A stretch of DNA of 64,000 nucleotides, from the NCBI RefSeq assembly GCF_001678475.1, contig NZ_JTJR01000035.1, positions 62,001 to 126,000 on the forward strand, written 5' to 3'. The notes under the pieces are model-generated. The model did no database searches and had not been told where the DNA came from. It saw nothing but the letters and a program-made list of their open reading frames with translations. Positions 1 to 64,000 of the stretch are shown here, in pieces. Position 1 is the stretch's first letter. Every line of letters begins with the position of its first letter. Source of the stretch: Gallibacterium genomosp. 3 (GTDB taxonomy: Bacteria; Pseudomonadota; Gammaproteobacteria; Enterobacterales; Pasteurellaceae). Both the position numbers and the translations under genes were made by a program.

Positions 1-133
1 TAATTCCATCCAATTCTGCAAGCTGTTCAACACGTTTAACCGCAACACCCGTCACACCTAATTGTGCAAGTTGAGCTAAATGTTCACTAACAGCACCTTG
101 CAAAGCCAATACACCTATCTTTAATGCTTTCAT
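1..133 (-). CDS. pdxT: PdxT, glutaminase subunit of PLP synthase (partial, 3' part outside window)
   Basis: About 44 N-terminal codons are visible, starting at the ATG complementary to 131-133 and reading MKALKIGVLALQGAVSEH, the typical PdxT start with the LALQGA motif. In this family PdxT hydrolyses glutamine and passes ammonia to PdxS for ribose-5-phosphate-dependent pyridoxal 5'-phosphate synthesis in the cytoplasm. Only one base separates it from the pdxS stop, so the two are translationally linked in one operon. The catalytic Cys/His/Glu triad lies beyond the left edge and cannot be checked. Confidence 0.95.
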   Translation of the reverse strand, partial: MKALKIGVLALQGAVSEHLAQLAQLGVTGVAVKRVEQLAELDGI

Positions 134-134
134 A

Positions 135-1022
135 TTACCAACCACGATCTTGCATTCTTTCAGCAGCAGAAAGCTGTGATATTTCAATCCCTTTCATCGC
201 TTCACCAAGATCTTCAGATAAACGAGCGATCAAATCATAGTCTTGATAATGTGTGGTAGCTTGTACGATTGCTTTGGCAAATTTTTCAGGATTTTCAGAT
301 TTAAAAATACCTGATCCAACAAAAACACCATCCGCGCCTAATTCCATCATTAATGCCGCATCTGCTGGTGTAGCAACACCACCCGCAGCAAAATTAACCA
401 CTGGCAATCTTCCTAACTGTTTAATCTGTAATAATAATTCAAAAGGAGCACCTAAATTTTTTGCCTCTGTCATTAATTCATCATGACTCATCGCAACTAC
501 CTTGCGAACTTGTGCATTGACTTTCCGCATATGACGTACCGCTTCTACAATATTGCCTGTTCCCGGTTCACCTTTGGTGCGCAACATTGCAGCCCCCTCA
601 CCAATACGTCTTAAGGCCTCACCAAGATCACGACAGCCACACACAAAAGGAACGGTAAACTCACTTTTTAACAAATGAAACTCTTCATCTGCTGGCGTTA
701 ATACTTCACTTTCATCAATATAATCCACGCCCATCGCTTCTAATACACGAGCTTCCGTAATATGACCAATTCTCGCTTTAGCCATTACAGGGATAGATAC
801 GGCATCCATCACTTCTTTAACGATACGTGGATTCGCCATTCTCGCCACGCCGCCAGCTTTACGAATATCAAAAGGTACACGTTCTAATGCCATCACCGCC
901 ACTGCACCCGCAGCTTCTGCAATACGAGCTTGCTCTGCATTGACTACATCCATAATCACGCCACCTTTTTGCATCTGTGCCATACCGCGTTTTACTACAT
1001 CACTACCAATAATTGTACTCAT
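135..1022 (-). CDS. pdxS: PdxS, pyridoxal 5'-phosphate synthase lyase subunit
   Basis: This 295-residue TIM-barrel protein condenses ribose 5-phosphate, glyceraldehyde 3-phosphate and PdxT-derived ammonia into PLP. The Schiff-base lysine lies in VMAKARIGH (about residue 82) and the second conserved lysine in [10 protein letters not shown]; the FVGSGIFKS phosphate-binding stretch is present near the C-terminus. The ATG at 1020-1022 follows AGGAG at good spacing and is preferred to the in-frame TTG one codon upstream. It is first in the pdxST pair. This DXP-independent route is found in only some gammaproteobacteria, including many Pasteurellaceae. Confidence 0.97.
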
Positions 1023-1151
1023 CAATTTATCCTCCGTTGTTATTTGAACGAACTTATTCTGGCGTAAATTGATGGGTTTAAAAGTGTCAATTTTTGATTA
1101 TTTAATGGGGTCAGAAAAAATAAATGATGTAGTAGAAATAGCAAATAATGA

Positions 1152-1409
1152 TTAAAGATCGAGTTCAAGATCAGACTCTACCTGACAACAACAAAGTAAT
1201 ACATCATCCTCTTGTAAAAAGGCTAATGGTGGCTGGCGATAACTTACCTGCCCTTGTAATAATTTTGCACGGCAAGCCCCACAATATCCTGAACGACATT
1301 GATATTCATGGGGAATATGTTGCTGCTCTAAGTTTTCCAGTAATGAACATTGATTATCATGCGAAAAAACGTGTCCGCTTCGTGTCAATTTGATTTGGTA
1401 AATCTTCAT
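1152..1409 (-). CDS. yfaE: YfaE-like 2Fe-2S ferredoxin for ribonucleotide reductase maintenance
   Basis: An 85-residue plant-type ferredoxin with the cluster signature CRSGYCGACRAKLL near residues 39-52 and a fourth cysteine in the unusual LLCCCQ tail. YfaE reduces the diferric-tyrosyl cofactor of class Ia ribonucleotide reductase NrdB in E. coli, where it sits beside nrdAB. Here it follows the kinase-like gene by 10 nt instead, and no nrd gene is in the window. The chosen ATG (1407-1409) fits the ferredoxin start MKIYQIKLTR; upstream in-frame codons would overlap the preceding gene. The function is inferred from the motif and length. Confidence 0.85.
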   Translation of the reverse strand: MKIYQIKLTRSGHVFSHDNQCSLLENLEQQHIPHEYQCRSGYCGACRAKLLQGQVSYRQPPLAFLQEDDVLLCCCQVESDLELDL

Positions 1410-1419
1410 ATTCAGTACT

Positions 1420-2136
1420 CTACTTACCGTAAGCCAAAACAAAACGGAATAAATTCAATAATGCAATTAGATCAGTACGTGCAATACAACGGAATAAACG
1501 TAGTCCTGCATACAACCAGCGCCATTTATTGACTAATTGGTAAGTATATTGCCATTGCTGTTCACCACCTTGCTGTCGGTAAACTGAAATGCTCTCTGCA
1601 ATTTGTTGATCAGATACTTTTTCACTTACATAAAGACTATGGATATAGAACAATAAATCACGTGCTTTTTGTAATTGCAAATTCTTACTAAATACTTGGG
1701 ATTCAAAATCAATAAAACGCACGCCATCTTCTTTCCATCCCATATCTCGAATAGCTGGACGACCATGGAAAAGATCTTGCTGATGTAACTGCGCTAATGC
1801 GGTAGCTGCATCACTCAGTAGCCTTTTTGCAAATTCAGGGGTTGTAGTTGGTTCATTTAAGTATCGTTTTACTGATTGCCCAACATCTTCAATCACAAAA
1901 TAAGTTTCTGCGACTAACACTAACGGTGCGACTGCGGCATGACGTTGATTTAAATCTTGCAGTGTTTTGATTTCCCGTTGTAATGAGGCTGTTGGATTTG
2001 GCTTTAACAGACGCATTGCCCCTGTTGTTTGTTCAACCTGTTTAATCCAATATTTCTTATCTGCATACTCAAATGGAAAAACCCTTTCATCAGGGTTTTT
2101 CGCAACTAAATCGGCAACATATTCAGAAAAATTCAT
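1420..2136 (-). CDS. Protein-kinase-fold (lipopolysaccharide kinase/BUD32-like) protein of unknown substrate
   Basis: A 238-residue soluble protein with the outline of a small-molecule or protein kinase fold. A lysine in KKYWIKQVE (about residue 32) and a glutamate in LQREIKTL could form the ATP-binding ion pair. FVIEDVG looks like a hinge, HGRPAIRDMGW like a catalytic loop and VRFIDFE like the DFG-equivalent metal site. The catalytic loop is atypical: where canonical kinases have HxD, this has HGR, so activity is uncertain. It lies 19 nt after nadV and 10 nt before yfaE, suggesting one transcript. I cannot name the substrate; Kdo/heptose kinase-like enzymes are the nearest known relatives by motif. 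Confidence 0.6.
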   Translation of the reverse strand: MNFSEYVADLVAKNPDERVFPFEYADKKYWIKQVEQTTGAMRLLKPNPTASLQREIKTLQDLNQRHAAVAPLVLVAETYFVIEDVGQSVKRYLNEPTTTPEFAKRLLSDAATALAQLHQQDLFHGRPAIRDMGWKEDGVRFIDFESQVFSKNLQLQKARDLLFYIHSLYVSEKVSDQQIAESISVYRQQGGEQQWQYTYQLVNKWRWLYAGLRLFRCIARTDLIALLNLFRFVLAYGK

Positions 2137-2155
2137 AAAAACATCCAGAACTTTA

Positions 2156-3568
2156 TTATTTTGTTACTTGTGGCTGATAACGCTGGGCATTCTGTTGTAC
2201 GTCAGCTAAATTCCAATCTATGAGTAATTTCCCATTTTCAAATATAGTTTGCATCATTGAATTTTCTGCATATTCGTTTAATGGTAAGTGATCAATATTG
2301 ATCGTTTTATATTTTTCACCATCCCAAATTAAATCTAAGCGTCCTTTTTTGCTTACTTTACCTTTATCTGTGATTGGTGCTTTATACACATCAACTAACT
2401 TACTATCTGTAATTACACAACTACATTTCATTGCAAAGCGGTGAGTATCTCGATTAATACTGGTATCAAAATTACCTTGTAGTAACGAACCACCACAACC
2501 GAGAATTAAATTTTCTACTGAGAAGCCATTATCTTGTAACGCTTTTAATAAATCCCATGTACTATTCTCATTAATCCCATCGCCCTGTAATACTCTGACA
2601 TTATTTAATACAAGATAGCCTTTCTGATTACGAGTAGTACCAAAAGTCTCTGCCAATTTTTCACACGCGAACAGTACATTCGTGATTGCATCACCACTAT
2701 CTGGACGTAAAACTAGTGGATATTTACGCTGTTTCACTTTATCCGCTAACTGCTTACAAAAGATATTGCCAATTGCGTTATAGTAGTCATAACTGTCAAC
2801 CACAATCGAAATTACAGAATCTTGGTACTTATCGAGTAAATTAGCATACGCTTCTGCTTCTCGTGCTTTTGACCACGACGTTATTGTACTATGTTCAGCC
2901 GCAGGCACACTAAAGCCAGCCATTTCTGCTGCATAATATTGACGCATAAACAGCAACGCACTGACATTATCTGTCCCTTTAAAATTGACTAAATGCGCAC
3001 CACCGCCAATTGAAGCACTTTCTTCACTCGATACCCCACGATAACCAAAATCATGCAGCATAAAAGGTAATGCATCAAAACTCTCTGCCGTTTCTTGTAG
3101 GAATTTACGACAAATTCGTTGATAGGAATGAGAAAGTGTTGCCACTGTACATGGATACCAAATTTTTAATAATAATGTTTCAAAAAAACTGACTAACCAT
3201 GCACAGTTCTGATCGGTATTTTCTACTGTTAATAACACATTATGATTATTAACTAAGCTTCCTTCCGGTACGGCACGAATTCGCAACGGAAGATAACCTT
3301 TATGCGTATCCAAAATATATTGCCAATTCACCCGATCAAATGGTAATCCATGTATCCGCATAATTTCTTCTGCTTCATCAATCATGGCTTGGGTAATAGG
3401 TTGGCAAAGATATTTTTTTAAATAATATTGCAAACCAAAAAACTGGGTATATCCATAACGCCCACCACGACTTTCAATATAATGATGCATATACGTCATC
3501 TTGTTTGGATATTGTGCTGAGTGGGAATATTTATATGAATCACTCATCAAGATAATATTTTTTTCCAT
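2156..3568 (-). CDS. nadV: NadV, nicotinamide phosphoribosyltransferase
   Basis: A 470-residue enzyme that joins nicotinamide to PRPP to give NMN, the first step of NAD salvage in Pasteurellaceae that lack de novo synthesis. Recognisable family blocks are LMSDSYKYSHSAQYP at the N-terminus, HDFGYRGVSS, the PRPP-binding region LRPDSGD, LQGDGINENS and GCGGSLLQGN. Length matches NAMPT/NadV. AGGAT precedes the ATG. It sits 24 nt downstream of the lipoprotein gene and 19 nt upstream of the kinase-like gene. Presence of nadV is the known genetic basis of V-factor (NAD) independence in this family; that phenotype is an inference here. Confidence 0.95.
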   Translation of the reverse strand: MEKNIILMSDSYKYSHSAQYPNKMTYMHHYIESRGGRYGYTQFFGLQYYLKKYLCQPITQAMIDEAEEIMRIHGLPFDRVNWQYILDTHKGYLPLRIRAVPEGSLVNNHNVLLTVENTDQNCAWLVSFFETLLLKIWYPCTVATLSHSYQRICRKFLQETAESFDALPFMLHDFGYRGVSSEESASIGGGAHLVNFKGTDNVSALLFMRQYYAAEMAGFSVPAAEHSTITSWSKAREAEAYANLLDKYQDSVISIVVDSYDYYNAIGNIFCKQLADKVKQRKYPLVLRPDSGDAITNVLFACEKLAETFGTTRNQKGYLVLNNVRVLQGDGINENSTWDLLKALQDNGFSVENLILGCGGSLLQGNFDTSINRDTHRFAMKCSCVITDSKLVDVYKAPITDKGKVSKKGRLDLIWDGEKYKTINIDHLPLNEYAENSMMQTIFENGKLLIDWNLADVQQNAQRYQPQVTK

Positions 3569-3592
3569 TATGGTTATCCTCTTGGCTTTAGC

Positions 3593-4240
3593 TTATTTTG
3601 CGATCAAACTTAATTTCGCTACCCGATCCCCTGAAAGGACACAGTCCATTTGATAAAATTTATTTCCATTCAAACGCATAGACGCTGTTAAACGCGATGT
3701 ACTTTGCGCACTATTAGCTGAAGTACGTAATACTTTTTTCGTTCCCGCAACTTGTTGGATTTTTGCAATACATAAATAATTTAATTTTGCTTCATCACCT
3801 GTACGAACAGCAGAAATATTGCGATCCGCAGAGTTATAGCCTAATTTTTGCACCCATTTTTCTGCTGCTTTTTCTACTGCTAATTGTTCATTATTTAGAT
3901 TACCTTTACTGAAATCATAGTAATGTTGATCATTGTTCACTGCTGCAACTCGCCCATTCTTCAAATAGATATTCTCTACTTTTTTTGGCGATTTCACGGT
4001 AATAAAGGTGATTTGTTGTTGATTAAAATAAGCGGTTGCTGTTTGTTGTCCTGTTTCATACGTGAAACTTGGTAAGCGTTGTGCAGTTTCTCTGATCGCT
4101 TTTAATGCAGCATCTTCTTTCGCTAATGGATCTGACACACTTTTAGATTCAGATACAGACGCTGTAGGAAAATGTAATTGACTACACGCTGATAATAATA
4201 ATGCCACCAACATAGAGGTGAATACTGATAATTTTTTCAT
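3593..4240 (-). CDS. Putative lipoprotein of unknown function
   Basis: A 215-residue protein with a classic lipoprotein signal: MKK, a hydrophobic stretch and the lipobox LLSAC with the cysteine at about residue 19. The mature part is hydrophilic, with no domain I recognise and two further cysteines (in YLCIAK and MDCVLSG) that could form a disulfide in the periplasm. It lies 24 nt after nagK and 24 nt before nadV, so it is probably co-transcribed with both. The second residue of the mature protein is Ser, not Asp, which under the usual Lol rule favours the outer membrane. Function unknown. Confidence 0.8.
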   Translation of the reverse strand: MKKLSVFTSMLVALLLSACSQLHFPTASVSESKSVSDPLAKEDAALKAIRETAQRLPSFTYETGQQTATAYFNQQQITFITVKSPKKVENIYLKNGRVAAVNNDQHYYDFSKGNLNNEQLAVEKAAEKWVQKLGYNSADRNISAVRTGDEAKLNYLCIAKIQQVAGTKKVLRTSANSAQSTSRLTASMRLNGNKFYQMDCVLSGDRVAKLSLIAK

Positions 4241-4264
4241 CTTTTTACTTCTCCATCTTATTAA

Positions 4265-5182
4265 TTAATCTCGACTTAAAAATAATGCTGCTGCTCCGCG
4301 CACACCGCCAGAATCCCCATGTTTTGCTTTCAAAATTGCAGGTACTACAGCACTACGCATTAAGTGTTTTGGTAAGCGTTGTGGTAACGCTTCATAGATA
4401 TAATCAAAATTAGATAATCCACCACCTAAAAAGATAGCGTCTGGATCTAATACTGTAATCAAATTACCAAAACAAATTGCCATTAATTCAATAAATTTAT
4501 CAACAAATTCCACCGTTTTTGCATCATTTTGATAGAAGCGTTGAATAATTTCTTTTGCTGAAAGCTTCTCTTTGAGTAAATCATGGTGTAATAGCTCAAA
4601 GCCTCGCCCTGAAAGATAAGTATCTAAGCAGGCTTCATTACCACAACCACATTGATAAATTGGTGCTTGATCCCAACCAAGGAGTTTCAATGCATGGTAA
4701 TTGAGTTGAATATGCCCCACTTCACCTGCCATACCAACTTTACCAGAATGTACTTTACCATTAAAGACTAAGCCACCACCAAAGCCGGTACCAATAATTA
4801 GCCCTAATACGGTTGCATATTGTTGACTATCAGCATCCCATGCTTCTGATAATGCAAAACAGTTTGCGTCATTTTCAATTCGTACTTCTCTTTGCAAACG
4901 TTCTGTTAAATCACGAATAATTGGTTTGTTATCTGCTACACGAATATTAGTAATTTCAGCAATCCCTGTATCACGACGCACAAAACCGGGTACACCAATA
5001 CCCACTGTCCCCTTGCAATTAAATTTTGCATCTGCTCTCTCTACTAATTGCACTACCGCATTTAACCAATCTTCATAAGATGTTTGTGGCGTATCAACTC
5101 GTTCACTATGAAGCTTTTCTAATTGTTGATTAAATACTGCCAATTCAATTTTAGTACCACCAATATCAATTCCGTATAACAT
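4265..5182 (-). CDS. nagK: NagK, N-acetyl-D-glucosamine kinase (ROK family)
   Basis: A 305-residue ROK sugar kinase closely resembling E. coli NagK from end to end. It shows the phosphate loop [15 protein letters not shown], the catalytic-region block [28 protein letters not shown] and the zinc motif [19 protein letters not shown]. It phosphorylates cytoplasmic GlcNAc, chiefly from recycled peptidoglycan. It is the first gene of a minus-strand array nagK-lipoprotein-nadV-kinase-yfaE with gaps of 10-24 nt. Its promoter must lie in the 265-nt divergent region shared with ribA. Confidence 0.95.
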
Positions 5183-5447
5183 AATCTACGCTCGCTTAAG
5201 TTAGTCAAACTGGGCGGAATTATATCTTATTTTCTGGGCTTTACTAACCTTCCAAATCAATCATCAAGTTGTTATTAGAAACTATGACAATTTTTGCCTA
5301 CAATACTGCAATAAATAAAATACCCATAGTTCCTAAATAATCATCAAAAAGTAACAGAAAAATCGACAAATAATGTATATAATGTCACCCTTTTACATTT
5401 TTATTTGATTAGCATCACGCCATACATAACATAACTAAGGACAGAAA

Positions 5448-6074
5448 ATGGCAAAAATTGAACTTGTTGCTCAGGCAAACTTACCAACAGAATTTGGTAT
5501 TTTTAAAATTATCGGTTTTGAACATCCAGAAACTCATAAAGAACACGTTGCTTTAGTGTTAGGAGATGTCACCAATGATGAACCTGTATTAGCGAGGATT
5601 CATTCAGAATGTTTAACTGGTGATGCATTACATAGTCTAAAATGCGACTGTGGCTTTCAATTACAAGCAGCATTAAAGCAAATTAGTGAAGCAGGACGAG
5701 GCGTATTAATTTATCACCGTGCAGAAGGTCGTGGGATTGGATTAATCAATAAAATTCGTGCTTATGCGTTACAAGATCAAGGAATGGACACAATCGAAGC
5801 AAACTTAGCACTTGGATTTAAAGAAGACGAACGTGATTTTAGTGTTTGTGCTGAAATGTTTGAGTTATTAGGTGTTAAAGCCATTCGTCTATTAACTAAT
5901 AATCCTGAAAAAATTAATACGATGAAACAAGCAGGCATTAATGTAGTTGAACGTGTACCATTAAATGTAGGTGAAAACCGTTATAACACTGGCTATCTCA
6001 CCGTAAAAGCAGAAAAAATGGGGCATATGATTGTGCATACTCATGATTGCCAATGCGATCAACATAAAAAATAA
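5448..6074 (+). CDS. ribA: RibA, GTP cyclohydrolase II
   Basis: A 208-residue enzyme that opens GTP to 2,5-diamino-6-ribosylamino-4-pyrimidinone phosphate, the first step of riboflavin synthesis. The zinc cysteines are seen in [19 protein letters not shown] and the catalytic/GTP-binding region in [20 protein letters not shown] is the conserved C-terminal block. Length fits monofunctional RibA with no fused RibB domain. An isolated TATAAT lies at 5378-5383 without a clear -35. It is transcribed alone, ends at a strong terminator and is convergent with lptD. Confidence 0.97.
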
Positions 6075-6077
6075 CAA

Positions 6078-6114
6078 AACCCCCAGATTTATTATATAAA
6101 TCTGGGGTTTTATC
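6078..6114. terminator. Bidirectional rho-independent terminator between ribA and lptD
   Basis: A near-perfect stem pairs ccccagattta (6081-6091) with taaatctgggg (6097-6107). It is flanked by an A run on the left and a T run on the right, so it can stop both the ribA transcript and the convergent lptD transcript. Confidence 0.85.
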
Positions 6115-6131
6115 CTTTACTGGATTGAGAT

Positions 6132-8477
6132 TTAACGTAAGCTAAATGGATCTGAATATGGGATAATTCCAGTACTTAACATCTTACTCATACTGCTACC
6201 GTGGCGATTACCCAATCCTGAAATCTCAAAGTTAATTCCAAATGAATTATTATAGAAGGTATCATTACGATTTGAGTATTGTTGCCCTTCTTTTGGCGCT
6301 GTGAGATAACGTCTTGCACCAATATTTGCTTTCCAACAACAGGTACGGTATTCAACACCAATATATTGCTCTACTGGCTTATTCAATGAAATATCTTGAT
6401 ATACATGCCCAACAACGGCCCAGTTGTCGTTAATCTGCCACGCCGTTGCCAACCCTACTTGACGAATCTTCTGATCATACACATTGCTTCCCGTTAAATT
6501 TTGATCAATATATTTTTCACTAACATAACGATAAGATAATTGGATCAAATTTTCGGTAGATCGACGATACTCAAGCGCCATATTCATTAATGCAGTTTCA
6601 TCAAATAAAGTATCGTATTGATAACCGCCTTTCCAATTCCATTGTTGGTTAATCTTCCAGTTGGCTTCTGCCGCCCAAGAAGAGGAAGTTCCTTGAGTAC
6701 GATTTCTACTACTTTCATCAATTTTTGACGGCGTAAAATAAAGAATTTGCCCTAAAGAAAGATTAAAACGTTCATCTGCATCTTTATCAAAGAAGCGTGT
6801 TGTTCCACCAATAGTTAATTGATTTGCTGAAGCTATCCGGTCTAAACCACTATAACGTCTATCATTAAATAATGAGTAGAAATCTTGCTGCAATAAAATT
6901 GAATCATAGCCAAAGCCTAAATAACTGTAATTATCAGTTCCAATATTACTTTGATTTCGATAAGGGCGATAAACGTATTGTACTTTTGGTTCAATAGTTT
7001 GAGTATAGCCATCAAATAATGTTTTATTTGATGCTAATACAGTAGCCACTTCTGCTTTAAACTGAGGAATTACACGATTCACCGATTTTTCCACCTCTAC
7101 CGCATCAACAGCTTCGCCTTTTTTCTGCGAATAATGGGTTGCATACAATTTCGTTTCTAAATTTAGACTGCCATATCGATTGACCAATGGCATCGAAAGA
7201 GTAGGTTCCATATGGAAACGCCATGCTGATGGCATTTTTGCACTATCGTTTTTAAATTGTACGGCTTGTGAATAGAGAGAAAAATCAACTAAATCATTAA
7301 ATAATCCATCACGATAATAATTAAAATCAATCTGCGGCAAAGTCCGATAAGGTCCTACCGATACGGTATCAAATACTTGGAATTGCGTTGCAGATACGGT
7401 GAGATTGTAATTTGGTTGATAATAGCTTAATGCGAAACTTTGAGTGGCATAACCATCAGTACTACTACCATAAGGTGATGAAAAATCATTAAAATAACGA
7501 GGATCACTCACTTTAGTATAATTCACATTAAAACGCCAATTATCCCAAAGAGAACCACCATTTTGCCAATACACTAAATAACGAGGGTCATCCTGCGTAT
7601 AATCTTCATAACGATCATTTTTGATATATTCACCCGCTACAACTCCAGAACCTAAAATATTTAAATAACGCGCTTCACCCAAAAATTGTATCCCTCGACG
7701 ACTCATATATTTTGGCGTAATCGTCATATCATAATTAGGTGCAAGATTAAGATAAATCGGTTGCGCATAATAATAGCCATCTGTACTTGAAGCCCCAAAA
7801 TCTGGCATCAATAACCCTGAACGGCGACGATCTCCTATTGGGAATTGAACATAAGGAAAATAGAACACTGGCACGTCTTTTACATAAAACACCGCATTCC
7901 ATAAATCTGCATACTCTTCTTTGATATGTTGCTTCATTTCAGAGGCACGAATCTTCCATGAATTATTATTTGGCAAACAAGAAGTGAACGTCGCATTCTT
8001 TAATAAACGGTAATCTTGACGTAACTCTGCTTTTTCAGCATCACCACGGCCTTGTCGATCAACAAATTGGTAGTTGGAACGATAAATATTGGCATCTTTA
8101 GAATTAAGATGAATATCTGCTTTTTCCCCAACAACTTGCACTAAATTATCTTGGTAATTCATATTACCATTTACATACGCATAACGTTGAAGATCTTGCT
8201 TATTTCCTTTTTGCTCGACAAAAACAGAATCAGCTTGTAATTTACGATTCCCCTGCTCAACTTGCACATTACCCGTATAAAGGGCGTTATTAGGTTGGTT
8301 AATTTCCGCACTATCAGAATCAATATAAACAGGTAAATCATTAGGATCAGTTTTCACAACCTCCCCAGTAAAATGAGGAACACCTAATAAACATTGACTG
8401 GTCAAATCAGCATAGCTCGCTTGACTATATAACGCCGAGAGAATCGACAAGGATAAGAATGAATAATATTTTTTCAT
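6132..8477 (-). CDS. lptD: LptD, outer-membrane LPS assembly protein
   Basis: A roughly 781-residue outer-membrane beta-barrel that, with LptE, inserts lipopolysaccharide into the outer leaflet. The N-terminal signal peptide ends near SYADLTSQC. The OstA/LptA-like periplasmic domain follows (GNVQVEQGNRKLQADSV), then the LptD barrel. The four cysteines that form the interdomain disulfides are all visible: one near the mature N-terminus (SQCLLG), one in FTSCLPN and the CC pair in YRTCCWK. I chose the ATG at 8475-8477 (MKKYYSF) over an in-frame TTG at 8489 because it gives a compact signal peptide. It is transcribed alone. Confidence 0.95.
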   Translation of the reverse strand: MKKYYSFLSLSILSALYSQASYADLTSQCLLGVPHFTGEVVKTDPNDLPVYIDSDSAEINQPNNALYTGNVQVEQGNRKLQADSVFVEQKGNKQDLQRYAYVNGNMNYQDNLVQVVGEKADIHLNSKDANIYRSNYQFVDRQGRGDAEKAELRQDYRLLKNATFTSCLPNNNSWKIRASEMKQHIKEEYADLWNAVFYVKDVPVFYFPYVQFPIGDRRRSGLLMPDFGASSTDGYYYAQPIYLNLAPNYDMTITPKYMSRRGIQFLGEARYLNILGSGVVAGEYIKNDRYEDYTQDDPRYLVYWQNGGSLWDNWRFNVNYTKVSDPRYFNDFSSPYGSSTDGYATQSFALSYYQPNYNLTVSATQFQVFDTVSVGPYRTLPQIDFNYYRDGLFNDLVDFSLYSQAVQFKNDSAKMPSAWRFHMEPTLSMPLVNRYGSLNLETKLYATHYSQKKGEAVDAVEVEKSVNRVIPQFKAEVATVLASNKTLFDGYTQTIEPKVQYVYRPYRNQSNIGTDNYSYLGFGYDSILLQQDFYSLFNDRRYSGLDRIASANQLTIGGTTRFFDKDADERFNLSLGQILYFTPSKIDESSRNRTQGTSSSWAAEANWKINQQWNWKGGYQYDTLFDETALMNMALEYRRSTENLIQLSYRYVSEKYIDQNLTGSNVYDQKIRQVGLATAWQINDNWAVVGHVYQDISLNKPVEQYIGVEYRTCCWKANIGARRYLTAPKEGQQYSNRNDTFYNNSFGINFEISGLGNRHGSSMSKMLSTGIIPYSDPFSLR

Positions 8478-8560
8478 CGGACGTTTCAACTATCTCTTTA
8501 ACAACAAATGGTCAGCATTATAGCCTAAAACTAGGCCAAAGATGAGTAGTAAAATGAAAT

Positions 8561-8603
8561 AAAAAAGCGTTGGGTAAGGAGAATATTAACACCAACGCTT
8601 TTT
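8561..8603 (-). terminator. Rho-independent terminator after talB
   Basis: The stem pairs aaaagcgttgg (8563-8573) with ccaacgctttt (8592-8602). Read on the minus strand it ends in a run of six T, positioned downstream of the talB stop. Confidence 0.75.
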
Positions 8604-8655
8604 CTAAAAAATACAGGAATTATCTTACTGTATTAACATATCAATTCGCAATCAC

Positions 8656-9606
8656 TTATAGTTTTGCACTTAACATTGCTTCTAATTTTTCGATATCTGC
8701 CGCAAATTTACGAATTCCATCAGCAAGTTTTTCTACTGCCATCGCATCCATATTATGTTGCCAATAGAACTCAGCTTCTGTCATGGCTGCTGGGCGTGGT
8801 AACACTTCACCTTGATAATTAAGTTTACGTGGTAACTCGCCATTATTCTCTTGTAATTCTTTTAATAATGCAGGAGAAATGGTCAAACGGTCACAACCAG
8901 CTAACTCAGTGATTTCACCAATATTACGGAAACTTGCTCCCATCACCACAGTTTTATAGCCATATTGTTTGTAGTAGTTATAAATCTTAGTTACAGAAAT
9001 CACACCCGGATCTTCACTTGGTGCGAACTCTTTCTTATCGCCATTTGCTTTATACCAGTCTAAAATACGGCCTACAAATGGTGAAATTAAATAAACACCC
9101 GCTTCTGCACAAGCACGAGCTTGAGCTTCAGAGAATAATAGAGTGAGGTTACAGTTAATGCCTTCTTTTTCTAGAATTTCCGCAGCACGGATACCTTGCC
9201 AAGTTGAAGCAATTTTAATCAAAATACGATCATTGCTAATACCTGCTTCATTATAAAGCGCAATGAGTTTACGTGCTTTGGCAACGGTTGCTTCAGTATC
9301 ATAAGAAAGACGCGCATCCACTTCAGTAGAAATACGTCCTGGGACAATTTTTAAAATTTCTAAACCAATATTTACCGCTAATTTATCTTCTGCATCAATT
9401 AATTGTTGTGCTTTATCTGCACTTTTACTTTTTGCATAAGCAACAGCTTCATCAATTAATGAAGCGTATTGTGGTAACTGTGAGGCACTTAAAACAAGTG
9501 ATGGATTGGTTGTTGCATCTTCTGGTTGGTATTTTTTAATTGCTTCGATATCACCAGTGTCTGCAACGACAACTGTCATTTTGCGTAATGCATCAAGTTG
9601 AGACAT
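8656..9606 (-). CDS. talB: Transaldolase (TalB type)
   Basis: A 316-residue class I transaldolase of the pentose phosphate pathway, moving dihydroxyacetone units between sugar phosphates. Family landmarks are VADTGDI and EDATTNPSL near the N-terminus, the Schiff-base lysine in [11 protein letters not shown] (about residue 130) and VVMGASFRN. Length is that of TalB (317 in E. coli). AGGAG lies just upstream of the ATG. It is transcribed on its own between ubiD and lptD, with its own terminator. Confidence 0.96.
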
Positions 9607-9707
9607 GAATTTACTCCTTTATTTGTGTCTGAAAAACTTTTGCATAGTATCACAGAACAGAATGGATTGAGTAGTCAGTTCTATAGCAATTATTGCTATT
9701 ATTAAAA

Positions 9708-11174
9708 TTAATCAATCCCAAGTTCTTGCCAGATTTGATCAATATGAGCGACCACTGCTGGATCTTTTTTAATTGGTCGCCCCCATTCTCGTTGTGTTTC
9801 ACCCGGCCATTTGTTAGTTGCATCAATGCCCATTTTTGAGCCTAACCCTGCCACAGGTGAAGCAAAATCAAGATAATCAATAGGCGTATTTTCAACTAAA
9901 GTTAAATCACGTGCAGGATCACAACGTGTGGTAATCGCCCAAATCACATCTTTCCAATCACGTGCATTAACATCATCATCACACACAATCACGAATTTAG
10001 TGTACATAAATTGGCGTAAGAATGACCAAACTCCCATCATCACTCGTTTCGCATGTCCTGCATATTGTTTCTTCATCGTCACTACTGCCAAACGATACGA
10101 ACACCCTTCTGGTGGTAAATAGAAATCGACAATTTCAGGAAATTGTTTTTGTAAAATCGGAATAAATACCTCATTTAACGCTTCACCTAACACAGCAGGT
10201 TCATCAGGCGGACGCCCTGTATATGTTGAGTGATAAATCGGATCCTTACGCATCGTGATATGGGTTACCGTAAATACCGGGAAATACTCTTGTTCATTAT
10301 AGTATCCAGTATGATCACCGTAAGGTCCTTCTAATGCTTTCTCCGTAGGATCAATATAACCCTCTAGTACAATCTCTGCGCCAGCCGGAATTTCTAGATC
10401 GCAGCTTAATGCTTTTGCTACCTCTGTTTTATTTCCCCGTAATAATCCAGCAAAAGCATATTCGGATAGGGTATCTGGAATTGGTGTTACTGCACTTAAA
10501 ATTGTTGCTGGATCTGCCCCTAAAGCCACAACAACAGGGAAATTTTCTCCAGGATGTGCCTCCTGCCACTCTTGGAAATCTAACGCACCACCTCGGTGTG
10601 ATAACCAACGCATAATTAATTTATTTTTACCAATTAATTGCTGGCGATAAATTCCTAAATTTTGCCGTTTCTTATAAGGGCCTTTTGTCACTGTTAGCCC
10701 CCAAGTTACCAATGGAGCGACATCTTCCGGCCAACATTGCATAATAGGCAACTTATACAGATCCACTTCATCCTCTTTCCATACAATAGCTTGGCAATCA
10801 GGATGACTGATAGTCTTAGTTGGCATATTTAATACAGGGCGAAATTGTGAAATACTACTAAACAAATCTTTAATGCCTTTTGGTGGCTCTGGCTCTTTCA
10901 GAAAGGCTAATAATTTCCCTACTTCACGTAATGCACTCACATCCTCCTGTCCCATACCTAATGCAACCCGTCTTGCCGTACCAAACAAATTACAAAGTAC
11001 AGGCATTGAGAAACCTTTTGCATTTTCAAATAACAATGCTGGTCCACCTTTACGCAAGGTACGATCAGCAATTTCCGTCATTTCTAAATAAGGATCAATT
11101 TCATGGGAAATTCGTTTTAATTCCCCTTGTTCTTCGAGTAGTGCAATAAATTCACGTAAGTTCTTATATTTCAC
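9708..11174 (-). CDS. ubiD: UbiD, 4-hydroxy-3-polyprenylbenzoate decarboxylase
   Basis: A 488-residue prenylated-FMN-dependent decarboxylase acting in ubiquinone synthesis. Seen are the N-terminal block [25 protein letters not shown] in the cofactor-binding region, and the catalytic E-x-x-x-R-E region EVALE-type segment around [21 protein letters not shown]. The start is GTG (11172-11174), preceded by GAGGAA. Only 12 nt separate it from uppP upstream, forming a hinT-uppP-ubiD transcription unit. It needs prenyl-FMN from UbiX, which is not in the window. Confidence 0.96.
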
Positions 11175-11186
11175 CCTGTATTCCTC

Positions 11187-11993
11187 TTATACCAACACAA
11201 TCCACGCCAATAATAACGCTAAAATAAAACGATAAATGGCGAAGGAAACAAAAGAAATTTTTCCAATCACATGAAGGAAAGTTCGGATTGCAATCATTGC
11301 TACCACAAATGCGGTGACAAATCCCACTGCAAACATTGGTAAATCATTCCATGAAAGGAAAGGCAAGCTTTTATAAAGATCTAAAGCTGTTGCTCCCATC
11401 ATCATTGGTACTGCTAGAATAAATGAATATTCTGCAGCAGCTTTCTTACCTACCCCCATTAATAAACCACCTGAAATTGTTGCGCCTGAGCGAGAAAATC
11501 CAGGAAACAACGCTAAGCATTGGAAAAGACCAATAGCAAAAGCTTGGCGATAGGTCATTTGATCCACCTCTTCTGCATAGGCTTGTTGTAGACGGAACTT
11601 TTCTGCCAAAATCAACAAAATCCCCCCAGCTACCAAAGAGCCAATCACATTATGAATGTTAAACCATGACTTAATCGTAGAATGAAATACCAATCCTAAA
11701 ACAACTGCAGGAATCATTCCTAAAATAATATGCAATAAATTAAGATGCGGGCGTTTATTATCTACCTTTTCTCCAAAATGAATCCCAATTAGACCAAACA
11801 TCTTACGCCAATAAACAAAAATCACCGCTAAGATAGAACCTAATTGAATAATTACTTCAAATGTTGCTGCTTTTTCGCCTTCAAAACCAAGAAAGTGTGC
11901 AGCAATAATCATATGCCCTGTTGAAGAGACCGGTAAAAATTCAGTTAGCCCTTCAACACAACCTAAAATAAATACAATTAACAACTCAGACAT
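11187..11993 (-). CDS. uppP: UppP (BacA), undecaprenyl-diphosphatase
   Basis: A 268-residue polytopic inner-membrane enzyme that dephosphorylates undecaprenyl diphosphate to recycle the peptidoglycan and O-antigen lipid carrier. Both signature motifs are present: [15 protein letters not shown] near the N-terminus and [13 protein letters not shown] in the second half, with about seven to eight hydrophobic segments. It starts 14 nt after the hinT stop and ends 12 nt before ubiD. Overexpression of this family gives bacitracin resistance. Confidence 0.96.
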
Positions 11994-12007
11994 GAATAAC
12001 CTCTCGT

Positions 12008-12355
12008 TTATGGCAACATTTTACCAAGTTGTTTGCCACCTACGAGGTGCATATGTAAATGGAACACTTCCTGACCACCATGTTTATTGCAATTCACAAT
12101 TAAGCGATAACCATCTTCAGCAATTCCTTGTTGTTCTGCAATCTTTGCTGCTACCACAAACAAATGACCTAATACTTGTTCATCTTCAGCCGTCACATGA
12201 TTTACAGTAGGAATAATCTTATTCGGAATAATTAAAATGTGAGTTGGTGCTTGTGGCGCAATATCACGAAATGCGGTCACTTGTTCATCTTGATACACAA
12301 TATCCGCAGGAATTTCTTTACGAATAATTTTGCTAAAAATTGTTTCTGTTGTCAT
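12008..12355 (-). CDS. hinT: HinT-like histidine triad nucleotide hydrolase
   Basis: A 115-residue HIT protein. [18 protein letters not shown] is the standard N-terminal block and the catalytic triad HxHxHxx is seen as HLHMHLVGG near the C-terminus. HinT hydrolyses purine nucleoside phosphoramidates such as aminoacyl-AMP. The ATG at 12353-12355 has GAGG upstream and gives the family start MTTETIF, so I preferred it to an in-frame codon six residues earlier. It is first in the hinT-uppP-ubiD cluster and divergent from focA. Confidence 0.93.
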
Positions 12356-12537
12356 AACATCCTCGCTAAACAATAAAAAAATCGCTCCTTAGACAAGACT
12401 TTTATCCAAGAGTGCTGAATAAGTTAGAAATATATTATAAAAAAATTTTTTTGCTTATGCTTGTAAAAGCGTAGAAAACTTTAGATCATTGTTTCGCAAC
12501 ACTTTTTTAACATCAAAAAAGTAATCTGCTTTATAAT

Positions 12538-12551
12538 TTGATCTGTATCAA
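12538..12551 (+). promoter_or_regulatory. FNR box upstream of focA-pflB
   Basis: TTGAT-ctgt-ATCAA is a perfect match to the FNR consensus TTGATnnnnATCAA and is fully palindromic in its arms. It lies 120 nt before the focA start, in the 315-nt AT-rich divergent region between hinT and focA. Anaerobic activation of focA-pfl by FNR is established in E. coli; that it acts here is an inference. Confidence 0.8.
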
Positions 12552-12670
12552 CTACAATGCAAAAGAACAAAAACTAGTCATAAAATTACTATGTATTTTT
12601 CTCAAAAATTTTTATAATTACCTAAATTTTTTGAAAATATAAAATTTTTTTGAAAAAGGAAATCGTCTTT

Positions 12671-13513
12671 ATGAAAGATGCGACAACAGTAGCACTGAAT
12701 CCAACAGAGATGACTAATCTTGCGGAAGATGTTGCCGCTTATAAAGCACAAAAAAAACCTTTTCTTTCCTTTGCTTCTGGCATTTCTGCTGGTGCATGTA
12801 TCGCATTAGCATTTGTTTTTTATACAACCACTCAAACAGGATTAAATAATGCTTCATGGGGACTTGCTAAACTCGTAGGCGGTTTAGTATTCGCATTAGG
12901 CGTAATTATGGTTGTCATTCTAGGGACAGAATTGTTTACTTCCTCCACTTTAACCGTTACTGCAAAAGCATCTGGACGCATTACCACAACCCAGATGTTA
13001 CGTAACTGGATTGTCGTGTATTTTGGTAATTTTGTAGGAAGTTTAATTATCGTTGCTTTAATCTGGTTTGCCGGTCAAACAATGGCTGCAGATGGTCAAT
13101 GGGGATTAACCATTCTAAAAACTGCACAACATAAAATTCATCATACTTGGCTTGAAGCATTTTCGCTTGGTATTTTATGTAACATTATGGTGTGTGTTGC
13201 TATTTGGATGGCATATTCTGGCCGTACTGTCACAGATAAAGCATTTATTATGATTCTCCCAATTGGAATGTTTGTTGCTTCTGGTTTTGAACACTGCGTA
13301 GCAAATATGTTTATGATTCCAATGGGTATTATTACTGCTCATTATAGCAGTCCGGAATTCTGGCAACACTTGGGTATTGATGCTTCACTATATGCTGATC
13401 TCGATCTTTATCACTTCATAGTGAAAAACCTTATCCCAGTGACCTTAGGTAATATTGTTGGTGGTGCGATTTGTATTGGCTTATTCCATCGCTTCTTAGC
13501 CAAAGCGCACTAA
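12671..13513 (+). CDS. focA: FocA, formate channel/transporter
   Basis: A 280-residue member of the FNT family of pentameric formate/nitrite channels. It has six hydrophobic segments and conserved features such as LGTELFTSS (about residues 82-90) and [13 protein letters not shown], which holds the pore histidine. It exports or imports formate made by PflB. The ATG at 12671 follows AAGGA and is preferred to an in-frame TTG at 12650. pflB begins 40 nt downstream in the same operon, as in E. coli. Confidence 0.95.
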
Positions 13514-13553
13514 AGATTTATTTTTTATTATTCATTTAATGAAGGAAATGATT

Positions 13554-15866
13554 ATGACTCAACTAACTGAGCAACAACAAAAAGCATGGGCTGGTTTTGA
13601 AGCTGGCGACTGGCAACAAAATGTGAATGTGCGTGATTTTATTCAACACAACTACACTCCTTATGAAGGTGATGAATCATTCTTAGCTGGTGCAACTGCT
13701 GCAACTACTAAGCTTTGGAATAAAGTAATGGAAGGAATCAAAGAAGAAAACCGTACTCACGAACCTCTTGATTTCGATACTGATATTCCATCAACAATCA
13801 TTTCTCACCCAGCTGGTTACATTGAGAAAGAATTAGAACAAATCGTTGGTTTACAAACTGATGCACCTTTAAAACGTGCAATCATCCCATTCGGTGGTAT
13901 CAAAATGGTGGAAGGTTCATGTAAAGTTTATGGTCGTGAACTTGATCCACAAGTGAAAAAAATCTTCACAGAATATCGTAAAACTCATAACCAAGGCGTA
14001 TTCGATGTTTATACTCCAGATATCTTACGCTGCCGTAAATCTGGTGTGTTAACCGGTTTACCAGATGCTTACGGTCGTGGTCGTATCATTGGTGACTATC
14101 GTCGTGTTGCACTTTACGGTATCGACTTCTTAATGGCTGATAAATTCAAACAATTTACTTCACTTCAATCTCGCTTAGAAAATGGCGAAGATTTACAAAT
14201 GACTATTCAATTACGTGAAGAAATTGCTGAACAACACCGTGCATTAGGCCAAATCAAACAAATGGCTGCAACTTACGGTTGTGATATTTCCGGTCCAGCT
14301 ACCAATGCAAAAGAAGCAGTTCAATGGACTTATTTCGGTTACTTAGCTGCTGTTAAATCACAAAATGGTGCAGCAATGTCTTTCGGTCGTGTATCTTCAT
14401 TCTTAGATATCTACATTGAACGCGACCTTAAAGCAGGCAAAATTACTGAAGAACAAGCTCAAGAATTAATTGACCACTTAGTCATGAAACTACGTATGGT
14501 ACGTTTCTTACGTACTCCTGAATATGATCAATTATTCTCTGGCGACCCAATTTGGGCAACTGAATCTCTTGGTGGTATGGGCTTAGATGGTCGTACTTTA
14601 GTAACTAAGAATACATTCCGTTTCTTAAATACCCTTTATACAATGGGTCCATCTCCAGAACCAAATATGACAATTCTTTGGTCTGAACAATTACCAGATA
14701 ACTTCAAACGTTTCTGTGCAAAAGTTTCTATTGATACTTCTTCTGTTCAATATGAAAACGATGACTTAATGCGTCCAGACTTCAACAACGATGACTATGC
14801 TATTGCTTGTTGTGTAAGCCCAATGGTTGTGGGTAAACAAATGCAATTCTTCGGTGCTCGTGCAAACTTAGCAAAAACCATGCTTTACTCTATCAACGGT
14901 GGTATTGATGAGAAAAATGGTATGCAAGTTGGTCCAAAAACTGAACCAATCAAAACTGAATACCTTGACTTCGACGATGTAATGACTCGTATGGATAGCT
15001 TCATGGATTGGTTAGCAAAACAATATGTGACTGCATTAAATATCATTCACTATATGCACGATAAATACAGCTATGAAGCGTCATTAATGGCATTACATGA
15101 TCGTGATGTTTACCGTACTATGGCTTGTGGTATTGCTGGATTATCTGTTGCAGCTGACTCACTTTCTGCAATCAAATACGCGAAAGTTAAACCAATTCGT
15201 GGTGATATCAAAGATAAAGACGGCAATGTAGTTGCGAAAGATGTTGCTATTGACTTCGAAATTGAAGGTGAATATCCACAATTCGGTAACAACGACAGCC
15301 GTGTTGATGAAATCGCTTGTGATTTAGTTGAACGTTTCATGAAGAAAATTCAAAAACTTAAAACTTACCGCAATGCAGTTCCTACTCAATCTGTATTAAC
15401 CATTACTTCTAACGTTGTTTATGGTAAGAAAACTGGTAATACTCCTGATGGTCGTCGTGCAGGTGCACCATTCGGACCAGGTGCTAACCCAATGCACGGT
15501 CGTGACCAAAAAGGTGCGGTAGCATCATTAACTTCTGTTGCAAAACTTCCATTTGCGTATGCTAAAGATGGTATTTCTTATACCTTCTCAATCGTACCAA
15601 ATGCATTAGGTAAAGATTACGAAGCTCAAAAACGTAACCTTGCAGGCTTAATGGATGGTTACTTCCACCACGAAGCAACTGTTGAAGGTGGTCAACACTT
15701 AAACGTTAATGTTATGAATCGTGAAATGTTATTAGATGCGATGGAAAATCCTGAGAAATATCCTCAATTAACCATTCGTGTTTCAGGTTACGCAGTACGT
15801 TTTAACTCTTTAACTAAAGAGCAACAACAAGACGTAATTACTCGTACTTTCACTCAAACTATGTAA
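13554..15866 (+). CDS. pflB: PflB, formate acetyltransferase (pyruvate formate-lyase)
   Basis: A 770-residue glycyl-radical enzyme that splits pyruvate plus CoA into acetyl-CoA and formate under anaerobiosis. The catalytic cysteine pair is in AIACCVSP (about Cys419/Cys420) and the radical glycine in RVSGYAVRF (about Gly745). The ATG at 13554 has AAGGAAA before it, giving the start MTQLTEQQQ. Codon use is strongly biased to preferred codons, in keeping with high expression. The activating enzyme gene pflA, which usually follows, is not present after the terminator. Confidence 0.98.
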
Positions 15867-15881
15867 TCTGATAGCTATATT

Positions 15882-15910
15882 AAAAACTGCCCTACGGGGC
15901 AGTTTTTTTA
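15882..15910 (+). terminator. Rho-independent terminator after pflB
   Basis: The stem pairs aaaaactgcccc-type sequence 15883-15892 with ggggcagttttt (15896-15907) around a short loop, followed by a run of seven T. It closes the focA-pflB unit before ggt. Confidence 0.9.
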
Positions 15911-16059
15911 TGACTCTTAATCCACTAATCAATCGATTAATATTCCTGTTTTATTTTTCTAAATTAATTTAATCTCCCCTTTATTTTTTATATTGCTAAA
16001 CTGTAAACAATTTGTTACAAATAAATTTCCTTTCACCTACTCATATAAGGAAATTTAAT

Positions 16060-17832
16060 ATGAAAAAATCCTATCTCTATAAAAAGAGCTTACTCTCGTT
16101 GTTGATCGCACTACCACTCATTACTTTAAATGTTGAAGCAAATACTCAACCGGTTAGTGCAACCACACAAACAACTGCCACAGCACAACGTTATGATAGT
16201 AGTAAAGATATTTTCCATCCTATTTATGCCAAACACGGTATGGTTGCAACTGAGCAACATCTTGCTACTGAGGTAGGATTATCAATCTTAAAAGAAGGTG
16301 GAAATGCCATTGATGCAGCTGTCGCTGTAGGCTTTGCTTTGGCCGTTGTTTTACCTAACGCGGGAAATATTGGTGGCGGTGGTTTTATGGTGTTACATGA
16401 TGCCAAAACCGGTGAAGATTTTGCTATCGACTTCCGTGAAGTTGCCCCATTAAAAGCACATAAAGACCTGTATTTAGATGAGAAAGGTAATGTTGTTGAT
16501 GGTAAATCTCTCTTTACGCATTTTGCCGTAGGTGTTCCTGGCACAGTTGCTGGTATGGAGTATGCCTTGAAAAAATGGGGCACTATGCCTTTAGAAAAGG
16601 TTATCCAACCTGCAATAAAACTCGCTGAAAAAGGATTTATTGTCAGTGATACGTTAGCAGATACGCTTAAAATTGAAAAAGATAATTTAGGTAAATGGGA
16701 AAGTACCAAGGCAATCTTCTTTAAAGATGGCGAACCGTTAGCAAGTGGTGATCGCTTAATTCAAAAAGATCTGGCTCACTCGTTAAAATTGATTGCGAAA
16801 CAAGGATCAAAGGCTTTTTATCAAGGCGAAATTGCTGAAAAAATCGTAAAAGAGATGGAAAAACATGGTGGACTTATCTCGACGCAAGATATGAAAGAGT
16901 ATCAAATTGTAGAGAGAAAACCGGTTACTGGAGAATATCGAGGCTATAAGATTGTTACTATGCCACCACCAAGTTCTGGCGGCGCACACTTAATTCAAAT
17001 TCTTAATATCTTAGAACGTTATCCATTAAATGAGTGTGGTGCAAATAGTGCTAAAGCTATTCAACATTATGCTGAAGCGATGAAATTAGCGTATGCTGAT
17101 CGTTCCGAATATTTAGGCGATCCTGACTTTGTTAAAATTCCACTGAAAGGGCTTATCTCGAAAAAATATGCTGATGAACTAGCACAAAAAATTTCTGACG
17201 ATAAAATCACACCTTCAAGTACGATTAAGCCGGGTAAACCACAACCATATGAAAGTGATCAAACCACGCATTTCTCTGTCATGGATAAATTTGGTAATGC
17301 TGTTGGCGTAACCTATACCTTAAATCTTAATTTTGGTACTGGTATCGTAGCTGAAGGGACTGGAATTCTACTGAATAACGAAATGGATGACTTCTCCGCT
17401 AAGCCAGGTGTTCCTAATGCCTTCGGCTTAATCGGTGGCACAGCAAATGCAATTGAAGCGAAAAAACGTCCATTGTCATCAATGACACCAACTTTAGTAA
17501 TGAAAGACAATAAACCTTGGTTAGTCACAGGCAGCCCAGGTGGAGCACGTATAATTACCACTGTATTACAAAGTATTGTAAATACTATTGATTACAATAT
17601 GAATGTTGCTGAAGCAATTATGACACCACGTGTACATCACCAATGGTTACCTGATGAATTGCGTATTGAAGAAGGAATCAGTCCAGATACTATTCACCTG
17701 CTTGAAAAGCAAGGTTATAAAGTAATAACTAAAGCAACTATGGGACGTGTACAAATTATTCAAGCTAAAGATGACGGTTTCTATGGCGCTTCAGACCCAC
17801 GTAATCCTGATGGAGCAACCTTAGGTTACTAA
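16060..17832 (+). CDS. ggt: Gamma-glutamyltransferase, periplasmic
   Basis: A 590-residue Ntn-hydrolase that cleaves the gamma-glutamyl bond of glutathione and related peptides. A signal peptide ([20 protein letters not shown]) targets it to the periplasm. KHGMVATEQHLATEVG begins the large subunit. The autoprocessing threonine that becomes the small-subunit N-terminus is in DQTTHFSVMD, and the small subunit shows NEMDDFSAKPG, KRPLSSMTPT and GSPGGARI. I chose the ATG at 16060 with AAGGAAA upstream, rejecting an earlier in-frame codon. It is transcribed alone; periplasmic Ggt would supply glutamate and Cys-Gly. Confidence 0.96.
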   Translation: MKKSYLYKKSLLSLLIALPLITLNVEANTQPVSATTQTTATAQRYDSSKDIFHPIYAKHGMVATEQHLATEVGLSILKEGGNAIDAAVAVGFALAVVLPNAGNIGGGGFMVLHDAKTGEDFAIDFREVAPLKAHKDLYLDEKGNVVDGKSLFTHFAVGVPGTVAGMEYALKKWGTMPLEKVIQPAIKLAEKGFIVSDTLADTLKIEKDNLGKWESTKAIFFKDGEPLASGDRLIQKDLAHSLKLIAKQGSKAFYQGEIAEKIVKEMEKHGGLISTQDMKEYQIVERKPVTGEYRGYKIVTMPPPSSGGAHLIQILNILERYPLNECGANSAKAIQHYAEAMKLAYADRSEYLGDPDFVKIPLKGLISKKYADELAQKISDDKITPSSTIKPGKPQPYESDQTTHFSVMDKFGNAVGVTYTLNLNFGTGIVAEGTGILLNNEMDDFSAKPGVPNAFGLIGGTANAIEAKKRPLSSMTPTLVMKDNKPWLVTGSPGGARIITTVLQSIVNTIDYNMNVAEAIMTPRVHHQWLPDELRIEEGISPDTIHLLEKQGYKVITKATMGRVQIIQAKDDGFYGASDPRNPDGATLGY

Positions 17833-17925
17833 CCTTTTATTCTGTTTATATTTATCACAAAACCTACTATTCGTGGTTGTTTTATAGGATTACATCATTT
17901 CATTAATAGTGAATGATTAAGAGCA

Positions 17926-17957
17926 TAAAAAATCCCACTTTACTGTGGGATTTTATT
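17926..17957. terminator. Bidirectional terminator between ggt and the small lipoprotein gene
   Basis: aaaaaatcccac (17927-17938) pairs with gtgggatttt (17945-17954) around a short loop, with an A run on one side and T-rich sequence on the other. It can serve both convergent genes. Confidence 0.8.
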
Positions 17958-17973
17958 CTGCTCATTTAAATTA

Positions 17974-18363
17974 TTACCAATGTCCTCTACGCCAACGAGG
18001 TCCCAAATCATAAGGAGGATAATCTTCATAAAACTGCCGTTCAATTTCCATCTGTCTAATCTGTTGTTCTGCCATATAATTTTGTAATGCCAACTTATAA
18101 CAAGCTTGGAACATAGGATCATTTACTTTCTTAGTATATTCTTCCTTAAACGCTTTTTGTTGTTGTGCAGTTAACCCAATATCTTGATCAAATTGACGCT
18201 TCATTAAATAAGCCGTTTCTTCATCGCACTGTTTTGCTAACGATACTTGCAAGGCTTGTTGTTTACGAATTTTTTCTTGTTCTATTGCACGTTGTTCTTC
18301 TGGCGATAACGCACAACCAGCAAGAACCGATATTGAAAGAAGAAGCGGTAATACTTTTTTCAT
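17974..18363 (-). CDS. Small hypothetical lipoprotein
   Basis: A 129-residue protein with a lipoprotein signal (KKVLPLLLSISVLAGC, lipobox LAGC with the cysteine at about residue 16). The mature chain is Gln/Glu/Lys-rich and probably helical (EEQRAIEQEKIRKQQ), holds two more cysteines and ends in an aromatic, Pro-rich tail (DYPPYDLGPRWRRG). I do not recognise a family. The start MKKVL is chosen over MNLMKKVL. It is convergent with ggt and shares its terminator. Confidence 0.75.
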   Translation of the reverse strand: MKKVLPLLLSISVLAGCALSPEEQRAIEQEKIRKQQALQVSLAKQCDEETAYLMKRQFDQDIGLTAQQQKAFKEEYTKKVNDPMFQACYKLALQNYMAEQQIRQMEIERQFYEDYPPYDLGPRWRRGHW

Positions 18364-18454
18364 AAGATTCACCTATAACTGATCATCAGTGGAATAAGCA
18401 TACTATCAATTTTTCTAGATGGATAGATTAATTTAATTAACCCTTAATAATCAT

Positions 18455-18502
18455 AAAAAACTGCACCTCACTTTCTGGAATAATCCCAGAGTTGGGGTAC
18501 AG
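18455..18502 (-). terminator. Probable terminator of the mglBAC operon
   Basis: An imperfect stem pairs ctgcacctcactttctgg (18461-18478) with cccagagttggggtacag (18485-18502). Read on the minus strand it is followed by TTTTTT, and it lies about 50 nt after the mglC stop. Confidence 0.7.
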
Positions 18503-18550
18503 TAAACCGACAATAAACTTAATTAAGGAACTTACAAAATACTCTATCTA

Positions 18551-19561
18551 TTATTTCTTCTTAGCATATTTCAATGAGTCAATCGCTACCGCTAAGATGA
18601 TAATGGTACCTTTAATGATATATTGCCAATACGGGTTAACACCGATATAAGTTAAACCATAGTTGATAACAGTAAAGATAATTACCCCAGTGATAACACC
18701 GATTACTGTTCCCACACCACCAGCAAAAGATACACCACCAACCACACACGCAGCGATTGCATCCAACTCATACATAAAACCTAAGTTATTTGTTGCACTA
18801 CCGATACGACCACCTTCTAACATACCTGCAAAACCATAGAATGCACCAGCAAGAACATAAACAAAGATTAAGTTACGAGCAACGTTTACACCAGATACTC
18901 TTGCTGCTTCTGGATTGCCTCCAATCGCAAACATATTTTTGCCAAAACGAGTTTTATTCCAAATAATCCAAACAAAGAAAGCGGCAATAGCAGCATAAAT
19001 TGTGATGTAAGAAAGTCTAAATTCACCAAGTTGGAAGAAACCTTGTGTGAATTCTGAGAATGATTTACTAAACCCAGCAATTGGAGAAGAACCTACTGCA
19101 TCATAGTAAAGGGAGTTTGTACCATAGACGATAATCATTGTACCTAAAGTTGCGATGAATGGTGTTACATTAAGATAAGCAACAATTAACCCATTGATCA
19201 TCCCAATTACTGCACCAATAGCACAAACAATTAAAATAACTACTGGAATTGGCATTTCAGCGAGATCTGGGAATACACGATTAGTATTATCTAACGCTTG
19301 AAGCATAGTTGCTGAAACTACCGCTGCAAGACCAACTTGGCGACCAGCTGACAAGTCTGTACCTTGTGTAATCAAGATACCTGCCATACCTAATGCAATG
19401 ATAAGTCTAACAGATGATTGAGTTAGAATATTACTGAAGTTTAGTAAACTTAAAAAGGTATCATCTTGAGAAACGATCACCCCTAACAAGATTAAAAGAA
19501 CAAAATAAATTGCATTTTGTTTCATAAAATCTAGTGATTTTTTTTGTTGAATACCAGCCAT
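18551..19561 (-). CDS. mglC: MglC, galactose/methyl-galactoside ABC transporter permease
   Basis: A 336-residue inner-membrane permease of the sugar ABC family (RbsC-like), with about eight to ten hydrophobic segments. It has the conserved GLAAVVSATMLQ and GxxxIGxxNG-type segment GAVIGMINGLIVAYL, and the cytoplasmic block GNPEAARVSGVNV. It forms the membrane pore for galactose and methyl-galactoside taken from MglB and energised by MglA. It is third in mglB-mglA-mglC, 20 nt after mglA. Confidence 0.96.
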   Translation of the reverse strand: MAGIQQKKSLDFMKQNAIYFVLLILLGVIVSQDDTFLSLLNFSNILTQSSVRLIIALGMAGILITQGTDLSAGRQVGLAAVVSATMLQALDNTNRVFPDLAEMPIPVVILIVCAIGAVIGMINGLIVAYLNVTPFIATLGTMIIVYGTNSLYYDAVGSSPIAGFSKSFSEFTQGFFQLGEFRLSYITIYAAIAAFFVWIIWNKTRFGKNMFAIGGNPEAARVSGVNVARNLIFVYVLAGAFYGFAGMLEGGRIGSATNNLGFMYELDAIAACVVGGVSFAGGVGTVIGVITGVIIFTVINYGLTYIGVNPYWQYIIKGTIIILAVAIDSLKYAKKK

Positions 19562-19581
19562 AATTCAATCCTTTTATCAAC

Positions 19582-21099
19582 TTATAAATATTTTGCAGCA
19601 AGTTGCAAAATTTCTTCTTGTGAAGTTTTTGCAGTTTCGACAATACCTGCAACACGACCATTACTCATTACTAAGATTCTGTCTGTTACCCCTAACAGTT
19701 CAGGCATTTCAGAAGAAATCATGATGATTCCTTTGTCTTTTTCAGCTAACTGCATCATTAATTGGTAGATTTCAAATTTCGCCCCAACGTCAATACCACG
19801 TGTAGGTTCATCCATCATTAAGATTTCTGGTTGAGTTAATAACCAACGCCCAATAATTACTTTTTGTTGGTTACCACCAGATAATGAACCAATATTAGTA
19901 CGATGAGATGGCGTTTTTACATTCATTGAGTCAATTACCCATTGTGTATCGCTTTTCATTCTTGCTGTACTCAACAAGCCAAATTTGCCTAGATACGCTT
20001 TCATATTTGAAATCAATGAGTTAAATTCGATACTCAAGTTAGCATAGATACCAGTTGAACGGCGTTCTTCGGTAATCAACGCAAAGCCATTATTAATCGC
20101 TTCTAAGGCACTACGATTACGCATTTCTTTACCATGCAATTTAATCGTACCGCTACTTCTTTCACGAATACCAAAAATAGTTTCAACAATATCTGTTCGT
20201 TTTGCACCGACGAGACCCGCTATACCTAAAATTTCGCCTTTACGAAGTTCAAAACTAATGTCTTGAATAGAAGGTTGGTTTTTCGCAGTTAAATGTTCTA
20301 CAGTGAGGATAGTTTCTTTTGGTACATTATGTTTTTCAGGGAAACGTTGCGTTAACTCACGTCCCACCATCATTGCAACTAATTGATCCATATTGGTATC
20401 TTTAATTGCAACTGTATTTACCCATTTACCATCTCGTAAAATAGTGACTTCATCACAAATTTTGAAGATTTCATCCATTTTGTGTGAAATATAAATAATT
20501 CCACAACCACGATTCTTTAATTTATCAATAATTTTAAATAAGTGATCAACTTCTTTTTCAGAAAGCGACGAAGTTGGTTCATCCATGATCACAATTTTTG
20601 CGTTATAAGAGAATGCTTTTGCAATTTCGATCATCTGCATTTGTGAAACAGATAATTTGGCAACTTTTTCTTTTGGATCGATATCAATATCTAACTCTTC
20701 AAAAATTGCCTTTGTATCACGATACATTTTACCATGATCGACTAAACCAGCTTTAAGTGGATAACGACCTAACCAAAGGTTATCCATTACACTACTTTGG
20801 CGAACCAAGTTTAACTCTTGGTGCACCATAGAAATCCCATTTTCTAATGCTTCTTTCGATGTTTTAAAATTAACTGTTTTTCCGAGATAAAGAATTTCAC
20901 CTTCATCTTTGGCGTAAATACCGAACAGACATTTCAGTAATGTTGATTTTCCTGCACCATTTTCACCCATTAATGCATGCACGGAATATGAACGTACCGT
21001 TAAGTTTGCATGATCGAGCGCTTTCACACCGGGAAATGACTTACTGACGTCCTTCATTTCTAACAGTATTTCACTTCGGTTTTCGACTTGCATTGACAT
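19582..21099 (-). CDS. mglA: MglA, galactose/methyl-galactoside ABC transporter ATPase
   Basis: A tandem two-domain ABC ATPase of about 505 residues, as in E. coli MglA. The first domain has Walker A GENGAGKS, signature LSVSQMQ and Walker [10 protein letters not shown]. The second has a degenerate Walker A (GLVGAKRT), signature LSGGNQQK and Walker B ILMMDEPT, the usual asymmetry of this subfamily. The start MSMQVENR (ATG 21097-21099) is chosen over an in-frame TTG at 21111. The gene follows mglB after a 60-nt spacer with a strong hairpin. Confidence 0.95.
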
Positions 21100-21120
21100 A
21101 TCTAACCCCAAACTAACGAA

Positions 21121-21141
21121 AGAGGGGAGATTCTCCCCTCT
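21121..21141 (-). promoter_or_regulatory. Intercistronic stem-loop between mglB and mglA
   Basis: AGAGGGGAG (21121-21129) pairs perfectly with CTCCCCTCT (21133-21141) around a three-base loop, 18 nt after the mglB stop. On the minus strand only a short TTTC follows, so it is more likely a partial terminator or 3'-end stabiliser than a full stop. It would favour excess binding protein over membrane components. Confidence 0.75.
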
Positions 21142-21159
21142 AGGAACTACATCACGGTA

Positions 21160-22152
21160 TTATTTTAAGAAATCACCTAAGTTATCTTTATCTACGCCAA
21201 CATATGGAACGCGAATATAACGATTGTTGATTTTCCATTGAGTACCTTCACCAGCTTCTTTACCATGTGCTAAGTTGTTAGAAAGTTCTACAACTGCTTT
21301 CGCTTGGTTAACACCATCATTTAATACGGTACCTGCAATTTCACCTTTCTTAATTAATTGCAATACTTCTGGTAATGCATCAACACCAAAGATTGGTAGT
21401 TTTTTACCGTGTGCTTTAGTCGCTTCTAACGCCCCCATTGCCATACCATCGTTGTTAGAGATGATAACTTCGATATCTTTAGCTTTTGAGCTTGATAACC
21501 ATGCGTCAGTTTTATCTTTAGCCATTGCCGCATCCCACATACCAGTATCTAAGAAGAGTTGCTCAGTTTGGATGCCTTTTGCATTTAATTCTTCGATAAC
21601 ATATTTAGTACGAGCTTCAGCATCTGGGTGACCTGGTTCGCCTTTTAATAATACAAATTGGATTTTGCCATCTTTATTTAAGTCCCAATCTGGATTTGCT
21701 TTCCATTGTTTTGCAATAAGATCACCTTGGATTACACCAGATTCTTTCGGATCAGTACCTACAAAGAACGCTTTATCATAGCTATCAATAGCTTTTTGAC
21801 CTGGGTCTTTATTGAAGAAAACAACTGGTACATTGCTTGGTTTAGCTTTAGCGATAATGGTTGGTGCAGCTGAAGGGTCAACTAAGTTGATTGCTAATGC
21901 TTTAACACCTTTAGAAAGTAGAACATCTACTTGGTCATTTTGGATTGATTGTGCGTTTTGAGAGTCATTCATTAATAATTTAATGCCTGGGATTTGTTCT
22001 GCATCTTTATTAATTTCTTTACGCATTAATGACATGAAGTTGTCATCATATTTGTAAATGGTTACACCGATACGAACATCTTTCGCTTGTGCTACAGAAC
22101 CTAAACCTAAGCCTAATGATAAAGCAATCGCACTTAATACAATTTTCTTCAT
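21160..22152 (-). CDS. mglB: MglB, periplasmic galactose/glucose-binding protein
   Basis: A 330-residue type I periplasmic binding protein. The signal peptide ([22 protein letters not shown]) ends before KDVRIGV. Sugar- and calcium-binding blocks typical of GGBP are seen: [44 protein letters not shown] (the DxNxDGxxQ calcium loop) and NNDGMAMGA. It delivers galactose to MglAC and in other bacteria also to a chemoreceptor. It is first in mglBAC and preceded by a combined CRP/Gal operator. Confidence 0.96.
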
Positions 22153-22295
22153 AATACAGATCTCCTGATTGTAATTTTACTGGAAATTCATTGTGTTAAA
22201 GTTAACAACTTTCCTTCATATAACAGCTCGTTAGCGAATTAACCAGCTGTCTTGTTATCTTTCCATACCACTCTTGCAGAAATATAACTGTTTAT

Positions 22296-22339
22296 AGCAT
22301 ACCGATTTTTTTTGTCCTTTGATGTGATCGGTTTCACAA
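22296..22339 (-). promoter_or_regulatory. mglB promoter with overlapping CRP site and Gal operator
   Basis: TGTGA-tcggtt-TCACA at 22324-22339 has two perfect CRP half-sites. The overlapping 16-mer at 22322-22337 fits the GalR/GalS consensus GTGnAAnCGnTTnCAC at all but two fixed positions. A minus-strand -10 TATGCT (22296-22301) puts the CRP centre about 41 nt before the expected start, class II geometry. Activator and repressor would therefore compete for one site. Confidence 0.75.
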
Positions 22340-22364
22340 AAATGTAACTCCATTACAAATTTTT

Positions 22365-23369
22365 TTATTTTTGTCGTCTTTCTACAGAAAAACGTCTAAC
22401 TAAAGTAGGATTAAACTGTATCGGTTTTGGCAAGTTTTCATCATCATTAGCTAAACTCAAAGCCAGCTCAGCAGCATAATTCGCCATTAAATCAATAGGA
22501 TACCTAATTGTTGTTAATTTGGGGATTAAATGGTTTGCAATCGGCATATCATCAAAGCCAATCACAGAAAAATCTTTTGGCACAATAATACCGTTTTCAC
22601 TTAATACGGACATTGCCCCTGAAGCCATAGAATCGTTATAAGCAACGACAGCAGTTAAGTCACTGTTATAGCTTAATAAATTAATCATCGCCTCTTCACC
22701 ACCTTCAAAATTAGGTGACCCTTTTGTAATGGCTAATTTTCGAATAGGTAGATTATATTTCTGCAACATATTCAAATAGCCTTGTAAACGATCTGTTTCA
22801 TCATGAATTGGATGATTAGAACCAATATAACCAATGCTCCGATGCCCGCATTTAATCAATGTTTCTGTTGCAATTTCAGTACCTTTTGTATTGTCTAAAC
22901 CAATGCAACGGTGTTCGAAGCCAGGAATGATTCGATTAATAATCACCATCCCTTTCACTGTACGCAAATAATTTGCTAACTCCTCATCAGATAAGGCTTT
23001 AGCATGCACCACTAAACAGGTACAACGTTTACGTAAAAGGTTATCTATTGCTTTGCGTTCTTTCTCTGCATTGTGATAGCCAATCCCAATCAAAATATTT
23101 TTTTGATATTTTTCAGCAACTTGATCAACTGATTTAACTAAAATTGCAAAAAATGAATCTGTTACATCAGTTACAACAACACCAATAGTGTCAATACTTT
23201 GTGAAGCTAAAGCTTGTGCATTCGCATTTGGTTGGTAATTTAATTCTGTAACTGCTTGTAATACTTTATTTTTTGCTTTTTCACTAATACTTTCATGGTT
23301 ATTCAATACCCGAGAAACGGTGGCGACTGATACACCAGCCAATTTAGCGACATCACGAATTGTTACCAT
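22365..23369 (-). CDS. galS: GalS/GalR-type LacI-family repressor
   Basis: A 334-residue LacI-family regulator with the N-terminal helix-turn-helix and hinge ([22 protein letters not shown]) and a type I binding-protein-like sensor domain ([36 protein letters not shown]). Its position between mglBAC and galTKM, as in H. influenzae, and Gal-type operators before both units identify it as the galactose-responsive repressor. It reads toward mglB and divergently from galT. I cannot tell GalS from GalR by sequence alone; context favours GalS. Confidence 0.9.
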
Positions 23370-23455
23370 ATTTTTAACCCATCAATGACTTTGTTACATT
23401 ATTTTGCTAAATAATAACGCTAATTTAGCCAATATAGGGATAAATATGTTCTTTT

Positions 23456-23525
23456 TGTGATCTAGATAACAGTTTATTATGCAAATAATTGGTATCTTAC
23501 GCAGAAAATTTGCAAACGCTTTCAT
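23456..23525 (+). promoter_or_regulatory. galT promoter: CRP site and Gal operator
   Basis: TGTGA-tctaga-TAACA (23456-23471) is a good CRP site. A -10 candidate TATCTT lies at 23493-23498, which places the CRP centre about 41.5 nt before the predicted start (class II). TTGCAAACGCTTTCAT at 23510-23525 matches the Gal operator GTGnAAnCGnTTnCAC except at the end bases and lies just downstream of that start, where repressor would block transcription. The galT ATG is 20 nt further on. Confidence 0.75.
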
Positions 23526-23530
23526 TTTAG

Positions 23531-24592
<1,062 letters not shown>

Positions 24593-24607
24593 TCAAGTGA
24601 GGAATTT

Positions 24608-25762
24608 ATGAATCCAATTCAGCAATCTAGACAAGTTTTTCTTGAGTATTTCGCTGTTAAACCAACTTTACAAGTTTATGCACCAGGTCGTGTTAATCTC
24701 ATAGGAGAACATACTGATTACAATGATGGGTTTGTTATGCCATGTGCGATCAATTACGGTACATCAATTTGTGGAAATCCGCGTAGCGATCATCAATTCC
24801 ATCTTTTTGCCGCAGACTTAAATGAAATGGATCAATTTTCATTATTAGAGGAAATCAAACCTGTTGAACGCAAATGGTGTAATTATATTCGTGGTGTCGT
24901 TCATTTTATTCAACAAGCGTATCCTGAATTTAAGCAAGGGGCAAATTTGGTCGTTAGTGGTAATGTTCCTCAGTCTTCTGGCTTAAGTTCTTCCGCAGCA
25001 TTAGAAGTCGCCACAGGCAAATTCTGTCAACAGCTAGGATTACTTCCATTAACTAATACCGATATTGCTTTAATTGGTCAAAAAGCAGAAAACATTTTCG
25101 TAGGTTGTCAATGTGGCAATATGGATCAACTCATCTCTGCTTTAGGGCAAGAACATCATGCGCTTATGATCGATTGTCGCAGCTTAGATACTGTGCCAAC
25201 ACCAATTCCTGATAACTTAGCGATTATGATCATCAATTCACACGTAAAACATGATTTAGTTGATGGTGAATACAATACTCGCCGCCAACAATGTGAACAA
25301 GCGGCAGCATTTTTTGGGGTTAAAGCCTTACGGGATGTCACACTTGAACAATTTGAAACTAAAGGCTTTGAGTTAAAAGCGACTAACCCACTCGCCTACA
25401 AACGCGCAAAACATATTGTTACCGAGAACCAACGTGTTCTAGAAGCAGTGGAAGCATTAAAACATAATAATATTAGTTACTTAGGTGAATTAATGGCGCA
25501 ATCTCACAACTCTATGCGTGATGATTTCCAAATTACTGTGCCTGAGATTGATTACTTAGTTGAACTGGCACAAGTAGCTATTGGCAAAACAGGTGGCGCG
25601 CGTATGACAGGTGGCGGTTTTGGTGGTTGTATTGTTGCTATTGCACCTCATGATCGAGTAGATGTTGTTCGTAAAATGATTGCAGACAACTATGAAAAAC
25701 AAACAGGATTAAAAGAGGACTTTTACGTTTGTACTGCATCACAAGGAGTTCATGTATGTTAA
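24608..25762 (+). CDS. galK: GalK, galactokinase
   Basis: A 384-residue GHMP kinase that phosphorylates galactose at C1. The galactokinase signature [16 protein letters not shown] is near residue 29, the ATP loop is [11 protein letters not shown] and the C-terminal GHMP motif is [14 protein letters not shown]. Length matches E. coli GalK (382). It ends by overlapping the galM start by 7 nt, so the two are translationally coupled. Confidence 0.97.
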
Positions 25763-26784
25763 TAACAAGTCGTATTGTTGCACCTGATCAACACCCCTAT
25801 CATGTCATTACCCTACGTAATAACTGTGGTATGCAAGTAAAAGTAACTGATTGGGGTGCAACGTTACTCTCTGTTATTGTTCCTGTGCAAGGTAAACTTC
25901 GTGAAACATTATGTAGCTGTCCTTTATCACAACTAGCCAATAATCAAGCTTATCTTGGTGCAACTATTGGGCGCTTTGCTAATCGTATTAATCAAGGTAA
26001 GTTTCGTTTAAATGGCTATACACAACATATTGTGAAAAACCAACAAAACCGCCATACCCTACATGGCGGTAAAGGATTTGATCAACGCCGTTGGCAAATT
26101 GAACAAGTAAATGACAATAAAGTCACACTCTCACTCTTTTCAGCTGATGGCGATCAAGGTTTTTCAGGAAATCTTTCTGTACAAGCAACTTATCAGTTAA
26201 TGGCAGATAATCGGTTAGTCTTAACTTTAACTGCGGTTAGCGATCAAGATACTGCATTGAATTTAACCAATCATGCTTACTTTAATTTAGATGGTCATCT
26301 ATCTGACGTTCGCCAACATCAGCTCCAACTATTCGCTGATTATTATCTGCCTGTTGATCCACAAGGTATTCCAAATCGCCCATTAACAAAAGTTGAAAAT
26401 AGTCATTTTGACTTCCGTCAACCAAAGAAAATTGCACAAGATTTCTTACAAGATAACGATCAACAAGCCGTTGGTGGTTATGATCATGCTTTTTTATTAC
26501 AAGGTAAGTTAGGTGAATTAAAACCAGCAGCAAAATTGACTTCTGCTTCTGGTGATTTAACTTTGTTATTTTCTACTAACCAAGCGGCAGTTCAAGTTTA
26601 TACAGGTAATTTCCTTGCTGGAAACCCTAGTCATTCTGGTATTTATCAAAACCATCAAGCTATCGCTTTAGAACCAGAAGCACTTCCTGATGCACCAAAC
26701 CATCCTGAATGGTATCAATATGGTGGTATTCAGAAAGCTAATAGACGTTATCAACATCAGATTGTTTATCAATTTTTAGATTAA
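25756..26784 (+). CDS. galM: GalM, aldose 1-epimerase (mutarotase)
   Basis: A 342-residue mutarotase interconverting alpha and beta galactose before GalK. Catalytic histidines are in the NRHTLHGG block and in [12 protein letters not shown], and the catalytic glutamate in [13 protein letters not shown] near the C-terminus. I chose the ATG at 25756, preceded by AAGGAG inside the end of galK; an upstream in-frame start would add residues unlike the family. It is last in galTKM. Confidence 0.95.
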
Positions 26785-26815
26785 AAAAGAGTGGTATTTT
26801 GCCACTCTATTCTAT
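26783..26815 (+). terminator. Terminator after galTKM
   Basis: agagtgg (26789-26795) pairs with ccactct (26802-26808) around a loop, followed by T-rich sequence. It lies directly after the galM stop and in front of the convergent Nudix gene, and an A run on its left allows use from either side. Confidence 0.75.
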
Positions 26816-26819
26816 CTCT

Positions 26820-27221
26820 CTAATCAATTAATCCATGTTCAAACAGATAATCCAACACCAAACACCCTGCTTGTGAACAAATTGCTTTATCTTTCGTAGT
26901 TAGCCAACGAATTTCTTCAATTTCTGCACTCGCTGCTGGCTCGCCTCGATAATCACCTTGGTAGCAACGCATAATCACCATTACACCTTCTGCTTTACCA
27001 TGTGCTTGAGCTTGGAATGTTTCTACTAATTGTAACGTTTCTGGTAATAACTCAACATTAAGCTCCTCTTTAATTTCTCGCAATAATGCTTGTTGATCGC
27101 TTTCTCCCGCTTCTCTTTTTCCGCCCGGTAAATAATATTGATCCTTACCATAAGATCGAGTCATTAATACACGACGATTATCTAATAGAATCCATGCAAG
27201 TTTATCAATGTGTTGTGTCAT
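26820..27221 (-). CDS. Nudix hydrolase
   Basis: A 133-residue protein whose Nudix box GX5EX7REUXEEXGU is seen as GKREAGESDQQALLREIKEEL (about residues 34-54), apart from a non-glycine at the last position. Nudix enzymes hydrolyse nucleoside diphosphates linked to another moiety; the substrate cannot be read from sequence. The N-terminus resembles MutT-like proteins that act on free nucleotides. It stands alone, convergent with galM and divergent from yffB. Confidence 0.85.
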   Translation of the reverse strand: MTQHIDKLAWILLDNRRVLMTRSYGKDQYYLPGGKREAGESDQQALLREIKEELNVELLPETLQLVETFQAQAHGKAEGVMVIMRCYQGDYRGEPAASAEIEEIRWLTTKDKAICSQAGCLVLDYLFEHGLID

Positions 27222-27324
27222 TTATTTCTCCTATTAAAATGATCTGGTCTGTTTCCTTGTAGGAAATTTCTTTGTTAGTATAGAGCGTTTTTCAATAACC
27301 GAAACCTCTATTTATAGGATTATT

Positions 27325-27675
27325 ATGCTAACTGTTTATGGAATTAAAAACTGTGATACTGTGAAAAAAACGTTAACTTGGCTACAACAACATCATATTG
27401 ATGCTGAACTGCATGACTATCGTCAGCAAGGAATTACCGCAGATTTTTTACAACAAGCGATCAATTCTTTTGGTTGGGAAGCCTTAGTGAATAAGCGTAG
27501 TACAACTTGGCGTAATCTTGATGAGAAAACCAAACAACAATTAAATCCAAATAATGTCATCACATTATTACTTAATCAACCTACATTGATTAAACGCCCT
27601 ATTATCTTAGAACAAAATCTTCAATTAATCGGATTTAATGAAAAGCAATATGCTACTGCTTTTGGAGTCAAATAA
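27325..27675 (+). CDS. yffB: ArsC/Spx-family protein YffB
   Basis: A 116-residue thioredoxin-fold protein of the ArsC/Spx family, with the single active-site cysteine in [10 protein letters not shown] (about residue 9) and the family blocks [19 protein letters not shown] and PTLIKRPII. The arsenate reductase fold is clear but its true role is not; E. coli YffB is thought to be a glutathione-dependent thiol reductase. It overlaps dapE by one base, as in many gammaproteobacteria where yffB and dapE are neighbours. Confidence 0.9.
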
Positions 27676-28808
27676 TGAATCAACCTGTTATTTCTCTTGC
27701 ACAAGAATTAATTCGTCGTCCATCTATTAGTCCAGACGATCAAGGATGCCAACAATTAATTGCTGAACGTTTAACTAAATTAGGCTTTGAAATTGAATGG
27801 ATGCCTTTTGGCGATACCTTAAACTTATGGGCAACACACGGTCATTCTGCTCCAACAATTGTTTTTGCTGGGCATACTGATGTTGTTCCAACTGGAGATG
27901 AAACACAATGGCATTACCCACCTTTCTCTGCTGAAATTGTTGATGATCTTCTCTATGGTCGCGGTGCAGCAGATATGAAAGGCTCATTAGCCACAATGAT
28001 TGTGGCTGCTGAACAATATGTACAACAATATCCTCAACATCCAGGGCGAATTGCATTTTTAATTACATCTGATGAAGAAGCGGCAGCAAAAGATGGCACA
28101 GTTAAAGTAGTTGAAGCCTTAATGGCACGTGGTGAACAAGTTGATTACTGTTTAGTTGGTGAACCTTCCAGTACCGCAAAACTAGGTGATATTGTGAAAA
28201 ATGGTCGTCGCGGTTCAATTACTGGAAATCTCTATATTCAAGGTATTCAAGGTCATGTAGCGTATCCACACTTAGCAGATAACCCAATTCACAAAGCAGC
28301 TGCTTTTATTCAAGACCTCGTTAATATTCAATGGGATCAAGGTAATGATTTTTTCCCACCGACTAGTTTGCAAATTGCCAATATTCATGCTGGTACAGGT
28401 TCAAACAATGTAATTCCTGGTGAACTCTATATCCAATTTAATTTACGTTTTAATACCGAAACCACTGACGACAAAATTAAACAATGTGTAGAACAACTAT
28501 TACAGCAACAAAACCTAAAATATCGTCTTGAATGGTGGCTTTCTGGGCAGCCATTTCTTACTGCAAAAGGCAAGTTAGTTGATGCCGTTGTTGGTGCATT
28601 ACAAGAAATTGCGAATATTACACCAACATTAGAAACCAGTGGTGGGACTTCTGATGGACGCTTCATTGCGCTAATAGGCGCTGAAGTAGTTGAATTAGGC
28701 CCATTGAATAAAACTATCCACCGCATTGATGAATGTGTCAGTTGTAAAGATTTAATTACACTTACTGCTGTCCATGTTAGAATGCTCCAACTTTTATTAG
28801 GAGAATAA
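27675..28808 (+). CDS. dapE: DapE, succinyl-diaminopimelate desuccinylase
   Basis: A 377-residue M20 zinc peptidase-family enzyme that removes succinate from N-succinyl-LL-DAP in lysine and peptidoglycan precursor synthesis. Metal-binding motifs are seen: FAGHTDVVP (His), GRGAADMKG (bridging Asp), [11 protein letters not shown] (catalytic and metal Glu pair), GEPS and the C-terminal [13 protein letters not shown] (His). It overlaps yffB by one base and is followed 4 nt later by the M15 peptidase gene. Confidence 0.97.
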
Positions 28809-28812
28809 TTTA

Positions 28813-29493
28813 ATGTCATTATCTATTGACTGCCTAACAGGGAAATCTCGCCAACATTTATCCCCGTTACCATTAGCTCACTCGACAGCTCATTTTCTAC
28901 AAAAAGAAGCTGTACAAGCCTTTCTGGCTTTGCAGCAAGCAGCAAAACAGGCTGGATTTAATTTACAACCCGCAAGTAGTTTTCGTGATTTTGCTCGCCA
29001 ACAATGGATCTGGAATCATAAATTTAATGGCGTAAGAAAGGTTCATGATGAATATGGTAATAACATCAATATTTCTATGTTTAATGATTGGCAAAAATGT
29101 GAGGCTATTTTACGTTGGTCAACAATGCCGGGAGCAAGTCGCCATCATTGGGGAACTGAAATTGATATTTTTGATCCAGATTTATTGCCTGACGGACAAT
29201 CATTGCTATTGGAACCACAAGAATATCAACCAGGTGGTTATTTCTTTCCTTTAGTTGAATTTCTATTAGAAAATATGGCGACATATGGATTTACCCTGCC
29301 GTTTGTAGATATCCCCGCTAATAAAAGAATTGGTACTGAATATTGGCATATCAGTTACCAACCTCTTGCCGAATTAGCAACACAGCAATTTACGCCAGAA
29401 ATTTTAATTGCTGCTTGGGAAAACGAAAACATTGCAGGTAAATCTACATTAATTGCACATTTACCTGAAATCTTTGAACGCTTTATGTTGTAA
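28813..29493 (+). CDS. M15-family (VanY-like) carboxypeptidase without visible signal peptide
   Basis: A 226-residue member of the D-Ala-D-Ala carboxypeptidase M15B family. The zinc motif SxHxxGxxxD is seen as SRHHWGTEIDIFD (about residues 112-124) and the second motif as EYWHISY (about residue 180), which holds the last zinc histidine. The N-terminus has no hydrophobic signal, so the protein may be cytoplasmic. With dapE 4 nt upstream in the same operon, a role in trimming recycled muropeptides is plausible. Substrate (DD- or LD-carboxypeptidase) cannot be told from sequence. Confidence 0.8.
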   Translation: MSLSIDCLTGKSRQHLSPLPLAHSTAHFLQKEAVQAFLALQQAAKQAGFNLQPASSFRDFARQQWIWNHKFNGVRKVHDEYGNNINISMFNDWQKCEAILRWSTMPGASRHHWGTEIDIFDPDLLPDGQSLLLEPQEYQPGGYFFPLVEFLLENMATYGFTLPFVDIPANKRIGTEYWHISYQPLAELATQQFTPEILIAAWENENIAGKSTLIAHLPEIFERFML

Positions 29494-30366
29494 CTATTGG
29501 AACGACAATTCTAATAATAATGGATTGTGATCTGATGCTTTATTCTCTTCTGTTTTAGCTTGGATCACATTCATTCCTCGTACAAACACATAATCGAGAG
29601 GATGTTGATTAAAGCGAACTCGATAATCTGGTTCAAATTTCACCTCGACTAATCCCAATTGTTGTGCCATATCTCGCAGTAGTTTCGTTCTTTCTTCACT
29701 CCAAGCATTAAAATCCCCAGCTAAGATGACCGGCCCCGTATGCCATTTCACTTGTTGAGAGAGTTGCTGTAACTGTTGCTGATAGGCATCAGGAATTAAT
29801 TCAAAATTAATCAAATGTGCACTTATCACTAATAAAGACTGTCCATTGGCTAATGGATACAACGAACTAATACTTGCTTTAGGAAAACGAATCCATGGTT
29901 CAGCCACAGATGCACTGCAATAAGATTGTGGCGTAAATTTTGTTAATAACGCCACCCCAGAATGTACACCTCGATAGGCAAAAGGCATGGCAAAAAGCTG
30001 ATTAGATAAATTTGGCAGTAATGTTGGTAATTGTTGTTCACTGGTTGCTTCTTGTAATAAAACAAAATCCGCGAATTCACTATAATCAGTTAAGGCTTGC
30101 TGCCAACCTTTATCTAATCCCTTATGCAGATTCCAAACCAATAAACGTAAATGATTTTGCGTTATATCCTTGGTAGTCAAGCTTGGTTGATAACAAGTAA
30201 TCGCATTTTTATCATCTTGCGACAAAACAACCGCCTCAACTTTAGTTGCTGATGTGATTAATGTCGTTTGTGGTGATGGATAAATTGTCAAAGAGTGTAT
30301 TAAAAACCAACAAATGGCGATCAATATCAAGACAATACCAGAACCTTTCTTAACCAATTTTTTCAT
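29494..30366 (-). CDS. yafD: YafD-like endonuclease/exonuclease/phosphatase-fold protein, membrane-anchored
   Basis: A 290-residue protein with one N-terminal hydrophobic segment (about residues 10-28) and an EEP domain. The motifs match E. coli YafD: LLVWNLHKG, DFVLLQEA (metal Glu), LLVISAHLINFEL, GPVILAGDFNAWS (Asp/Asn pair) and ASDHNPLLLE (catalytic Asp-His). The enzyme class acts on phosphodiesters or phosphomonoesters; the substrate of YafD is unknown. The stop lies directly against the M15 peptidase stop, so the two genes are convergent. Confidence 0.85.
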   Translation of the reverse strand: MKKLVKKGSGIVLILIAICWFLIHSLTIYPSPQTTLITSATKVEAVVLSQDDKNAITCYQPSLTTKDITQNHLRLLVWNLHKGLDKGWQQALTDYSEFADFVLLQEATSEQQLPTLLPNLSNQLFAMPFAYRGVHSGVALLTKFTPQSYCSASVAEPWIRFPKASISSLYPLANGQSLLVISAHLINFELIPDAYQQQLQQLSQQVKWHTGPVILAGDFNAWSEERTKLLRDMAQQLGLVEVKFEPDYRVRFNQHPLDYVFVRGMNVIQAKTEENKASDHNPLLLELSFQ

Positions 30367-30472
30367 AATTTCTAAAAAAATTTTAAAATATACCTACATA
30401 CTACCACTTTACTTCTCACCAATGAATTGCTTTAATAGCGCGCGTTAATGACTTTACCCAAGAAGGCTTATT

Positions 30473-31804
30473 ATGAGCATTTATACCTATATTTGTTTTT
30501 TATCCGCCATTTCTATCATACTTGGTTTTTTAACTAGTAAAATTAGCGATAAAATTCAATCTACTATCGCCATTACTGCTGCAGCAATGGTGGGTTCATT
30601 GCTATTACTTTTACTTGGTTATTTGGGGTGGTTCCAGATTGACTCCATTGCTATTGAAGTAATGCAAAAAATTGACTTTAAAAGTTTCTTACTCGATGGA
30701 ATCTTAGGTTTCTTATTATTTGCAGGTGCATTGGGAATTAAAATTCCTGTCTTGCGGGATCAAAAATGGGAAATCACCATCTTTGCGCTCTTCTCTACAT
30801 TAGCCTCTACATTTATTGTCGGTGCTTTAATTTACTTAGTTGCTAACTTAATTAGCTTACCAATTGATTTTATTTACTGTTTATTGTTTGGAGCATTAAT
30901 CTCGCCTACCGACCCAATTGCTGTATTAGCTATTATTAAAAATTTACGTGCACCAAAACGCTTATCTATGCAAGTAGAAGGTGAATCATTATTTAATGAT
31001 GGTGTTGGTTTAGTAATTTTCGTAACTATTTTTACGGTAGCCTTTAGCACTGAAGAAATGACCGCTAGTGAAGTTTTACATTTATTCCTACATGAAGCGA
31101 TTGGTGGAATCTTATTCGGTTTTATTCTCGGTATCATTGCTCACTTCCTCATTTCATCAACCGATGATGGTAGCTTGGAAATCCTACTTACTTTGACTAT
31201 TCCAACAGCTGGTTTTATGTTGGCAAATATGCTAGGTGTTTCTGGGGCATTAGCAATGGTAGTTGCAGGAATTATGGTTGGGAACTGGACACGTCACCGT
31301 GGTTTCTCAGAACAAAGTCAACGCTATCTTGACCACTTCTGGGAGATGATCGATCATTTCTTAAACTCATTACTATTCTTCCTCATCGGATTCGCTTTAT
31401 TATTAATTGACTTTACCTTTAAAGGCTTCTTGATGATGTTATTAGCGATTCCTGTTTGTTTGGCGGCGCGTTATCTCAGTCTATGGATTCCATATTCTGT
31501 TTTAAAATTCTTCCGTACCTATAACCCTTATACGCTCAAAATTATGACTTGGGGTGGTTTACGTGGTGGATTAGCGCTTGCAATGGCACTTTCATTACCA
31601 GCCAAAACTGTCTTTGTGAATGGTATTGATGTTAAAGATATCATCCTAGTGATGACTTATGCTGTCGTTGTTTTCTCAATTTTGGTACAAGGTGTAACAA
31701 TTGAAAAAATGATCAAAAAATCGAAATTAGTTGATCCAAACCGTGAGGAATACCTTACACCAAGTAGCCATTTTGAATCTCATACATCAGCACAGCATAA
31801 ATAA
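30473..31804 (+). CDS. CPA1-family sodium/proton antiporter (NhaP-like)
   Basis: A 443-residue inner-membrane protein with about twelve hydrophobic segments. The ion-binding helix motif [12 protein letters not shown] and the following [15 protein letters not shown] are the diagnostic blocks of bacterial CPA1 exchangers, with the ND pair conserved; [19 protein letters not shown] is the conserved C-terminal block. It likely exports Na+ in exchange for protons. The ATG has AAGG upstream. It is transcribed alone and closed by a strong terminator before cmk. Confidence 0.88.
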
Positions 31805-31846
31805 TTTTGCCCGCTATCAGAAGAATCTGTATAATTTATTCATCTC

Positions 31847-31876
31847 GCCGCACAAACATTTGTGCGGCATCTTTTT
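31847..31876 (+). terminator. Terminator between the antiporter gene and cmk
   Basis: gccgcacaaa (31847-31856) pairs perfectly with tttgtgcggc (31859-31868), followed by atcttttta. This is the strongest GC-rich hairpin in the neighbourhood. Confidence 0.85.
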
Positions 31877-31898
31877 ATATTTACCTAGGTAGTAAGTT

Positions 31899-32579
31899 AT
31901 GACAGCAACAATTATTACGGTTGATGGCCCAAGTGGTGTTGGTAAAGGAACTTTATGCCAAGCATTAACCAAACATTTCGGTTTTCACCTTTTAGATTCT
32001 GGTGCTATCTATCGTATTCTTGGTTTAGCCGTATCACAAAATCAGATTGACTTCAGCGATGAAGCCGCTATTACTCAATTAGCTAAATCTATTCAAATTC
32101 ACTTTATTGCAAATGAAAATGGCGTAACCACATTATTAAATCAGCAAGACGTGAGTAACATCATTCGCACTCAACAAGTTGCGGATTATGCCTCCAAAAT
32201 TGCTGTATTTCCGGATGTTCGTGCGGCGTTATTACAAAAGCAGCGTGATTTTGCTGTGGAACCGGGGTTAGTCGCTGATGGACGTGATATGGGGACGGTA
32301 GTTTTCCCACAAGCACAAATTAAATTTTTTCTTGATGCTACCGCAGAAGAACGTGCAAAAAGACGCTTAAAACAGTTGCAGGAAAAGGGAATTAATGGTA
32401 ATTTTGCCCAGATTTTATCCGAAATTCAGGAACGAGATTATCGTGATAGAAATCGTGCGGTAGCGCCGCTTGTTCCAGCGGACGATGCGATTCTATTAGA
32501 CTCATCTTCCCTTTCTATAAATGAAGTTTTTTCGTTGGCTTTACATCATATTCGCCAGCGACTCCCTCATTTGGGATAA
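31899..32579 (+). CDS. cmk: Cytidylate kinase
   Basis: A 226-residue NMP kinase that phosphorylates CMP and dCMP. The P-loop GPSGVGKGT is at about residues 9-17, the substrate-binding LLDSGAIYRI follows, and the family blocks DGRDMGTVVFP and RDYRDRNRAVAPL are present. Length equals that of E. coli Cmk. It lies directly upstream of rpsA, an arrangement conserved across gammaproteobacteria, with a 103-nt structured leader between them. Confidence 0.97.
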   Translation: MTATIITVDGPSGVGKGTLCQALTKHFGFHLLDSGAIYRILGLAVSQNQIDFSDEAAITQLAKSIQIHFIANENGVTTLLNQQDVSNIIRTQQVADYASKIAVFPDVRAALLQKQRDFAVEPGLVADGRDMGTVVFPQAQIKFFLDATAEERAKRRLKQLQEKGINGNFAQILSEIQERDYRDRNRAVAPLVPADDAILLDSSSLSINEVFSLALHHIRQRLPHLG

Positions 32580-32592
32580 ATCATTTTTTGTG

Positions 32593-32682
32593 TGTTTATT
32601 CACGGATGGATAAACAATTATTATCAGCCCCGTTTAATAGGATTTTAAACGGTCGTTATTAACTTATTGAAGATTAATTTAT
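32593..32682 (+). promoter_or_regulatory. rpsA leader RNA with two GGA-loop hairpins (putative S1 autoregulation)
   Basis: Two stem-loops precede rpsA. TGTTTAT (32593-32599) pairs with ATAAACA (32610-32616) around a loop containing CGGATGG. CCGTTTA (32630-32636) pairs with TAAACGG (32646-32652) around a loop containing AGGA. Before the ATG there is only a weak GAAG. In E. coli the rpsA leader also has GGA-loop hairpins and a poor Shine-Dalgarno, which permit efficient initiation and repression by free S1. The same logic here is inferred. Confidence 0.65.
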
Positions 32683-34332
32683 ATGTCAGAATCTTTTGCT
32701 CAACTTTTTGAAGAATCACTAAAAGAACTTGAAACTCGTCAAGGTTCAATTGTTACTGGTACCGTTGTTGCTATCAACAAAGGTTTCGTTTTCGTTGATG
32801 CTGGTTTAAAATCTGAAGCAGCTATCCCTGCTGAAGAATTCCAAAATGCACAAGGTGAAATCACTGTTCAAGTTGGTGATCAAGTTCAAGTTGCGTTAGA
32901 CGCTGTTGAAGATGGTTTCGGTGAAACTAAACTTTCTCGTGAAAAAGCAGTTCGTCACGAATCTTGGATTGCCTTAGAAAAAGCATACGAAGATCAAGAA
33001 ACTGTTGTTGGTTTAATCAATGGTAAAGTAAAAGGTGGTTTTACTGTTGAGTTGAATGGTGTTCGTGCATTCTTACCTGGCTCATTAGTGGATACTCGCC
33101 CTGTGCGTGATACTCTTCACTTAGAAGGTAAAGAATTAGAATTTAAAGTAATTAAATTAGACCAAAAACGTAACAATGTAGTTGTTTCTCGTCGTGCAGT
33201 TATCGAATCTGAAAACAGCCAAGAACGTGATCAATTACTTGAAACCTTACAAGAAGGCGCTGAAGTTAAAGGTATCGTTAAGAACTTAACTGACTACGGT
33301 GCATTCGTTGATTTAGGTGGTGTTGATGGTTTATTACACATCACTGATATGGCTTGGAAACGTGTTAAACACCCAGGTGAAATCGTAAATGTTGGTGATG
33401 AAGTCACTGTTAAAGTATTAAAATTCGACCGTGATCGTACCCGTGTATCTTTAGGCTTAAAACAATTAGGTCAAGATCCTTGGGCAGCAATCGCTGAAAA
33501 TCATCCAGTAAACAGCAAATTAACTGGTAAAGTAACTAACTTAACTGACTATGGTTGCTTCGTTGAAATTTTAGATGGTATTGAAGGTCTTGTTCACGTT
33601 TCAGAAATGGATTGGACTAACAAAAACATCCACCCATCTAAAGTAGTTAGCGTAGGTGATGAAGTTGAAGTTATGGTATTAGAAATCGATGAAGAACGTC
33701 GTCGTATTTCTTTAGGTTTAAAACAATGCAAACCAAATCCATGGCAACAATTTGCTGACACTCACAACAAAGGTGACCGTGTTCAAGGTAAGATCAAATC
33801 AATTACTGACTTCGGTATCTTTATCGGTTTAGAAGGTGGTATTGATGGTTTAGTTCACTTATCGGACATCTCTTGGAATGTTCCAGGCGAAGAAGCTGTT
33901 CGTAACTACAAAAAAGGTGATGAAGTAGAAGCGATCGTATTACAAGTTGATGCAGCTAAAGAACGTATTTCTTTAGGTATCAAACAACTTGAAGAAGATC
34001 CATTCAATAACTTCGTTGCTGTAAACAAAAAAGGTAGTGTTGTAAGTGCGAAAGTTGCTGAAGTTGATTCTAAAGGCGTTAAAGTTGAATTAGACAATGG
34101 TGTTGAAGGTTATATCCGTACTGCAGATCTTAACGGCGATGTGAATGTTGGTGATGTAGTTGAAGCTAAATACACTGGTGTTGATCGTAAAGCTCGTATT
34201 GTTCACTTATCAATTCGTGCGAAAGACGAAGCTGAAGAAGCAGCAGCATTAGCAAGCGTAAATAACAAACAAGAAGAAGTTGTTATTCCTAACGCAATGG
34301 CTGAAGCATTCAAAGCAGCAAAAGGTGAATAA
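32683..34332 (+). CDS. rpsA: Ribosomal protein S1
   Basis: A 549-residue protein built of six S1 RNA-binding repeats, the full-length enterobacterial arrangement (E. coli 557). Repeats are recognised by recurring [27 protein letters not shown] segments and blocks such as RISLGLKQ. The N-terminal [13 protein letters not shown] is the conserved ribosome-binding part. Codon use is strongly biased as expected. It is followed by a hairpin and then ihfB. Confidence 0.98.
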
Positions 34333-34360
34333 TCGCTAAGATCATTCATTGATTGAAATA

Positions 34361-34390
34361 AAAATCCGATATGCTTGCATATCGGATTTT
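34361..34390 (+). terminator. Stem-loop between rpsA and ihfB
   Basis: A perfect 14-base inverted repeat, aaaatccgatatgc (34361-34374) and gcatatcggatttt (34377-34390), lies 26 nt after the rpsA stop. Its 3' side ends in TTTT, so it is a terminator or partial terminator that would keep ihfB expression well below rpsA. Confidence 0.8.
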
Positions 34391-34416
34391 CTGCGATTTT
34401 ACAGAAGGATACTAAC

Positions 34417-34695
34417 ATGACAAAGTCAGAATTAATTGAAAAATTAGTCAATCGTCATCCTGCTATGCCGATTAAACAAATCGAAGGCTCTGTTAAAGAA
34501 ATTTTAGAACATCTCTCAAATACTTTAGCTGAGGGAGATCGTATTGAAATTCGCCGTTTTGGCAGTTTTGCCTTACGTTATCGTCAACCTCGTACAGGAC
34601 GCAACCCAAAAACTGGCTCTCAAGTTAGTCTTGAAGCGAAATCAGTTCCGCATTTCAAAGCTGGTAAAGAATTGCGCGAACGTGTTGATAACTAA
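34417..34695 (+). CDS. ihfB: Integration host factor subunit beta
   Basis: A 92-residue HU/IHF-family DNA-bending protein. [15 protein letters not shown] is the IHF-beta start, and the DNA-binding arm block [22 protein letters not shown] includes the proline that intercalates into DNA. It pairs with IhfA, which is not in the window. The ATG at 34417 has AAGGA upstream and gives the family length. Its place after rpsA is conserved in gammaproteobacteria. Confidence 0.97.
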
Positions 34696-34722
34696 ATGTG
34701 ATTCATATGATCCTATCAAACT

Positions 34723-34764
34723 AAATGCTGTTAATTTTTTCCTTAATTAACAGCATTGTCTTTT
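34723..34764 (+). terminator. Terminator after ihfB
   Basis: aatgctgttaatt (34724-34736) pairs with aattaacagcatt (34745-34757) around a loop, followed by gtctttt. It separates rpsA-ihfB from lapA. Confidence 0.8.
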
Positions 34765-34870
34765 AATTTCTATAAACTTAAGCCGCTTAAATTCAGAATT
34801 CTACTATTATAGTTTCGCTATTTTTGGCATAATGAACTATCTTTAAATCTATTTATCTTTAGGGGGCAAC

Positions 34871-35167
34871 GTGAAATTAAAATATATTCTAACGCTCGTT
34901 ATCGTTATTGCTTTAATTATCGTCGGCATTACCGTTGGTGCGAATAACGATCAAGTCATTGCAATTAATTACATCATTGCTAAGAGCAATATCCAACTTT
35001 CTTCTCTTGTTGCACTCTTATTTGGTTTTGGTTTCTTGCTTGGTTGGTTAGTCACAGGTTTCTTCTACCTTAAACTCAAAATGAAAAATCTTGCCTTAAA
35101 TCGACAAATCAAAAAACAACTACAACAGATTAATGAGCTAATGACTGCAAAAGATAAAAACGCATAA
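34871..35167 (+). CDS. lapA: LapA, LPS assembly protein A
   Basis: A 98-residue inner-membrane protein with two hydrophobic segments (about residues 4-22 and 43-67) and a charged, coiled-coil-like cytoplasmic tail, the DUF1049/LapA pattern. It works with LapB in controlling LPS synthesis through FtsH-dependent turnover of LpxC in E. coli. The start is GTG with AGGGGG upstream. Its stop overlaps the lapB start (TAATG), so translation is coupled. Confidence 0.92.
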   Translation: MKLKYILTLVIVIALIIVGITVGANNDQVIAINYIIAKSNIQLSSLVALLFGFGFLLGWLVTGFFYLKLKMKNLALNRQIKKQLQQINELMTAKDKNA

Positions 35168-36354
35168 TGCTAGAACTTCTCTTTCTTCTGTTGCCGATTG
35201 CAGCTGCTTATGGCTGGTATATGGGGCATAGAAGTGCGAAAAAAGATCAAGAAGAAATTAGTAATAAATTATCCCGTGATTATATGACAGGGGTAAATTT
35301 TTTGCTTTCTAATCAACAAGAGAAAGCTGTCGATCTTTTTTTGAAAATGTTAGAGAAACAAGAATCAGAAAATGCTATCGACAATAGCTCCCAATTTGAA
35401 GCTGAACTTACATTAGGTAATCTCTTTCGTTCTCGAGGAGAAGTAGATCGTGCGCTACGTATTCATCAAAACATTGATAGTAACCCTAATTACACCTATG
35501 AACAAAAATTACTGACTAAACAACAACTGGCTAAAGATTTTATGTTCATCGGTTTTCTAGATCGTGCAGAAAAATTATATCAAGAGCTAAGTGATGAACC
35601 TGATTATGCTGAAAATGCATTACATGAATTAGCAAATATCTATCAGCGGACTAAAGAATGGCATAAAGCTATTAATGTTGGTGAACGCTATCGCAAACTT
35701 ACACAATCTGAAAATAATATTGCCCTTTCTCATTATTATTGCGAATTAGCGCTTCAACAAGAACAAGAAGAAAAGAAAAATCGTCAACAAATCATCTCTT
35801 ATTTAACCAAAGCGCTCATCGTATCCCCAAATTGTGTGCGAGCCTCACTAATTTTAGCTGATGAATATGCCTTACAAAACGATCACAAACAAGCGATCAA
35901 AACGTTAGAACACATTGCAGAACAAAACATTTCTTACGTTAGTGAATCACTTCCGGCATTGGTAAATTATTATCAACAACTGCCGAATCACCAAGACTTA
36001 GAGCTATTTCTTCTTAAATTACATGAACAAAAAGTAAATAGTGAGGTGACGTTAACGCTTACTCGCTATATTGAACAAAAATCTGGTACCACAGCCGCAA
36101 AAAAATACCTTTACCATCAACTTGAAAAACGTCCAACTATGCGAATTTTTCATCGTTTTATTCAATACCAAATCGATGAAGTAGAAGAAGGAAATGGCAA
36201 AGAGAGTTTAAAACTACTCTACAATATTGTTGATGAAAGGCTTAAACAAGGCTTTAAATACCGTTGTAATCATTGTGGTTTTCAAAGTCACAAATTAATA
36301 TGGCAGTGCCCATCTTGTCGTCACTGGGAAACAGTTACACCAATTGATAACTAA
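35167..36354 (+). CDS. lapB: LapB (YciM), LPS assembly TPR protein
   Basis: A 395-residue protein: one N-terminal membrane anchor ([18 protein letters not shown]), a series of tetratricopeptide repeats through about residue 330, and a C-terminal rubredoxin-like metal site with two CxxC pairs (RCNHCGF and QCPSCRHWE). LapB acts as an adaptor that directs FtsH to LpxC and so limits LPS synthesis. It overlaps lapA by one base and precedes pyrF by 29 nt. Confidence 0.96.
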
Positions 36355-36383
36355 ATTTAACCTTAAACATAACGAGGAAAATC

Positions 36384-37079
36384 ATGGAAAATAAAGTTAT
36401 TGTTGCTTTAGATTATGAAACGAGAAAAGAAGCGATGCAGCTTGTAGATCAACTTGATCCAAGTTTATGTCGTCTAAAAGTCGGTAAAGAGATGTTTACA
36501 ACTTTGGGCACAGAATTCGTCAAAGAGTTACAAAAACGTCATTTTGATGTTTTCCTAGATCTCAAATTCCATGATATTCCTAACACTGTTGCAAGAGCTG
36601 TGCGTTCTGCTGCTGATTTAGGGGTATGGATGGTTGATATGCACGCAAGTGGTGGTCTAAGAATGATGGAAGCCGCAAAAAAAATTCTCGAGCCTTATGG
36701 TAAAGATGCCCCAATTTTAATCGCAATTACTGTTTTAACCAGTATGGAAGAAGCAGATTTATTACAAATTGGTGTAAATACTTCTCCTGAAGAACACGTT
36801 ATTCGTCTAGCACGTTTAAGTCAACGCGCTGGTTTAGATGGTGTTGTGTGTTCACCACAAGAGGTTGAAATTCTACGTCAACGTTGTGGAGATGATTTTA
36901 AATTGATTACGCCGGGCATCCGTCCAGAAGGTAGTCAATTAGGTGATCAACGTCGTGTAATGACGCCAAGAGAAGCGATTGATGCAGGTTCAGATTATTT
37001 AGTTATTGGTCGCCCAATCACTCAAGCAGCAGATCCTATCGCTGTATTGAAACAAATCAATGCGTCTATTCAGGGATAA
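36384..37079 (+). CDS. pyrF: Orotidine 5'-phosphate decarboxylase
   Basis: A 231-residue TIM-barrel enzyme that makes UMP from OMP. The catalytic Lys-Asp array is in [14 protein letters not shown] (about residues 56-69), and the phosphate-binding end blocks TPGIRPEG and YLVIGRPIT are present. Shine-Dalgarno CGAGGA is upstream of the ATG. It lies between lapB and yciH, 3 nt from the latter, the order known from E. coli and H. influenzae. Confidence 0.97.
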
Positions 37080-37082
37080 TTC

Positions 37083-37403
37083 ATGTCTGATAGTCAACTC
37101 GTTTATTCAACGGAAACAGGTCGAATCAAACCAGAAAAGGTATCTGAACAACGTCCTAAAGGTGATGGTATTGTCCGCATACAGCGCCAGACTTCTGGTC
37201 GTAAAGGAAAAGGTGTTTGTGTGATTTCGGGTATCGATCTTGATACAACTGCTTTAAACCAACTCGCGTCTGAATTAAAGAAACGGTGTGGTTGTGGAGG
37301 TTCTGTCAAAAATGGGACTATCGAGATCCAAGGTGAAAATCGTGACCTTATAAAACAACTACTTGAAAATAAAGGATTTAAAGTAAAACTTTCTGGTGGT
37401 TAA
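37083..37403 (+). CDS. yciH: YciH, SUI1/eIF1-like translation factor
   Basis: A 106-residue protein with the SUI1 fold seen in eukaryotic eIF1. The core is VRIQRQTSGRKGKGVCVISG, LKKRCGCGGSVKNGTIEIQG and LLENKGFKVKLSGG. In E. coli YciH influences initiation fidelity in vitro, but its physiological role is not settled. It starts 3 nt after the pyrF stop and is the last gene of lapAB-pyrF-yciH, closed by a strong terminator. Confidence 0.95.
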   Translation: MSDSQLVYSTETGRIKPEKVSEQRPKGDGIVRIQRQTSGRKGKGVCVISGIDLDTTALNQLASELKKRCGCGGSVKNGTIEIQGENRDLIKQLLENKGFKVKLSGG

Positions 37404-37410
37404 TCATATT

Positions 37411-37458
37411 ACTCTCTCGATCTTACGCATTTTTGAGCAAAATCGAGAGAGTTTTCTA
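37411..37458 (+). terminator. Terminator after yciH
   Basis: actctctcgat (37411-37421) pairs perfectly with atcgagagagt (37442-37452) around a 20-base loop, followed by tttct. Confidence 0.8.
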
Positions 37459-37607
37459 TTTTTAACGAACATTTAAATTTTACCCCTCCATTTTTTGTGA
37501 AATACCGCTCATTTATTTAGAAAAAAACAACAATTTTTTTGACAAACCTCTCATTTTCGAAAAAACAAACTTTATAAAAGTACATTTTTGTCCTTAAATA
37601 CCCAAAA

Positions 37608-37627
37608 AATATTCGATATTGAACATT
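37608..37627 (+). promoter_or_regulatory. GlpR operator upstream of glpFK
   Basis: The 20-mer AATATTCGATATTGAACATT closely fits the GlpR consensus built on the arms ATGTTCG and CGAACAT: the left arm differs at one base and the right at one. It lies 46 nt before glpF, in promoter position, at the end of a very AT-rich 270-nt spacer. Glycerol-3-phosphate-relieved repression by GlpR is inferred from E. coli. A weaker similar arm at about 37553-37572 may be a second site. Confidence 0.65.
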
Positions 37628-37672
37628 AAATTTACTTACTCTCTACTTATCTCGACATATTAAGGAGTCTTT

Positions 37673-38479
37673 ATGGCACTTGATCATTCACTTAAAGGTC
37701 AATGTATTGCTGAGTTTCTTGGTACTGCATTATTGATCTTTTTTGGTTGCGGTTGTGTAGCCGCCGCTCGTGTTGCAGGCGCACAATTTGGTCTGTGGGA
37801 AATTAGTATTGTTTGGGGAATGGGTGTAGCGCTGGCAGTTTATTTGACTGCTGGCGTATCAGGAGCTCATCTCAACCCTGCAGTGACTATTGCATTATGG
37901 AAGTTTGCTTGTTTTGATGGTAAGAAAGTGTTGCCTTTTATTGGTGCACAAATGCTTGGTGGATTCTTTGGAGCAGCAATTGTTTATCTACTCTATCGTG
38001 GTGTCATTATTGATTATGAAGCAACACAACATATTATGCGTGGCTCCGTAGATAGCCTCTTTACAGCAGGGATCTTCTCAACTTACCCAAATCCTCATAT
38101 TGATATCGCTACTGCCGCATTAGTCGAAATGACTTTAACCGCGACTCTTGTTGCTTTGATTTTAGCTCTTACTGATGATGGTAACGGCGTTCCTCGCGGT
38201 CCACTTGCACCATTGCTCATTGGTATTTTAATTGCTGTACTCGGCGGTGCTATGGGACCATTAACTGGTTTTGCAATGAATCCAGCACGTGACTTTGGTC
38301 CAAAACTCTTCGCAACACTTTTTGGTTGGGGTGAAATTGCGATGACTGGAGGTACTGCTATTCCTTACGCATTAATTCCAATCATTGCTCCAATTATTGG
38401 TGGTTTAATCGGCGCTTGGGGCTACCGTCAATTTATCGGTGCGAATCTCCCATGTAATAGTTGTAAAATTAATAACTAA
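37673..38479 (+). CDS. glpF: GlpF, glycerol facilitator (aquaglyceroporin)
   Basis: A 268-residue six-helix channel of the MIP family. Both pore NPA motifs are present, HLNPAVTI (about residue 66) and AMNPARDFG (about residue 203); the Asp after the second NPAR is the aquaglyceroporin hallmark. It lets glycerol enter for trapping by GlpK, which begins 25 nt later. AAGGAG precedes the ATG. Confidence 0.97.
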   Translation: MALDHSLKGQCIAEFLGTALLIFFGCGCVAAARVAGAQFGLWEISIVWGMGVALAVYLTAGVSGAHLNPAVTIALWKFACFDGKKVLPFIGAQMLGGFFGAAIVYLLYRGVIIDYEATQHIMRGSVDSLFTAGIFSTYPNPHIDIATAALVEMTLTATLVALILALTDDGNGVPRGPLAPLLIGILIAVLGGAMGPLTGFAMNPARDFGPKLFATLFGWGEIAMTGGTAIPYALIPIIAPIIGGLIGAWGYRQFIGANLPCNSCKINN

Positions 38480-38504
38480 ATACTTCGTTTAAAAGGTAAT
38501 TATT

Positions 38505-40025
38505 ATGACAGATAAAAAATACATCATCGCTTTAGATCAAGGTACAACCAGTTCTCGTGCAGTCTTACTCGATCATAATGCTAATATTGTTGGGATTGCT
38601 CAACGTGAATTTACACAAATCTATCCAAAAGCAGGCTGGGTTGAACATGATCCTATGGAAATTTGGGCAACACAAAGCTCAACATTAAACGAAGTTGTCG
38701 CTAAAACTGGTATTAGTTCCGATCAAATTGCTGCTATCGGTATCACTAACCAACGCGAAACAACGATTGTCTGGGATAAAAATACGGGTAAACCAGTTTA
38801 CAATGCTATCGTATGGCAATGCCGCCGTACTGCCGAATTTTGTGACAAATTAAAAGCTGAAGGTTATGCAGAATATATTCGTAATACAACTGGTTTAGTG
38901 GTTGACCCATATTTCTCTGGTACAAAAGTCAAATGGATTCTAGATAACGTCGAAGGTGCAAGAGAACAAGCAGAAAAAGGTGATTTACTTTTTGGTACTG
39001 TGGATACATGGTTAATTTGGAAATTAACTCAAGGTCGTGTTCATGTTACAGATTACACCAATGCTTCTCGCACAATGATGTTCAACATTCATACTAAACA
39101 ATGGGATGAAAAGATGCTGGAAATTCTTGGTATTCCTCGCTCAATGCTCCCAGAAGTAAAAAATTCATCTGAAATTTACGGACAAACCAATATTGGTGGT
39201 AAAGGAGGAATTCGTATTCCAATCGCAGGGATTGCTGGCGACCAACAAGCAGCACTCTATGGACATCTTTGTGTTAATCCGGGACAAGCAAAAAACACTT
39301 ATGGCACAGGTTGCTTTATGTTAATGAATACTGGTGATAAAGCTATTACCTCAAAAAATGGTTTATTAACCACCATCTGTTGTAATGCCAAAGGTGAACC
39401 AGCGTATGCTCTAGAAGGTTCTGTATTTGTCGCAGGTGCATCTATTCAATGGTTACGTGATGAACTCAAAATTGTTCATGATAGCTCTGATACTGAATAC
39501 TTTGCTCAAAAAGTTCATGATTGTAATGGCGTTTATGTTGTTCCTGCCTTCACTGGTTTAGGTGCACCATATTGGGATCCTTATGCGCGTGGTGTCATTG
39601 TTGGTCTTTCTCGCGGAGCTAACCGTAATCACATTGTACGGGCAACATTAGAATCTATTGCATATCAAACTCGCGATGTTTTGGAAGCAATGCAGTCAGA
39701 TTCAGGCGAAAAATTACAAACCTTACGTGTTGATGGTGGCGCAACAGCCAATAATTTCCTAATGCAATTCCAAGCAGATATTCTTAACACTCACGTTGGG
39801 CGCCCGACAGTAAAAGAAGTTACTGCACTAGGCGCAGCTTATCTTGCTGGTCTAGCAACAGGTTTCTGGCAAAATCTTGAAGAGTTACGTGATAAAGCCT
39901 CTGTGGAAAGAACCTTTATTCCAGATCAAGATGAAGCAAAACAACAACGTCGTTATAAAGGTTGGAAAAAAGCGGTTAAACGTGCTTTAGAATGGGCAAA
40001 AGAAGACGCTGAAGATGATATCTAA
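38505..40025 (+). CDS. glpK: Glycerol kinase
   Basis: A 506-residue FGGY-family kinase making sn-glycerol 3-phosphate. The N-terminal ATP block is [12 protein letters not shown], followed by [18 protein letters not shown] and the substrate block [21 protein letters not shown] and [18 protein letters not shown] mark the C-terminal domain. It is second in glpFK and is closed by a terminator. In E. coli this enzyme is controlled by fructose 1,6-bisphosphate and EIIA-Glc; I did not verify those sites. Confidence 0.97.
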
Positions 40026-40057
40026 ACCTTAACAATTCCATAATCGTCCACTTAAAT

Positions 40058-40094
40058 CAAAACCCATAATTTCCCACAAAGTTATGGGTTTTTC
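40058..40094 (+). terminator. Terminator after glpFK
   Basis: aacccataa (40061-40069) pairs with ttatgggtt (40082-40090), with A residues before and TTTTTCT after. Confidence 0.85.
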
Positions 40095-40245
40095 TATACC
40101 ATTTTATATAATGAATAATCTTCTCCTAAGTTGGACTTATTATCCAATACACAGAAATGCACAGATCACAGTAAAGAACTTGATTCCGTTATCACAGTAA
40201 ACGTTCGTTATTACAATGAGGAAAGAATACAATTAAAACTAAACA

Positions 40246-40276
40246 GACTGAGTCCTGTTCAATACAGAATTCAGTC
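40246..40276. repeat. Interrupted inverted repeat beside the toxin-antitoxin pair
   Basis: GACTGA (40246-40251) pairs with TCAGTC (40271-40276), and CTGT (40255-40258) with ACAG (40264-40267) inside it. No T run follows on either strand, so I do not call it a terminator. It lies in the 235-nt spacer between glpFK and the toxin gene. Confidence 0.45.
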
Positions 40277-40311
40277 CTTAAAATAACAACTCAATTTGTC
40301 AGAGGAGGGAA

Positions 40312-40321
40312 GGGGGGGGGG
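40312..40321 (+). repeat. Homopolymeric G10 tract
   Basis: Ten consecutive G follow a purine-rich lead (aggaggga) in otherwise AT-rich DNA. On the minus strand it is a C10 run starting 8 nt after the toxin stop codon. Tracts of this length are prone to slipped-strand change in Pasteurellaceae. Confidence 0.95.
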
Positions 40322-40329
40322 AAGGCAGA

Positions 40330-40617
40330 TCAAACTTTGCGTGATAATGCCTTTTTATATACTTCTAATCTTTCTCTTTTTCCAACTGAAAGCACAATCA
40401 CCGTTATTTCATTGTCGTTTACGTCATAAACGAGACGATAACCTGAAGAACGTAATTTTATTTTATAAAGTGTTTGAAACCCATGTAATTTATCACTAGG
40501 AATTAATGGATTCTCTAACCGTTCAGCAAGTTTTATTTTAAATTGTTCTCGAACAGTATCACCTAATTTTTGCCATTCTTTCAACGCTCTTTTATCAAAA
40601 ATAAGTTTATAGGTCAT
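40330..40617 (-). CDS. RelE/StbE-type toxin (mRNA interferase family)
   Basis: A 95-residue basic protein of the RelE/ParE superfamily: MTYKLIFDKRALKEWQKLGDT is the typical opening, with DKLHGFQTLYKIKLRSSGYRLVYDVND in the core and a final IVLSVGKRERLEVYK. Arg and Lys residues at the usual catalytic positions in the core and tail suggest a ribosome-dependent RNase rather than a gyrase poison. It overlaps the antitoxin gene by 11 nt, the usual coupling in type II modules. The ATG at 40615-40617 is chosen over an adjacent TTG. Confidence 0.88.
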   Translation of the reverse strand: MTYKLIFDKRALKEWQKLGDTVREQFKIKLAERLENPLIPSDKLHGFQTLYKIKLRSSGYRLVYDVNDNEITVIVLSVGKRERLEVYKKALSRKV

Positions 40618-40867
40618 CAAGTGTAACCTCTACTGGCTCAAGCGTTGCAAGGCGTTGTTTCGCTTGTTCACCTAGTTCAGCGTCTTCTAGTACCTCTTGA
40701 ATATAGGCAAATAATTCTGGGCTAACACAATAAAAAACAGGTTCATTTCTGTTTAAGATTGCGATTGCGCCATCTTCTATCGTGCCTTGTGTAATTACAC
40801 CCATCGGATTTTTTTTCAAGTCTGTAATGCTTGCTACATTACTTGTTAATATTTGATGAATAGCCAT
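40607..40867 (-). CDS. StbD/RelB-type antitoxin (Phd/YefM-like)
   Basis: An 86-residue acidic antitoxin. Its N-terminus (HQILTSNVASITDLKKNPMG) has the StbD/Phd-type DNA-binding and dimerisation pattern, FYCVSPELFAYIQEVLED follows, and the acidic C-terminal tail should wrap the toxin. It is upstream of and overlaps the RelE-like toxin gene, so the pair is a type II module resembling StbDE. Such antitoxins repress their own promoter, and a palindrome lies 22 nt upstream. Confidence 0.88.
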   Translation of the reverse strand: MAIHQILTSNVASITDLKKNPMGVITQGTIEDGAIAILNRNEPVFYCVSPELFAYIQEVLEDAELGEQAKQRLATLEPVEVTLDDL

Positions 40868-40888
40868 TGTTTATACCTCACGGTTATC

Positions 40889-40902
40889 ATTTAGCACTAA
40901 AT
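40889..40902 (-). promoter_or_regulatory. Candidate operator of the toxin-antitoxin module
   Basis: ATTTAG-ca-CTAAAT is a perfect palindrome 22 nt upstream of the antitoxin start, inside the likely promoter. Autorepression through such sites is the rule in type II modules; the site itself is a guess from position and symmetry. Confidence 0.45.
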
Positions 40903-40969
40903 ATAGCACCATTAAAATTTTTTTTATAGTCTTGAATTATAACCAGCCTAGTTTGAAGAGTTTCGGAGC

Positions 40970-41161
40970 TTATTCCACAAGGTTTATATTTTCAATCAAT
41001 GCTACGATGTTATAGTCTTCCATAACAAAATCCAATGCTAAAAAAGAAGTAATCACATCTAAGCAATTTCTCATCGAGTTAAGATCTAATAGATTTCTGA
41101 TTATGACTTTTTGGATATAAAGCGAAAGATTATCAAAGCGAGTAATTAAAATGCTATTTTC
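40970..41161 (-). pseudogene. Possible 3' gene remnant abutting tRNA-Ser
   Basis: Directly after the tRNA-Ser 3' end, the minus strand stays open for about 63 codons to a stop at 40970, with protein-like composition (for example YIQKVIIRNLLDL, NCLDVITSFLALDF, EDYNIVALIENI). The only internal ATG would give 34 residues. No ribosome-binding site or upstream coding part is visible because the frame runs back into the tRNA. It may be the tail of a gene brought in by an element that integrated at the tRNA, or chance. I do not recognise the protein. Confidence 0.3.
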
Positions 41162-41251
41162 TGGCGGTGAGAGAGGGATTCGAACCCTCGATGCACTTTC
41201 GCACATACACACTTTCCAGGCGTGCTCCTTCAGCCTCTCGGACATCTCACC
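41162..41251 (-). tRNA. serX-type: tRNA-Ser (anticodon GGA)
   Basis: A 90-nt class II tRNA including an encoded CCA end. The acceptor arms are GGTGAGA and TCTCACC, the T arm is GAGGGTTCGAATCCCTC, and the long variable arm (TATGTGCGAAAGTGCA) is that of tRNA-Ser. The anticodon loop is CTGGAAA with anticodon GGA, reading UCC and UCU. It is a single tRNA, with the toxin-antitoxin module on its 3' side. Confidence 0.95.
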
Positions 41252-41389
41252 ACTGAAAGAATTCATCAATAGAATGGAGGAGTTGCAATATATTCACTTT
41301 CCTTGATTTCGTCAAGTCTTTTTAAAATAAGGATTTAAGTTTGTTTCTTCTTTAGGCAAATCAATTAAAAAATCCCCTCTTTCTTACAC

Positions 41390-41416
41390 AAATAAGGGCT
41401 GAAAACTCAGCCCTCA
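41390..41416 (-). terminator. Terminator after putP
   Basis: agggctga (41394-41401) pairs perfectly with tcagccct (41406-41413) around aaac. On the minus strand it is followed by TTATTTG. It lies 26 nt after the putP stop. Confidence 0.7.
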
Positions 41417-41438
41417 TCAGAATGGTTAACTTAATAAG

Positions 41439-42944
41439 TTATCCATTTCTTTGTGCATTAAAAGTTTCTACCGCCACATCAAATTTCTCTGCAACATCTT
41501 TCGCTACTGGTGAGAAAATTGATGAAGTTACAGTTACAATTGAACAAGCTAAGAAACCAGGAATAATTTCATATAAGTTAGCAATATCATTCCAATTTAA
41601 TGTATGCATTAATGGTTTCCACGCCACCACAGTAACTGCACCTGCCAACATTCCCCATAATGCCGCATTTGATGTAATGTTACGGTTAAATAAAGATAAG
41701 ATAACTAATGGTCCAAATGAAGCACCAAAGCCAGCCCAAGCATAAGAAACTAAGCCCATAACTTTAGAGTTTGGATCTTGTGCAATTAACATCGCAACTA
41801 CAGCAATGATTAACACCATAATACGCCCAACCCAAACCAGCTCTTTACTTGATGCGTTTTTACGTAAGAAGCCGTGATAAAAATCTTCTGTAATCGCTGC
41901 TGAACACATTAAAAACTGAGCAGATAATGTACTCATAATCGCGGCCAAAATCGCTGATAATACAATACCTACGATCCAAGGGTTGAAGATCGCTTTTGAG
42001 ATTTCAATAAAGACTGATTCAACAGAATCAAGCATCACTTTATTTACTTCAAAATAAGCTAAGCCAAAATAGCCTACTGCACAAGCGCCACCTAAACATA
42101 AGATCATCCAGGTAATCCCAATTACGCGCGCTTTTTCTAAAGCTTTTACTGAGCTTGCCGCCATAAAACGTGCCAAAATATGTGGCTGACCGAAATAACC
42201 TAATCCCCAAGAAAGTGCTGAAATCACGCCAATGCCTGATACGTTATAAAGCCAGTTTGAATAAGGAATACCAGTTTGTTCTGATTTAATCGCTAAGGCA
42301 GCTGAAATTTCATCCCAGCTAATATTTAATAACACAATCACTGGTGCAAGTAATAAAGCAAAAATCATTAACGAAGCTTGAATTGTATCACTCCATGAAA
42401 TTGCTAAATAACCACCAATAAATGTGTATGTAATCGTTGCAATAGCGCCGAAAAGTAATGCGGTGCCATAATCAATACCAAGCAAACTTTGGAATAATTT
42501 CGCACCTGCCACTACACCAGAAGCACAATAAATCGTAAAGAAGAATAAAATCACAGAAGATGAAATAATTTTCAATGATTTAGCACGATGTGGGAAACGT
42601 ACTGCAAAAAACTCAGGAAGAGTTAAGGCATTACCATACTGTTCTGTGAAAACACGCAAACGTCCTGCCACAATTCGATAATTAAAATAAGCACCAACTG
42701 TTAACCCTACGGCAATCCAAGCTTCAGACAAACCAGTAACAAAAATTGCTCCCGGCAGCCCAAGCAACAACCAACCCGACATATCAGACGCACCAGCAGA
42801 CATTGCAGTTACAAAGCTTCCCATTTTACGACCACCTAAAATGTAGTCATTAAAATTTTTCGTGGAGTAGTAGGCATAAACACCGATGCCTAAAATGACA
42901 ACAAGATATAAGGCAAAAGCCGTGTAAATTTGATAGTTTTGCAT
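41439..42944 (-). CDS. putP: PutP, sodium/proline symporter
   Basis: A 501-residue SSS-family transporter with about thirteen hydrophobic segments. GGRKMGSFVTAMSAGASDMSGWLLLGLPG is the hallmark block that carries sodium and proline ligands, and LSWGLGYFGQPHILARFMA is also conserved. It imports proline for PutA, encoded 19 nt upstream in the same direction, unlike the divergent putA/putP pair of E. coli. The ATG at 42944 with AGGAAG upstream is chosen over an earlier in-frame codon that would overlap putA. Confidence 0.95.
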   Translation of the reverse strand: MQNYQIYTAFALYLVVILGIGVYAYYSTKNFNDYILGGRKMGSFVTAMSAGASDMSGWLLLGLPGAIFVTGLSEAWIAVGLTVGAYFNYRIVAGRLRVFTEQYGNALTLPEFFAVRFPHRAKSLKIISSSVILFFFTIYCASGVVAGAKLFQSLLGIDYGTALLFGAIATITYTFIGGYLAISWSDTIQASLMIFALLLAPVIVLLNISWDEISAALAIKSEQTGIPYSNWLYNVSGIGVISALSWGLGYFGQPHILARFMAASSVKALEKARVIGITWMILCLGGACAVGYFGLAYFEVNKVMLDSVESVFIEISKAIFNPWIVGIVLSAILAAIMSTLSAQFLMCSAAITEDFYHGFLRKNASSKELVWVGRIMVLIIAVVAMLIAQDPNSKVMGLVSYAWAGFGASFGPLVILSLFNRNITSNAALWGMLAGAVTVVAWKPLMHTLNWNDIANLYEIIPGFLACSIVTVTSSIFSPVAKDVAEKFDVAVETFNAQRNG

Positions 42945-42963
42945 ATGTTCTTCCTGCGTTAAA

Positions 42964-45900
42964 TTATTGTTCTTCAATCGCCATCAGTGTTGCGTTACCA
43001 CCTGCGGCTGCAATATTTTCACTACGTGAAAATTCATGATACAACAAGGTTAAATCCTGTGTTGTTGTCCAATCATATAAGCATAAAATTGCTGGATTAT
43101 GTTCCGCCAAAGCTTGTCGTTTTTCTAGACTCACTGGAGAAACAAATACTGCTTTCTGATAATGTTGCCCCTGAATACGACTTTCTAAATCAGGTAAATC
43201 CTGTGCTAATAATGGACTATCCTTTTCCACAACAACTTTAAACCCTGCTTGTTGTAAATTTCGATATGCCGCGAGTAATCGCGCAATATCATCACCAAGT
43301 AATAAAATACTCGTTGGTTTATAGTCGATACTATTTAACTCCCCCGTAATACTTGGTAATACTTTTGGTCTTTCTACCAAAGAAGAATAATATTGCGTAG
43401 TTTTTGTTAAACGTTGAACATAAAGCTCACCACCCGCTTTTGGTCCTGTTCCTGATAGGCCATGACCACCGAATGGTTGTACGCCAACAACTGCGCCAAC
43501 AATATTACGATTAATATAGAAGTTACCGCATTGTAAGTTTTCTTCGACAAATCTTACTGTACGTTGGATTCGGCTATGACATCCTCCTGTCAATGCGTAT
43601 CCTTTTGCATTCACTTCAGATAATAATCTTGGTAATGACTGTACTTTATAACGAACAAAATGGAGAATTGGCCCAAATACTTCATGGGTAATTTGATCGA
43701 GTGAACCGACTTCATAAATAGATGGCGCGACAAAATGTCCACTTGTTGGTGTTGTTAATTCTAAGTAACGTCGAGAGATTTTACGGACAGTTTCTTGATA
43801 ATCAAGTAATTTTTGTTTGGCTTCTGCATCAATTACTGGCCCAATATCTGTATTTAAATAGGCTGGATTCCCTAATACTAATTCTTGCATCGCTTGGGTT
43901 AGCATTTCATACAAGCGATCTGCAATGTCTTCTTGTACTAATAAAATACGCAATGCAGAACAACGTTGTCCGGCGGAATCAAAAGCAGAACTGAGTACAT
44001 CTGTAATCACCTGCTCTAATAAAGCAGATGAATCAACCACCATGACATTCATTCCACCTGTTTCAGCAATCAACACTGGCTGAGCTTCACGAGAGATTAA
44101 TTGTTTATTAATCAAATGGGCAACTTCTGTTGAACCGGTGAACATCACTGCATTAAATGGCTGTGCGACTAACGCTGCACCCAATTCACCTGCACCTAAC
44201 GTTAATTGCAACGCATCTTGTGGAACACCCGCTTGATGTAAAAGTTTCACTGCATAATATGCAATTAATGATGTTTGTTCTGCTGGTTTCGCTACCACAC
44301 TATTACCCGCTGCTAATGCCGCTACGACTTGCCCCGTAAAGATCGCTAATGGGAAATTCCACGGTGAAATACAAAGGACAGAACCTAATGGTTCAGCTAA
44401 TACCCCTTTTTCTTCTAGTAAACGAATTTGTTCCGCATAATAACGTAAAAAATCAACAGCTTCTCTCAGCTCGCCAATTGCATTTGGTAATGTTTTTCCA
44501 GCTTCTTCAATCGCTAATTTAATTAATAAACCAAAGTTTTCTTCATAGAGATCCGCCGCTTGCTCAAGAATAGAAGCTCGCTCAGCCACTGATTTTTGTT
44601 GCCAACTACTATTTTTAGCAGCTTGAAACACCGTTGCAACAGACTCTGCTGACATAAAGGTGACATTAGCTAACGCTTGATCGAGTTGAGCTGGATTAAC
44701 GGTGGCATATTGTTTATCGGTCATTACTGTTTCAGCACATAACGAAGTAATATCTGAATATTGTGCTTGATTCAATGCTTCCTCTAAACGAAGTAACGCC
44801 ATTTCATCATTTAAGTTAAATCCTGCTGAATTACGGCGATTAGCAAATAAATTAGCAGGTAACTTAATCGCTTTATTAGGTTCACCTTGAAAACGAGCAA
44901 ATTTCTTCCAAGGTGCTTCAATTAATTCTTCAATTGAAATATTAGGATCGACAAGTTGATGCACAAAAGAAGAATTTGCACCATTTTCTAATAAACGGCG
45001 CACTAAATAGGCTAATAAGGTTTGATGAGTACCTACTGGTGCATATACACGAACACGGCGATTAAATTGGTGTGCACCAACCACATTGTCATAAAGGGTC
45101 TCCCCCATACCATGTAAACATTGAAACTCAAACTCTTTGTCTTTTCCTAATTCAGCAATGGTTGCAAGGGTTTGTACATTATGGGTGGCAAATTGTGGAT
45201 AAATCACATCTTGTGCAGCTAATAATTTTTGTGCACAACTTAAATAGGAAATATCGGTATGTACTTTTCTAGTATAAAGTGGGAATCCTTCTACCCCTTC
45301 GGTTTGAGCCCATTTAATTTCGCTATCCCAGTAAGCCCCTTTAACTAAACGCACCATCATTTTACGTTGATAACGGCGGTTCATCTCAATAATGTAATCT
45401 AATACGTAAGGACAACGCTTTGAATAGGCTTGTACTACAAACCCAATCCCATCAAAACCAGCTAAATCAGGATCTTGTAATAATTTTTCTAAAAGATCTA
45501 ACGAGATCTCTAAACGTGAAGCTTCTTCTGCATCAATGTTTAGACCAATATTGTATTGTTTTGCCAAAACAAATAGTTGTTTTAAACGAGGATACAATTC
45601 ATCCATGACACGCTGTTGCTGAGAACGGGAATAACGTGGGTGAATTGCTGACAATTTTACCGATACACCATTTGAATCATACAAAGAGCGTCCAGCTGAT
45701 TGGCGACCGACTGCATGAATAGCTTCAACATAATCTTGTAAATATTTATCAGCATCCTGCATTGTCATCGCAGCTTCACCAAGCATATCAAAAGAGAAGC
45801 AATAACCCATTTTTTCACGATCAACAATATTCTTTAGCGCATCGTCCATAGTTTCACCTGTTACGAACTGATCGCCAAGAATCCCCATCGCTTTTTCAAT

Positions 45901-46404
45901 CGCTAGCTTCATCATTGGTGCTGATAGCTTCGCAAAACTTTTCATTAATGCTGATGAAAGAATTTCTTCACTTAATGCTGCACTAATCTTACTTCCTAAT
46001 AACAAACCATAACTTGCTGCATTAGTGAATAATGAACCAGAACGCTTCACATGTGCACGCCAGTCACCTAATTTTAATTTATCATTGATTAAAGCATAAC
46101 GGGTTTCTGAGTCAGGAATACGTAATAACGCTTCGGCTAAACACATCAATGCAATACCTTCTTCACATCCTAACGAAAATTCATGCATTAACGCATCTAC
46201 ACCATAATGTTTCTGTTTTTTTGCTCGTATCTTGGTAATTAATTGCTGTGCTACCTGACTAATAGAGGCTTCTTGCTCAGGAGAAAAATGAAGTGTTCCA
46301 ACTAATTTTGTTACTGCTTCTTTTTCAGAACAAGTATAATTTTGGCTAATTAAACGGCGTAATTCAGATTTTTGACCTAAGTCATTTGCGTATTGATATT
46401 GCAT
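42964..46404 (-). CDS. putA: PutA, proline dehydrogenase / P5C dehydrogenase, lacking the DNA-binding domain
   Basis: A 1146-residue two-enzyme protein that oxidises proline to glutamate. The FAD-dependent proline dehydrogenase barrel has SVKLSAIHPRYS, LNIDAEEASRLE, VVQAYSKR and RLVKGAYWD. The aldehyde dehydrogenase has ISPWNFPLAIF, AETGGMN and the catalytic cysteine in SAGQRCSALR (about Cys815). A conserved C-terminal tail domain ends in AAGGNATLMAI. The N-terminal ribbon-helix-helix of E. coli PutA (1320 residues) is missing, so this PutA should not be an autorepressor. The start at 46404 lacks a clear ribosome-binding site. Confidence 0.95.
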   Translation of the reverse strand: MQYQYANDLGQKSELRRLISQNYTCSEKEAVTKLVGTLHFSPEQEASISQVAQQLITKIRAKKQKHYGVDALMHEFSLGCEEGIALMCLAEALLRIPDSETRYALINDKLKLGDWRAHVKRSGSLFTNAASYGLLLGSKISAALSEEILSSALMKSFAKLSAPMMKLAIEKAMGILGDQFVTGETMDDALKNIVDREKMGYCFSFDMLGEAAMTMQDADKYLQDYVEAIHAVGRQSAGRSLYDSNGVSVKLSAIHPRYSRSQQQRVMDELYPRLKQLFVLAKQYNIGLNIDAEEASRLEISLDLLEKLLQDPDLAGFDGIGFVVQAYSKRCPYVLDYIIEMNRRYQRKMMVRLVKGAYWDSEIKWAQTEGVEGFPLYTRKVHTDISYLSCAQKLLAAQDVIYPQFATHNVQTLATIAELGKDKEFEFQCLHGMGETLYDNVVGAHQFNRRVRVYAPVGTHQTLLAYLVRRLLENGANSSFVHQLVDPNISIEELIEAPWKKFARFQGEPNKAIKLPANLFANRRNSAGFNLNDEMALLRLEEALNQAQYSDITSLCAETVMTDKQYATVNPAQLDQALANVTFMSAESVATVFQAAKNSSWQQKSVAERASILEQAADLYEENFGLLIKLAIEEAGKTLPNAIGELREAVDFLRYYAEQIRLLEEKGVLAEPLGSVLCISPWNFPLAIFTGQVVAALAAGNSVVAKPAEQTSLIAYYAVKLLHQAGVPQDALQLTLGAGELGAALVAQPFNAVMFTGSTEVAHLINKQLISREAQPVLIAETGGMNVMVVDSSALLEQVITDVLSSAFDSAGQRCSALRILLVQEDIADRLYEMLTQAMQELVLGNPAYLNTDIGPVIDAEAKQKLLDYQETVRKISRRYLELTTPTSGHFVAPSIYEVGSLDQITHEVFGPILHFVRYKVQSLPRLLSEVNAKGYALTGGCHSRIQRTVRFVEENLQCGNFYINRNIVGAVVGVQPFGGHGLSGTGPKAGGELYVQRLTKTTQYYSSLVERPKVLPSITGELNSIDYKPTSILLLGDDIARLLAAYRNLQQAGFKVVVEKDSPLLAQDLPDLESRIQGQHYQKAVFVSPVSLEKRQALAEHNPAILCLYDWTTTQDLTLLYHEFSRSENIAAAGGNATLMAIEEQ

Positions 46405-46591
46405 TTTAGATATTACCCATGAATGGTTATAGGAAAGAAACAAGCTAAGTGTAAAAGATTACTCAAAATAATAAATACGAAATTGTTAAAATTGTGACTA
46501 CATTCAAAAAATATTTAACATTATTAACATAAATACATCTTTTAACCTAAAAAAAGTTACATTTAATACCTCAAAAAACACACTTTTCCTC

Positions 46592-46621
46592 TTGACAAAC
46601 CTATCTATTAATACGTAAATA
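46592..46621 (+). promoter_or_regulatory. Candidate dppA promoter
   Basis: A perfect -35 TTGACA (46592-46597) is followed after 18 nt by TAAATA (46616-46621), a fair -10. It lies about 60 nt before the dppA start in the 278-nt AT-rich divergent region shared with putA. A weak CRP-like site (TGTGA-n6-TCAAA, 46493-46508) lies nearer putA. Confidence 0.45.
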
Positions 46622-46682
46622 AATGGGTTTTATACAACTTTTATAAAAAAATTACTGCCAAACACACAAAACTGGAGAAAAT

Positions 46683-48278
46683 ATGAAAAAACTCACTACA
46701 CTCTCATTAACTGCTTTAGCATTAGCATTATCTACTTCCGCATTTGCTGCTCCAAAAACCTTAGTTTACTGTTCTGAAGCCTCTCCTTCCTCTTTCAACC
46801 CACAACTCGTTACCGACGGTTCTTCTATTGATGCAAGTGGTCAAGCAATTTATAACCGCTTAACTGCATTTGAACGTGGTAAAACAGATGTTGTACCTTC
46901 ATTAGCAGAAAGCTGGGATGTTTCTGAAGATGGTAAAGTTTATACTTTCCACTTACGCAAAGGCGTGAAATTCCAATCAAATAAGTTCTTTAAACCAACT
47001 CGTGAACTTAATGCTGATGACGTTTTATTCTCATTTAATCGTCAATTAGATCCAAATAATCCATATCACAAAGTTTCTGGCGGTTCTTATGAATATTTCG
47101 TCGGGATGGATATGGGAAATATCATTGATAAAATTGGAAAAGTTGATGACTACACTGTACGTTTTACCTTAAAAGCACCTAACTCACCATTCTTAGCAAA
47201 CTTAGCAATGGACTTTGCATCTATCTTCTCTAAAGAATATGCAGATAAAATGTTAGCGACTGGTAAACCAGAAACCATCGATACTAACCCAATTGGTACT
47301 GGTCCATTTGAATTAGTTTCTTATCAAAAAGACTCTTTAATCCGTTATAAAGCGTTTGAAAACTATTGGGAAGGTAAAGCAAAAATTGATCGTTTAGTAT
47401 TTGCGATTACACCAGATGCTTCTGTACGTTATGCAAAATTGAAGAAAGGTGAATGTCAAGTGATGCCATATCCAAACCCAGCGGATATTGCAGAAATGAA
47501 AAAAGATCCTAACTTAACCGTACATGAAAAAGCAGGTTTAAATATTGGTTATTTAAACTTTAATGTTACTAAAGCACCATTTGATAATGTGAAAGTGCGT
47601 CAAGCCTTAAGCTACGCAGTAAACAAAAAAGCGATTATTGATGCTGTTTATCAAGGTAGTGGTCAAGTAGCGAAAAACCCTATTCCACCAACAATGTGGT
47701 CGTATAACGATGATATTAAAGATTACGAATACAACCCAGAAAAAGCAAAACAATTATTAAAAGAAGCTGGTTTTGAAAAAGGTTTCAGCACAGAACTTTG
47801 GGCAATGCCAGTATCTCGTCCATATAACCCAAATGCACGCCGTATGGCTGAAATGATCCAAGCAGATTGGAAAAAAGTTGGCGTTGATGCAAAAATTGTT
47901 AGCTACGAATGGGGTGAATACTTACAACGTATGCGTAAAGGTGAAGATCCAACCGGTATGATGGGCTGGACTGGTGATAACGGTGACCCAGATAACTTCT
48001 TTGGTACGTTATTAAGTTGTGCATCTAAAGAACAAGGATCTAACTATGCGAAATTCTGTTATGCGCCATTCGATAAATTGATCCGTGAAGCTGTTCAATC
48101 TAACGATCACGAAAAACGTGTTGAGCTTTATAAACAAGCCCAAGTTATTTTCAAAGAACAAGCGCCTTGGATCACTATCGCTCACTCAACTATGTATGAG
48201 CCAGTGCGTAAAGAGGTTAAAAACTATGTGATTAACCCATTCGGATTACACCCATTCTATGGCGTTGACTTAGAATAG
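46683..48278 (+). CDS. dppA: DppA, periplasmic dipeptide-binding protein
   Basis: A 531-residue SBP family 5 protein, nearly collinear with E. coli DppA (PKTLVYCSEASPSSFNPQL, KPTRELNADDVLFSF, NPYHKVSGGSYEYF, MGWTGDNGDPDNFF). The signal peptide ends at SAFAAPK. It captures dipeptides and delivers them to DppBCDF; in Haemophilus related Dpp systems also take up haem or glutathione with alternative binding proteins, so that role is possible but not shown. It is first in dppABCDF and is followed by a stem-loop. Confidence 0.95.
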   Translation: MKKLTTLSLTALALALSTSAFAAPKTLVYCSEASPSSFNPQLVTDGSSIDASGQAIYNRLTAFERGKTDVVPSLAESWDVSEDGKVYTFHLRKGVKFQSNKFFKPTRELNADDVLFSFNRQLDPNNPYHKVSGGSYEYFVGMDMGNIIDKIGKVDDYTVRFTLKAPNSPFLANLAMDFASIFSKEYADKMLATGKPETIDTNPIGTGPFELVSYQKDSLIRYKAFENYWEGKAKIDRLVFAITPDASVRYAKLKKGECQVMPYPNPADIAEMKKDPNLTVHEKAGLNIGYLNFNVTKAPFDNVKVRQALSYAVNKKAIIDAVYQGSGQVAKNPIPPTMWSYNDDIKDYEYNPEKAKQLLKEAGFEKGFSTELWAMPVSRPYNPNARRMAEMIQADWKKVGVDAKIVSYEWGEYLQRMRKGEDPTGMMGWTGDNGDPDNFFGTLLSCASKEQGSNYAKFCYAPFDKLIREAVQSNDHEKRVELYKQAQVIFKEQAPWITIAHSTMYEPVRKEVKNYVINPFGLHPFYGVDLE

Positions 48279-48323
48279 TCTAAATCGCTATTATTATGCA
48301 CTTTTCTGATAACTATAATAAAT

Positions 48324-48358
48324 ATTCTTGCCATAGCTTCTATGGCAAGAATCTTTTA
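48324..48358 (+). promoter_or_regulatory. Intercistronic stem-loop between dppA and dppB
   Basis: attcttgccata (48324-48335) pairs perfectly with tatggcaagaat (48341-48352) around gcttc, followed by cttttaat. It looks like a partial terminator that allows dppA to be made in excess of dppBCDF. Confidence 0.75.
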
Positions 48359-48382
48359 ATAATTTAGTGAGCAAACAAATTT

Positions 48383-49393
48383 ATGTTTCGATTTATTTTT
48401 AAACGGGTAGCCATGGTTATTCCGACTTTTATTGGTATTACCCTTTTAACTTTTGCCTTAATTCATCTTATTCCTGGCGATCCAATCGAAATACGTATGG
48501 GCGAACGTGGGTTAAGCCCTGAAGTACATCAACAAATGATGCATCAATTAGGTTTAGATAAACCTTTGCCAGACCAATATTTCGATTATTTAAAAGGAAT
48601 TGCCCATGGAGATTTCGGCACATCTTTTAAGAATAATGTTCCTGTATTAGATGAATTCTTATCTTTATTCCCAGCAACTATTGAATTAGCTACTTTTGCG
48701 ATTCTATTTGCCATTATTATTGGTATTCCAATTGGGATTCTCGCAGCAATAAAACGAGGGTCTATTTTTGACCACTCAGTGATGGCAATCTCGCTGACCG
48801 GTTATTCAATGCCAATTTTCTGGTGGGGTTTGCTATTAATGTTATTAGTCTCTGTACAATGGAACTTAACACCAGTTTCAGGGCGTATTGATGCCGAATA
48901 TTGGATTGATTCTGTCACTGGTTTTATGTTGATTGATAGCTGGCTTTCTAGCGAACCTGGTGCATTTAAATCAGCCGTAATGCACTTAATTCTTCCTTCC
49001 ATTGTGTTAGGCACGATTCCTCTTGCCGTGATTTCACGTATGACACGTTCTTCTATGTTAGAAGTATTAGGGGAAGACTATATTCGTACTGCACGTGCTA
49101 AAGGGGTATCGTCTATGCGGGTGATCGTCATTCACGCATTACGTAACGCGTTGATTCCTGTGGTCACGGTAATTGGCTTAATTGTAGGCCAACTTTTATC
49201 GGGCGCCATTTTAACCGAAACTATTTTCTCATGGCCGGGAATTGGTAAATGGGTAATCGAAGCGATTCGAGCGCGAGATTATCCTGTTGTACAAAGTGCC
49301 GTTCTCATTATTGCAACGATTATTATTATTGTGAATTTATTGGTTGATCTCTTATATGGTGTGGTCAATCCTCGTATCAGATACCATAAATAA
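48383..49393 (+). CDS. dppB: DppB, dipeptide ABC transporter permease
   Basis: A 336-residue inner-membrane permease of the OppB/DppB family, with six hydrophobic segments and the EAA-type cytoplasmic loop YIRTARAKGVSSMRVIVIHALRN (about residues 233-255) that contacts the ATPases. FIKRVAMVIPTFIGITLLTF is the conserved N-terminal helix. It forms the transport pore with DppC and follows dppA after a 104-nt spacer. Confidence 0.95.
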   Translation: MFRFIFKRVAMVIPTFIGITLLTFALIHLIPGDPIEIRMGERGLSPEVHQQMMHQLGLDKPLPDQYFDYLKGIAHGDFGTSFKNNVPVLDEFLSLFPATIELATFAILFAIIIGIPIGILAAIKRGSIFDHSVMAISLTGYSMPIFWWGLLLMLLVSVQWNLTPVSGRIDAEYWIDSVTGFMLIDSWLSSEPGAFKSAVMHLILPSIVLGTIPLAVISRMTRSSMLEVLGEDYIRTARAKGVSSMRVIVIHALRNALIPVVTVIGLIVGQLLSGAILTETIFSWPGIGKWVIEAIRARDYPVVQSAVLIIATIIIIVNLLVDLLYGVVNPRIRYHK

Positions 49394-49406
49394 TAAGGAT
49401 TAAAAA

Positions 49407-50297
49407 ATGTCGAATCCCGCTATTTCCGCGCCAGTACCACGCACGCCATTACAAGAATTTTGGTTTAACTTTAGCCGTAATAAAGGTGCTGTTGTTGGTT
49501 TAGTCTATATTGTGATTATCTTTTTGATCAGTGTATTTGCTGATGTTATTGCACCTCACGATCCAATTGCTCAAGTGCGAGATGCCTTTTTATTACCACC
49601 CGCATGGATCGATGGCGGTACTTGGAACCATATTTTAGGAACTGATGATGTAGGTCGAGATATTCTTTCTCGTTTAATTTATGGTGCTCGCCTTTCTTTA
49701 TTCATTGGTTTATTAGTGGTTTCACTTTCATTTATTTTTGGGATTACTCTCGGTTTAATTGCAGGCTATTTTGGTGGTATCGTTGACGTTATCATTATGC
49801 GTATTATTGATATTATGTTGGCATTACCTAGCCTCCTATTAGCAATTGCAATCGTAGCAATTCTTGGCCCATCTCTACTCAATGCCTCATTTGCGATTGC
49901 CTTTGTTTCATTACCAAGCTATGTACGCTTAACACGTGCCTCTGTTTTAAACGAAATTAATCGTGATTATGTGACTTCGTCCAGAGTCGCTGGCGCGGGA
50001 ATTCTTCGTTTAATGTTTATCACTATCTTACCAAACTGCCTTGCACCTTTAATTGTGCAAACCTCAATGGGATTCTCTAATGCGATCCTTGATATGGCAG
50101 CACTCGGCTTCTTAGGTATTGGTGCACAACCGCCAACACCAGAGTGGGGGGCTATGCTCGCTGAAGCATTACAATTTGTACAACGTGCTTGGTGGGTAGT
50201 GACTTTCCCTGGATTGGCAATTTTATTTACTGTTCTCGCCTTTAACCTAATGGGTGATGGTTTGCGAGATGCCCTTGATCCAAAATTAAAACAATAA
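49407..50297 (+). CDS. dppC: DppC, dipeptide ABC transporter permease
   Basis: A 296-residue permease of the OppC/DppC family. [21 protein letters not shown] is the diagnostic N-terminal periplasmic block, and the EAA loop is seen around [23 protein letters not shown]. Six hydrophobic segments are visible. It starts 13 nt after dppB with AAGGA upstream. Confidence 0.95.
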
Positions 50298-50307
50298 GGA
50301 GTTATTG

Positions 50308-51291
50308 ATGGCATTATTAACTGTAAATAATCTTTCTGTGCATTTTGGTGAGAAAGACAAACCTTTTAAAGTAGTAGATCGTGTTAGTTATCAAGTAGAA
50401 CAGGGTGAAGTGTTAGGCATTGTAGGCGAATCTGGCTCAGGTAAATCTGTAAGTTCACTAGCAATTATGGGGCTAATTGATTTTCCGGGTCGAGTTTCTG
50501 CGGATGATTTACAATTTGATGGACAAGATCTATTAGCTCTTGATCAAAAACAAAAGCAAAAATTAGTTGGTGCGGATGTTGCGATGATTTTCCAAGATCC
50601 AATGACCAGCTTAAACCCTTGCTACACCGTTGGTTACCAAATTATGGAGGCATTAAAAGTACACCAAGGCGGAAGCAAAAAAGCGCGCCGTGAACGTACT
50701 ATTGAGTTACTCCGAATGGTAGGCATTCCAGCGCCAGAATCACGTCTTGATGTCTATCCACACCAACTTTCTGGTGGAATGAGCCAACGCGTGATGATTG
50801 CCATGGCGATTGCGTGTAAACCTAAACTCTTGATTGCTGATGAACCAACTACCGCGTTAGACGTTACCATTCAGGCGCAAATTATCGACCTGTTACTAGA
50901 ATTACAACAAAAAGAGAATATGGCGTTAATTTTAATTACGCACGATCTCGCATTAGTTGCTGAGTCTGCTCATCGCATTATCGTGATGTATGCAGGACAG
51001 GTTGTGGAAGAAGGGTTAGCGGAAGATATTTTCCGTGAACCAAAACACCCTTATACCCAAGCCTTGTTACGTTCATTACCAGAATTCGCTACTGGAAAAT
51101 CTCGCTTGGAATCCTTACCAGGTGTGGTTCCGGGTAAATATGATCGTCCACAAGGATGTTTATTGAATCCAAGATGTCCGTATGCAACCGATGAATGCCG
51201 CCAAACTGAACCTGTATTACAGCAAATTGGTAACCGCCAAGTGAAATGTCATACGCCATTAAATACAGAAGGAAATCCACAACATGTCTGA
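50308..51291 (+). CDS. dppD: DppD, dipeptide ABC transporter ATPase
   Basis: A 327-residue ABC ATPase: Walker [10 protein letters not shown]-loop in [10 protein letters not shown], signature LSGGMSQR, Walker [13 protein letters not shown] and switch histidine ITHD. The C-terminal oligopeptide-transporter extension holds the Cys-rich segment [16 protein letters not shown], which in this family binds an Fe-S cluster. AAGGAG precedes the ATG at 50308; the TTG one codon before is rejected. It overlaps dppF by 8 nt. Confidence 0.95.
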
Positions 51292-52282
51292 AGCTATTAT
51301 TACACAACAATCGCCTACAGATACTCCTTTACTCGAGGCGATTGACTTAAAGAAATATTATCCTGTTAAAAAAGGAATGTTTGCCCCTGTTCAATATGTG
51401 AAAGCTCTGGATGGCGTTTCTTTTAAATTGGAACGAGGCAAAACGTTAGCGGTGGTAGGTGAATCAGGATGTGGTAAATCCACATTAGGACGTTTACTAA
51501 CAATGATTGAATCGCCAACTGAAGGTGAGCTTTATTATCAAGGAAAGAATTTCTTAGAAAAAGATAATGAAACCGTTAAATTACGCCGTCAGAAAATTCA
51601 AATTGTTTTCCAAAATCCATATGCGTCACTCAATCCGCGTAAAAAAATTGGCACAATTTTAGAAGAACCATTAAAAATTAACACCAATTTAAGCAAAGAA
51701 GAACGTAAAGCAGCCGTATTAGCCATTATGGAAAAAGTTGGCTTACGCTCAGAGTTTTATGATCGCTATCCACATATGTTCTCTGGTGGACAACGACAAC
51801 GGATTGCAATCGCTCGTGGCTTAATGCTGAACCCAGATATCGTGGTTGCAGATGAACCTGTTTCTGCATTAGATGTGTCTGTACGAGCACAAGTGCTAAA
51901 TTTGATGATGGAATTACAAGAAACGTTAGGACTTTCTTATATCTTTATTTCTCATGATCTGTCTGTGGTTGAGCATATTTCTGATGAAGTGATGGTGATG
52001 TATCTTGGACGTTGTGTAGAACAAGGCACGACAGAACAAATTTTTAGTAATCCTCGTCATCCTTATACGAAAGCATTATTATCAGCGACCCCAAGATTAT
52101 CGCCTGAGTTGAGACGTGAACGGATTAAATTAACCGGTGAATTACCAAGTCCGTTAAATCCACCGAAAGGTTGTGCATTTAATGCTCGTTGTCAATTTGC
52201 AACTGATAAATGTCGTGAGCAACAACCTGAATTAAAAACCTATCCTGATGGAACAAAAATCGCCTGTTTTATGGTGAGCTAA
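51284..52282 (+). CDS. dppF: DppF, dipeptide ABC transporter ATPase
   Basis: A 332-residue ABC ATPase partner of DppD: Walker [10 protein letters not shown]-loop [12 protein letters not shown], signature FSGGQRQR, Walker [13 protein letters not shown] and ISHD. It has the same C-terminal Cys-rich oligopeptide segment ([16 protein letters not shown]). It starts inside the end of dppD, which implies coupling, and is the last gene of the operon. Confidence 0.95.
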
Positions 52283-52293
52283 TCTTTAAATAT

Positions 52294-52328
52294 GGCTCGT
52301 TAAATCAGTAACTAAAAAATAACGAGCC
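52294..52328 (+). terminator. Possible terminator after dppF
   Basis: ggctcgtta (52294-52302) pairs perfectly with taacgagcc (52320-52328) around a 17-base loop, followed by a weak T-rich run (aacttcttt). Its position just after dppF supports the call. Confidence 0.55.
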
Positions 52329-52395
52329 AACTTCTTTACATAATTAAAACATAATATTGGAATATATCTCATAAAGAGTTTAGATGTCTGATTCT

Positions 52396-53154
52396 CTAAA
52401 GTATTTTCTTTCTCATCTTTGGACGAAAAGATACCTCTTTATCAAATCCTTTTATCTGAATTTTAAGATCATCTGATATTTCTGGCACAACTTCTTTATC
52501 ACTTCTTTGTTTGGATAAAAAATCTACTAATGATTGCCATATAAAATCAGGATCAATATAAATACCAATAGATTGCAAGTTTGGGCTATATGTTAGTTTA
52601 AAAACCTCAATACTCTTTCTATTATCAAAATCATACACATGATTTATATACTCTATTAAGACTATAGGATGATTATAAAATACTTCCCACTCTTTTACCT
52701 CAGGGAACATTAACTCCCTACGTCTGTAAAACATTTTATTAACAAAGGCATTAGCAAATTCTTTTCTATCCATAGTCAGCATTTCATAAAGATACGATTC
52801 CGTACCTACCCCAAAAAACCTAGATATAACATCTAAATTGGTACCATCTTGGAAAGTTAAAGACAGTTGATAAATTAGATTACCTAATTGCTTAGATGGA
52901 GATAATTGCAAACTATTTATATTAAGTAAATCAAAGTGAGAATATACTTTATTTTCTCTATGAAACAGATGAACTGTTTGATTACCAACTAAAAGTATAG
53001 AGTGATTTATTGCGTTTTTTCTATAAGAAATTTTATAGCTATTAGGTTCATTAGAATACTTTTTTGTTCTTCTATTATAGATAAGCTTTTCATCTATACC
53101 ATATTTTGCCACTTTAAAGTCATATAAATCTTTAAATTTACTAATAATCTTCAT
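52396..53154 (-). CDS. Hypothetical protein in an accessory segment
   Basis: A 252-residue soluble, charged protein (MKIISKFKDLYDFKVAKYGID at the N-terminus, KYGIDEKLIYNRRTK following). No signal peptide, membrane segment or catalytic motif is visible. The opening resembles short uncharacterised proteins scattered through bacteria and phages that begin with a similar I-S-K-F-x-D-x-Y-D pattern; that likeness is from memory. Its base composition is more AT-rich than its neighbours. It stands alone between dpp and isc with gene-poor DNA upstream. Function unknown. Confidence 0.7.
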   Translation of the reverse strand: MKIISKFKDLYDFKVAKYGIDEKLIYNRRTKKYSNEPNSYKISYRKNAINHSILLVGNQTVHLFHRENKVYSHFDLLNINSLQLSPSKQLGNLIYQLSLTFQDGTNLDVISRFFGVGTESYLYEMLTMDRKEFANAFVNKMFYRRRELMFPEVKEWEVFYNHPIVLIEYINHVYDFDNRKSIEVFKLTYSPNLQSIGIYIDPDFIWQSLVDFLSKQRSDKEVVPEISDDLKIQIKGFDKEVSFRPKMRKKIL

Positions 53155-53786
53155 AAACCTATCTCAATACTAAGAGTTAAATCAAAGTATATTAATAATT
53201 ACTTTCTTTATATTTACTGAAAGATTTGATACATAACATTCTACCGAAATCATATTCCTCTTTATCTTTGGAATCAAATACTGTCTTTGAAGCTGCTGTT
53301 TCAATCTTTTTACGTATATTTAGCTGTACTTCATACTAAGTAAAACGATTTTGCTAAACTAATTATCGAATCATACAAACTTTTAGCCACAGAAAAATGA
53401 TAACAGAATAAACCTACTTATATTCTGTCATTCTCATCTCTAATATTATTAGAAAATAACTAAACATCTTTTTCACAATCTAGTATAGAAAGATTATTCT
53501 CTAAACCGAAAGAACACACTCACAATGAAAAACCATACTATGCAAAAATTCTACTCATACCCAAAACAAAGAAGAATCTTTGCAGTTAAAATTTTTGGAA
53601 TTAGAAGCAGAACATATAAAAAATTGATATTATCCGAGAAGTAAAAACACACTTCTCGTTAAAATTGTGGTTAATTTACATTCAGTTAAGGAGGTATAGT
53701 TTTTTATCATTTATATAATAAAAACTTAACCTTTAAATTGAAATCAATTTTTTGAGATCAAAATTAGAATTTTTATATTATAAACT
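53155..53786. other. Gene-poor AT-rich stretch between the hypothetical gene and iscX
   Basis: About 630 nt without an intact gene. It holds a minus-strand coding-like fragment (53192-53335), a plus-strand fragment (53529-53627) with a heptad-like charged tail (KEESLQLKFLELEAEHIK), a short 39-codon plus-strand ORF at 53525-53644 and an inverted repeat cgagaagt/acttctcg (53635-53658). A pattern of short open pieces in different frames suggests decayed genes. Confidence 0.5.
53192..53335 (-). pseudogene. Possible 3' remnant of a gene
   Basis: The minus strand is open for 47 codons ending at 53192, with protein-like sequence (YEVQLNIRKKIETAASKTVFD, then KDKEEYDFGRMLCIKSFSKY). A stop codon lies directly upstream and no start with a ribosome-binding site is present. 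It lies 37 nt upstream of the 252-residue hypothetical gene and in the same orientation, so it could be the tail of a former neighbour. No family recognised. Confidence 0.3.
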
Positions 53787-53981
53787 TTATTCAAACTCAT
53801 CTAACCAACAGAGAAAAATCGCTTCTAAAATACGTTCATTTGATTTTTCTGGGTCATCGTCAAATTCATCTAATTCACAAATCCAACGGTGCATATCAGT
53901 AAACCGAACAGTACGAGGATCCAGATCTGGAAAACGCTCATACAATGCTTCACCAATTTGTTGTGCATCTTGCCATTTCAT
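53787..53981 (-). CDS. iscX: IscX (YfhJ), Fe-S assembly regulator
   Basis: A 64-residue acidic protein that binds IscS and iron and tempers Fe-S cluster assembly in E. coli. The sequence matches the family fully: [34 protein letters not shown], and the acidic [16 protein letters not shown]. One base separates it from the fdx stop. I chose the ATG at 53979-53981; a longer reading would overlap fdx. It is the last gene of the isc operon. Confidence 0.96.
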
Positions 53982-53982
53982 C

Positions 53983-54321
53983 TTAGTGCTCCTCTTTCGC
54001 ATGGTTAATGGTGTAACGTGGAATTTCAACCACTAAATCTTCATCGCCTACTACTGCTTGGCAACTTAAGCGGCTATCTACTTCAAGCCCCCACGCTTTA
54101 TCTAACATATCATCTTCTAAATCAGAGCTATCATTAAGCGAATCAAACCCTTCTCGCACAATCACATGACAAGTTGTACAAGCACAAGACTTTTCACAAG
54201 CGTGTTCAATTTCAATCCCAGAACGCAATGCCGCATCTAAAATCGTTTCACCTGTATTGGCATCAACTACCATACCTTCTGGACAATGTTCTTGATTTGG
54301 CAGAAATACAATTTTTGGCAT
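53983..54321 (-). CDS. fdx: Fdx, ISC-type 2Fe-2S ferredoxin
   Basis: A 112-residue adrenodoxin-like ferredoxin that supplies electrons for cluster assembly. The cluster cysteines lie in [14 protein letters not shown] (about residues 39-52) and in RLSCQAVVG (about residue 87). Length matches E. coli Fdx (111). It lies 18 nt after hscA and 1 nt before iscX. Confidence 0.97.
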
Positions 54322-54339
54322 TTGTTATTTTCCTTCTTA

Positions 54340-56193
54340 TTATTCAGTAAATTGATCAACAGATTGACCTGCTAAGGCTTGTTTAATTGAACTATCCATT
54401 CTTCTCGCTGCGAATTCACGTGTTGCTTGATCTAACTGTTTAATACCTTGTGCAATACGTTGGCTGTCATCTTCTTTAATTAGTGATTCTAAGGTTTGTA
54501 AGGCAACCTTTATTCCAGCAAGTTCTTGTTCATTGAGTAATGCAGCATCTTCGGCTAAAGCACTATAGACATTTTCTAGTACGCGAGCGGCTTCAACACG
54601 TTGTTCAGCGAGTTCACGTGCCTGCAAATCCGCTTTAGCATTTTCGTGTGAAGATTTGATCATTTGAGTGATCTCTTCATCGGTTAAGCCATAAGATGGT
54701 TTAACTTGGATTGATGAATGTACACCAGTTGATTTTTCCATTGCAGTCACACTTAATAATCCGTCTGCATCGACTTGATAAGTTACGCGTACATGTGCAG
54801 CTCCTGCTACCATAGGTGGAATGCCTTTGAGGCTAAAACGTGCTAATGATCGGCAATCTTGCACTAACTCACGTTCACCTTGCACGATATGTACTGACAT
54901 TGCGGTTTGACCATCTTTAAATGTAGTGAACTCTTGTGCTCTTGCCACAGGGATAGTGGTGTTACGAGGAATAATTTTTTCAACTAATCCGCCCATGGTT
55001 TCAATCCCTAATGATAATGGAATGACATCCAATAATAACATCTCACTATCTGGTTTATTGCCCGCTAAAATATCCGCTTGAATTGCAGCGCCTAACGCCA
55101 CAACTTTATCAGGATCAATTGAAGTTAATGGCTGTTTACCAAAAAATTCTGCAACTTGTTCACGCACAAATGGCACACGAGTAGAACCACCCACCATCAC
55201 AGTTTCAATCACTTCTTCAACAGTCACCCCAGCATCTTTCAACGCACGACGGCAAGCTAGTAGGGTACGTTTCACTAATGGTTGGATTAATTGATTAAAT
55301 ACTGCACGTTCAACAGTGACTGCTTGTTGATTGACGGTTATTGTTACTGACTCTGCCGCAGAAAGCTGAATCTTAACTTGGGTAGCAAGATCTAATAATT
55401 GACGTTTTTCTTGGTCAGTTTTTGCAGTGAATTGCGCTTGAGTAGCTAAATAATCGGCTAATAAGTGGTCAAAATCATCACCGCCCAATGCAGTATCACC
55501 ACCTGTTGCTAACACTTCAAACACCCCTTTACTGAGGCGTAAAATAGAAATGTCGAATGTACCGCCACCTAAATCGTAAACTGCAATGACACCTTCTTGT
55601 CCACTATCTAAACCATAAGCAATCGCAGCAGCAGTCGGTTCATTCAATAAACGTAATACATTTAAACCAGCTAGGCGTGCTGCGTCTTTTGTGCCTTGAC
55701 GCTGTGCATCATCAAAATAAGCGGGTACGGTAATAACGCAACCAACCAATTCACCGCCTAAACGCTGTTCAGCTAAACGATTTAAACGGCGTAAAATATC
55801 CGCCGACACTTCAACTGGGCTTCGGGTACCTTGTTTGGTTACTAATAATGGCAACCCATTTTCACTCGCTTGGAAAGTATAAGGTAAATTCGGATAACGC
55901 GTTTGCACATCCGCTAAACTACGTCCCATTAAACGTTTTACAGAAATAATCGTATTATGCGGGTCTTGTTCTGCATAGGCTTTAGCTTCATTACCCACCA
56001 CTAATTGATCATCACCATAATAAACAACAGAAGGAATCAAAGCTCTTTCTTGTTCATCGAGTAAAATATCTGCCTTACCGCTACGAACGGTGGCGACCAA
56101 AGAATTGGTTGTACCGAGATCAATACCTACGGCTAATCTAGCTTGGTGAGGTGCTGCACTTTGCCCTGGTTCTGCAATTTGTAATAATGCCAT
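54340..56193 (-). CDS. hscA: HscA, ISC-specific Hsp70 chaperone
   Basis: A 617-residue DnaK-family chaperone that, with HscB, releases clusters from IscU. The ATPase domain shows [44 protein letters not shown] and [10 protein letters not shown]; the substrate-binding domain contains [10 protein letters not shown]. The ATG at 56191-56193 is preceded by AAGG and gives the family N-terminus [13 protein letters not shown]; an upstream in-frame codon is rejected. Confidence 0.97.
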
Positions 56194-56211
56194 TACCTTA
56201 TTTTCCCACAA

Positions 56212-56730
56212 TTAAAAATCAAATAACTTTTCTTCTAAACGTTCTATTTCTTGTTGTAATTTTTGAATAAACTTCAAACGATCTATCATTTGTTTAGTGC
56301 CAACCCAGTCTTGTTGTTCAATTTTATCAGTTAAACTGGCTAAATTTTCTTGATAGCTCTCTTTTGCTTGTGCCAATAATGTTTCAAGCAAAACTTCGTC
56401 TTGCTGCTGTTCCGCTTGTTCTAATTGTTCACGTAATTCCATTTGTTGCATTAAAAATTCAAGATCATGCGTTGTATTTTCGCTTTCTACTGGCTTTTGT
56501 AATGCTAAACTTAAAATCGCTTCCGCACGTAAGATCGGATCTTTTAATATCTGATAAGCATCATTAACTTGCGTTGATTTCTGCAAGGCTAAACGTTGTT
56601 CTTGTTCTGTTGCGGTAGAAAAATTATCTGGGTGAAGTTGCTTTTGTAATTGCAAATACTGTTGTGATAATTGTGTCAGATCGAGTTGGAAACTTACTGG
56701 CAACGTAAACAATTCAAATGGATTAAACAT
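56212..56730 (-). CDS. hscB: HscB, J-domain co-chaperone
   Basis: A 172-residue Hsc20 with an N-terminal J domain (NPFELFTLPVSFQLD; the HPD motif is in KQLHPDNFS at about residue 35) and a C-terminal helical domain rich in Glu and Gln that binds IscU. It stimulates HscA. It lies 24 nt after iscA and 18 nt before hscA. Confidence 0.96.
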   Translation of the reverse strand: MFNPFELFTLPVSFQLDLTQLSQQYLQLQKQLHPDNFSTATEQEQRLALQKSTQVNDAYQILKDPILRAEAILSLALQKPVESENTTHDLEFLMQQMELREQLEQAEQQQDEVLLETLLAQAKESYQENLASLTDKIEQQDWVGTKQMIDRLKFIQKLQQEIERLEEKLFDF

Positions 56731-56754
56731 AATAGTATAAATAATGATAAGGGA

Positions 56755-57078
56755 TTAAACGTGGAAACTTTCTCCACAACCACATTGATCTTTTACATTC
56801 GGGTTGGTAAATTTAAACCCTTCATTTAGACCTTCTTTGACAAAATCTAACTGAGTACCATCTAAATAAACAAGGCTCTTATTATCAACAATAATTTTTA
56901 CCCCGTTATCTTCAAAGACTTGATCATCTTCATTTAATACATCAACAAATTCTAGAACATATGCTAGTCCTGAACAGCCTGATGTTTTGATCCCTAAACG
57001 TAAACCAATTCCTTTTCCACGATTGGCAAGAAAATCTCTGACTCGTTGTGCCGCACTTTCGGTTAATGAAATTGCCAT
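56755..57078 (-). CDS. iscA: IscA, A-type Fe-S carrier
   Basis: A 107-residue A-type carrier with the three conserved cysteines: [10 protein letters not shown] (about Cys35) and the C-terminal CGCG (about Cys99 and Cys101). It receives clusters from IscU for delivery to apo-proteins or provides iron. It is the fourth gene of the isc operon, separated from iscU by a 51-nt spacer holding a stem-loop. Confidence 0.97.
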
Positions 57079-57099
57079 GTTTTACTCCTAAAATGGGAA

Positions 57100-57123
57100 A
57101 GGTGTTATCCATAGATAACACCT
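57100..57123 (-). promoter_or_regulatory. Intercistronic stem-loop between iscU and iscA
   Basis: AGGTGTTAT (57100-57108) pairs perfectly with ATAACACCT (57115-57123) around a six-base loop, 6 nt after the iscU stop. On the minus strand TTTCCC follows, so it is likely an mRNA stabiliser or weak attenuator separating iscRSU from iscA-hscBA-fdx-iscX. Confidence 0.65.
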
Positions 57124-57129
57124 AAAAGA

Positions 57130-57513
57130 TTATTTAACGTTTTTCGCTTTATAGTCGGCGATTGCTGCTTTGATTGCGTCTTCTGCAAGAATTGAGCAGT
57201 GAACTTTTACTGGCGGTAACTCTAATTCTGCAGCAATATCACTATTTTTAATCGCTTGTGCTTCATCTAATGATTTACCTTTTACCCATTCTGTAATTAA
57301 TGAGCTAGACGCAATCGCTGAACCACAACCATAAGTTTTAAACTTCGCATCTTCAATAATACCGCTATCATTTACCTTAATTTGTAGCTGCATTACGTCA
57401 CCACAAGCTGGTGCACCAACCATGCCACTCCCAACAGTCGGATCTTTTTTATCGAATGATCCGACATTACGTGGGTTTTCATAATGATCAATAACTTTTT
57501 CACTGTAAGCCAT
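57130..57513 (-). CDS. iscU: IscU, Fe-S cluster scaffold
   Basis: A 127-residue scaffold on which IscS builds clusters. The three ligand cysteines are in GAPACGD (about Cys37), TYGCGSAIASS (about Cys63) and KVHCSILAEDA (about Cys106). The HscA-recognition motif LPPVK is intact just before the last cysteine. The stretch between iscS and iscU is 13 nt. Confidence 0.98.
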   Translation of the reverse strand: MAYSEKVIDHYENPRNVGSFDKKDPTVGSGMVGAPACGDVMQLQIKVNDSGIIEDAKFKTYGCGSAIASSSLITEWVKGKSLDEAQAIKNSDIAAELELPPVKVHCSILAEDAIKAAIADYKAKNVK

Positions 57514-57526
57514 AATTCACTCCTAA

Positions 57527-58741
57527 TTAATGTGCTGACCATTCAACGGTGCTAAAATCAACACCCTCTTTATACATATCCCATAATGGAGAAAGTTCAC
57601 GCAATTTCGCTACCGCTTTCTTCACTAATTCAATCGTATAATCGATCTCTTCTTCTGTGGTATAACGTCCAATCGTAAAACGAATTGAGCTATGTGCTAA
57701 TTCATCATTTAAACCTAATGCACGTAACACATAGGAAGGCTCTAAACTTGCAGAAGTACAGGCTGAACCTGATGAAACCGCAATATCACGTAATGACATC
57801 ATTAATGATTCACCTTCTACATAGTTGAAACTCATATTTAAATTTGTGCCAACACGGTGTTCCATTGAACCATTTACATAGACTTCTTCAATATCTTTTA
57901 ATCCGTTATATAAACGATCACGCAATGCGGTTAAACGAGGCATTTCAGTAGCCATTTCTTCTTTGCAGATACGATAGGCTTCACCCATTCCCACAATCTG
58001 ATGTACTGGCAATGTACCTGAACGCATTCCTCTTTCATGACCACCACCATGGATAATTGCTTCTAAACGTACACGTGGTTTACGGCGAACATATAATGCA
58101 CCGATTCCTTTTGGTCCGTAGAGTTTGTGACCTGACATTGACATTAAATCCACTTTTAAAGTCGATAAATCAATTGGTAATTTTCCCACAGATTGGGTTG
58201 CATCTACGTGGAAAATAATCTTACGTTCACGACATAATTCACCAATTGCAGCAATATCTTGGATCACACCGATTTCATTATTCACGTGCATAATAGAAAC
58301 TAAAATCGTATCGTCACGCATTGCAGCTTTTAATTCTTCAAGATCAATTAAACCGTCTGATTTTGGTGAAAGATAAGTTACTTCAAAACCTTCACGTTCT
58401 AATTGGCGACACGTATCTAATACTGCTTTATGTTCTGTTTTGCAGGTAATAATATGTTTACCTTTGGTTTGATAGAAATGTGCTGCACCTTTAATCGCTA
58501 AATTATCTGACTCTGTTGCGCCAGAAGTAAATACAATTTCACGTGAATCTGCACCAATTAAATCAGCGATATGATTACGTGCAACATCTACCGCTTCTTC
58601 TGCTTGCCAGCCAAATTTATGCGAGCGTGATGCTGGGTTACCGAATGTGCCATCTACGGTTAAATATTCCATCATTTTTTTAGCAACACGTTCGTCAACT
58701 GGACAAGTTGCGGCATAGTCTAAATAAATAGGTAGTTTCAT
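57527..58741 (-). CDS. iscS: IscS, cysteine desulfurase
   Basis: A 404-residue PLP enzyme that supplies sulfur for Fe-S clusters, tRNA thiolation and other cofactors. [16 protein letters not shown] is the class V aminotransferase-like start. The PLP lysine is in [12 protein letters not shown] (about residue 206) and the persulfide cysteine in [14 protein letters not shown] (about residue 328), a group I desulfurase loop. It follows iscR after 34 nt. Confidence 0.98.
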
Positions 58742-58775
58742 TATTCACTCCAATAATTCATTAAGAAGTTGTTTC

Positions 58776-59246
58776 TTAACTTTCTGTATGTTCTAGACGT
58801 TGCTGTACGCTGATTTCTGCACGATAACGCTTTTGCATTTTTTCTTGTTGAGAGCTAACCAATTCAGCGACAGTAATTTCATTGAGAAATTCTTCGATAC
58901 GATCACTTAACTTTTGCCATAAAGAATGGGTTAAACATTGCACCCCATCTTGGCAGTTACCTTTACTACGGCATTTAGTCGCTTGAACATTTTCATTCAC
59001 AGCAGAAATAATCATACCGATAGAAATCTCTTCGCAGCGATAACCTAATTGGTAACCACCACCAGGGCCACGTGTACTTTTCACAAGACCATGGCGACGT
59101 AATTTGGCAAAGAGTTGTTCTAAATAAGAAAGTGATATTTTTTGACGTTCAGAAATATCCGATAAAGTAACCGGGCCATCTTCTGCATTTAGTGCAATAT
59201 CTAAAATAGCAGTTACTGCATAACGCCCTTTTGAAGTAAGTTTCAT
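58776..59246 (-). CDS. iscR: IscR, Fe-S-sensing Rrf2-family regulator
   Basis: A 156-residue Rrf2 regulator. The winged helix-turn-helix ([31 protein letters not shown]) is followed by the three cluster cysteines in [13 protein letters not shown] (about residues 92-104). Holo-IscR represses the isc operon; apo-IscR regulates others. It is the first gene of iscRSUA-hscBA-fdx-iscX and lies directly behind a type 1 IscR site. Confidence 0.97.
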
Positions 59247-59288
59247 CGTAAATTCCCTAACCTTGTTTCAAACGGGGAAAATTCTCAC

Positions 59289-59313
59289 ATAACCTACTAA
59301 AACAGTCAAGTAT
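59289..59313 (-). promoter_or_regulatory. Type 1 IscR site overlapping the isc promoter -35
   Basis: Read on the minus strand the 25-mer begins ATACTTGACTGTTTTAGT and ends AGGTTAT. It fits the E. coli type 1 IscR consensus (ATASYYGACTRWWWYAGTCRRSTAT) at all but two positions. It includes TTGACT, a likely -35, so bound holo-IscR would block the promoter. It lies 43 nt upstream of the iscR start. Confidence 0.85.
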
Positions 59314-59345
59314 TATTCTTTCTATAATACTTTTTTTAATTATCG

Positions 59346-60083
59346 TTAATTTCTATCTTTTGTGATTAAACGTTCTACTGCGGTGAGCATACCTTGCAAG
59401 ATATTTAATTCATTACGCTGAATAGCCGTGCGTAAATAGAGGCGGCGTAATTTTTTCATCACTGCACTATTCTGAATAAAACCAAGTTCCTGATAGACTT
59501 TCTCAGTTTTTTGGAAAAAATACTCTAACTCTTCAGCGACAACGCCTTCTGCCGCGGTAACTTTCGCAGGTTCTACACCTTCCGGTAATTGCGCTTGTAG
59601 ATAAGCCATTCGAATTTCATAACTGACTAGCTGTACTGCCATCGCTAAATTAAGAGATGAATATTCCGGATTGGCTGGAATATTTAAATGGTAATGACAT
59701 TTTAAAAGTTCTTCATTAGTCAGGCCAATTCGTTCACGACCAAAGACTATTGCTACTTTTCCTGCATGAAGATGTGCTATCGTTTTTTCGCCACAATGAC
59801 GAGGAGTAATCGCGGTTGTGCTCAAATGTCTTGCTCTTGCACTGGTCCCAATAATCAATGAACAATCAGCGACGGCTTCATCAAAGGAGGAAACAATATG
59901 TGCATTTTCCACAACATCTGCTGATCCTGCGGATAATGCGATTGATTCTTCATTGGGTAATACTTTAGGAGAAACTAAATATAACTGTGATAAGCCCATA
60001 GTTTTCATCGCTCTAGCAGCGGATCCAATATTCCCAGGGTGTGATGTTTCTACAAGAACAATTTTGATTTGGTCTAACGACAT
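59346..60083 (-). CDS. trmJ: TrmJ, tRNA Cm32/Um32 methyltransferase
   Basis: A 245-residue SPOUT-class enzyme methylating the 2'-OH of residue 32 in several tRNAs. IVLVETSHPGNIGSAARAMKTMGL is the family N-terminus, and the knotted SAM-binding part is seen in VAIVFGRERIGLTNEEL and SSLNLAMAVQLVSYEI. The start at 60083 (MSLDQIK) is chosen as the family norm. Its place upstream of iscR is conserved in enterobacteria and Pasteurellaceae. It is divergent from suhB. Confidence 0.95.
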   Translation of the reverse strand: MSLDQIKIVLVETSHPGNIGSAARAMKTMGLSQLYLVSPKVLPNEESIALSAGSADVVENAHIVSSFDEAVADCSLIIGTSARARHLSTTAITPRHCGEKTIAHLHAGKVAIVFGRERIGLTNEELLKCHYHLNIPANPEYSSLNLAMAVQLVSYEIRMAYLQAQLPEGVEPAKVTAAEGVVAEELEYFFQKTEKVYQELGFIQNSAVMKKLRRLYLRTAIQRNELNILQGMLTAVERLITKDRN

Positions 60084-60232
60084 ACTCTTCTGTAATAGCA
60101 AAAAATGATGGCAAATTTTAACACGTTTCCAGTTGTGATGAAATTACTCGCAATTTGAATTAACTTTCCCTATAATGCACACCGTTTTAATTCATAGCTA
60201 AAACTGTTCTTTAAAATCTGGTGGAGAAAATA

Positions 60233-61036
60233 ATGAATCCAATGTTAAATATCGCTATTCGTGCAGTACGAAAAGCAGGCAACATCGTTGCCAAAGGCTT
60301 TGAACGCCGAGATGAAATCCAAACAAGTGAAAAATCAACAAATGATTATGTGACCAATATCGATAAAGCTTCTGAAGCGGCAATCATCGAGATTATTCGC
60401 AAATCTTATCCTGATCATACAATTATTGGTGAAGAAAGTGGTGCCTTAGAAGGTAAACAAAGTGATGTACAATGGATCATTGATCCACTAGATGGTACGA
60501 CTAACTTTGTCAAAGGTTTACCCCATTTCTCTATTTCTATTGCTGTTCGTGTAAAAGGTCGCACCGAAGTAGGTGTAGTTTATGATCCTATCCGTAATGA
60601 ACTCTTTACTGCAGTGCGTGGTGAAGGCGCAAAATTGAATGAATACCGTTTACGCTTAGAAGGCCGTAATGAATTAACCGGTGCGGTATTAGCAACAGGT
60701 TTCCCATTTAAAGTTAAACGCCATGTTCCAGTACATCTCAATATGATTACAACATTGATTGAAGAGTGTGCTGACTTCCGTCGTACAGGTTCTGCGGCTC
60801 TTGATCTTTGCTATGTAGCTGCTGGTCGTGTTGATGGTTATTTTGAACTTGGTGTTAAACCTTGGGATTGCGCTGCTGGTGATTTAATTGTCCGTGAAGC
60901 CGGCGGTCTAGTAACCGACTTCGTTGGTGGTCATAACTATTTAACTTCTGGTAATATCGTTGCTGGTGCGCCTCGTATTACCAAACAAATTCTCACTAAA
61001 TTACAACCTTGCTTATCTAACGAATTAAAAGGTTAA
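60233..61036 (+). CDS. suhB: SuhB, inositol-1-monophosphatase family
   Basis: A 267-residue member of the Mg-dependent phosphatase family. Metal ligands are visible in GEESG (Glu), WIIDPLDGTTNFVKG (Asp pair) and PWDCAAGDLIVREAGG (Asp). Besides inositol phosphatase activity, SuhB in E. coli joins the rRNA antitermination complex. The ATG at 60233 with GGAG upstream is preferred to an in-frame codon four residues earlier. It is monocistronic. Confidence 0.96.
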   Translation: MNPMLNIAIRAVRKAGNIVAKGFERRDEIQTSEKSTNDYVTNIDKASEAAIIEIIRKSYPDHTIIGEESGALEGKQSDVQWIIDPLDGTTNFVKGLPHFSISIAVRVKGRTEVGVVYDPIRNELFTAVRGEGAKLNEYRLRLEGRNELTGAVLATGFPFKVKRHVPVHLNMITTLIEECADFRRTGSAALDLCYVAAGRVDGYFELGVKPWDCAAGDLIVREAGGLVTDFVGGHNYLTSGNIVAGAPRITKQILTKLQPCLSNELKG

Positions 61037-61051
61037 TTGCTCTGTATCAAT

Positions 61052-61084
61052 AAAAAAGCTAGCGTAGAGGCTAGCTTTTTTTGT
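61052..61084. terminator. Bidirectional terminator between suhB and uxuA
   Basis: aaaaaagctagc (61052-61063) pairs perfectly with gctagctttttt-type sequence (61070-61081), with an A run on the left and T run on the right. It can stop the convergent suhB and uxuA transcripts. Confidence 0.9.
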
Positions 61085-61088
61085 TTGA

Positions 61089-62273
61089 TTATTTTTCAAA
61101 ATAAACTTTTTTTAATCCTAACTCTAATCCCCTAAATTCAGCTAATCCACGTAAACGCCCTATCGCAGAATACCCAGGGTTTGTTTTCTTCTTGAGATCA
61201 TCTAACATTTGGTGACCATGATCAGGACGCATTGGAATTAAACGTGTATCACCTTGATTTAATCGGCGATATTCTTCGGTCAATAGCGCTTTTACAACAT
61301 TAAACATATCTACATCGCCTTCCAAATGTGCTGCTTCATGAAAGCTTAACGGATTATCTTCTCGGCATGTTGAACGCAAATGAGCAAAATAGATTCGATC
61401 AGCAAATTTTTCTGTCATTTGCACCAAATCATTATCTGAGCGAACACCATAAGAACCTGTACACATTGTAAACCCATTCGCTGACAAAGGCTCTGTTTCA
61501 ACAAACCATTGCATATCTTCAATTGTCGAAACAATACGAGGAAGCCCTAAAATTGGACGAGGTGGATCATCTGGGTGAATTGCGAGTTTAATACCAACAT
61601 CTTGTGCTACTGGAACAACTTCATGTAGAAAATACGCTAGATGAGTACGGAATTTTTCTGGAGAAATCTCTTTATAACGATCTAATTGAGCCTGAAACTC
61701 TTCCAAAGTATAACCTTCTTCTGCACCAGGCAATCCAGCAATAATATTTTTTGTTAATTGCTCAATTTGTTCTGCTGACATTTTTTCATAGTAAGATTTA
61801 GCCGCTTGACGTTCTTGCTCACTATAACTTTGCTCCGCACCTGGACGTTTCAGAATGTGTAATTCAAATGCTGCAAATGCAATTTGATCAAAACGGAGTG
61901 CTTTAGAACCATCTGGTAATTGGTATGCCAAATCAGTACGCGTCCAATCCAATACTGGCATAAAATTATAACAAACTGTATCAATTCCACATTTAGCTAA
62001 ATTACGTAGTGTCTGTTTATAATTATCAATCCATTGCTGATAATTTCCTGTCTGTGTCTTAATTTCTTCATGTACAGGTACACTTTCCACCACAGACCAT
62101 GTTAATCCAGCCTGCTCAATTAATGCTTTACGTTTTTCAATTTCATCAATACTCCAAATTTGACCATTTGGAATATGATGTAATGCAGTCACAATACCTG
62201 TTGCTCCTGCTTGTCTAATATCTGATAATGACACAGGGTCATTAGGGCCATACCAACGCCAAGTTTGTTCCAT
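61089..62273 (-). CDS. uxuA: UxuA, D-mannonate dehydratase
   Basis: A 394-residue TIM-barrel enzyme turning D-mannonate into 2-keto-3-deoxygluconate in glucuronate catabolism. [22 protein letters not shown] is the family start. Metal and catalytic residues are expected in [23 protein letters not shown] and MRPDHGHQM, all of which are present. It is the third gene of GH31-gntR-uxuA, 31 nt after the regulator. Neither uxuB nor uxaC is visible here. Confidence 0.97.
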
Positions 62274-62304
62274 TTTCTACTCCTTACATTAAAAATTTTT
62301 ATGT

Positions 62305-63066
62305 CTATTCTGTTTCTATTCCCACAATAACAGGACTAACATTAAATAAATAACCATCAAAATTAGGATCATCTACATCAGAAAGCTCAAATAATTTTTG
62401 TTTTACATTTTCTAAATGTTGCCACATTGCTTTCCTAGCCAATACGGGATCTTTCTTCTGCATAGCAGATACAATATTTTCATGATCTTTAATCCATAAA
62501 TAGCGATAGTTTTGATTAGGAATATGCATATGTAATCCCTGCCACATCTTGCTATTCATTCTTAAATCCCATAAAGCTTTTTGCATCTGAATAATCACTT
62601 CATTTTGTGTAATTTCCGCAATTGTCCGATGGAAATCTTCATCTGCCACATAGTCTTCATCACCATGTTCCAAAGTTTTTCTTTCTCTAAGAAGAATATC
62701 CTTTAATTTAATAATATCCGCTCTTGTTGCTTGAATTGCAGCAAACTCAGCAATACTACTTTCTAACAACTGCCTTGCCTGTAATAATTCAAATGGACCT
62801 ACATCTATTTGGTTAATTGATTCATCATTTTCAGCTACTCGAGGTAAATCAATTAGATATACCCCAGATCCTTTTCTTACTTCGACAAACCCTTCTATTT
62901 CCAACATGATCAAAGCTTCTCTAATTACTGTACGGCTAACGTTAAAAAAATCAGCTAACTCTCTTTCTGTTGGTAATTTGTCACCAATTTTGTATGTTCC
63001 TTCAAATAATTGTTTTTTTAATTCATTTCCTATTTTTTTATAAGAACGTAAATCCTCATTAATCAT
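62305..63066 (-). CDS. GntR-family (FadR subfamily) regulator, UxuR/ExuR-like
   Basis: A 253-residue regulator with an N-terminal winged helix (KLPTERELADFFNVSRTVIREALIMLE split as KLPTERELADFF and SRTVIREAL) and an all-helical FCD effector domain with conserved metal-site residues (DEDFHRTIAEIT, RYLWIKDHENIVSAM). UxuR and ExuR respond to hexuronates or their aldonates. It lies 14 nt after the GH31 gene and 31 nt before uxuA, so the regulator is in the middle of the operon it probably controls. UxuR versus ExuR cannot be decided. Confidence 0.88.
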   Translation of the reverse strand: MINEDLRSYKKIGNELKKQLFEGTYKIGDKLPTERELADFFNVSRTVIREALIMLEIEGFVEVRKGSGVYLIDLPRVAENDESINQIDVGPFELLQARQLLESSIAEFAAIQATRADIIKLKDILLRERKTLEHGDEDYVADEDFHRTIAEITQNEVIIQMQKALWDLRMNSKMWQGLHMHIPNQNYRYLWIKDHENIVSAMQKKDPVLARKAMWQHLENVKQKLFELSDVDDPNFDGYLFNVSPVIVGIETE

Positions 63067-63080
63067 AATGATTTCCTAAC

Positions 63081-64000
63081 TTATTCATCTATATCAGATA
63101 GTAAAACCGCTCTATCTAACGGTAAGCTTCTACCATTAATGAATAATTCTCTGCTTTCATTATTTGGCAACCTAAAAAATATTTTTTCATATTTAGGCAT
63201 AAATGTTCCTGATCTAGATAAAACAATATTAATACGATCACTTAAACAAATAACCTTAATACGTAACATTAAATATTCTTCATTTAAATAATTATAACTT
63301 TCTCCATCATCATCGAAAATTTCAAGATCGTATTCCCCGATACCAATCGGTGGCATAACCAATAATTCCCTACAAATATCTTCCTTAGTATTTCTGACAT
63401 TTTTTGGATTCATTGGAATAATTGATCCCGCCTTAATAAATAAAGGGATTCTTTCTAGCGGGGCAGAAACAGTGATTTCTTGTCCACCTTTATACCATTC
63501 ATGTGTATAAAAATCGTACCACCCTATATAATTATTTGGTAAGTAAACTCTTCTCTCTCTTTGATTCGGCTCTACTACAGAAGCTACTAATAAATCTTTA
63601 CCTAATAGATAATCATCTGTTTCAACAAAAGTATGAATATCATGTTCATGATCCAAAAATGTTGGACGTAATATTGGTTCATCATACTTATGCGCCATCC
63701 ATAACAAATTATATAGGTAAGGCATAAAATGATAACGTAATTGAATAGTTGAGCGAATAATGTCTATTACCTCTGGATACATCCAAGGTTCATTTACAGA
63801 ATGATCATCATTCCAAGAATGAATAGTAAAACGAGGATGCATTACTCCATTTTGAACCCATCTTACAAATAATTCTGGATCTGGTTTATCCCCAGAAAAG
63901 CCTCCAACATCATGCCCTATATTATATAAAGCAGAGAGGCTCATCCCTAATCCCATTTTGATATTATATTTTAAAGTATTCCAATTCGTTCTGTTATCAC
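63081..64000 (-). CDS. Glycoside hydrolase family 31 protein (partial, 5' end outside window)
   Basis: About 306 C-terminal residues of a GH31 alpha-glycosidase; the frame stays open to the right edge, where the family block GDNRTNWNTLKY is partly visible (DNRTNWNTLKYNIKMG). Further landmarks are LYNIGHDVGGFSG, WVQNGVMHPRFTIHSWNDD, LRPTFLDH and the beta-sandwich tail with IPLFIKAGSIIPM. GH31 includes alpha-glucosidases, alpha-xylosidases and sulfoquinovosidases. The catalytic nucleophile lies upstream of the window. No signal can be assessed. It is the upstream gene of gntR-uxuA. Confidence 0.9.
   Translation of the reverse strand, partial: DNRTNWNTLKYNIKMGLGMSLSALYNIGHDVGGFSGDKPDPELFVRWVQNGVMHPRFTIHSWNDDHSVNEPWMYPEVIDIIRSTIQLRYHFMPYLYNLLWMAHKYDEPILRPTFLDHEHDIHTFVETDDYLLGKDLLVASVVEPNQRERRVYLPNNYIGWYDFYTHEWYKGGQEITVSAPLERIPLFIKAGSIIPMNPKNVRNTKEDICRELLVMPPIGIGEYDLEIFDDDGESYNYLNEEYLMLRIKVICLSDRINIVLSRSGTFMPKYEKIFFRLPNNESRELFINGRSLPLDRAVLLSDIDE

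What the first reader, a model, noticed from the sequence alone, without database searches (positions are those of the whole stretch)
52283..53786. AT-rich accessory island between dpp and isc with an unknown gene and decayed DNA
Two core operons are separated by 1.5 kb that holds one unrecognised 252-residue gene and about 630 nt of broken coding-like pieces in several frames. This is the least explained segment of the window and the best place to look for an unusual accessory gene.
Basis: partly seen in the sequence, partly recalled or inferred. Interest (0 to 1): 0.5.

Follow-up and report, generated by a model that had tools for sequence, protein, structure and literature searches.

The report
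Phage-family gene in bacterial accessory spot
Between two household gene clusters sits one rare, uncharacterised gene whose relatives are found mostly in phages and in some mouth bacteria, where they lie among genes thought to protect against neighbours' toxins; the supposedly decayed DNA beside it is just AT-rich sequence.

Summary
The 252-residue gene (52396-53154, minus) is real, and the dppF-iscX interval is a variable site: of three same-genus genomes, one has a trimeric autotransporter and an EamA transporter there, one has no dpp beside isc, one contig ends. The '630 nt of broken coding pieces' is not supported: its longest stop-free stretch (51 codons) is what shuffled sequence gives.

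The protein hits no Pfam, NCBIfam or PADLOC family but matches phage family phrog_4243 (unknown function) over its whole length. Relatives occur in T5-like, Cellulophaga and uncultured phages, and as one well-supported branch in bacteria: this genome, one Fusobacterium vincentii record (tandem pair, second copy frameshifted, between cbiC and cbiD) and 10 of 20 Capnocytophaga species. In Capnocytophaga 8 of 9 complete copies lie within 6 kb of a SUKH-1 gene, in clusters resembling published polyimmunity loci; selection there is purifying. The gene is in 1 of 140 species of the host's family.

Best reading: a horizontally acquired lone gene of a phage-dominated family, most likely an orphan immunity-type protein. 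Function is inferred from neighbourhoods in other bacteria, not shown; a phage-directed role is nearly as likely. The medium-confidence structure model matched no solved fold.

The parts
52396..53154 (-). 252-aa protein gene of the phrog_4243 family (conserved start MKIISKF.D.YD...D...R and end GFD...SFR)
52293..52329 (.). 10-bp stem with 17-nt loop between the convergent ends of dppF and the 252-aa gene; probably a shared terminator (inferred)
   Evidence: -13.6 (plus) and -17.6 (minus, with a few extra pairs) kcal/mol; none of 200 shuffles folds as well on either strand. The terminator scan did not list it (loop too long for that scan)
53155..53786 (.). AT-rich (25% GC) stretch upstream of the gene; no coding signal above chance; presumably holds the promoter, not located (promoter-like sites over the region about as many as in shuffles)
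51284..52282 (+). flank: dppF-type ABC transporter ATPase
53787..53984 (-). flank: iscX-type gene (Fe-S_assembly), end of the isc operon

Best explanation
The gene is a horizontally acquired, lone accessory gene at a variable site between two core operons. It belongs to a phage-dominated protein family, and to the one branch of it that has settled in host-associated bacteria. Most likely it is an orphan immunity-type protein: a small cytosolic protein that binds and blocks an incoming toxin of competing bacteria (or of a rival phage or mobile element), working alone without its own toxin. Shown here: the family, its spread in phages, the single bacterial branch, sporadic presence, purifying selection in Capnocytophaga, and its place there among SUKH-type and other immunity-like genes. 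Inferred: that this copy is expressed, that it is cytosolic, and that it neutralises a toxin; the toxin is unknown.
For: Full-length match to phrog_4243, E 3.6e-11; 9 aligned phage and bacterial sequences share 17 invariant columns. Bacterial branch: this protein joins F. vincentii at 97/83 and both join Capnocytophaga at 100/99 support (44 rows, 43 different). Found in 10 of 20 Capnocytophaga species (one of the ten is a 16-residue hit cut by a contig end). 8 of 9 complete Capnocytophaga copies have a SUKH-1 (PF09346) gene starting within 6 kb; even spacing would give 3-9% each. Of 18 neighbours scanned (17 different genes, chosen by me) 8 pass a Pfam cut-off: SUKH-1 three, SUKH_6, DUF4272, DUF4304, ankyrin, TPR one each. 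Such clusters fit the published description of heterogeneous polyimmunity loci, and that paper names Capnocytophaga gingivalis among oral bacteria with many immunity genes and few toxins (PMC3482391, passages seen). dN/dS 0.06-0.10 in the nine Capnocytophaga pairs with dS under 0.7. Rare: 1 of 140 species of the own family, 1 of 369 of the own class, in both cases this genome itself. No neighbour family (three ORFs each side) occurs in more than 2 of 36 distinct loci outside the bacterial branch, so it seems to act alone.
Against: In this window no immunity gene or toxin lies beside it: neighbours are dpp and isc genes, and the own genome has no SUKH-1 gene. The 6-kb limit was chosen after seeing the positions: at 3 kb it is 5 of 9, at 5 kb 7 of 9. 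Five of the nine loci are close relatives and SUKH genes cluster, so these are not independent results; G172 has no SUKH-1 hit on its 18-kb contig. 10 of the 18 scanned neighbours had no family over cut-off. The family is mostly phage-borne, which an interbacterial role does not explain by itself. Two distant Bacteroidota copies lie outside such arrays: one among household-looking genes, one about 1 kb from a T4 gp19-type tail tube gene. Slow protein evolution is unlike the fast change reported for orphan immunity genes of gut bacteria (PMC12247911, abstract and outline seen). No toxin was seen adjacent.
Confidence: 0.4

Rival explanations
1. It is a phage-derived accessory gene (moron) whose job in the bacterium concerns phages: superinfection exclusion, or in phages counter-defence; its place among immunity genes in Capnocytophaga reflects a general accessory hot spot.
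For: Family defined in a phage library; relatives in T5-like phages (weak by tblastn, E 0.002 to 1, but with the conserved ends), Cellulophaga phages, a 642-kb uncultured phage and 48 IMG/VR loci. The Neisseriaceae MAG copy lies on a contig with phage-type ThyX, tRNA-His guanylyltransferase and RNA ligase, so it is probably a phage too.
Against: No prophage gene is apparent near the window copy (read by eye). PADLOC has no model for it. The bacterial copies form one branch rather than many fresh captures, and sit with SUKH-type genes in Capnocytophaga.
Confidence: 0.33
2. A domesticated regulatory or binding protein with a host-physiology role unrelated to conflict.
For: Conserved ends and purifying selection; lone gene; in F. 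vincentii it lies between cbiC and cbiD and in one Bacteroidota genome among household-looking genes.
Against: Absent from 139 of 140 species of the family, the three other genomes of the genus included; in F. vincentii the second tandem copy is frameshifted.
Confidence: 0.17
3. A passing insertion on its way to decay, with no present function here.
For: Very low GC, single genome, no promoter-like site above chance.
Against: Intact full-length ORF with all invariant family residues kept and a strong stem-loop after its stop codon.
Confidence: 0.1

Closest known systems
PHROG family phrog_4243 (phage proteins of unknown function)
   Same: Full-length match, same conserved start and end, similar length
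   Different: Cellular, with no prophage apparent around it; belongs to a separate bacterial branch with extra shared residues such as the V-H-x-F and D-x-x-F-x-W-Q segments
Heterogeneous polyimmunity loci with SUKH, ankyrin and Imm families (PMC3482391, passages seen)
   Same: Its Capnocytophaga relatives lie in runs of small genes that include SUKH-type, ankyrin and DUF4272 genes, with no toxin that I recognised
   Different: The window copy stands alone; no immunity family in the passages I saw is this one; no toxin partner known
Orphan immunity genes of recombinase-associated interbacterial defence clusters (PMC12247911, abstract and outline seen)
   Same: Immunity-type genes without their toxin; SUKH domains in the published case, SUKH neighbours here
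   Different: No recombinase gene beside the window copy (read by eye); different family; slow protein evolution in Capnocytophaga

Membership tests
phrog_4243 | Match to the family profile over most of its length | tested here: met
   residues 1-248 to profile 1-232 of 232, E 3.6e-11; one Fusobacterium and two Capnocytophaga copies also match, 3 of 3 tested
phrog_4243 | Conserved N-terminal and C-terminal motifs | tested here: met
   M1, I3, D9, Y11, D12, R28, G236, F237, S242, F243, R244 invariant in 29 sequences
Immunity protein of a polymorphic toxin system | Gene next to a toxin gene | tested here: not met
   neighbours in the window are dpp and isc genes. For relatives only read by eye, in part of the loci,'s listing cut
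Immunity protein of a polymorphic toxin system | Lies in a run of immunity genes (polyimmunity locus) | tested here: inconclusive
   Capnocytophaga relatives: SUKH-1 within 6 kb in 8 of 9; not so for the window copy
Immunity protein of a polymorphic toxin system | Known immunity fold or immunity family | tested here: inconclusive
   no Pfam or NCBIfam family; Foldseek none at E 0.001 or better in the PDB, VIA best Z 3.5, model pLDDT 74.5
Immunity protein of a polymorphic toxin system | Binds and neutralises a toxin | not testable with these tools
   -
Known anti-phage defence system | Match to a PADLOC model | tested here: not met
   0 families at E up to 10 (library of 2023)
Prophage remnant | Phage structural, replication or integration genes alongside | tested here: inconclusive
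   none recognised by eye among ORFs of 110 aa or more in the window; direct flanks are dppF and iscX by Pfam; the window was not scanned with phage profiles

The most novel reading that the evidence does not exclude
phrog_4243 proteins are a previously unrecognised family of stand-alone toxin-neutralising proteins used by large phages against their hosts' toxins and captured once by mouth and airway bacteria, among which the gene now moves as an all-purpose immunity gene.
Probability: 0.25. Interest if true: 0.65.

Novelty: new member of a known kind. Interest (0 to 1): 0.4.

Why it matters
It links a phage family of unknown function to clusters of immunity-like genes in mouth bacteria, which turns 'hypothetical protein' into a testable prediction. 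If right, it would add a family to the list of immunity proteins shared between phages and bacteria. If it is only a phage moron, the find is an ordinary accessory gene at a variable site.

Tried and rejected
Decayed gene in 53155-53786: not above chance and without a convincing match (one search was a first version whose printed list was cut, so I repeated it). Remnant of the YadA-type autotransporter or EamA transporter found at this site in G002: no similarity in the interval beyond the dppF and iscX ends. RNA gene in the interval: no Rfam match up to E 1. Promoter: 12 promoter-like sites in 52200-54100 against 11.0 expected. Second copy of the stretch in the own genome: none. A second PHROG, phrog_31314, matched residues 9-35 only, E 0.0095; not pursued. 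Scans of viral and genome contigs with the single protein found no relative; scans with the alignment did. A search of 80 related genomes with phrog_4243 found only the own gene (0 of 14 control genomes). The plasmid collection gave only the F. vincentii record. Single-sequence structure model useless, pLDDT 38. The alignment-based model (pLDDT 74.5, pTM 0.66) gave no PDB hit at E 0.001 or better; the VIA list was headed by chemokines and PH-like Rtt106 chains at Z 3.5 and below, which I read as noise; in the viral structure library one hit passed E 0.001 (unnamed), and row 3 was a Cellulophaga phi17:2 protein at E 0.0057. No PDB sequence relative up to E 1. No paper in the held library holds phrog_4243 in the two spellings that searched. 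Partner gene conserved beside copies: none in more than 2 of 36 distinct loci. Naming the host by plasmid similarity failed.

Rows dropped before counts: the tenth Capnocytophaga genome (G189) was left out because its copy is cut by the contig end, and near SUKH positions were typed by hand. In one search, of 54 loci, 27 gave a distinct protein by my pattern, 8 were duplicates and 19 missed the pattern; L022 was added by hand. In one search one sequence was in twice under two names, which is why the script counted two changes for the bacterial group. In one search, 50 of 60 loci gave a family ORF. In one search, 36 pairs were computed; 20 have no dS because of saturation, seven have dS of 1.1 to 2.7 (dN/dS 0.09-0.20), nine have dS under 0.7.

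Full report
What is there. The interval between dppF and iscX is 1,504 bases (52283-53786) and holds one ORF of 252 codons on the minus strand, 52396-53154. The flanks are ABC_tran/oligo_HPY and Fe-S_assembly proteins by Pfam. The ORF is not chance: 500 shuffles of its bases gave no stop-free stretch over 129. It is 27.4% GC against 37.0% for the window. A 10-bp stem-loop lies between the convergent ends of dppF and the gene and looks like a shared terminator. The 632 bases between the gene and iscX are 25% GC; their longest stop-free stretch, 51 codons, is below the shuffled mean of 54.7, so I see no sign of decayed genes.

The site is variable. Three other genomes of the genus are held; none has the gene by protein or profile search, and DNA search with the interval matched only its iscX end in each. 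In G002 the iscX-dppF interval is about 7 kb and holds a 1,759-codon trimeric autotransporter (YadA head, stalk and anchor) and a 307-codon EamA transporter. In G001 iscX is next to a sulfatase-like gene and no dpp gene was found in the fetched 19 kb; in G003 the contig ends about 225 bases past iscX. The host is probably a Pasteurellaceae species; that is recalled from gene content and no call names it.

What the protein is. No family in Pfam, NCBIfam or PADLOC at E up to 10. PHROGs gives phrog_4243, unknown function, over the full length, E 3.6e-11. tblastn on 50,697 phage records gave 7 weak hits, best E 0.002. The Fusobacterium relative hit 67 records, 41 Salmonella and 12 Escherichia phages among them, also weakly (E 0.01 or more in the 20 rows listed); the phages whose records I opened there are T5-like (Demerecviridae) and their proteins carry the conserved ends. 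The copy of a 642-kb uncultured phage hit seven Cellulophaga phage records at E 8e-7. An alignment scan of IMG/VR gave 48 loci out of 247 pattern matches, and of GTDB genomes 6 out of 42, three of them Capnocytophaga. Across 29 sequences residues 1-28 and 229-247 are conserved (mean frequency of the commonest residue 0.70 and 0.62), the rest much less (0.17-0.35).

Bacterial branch. F. vincentii record NZ_CP084075.1 (called a plasmid, but 2.1 Mb) has two copies head to tail between cbiC and cbiD; the second is frameshifted. In a tree of 44 rows the window protein pairs with the Fusobacterium one (97/83) and both with Capnocytophaga (100/99); the other rows, phages and three metagenome-bin contigs, lie outside. 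Capnocytophaga: 10 of 20 species. Own family: 1 of 140 species; own class sample: 1 of 369; sample of Capnocytophaga's class: 3 of 395, two of them distant copies outside immunity clusters.

Why immunity. I scanned 18 neighbours of Capnocytophaga copies, chosen by me (one gene twice, so 17 different), against Pfam (8, 10). Eight pass a curated cut-off: SUKH-1 (3), SUKH_6, DUF4272, DUF4304, ankyrin, TPR; the other ten had weak or no hits, two of them sub-threshold SUKH-1 and one sub-threshold Imm30. Genome-wide SUKH-1 positions put one within 6 kb of 8 of 9 complete copies, 5 kb of 7 and 3 kb of 5, where even spacing would give 3-9% each at 6 kb; the limit was set after seeing the positions and the loci are related, so this is support, not a clean probability. 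The 2012 survey of polymorphic toxins describes such toxin-free runs as polyimmunity loci and points to Capnocytophaga gingivalis and other mouth bacteria as rich in them (PMC3482391, passages). Selection on the gene in Capnocytophaga is purifying: dN/dS 0.06-0.10 in the nine closest pairs. Beside copies outside this branch no partner gene recurs in more than 2 of 36 distinct loci, so the protein seems to work alone.

Limits. Function rests on the company the relatives keep. The window copy itself has no immunity neighbour and the own genome has no SUKH-1 gene. The predicted structure is of medium confidence and matched nothing solved in the searches run. A phage-directed role is nearly as likely.

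Verdict. Interest 0.4, new member of a known kind, with an open and testable function.

Noticed in passing
window 40330-40867 (-): Overlapping pair of small ORFs, 96 aa (ParE_toxin, over cut-off) and 86 aa (PhdYeFM antitoxin, under cut-off): a type II toxin-antitoxin pair, near a tRNA gene at 41165-41251.
   Followed up: partly
L011 10379-16882: In G002 of the same genus the dppF-iscX interval carries a YadA-type trimeric autotransporter and an EamA transporter, so the site seems to be an insertion spot in the genus.
   Followed up: partly
L002 7228-8730: F. vincentii SB055 has a tandem pair of the family between cbiC and cbiD, the second copy frameshifted.
   Followed up: partly
L108 5632-7961: A distant Bacteroidota family member (274 aa) lies about 1 kb from a T4 gp19-type tail tube gene.
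   Followed up: partly
window 53195-53335 (-): A 47-codon stop-free piece ending 40 bases before the gene reads like protein but has no convincing match.
   Followed up: yes
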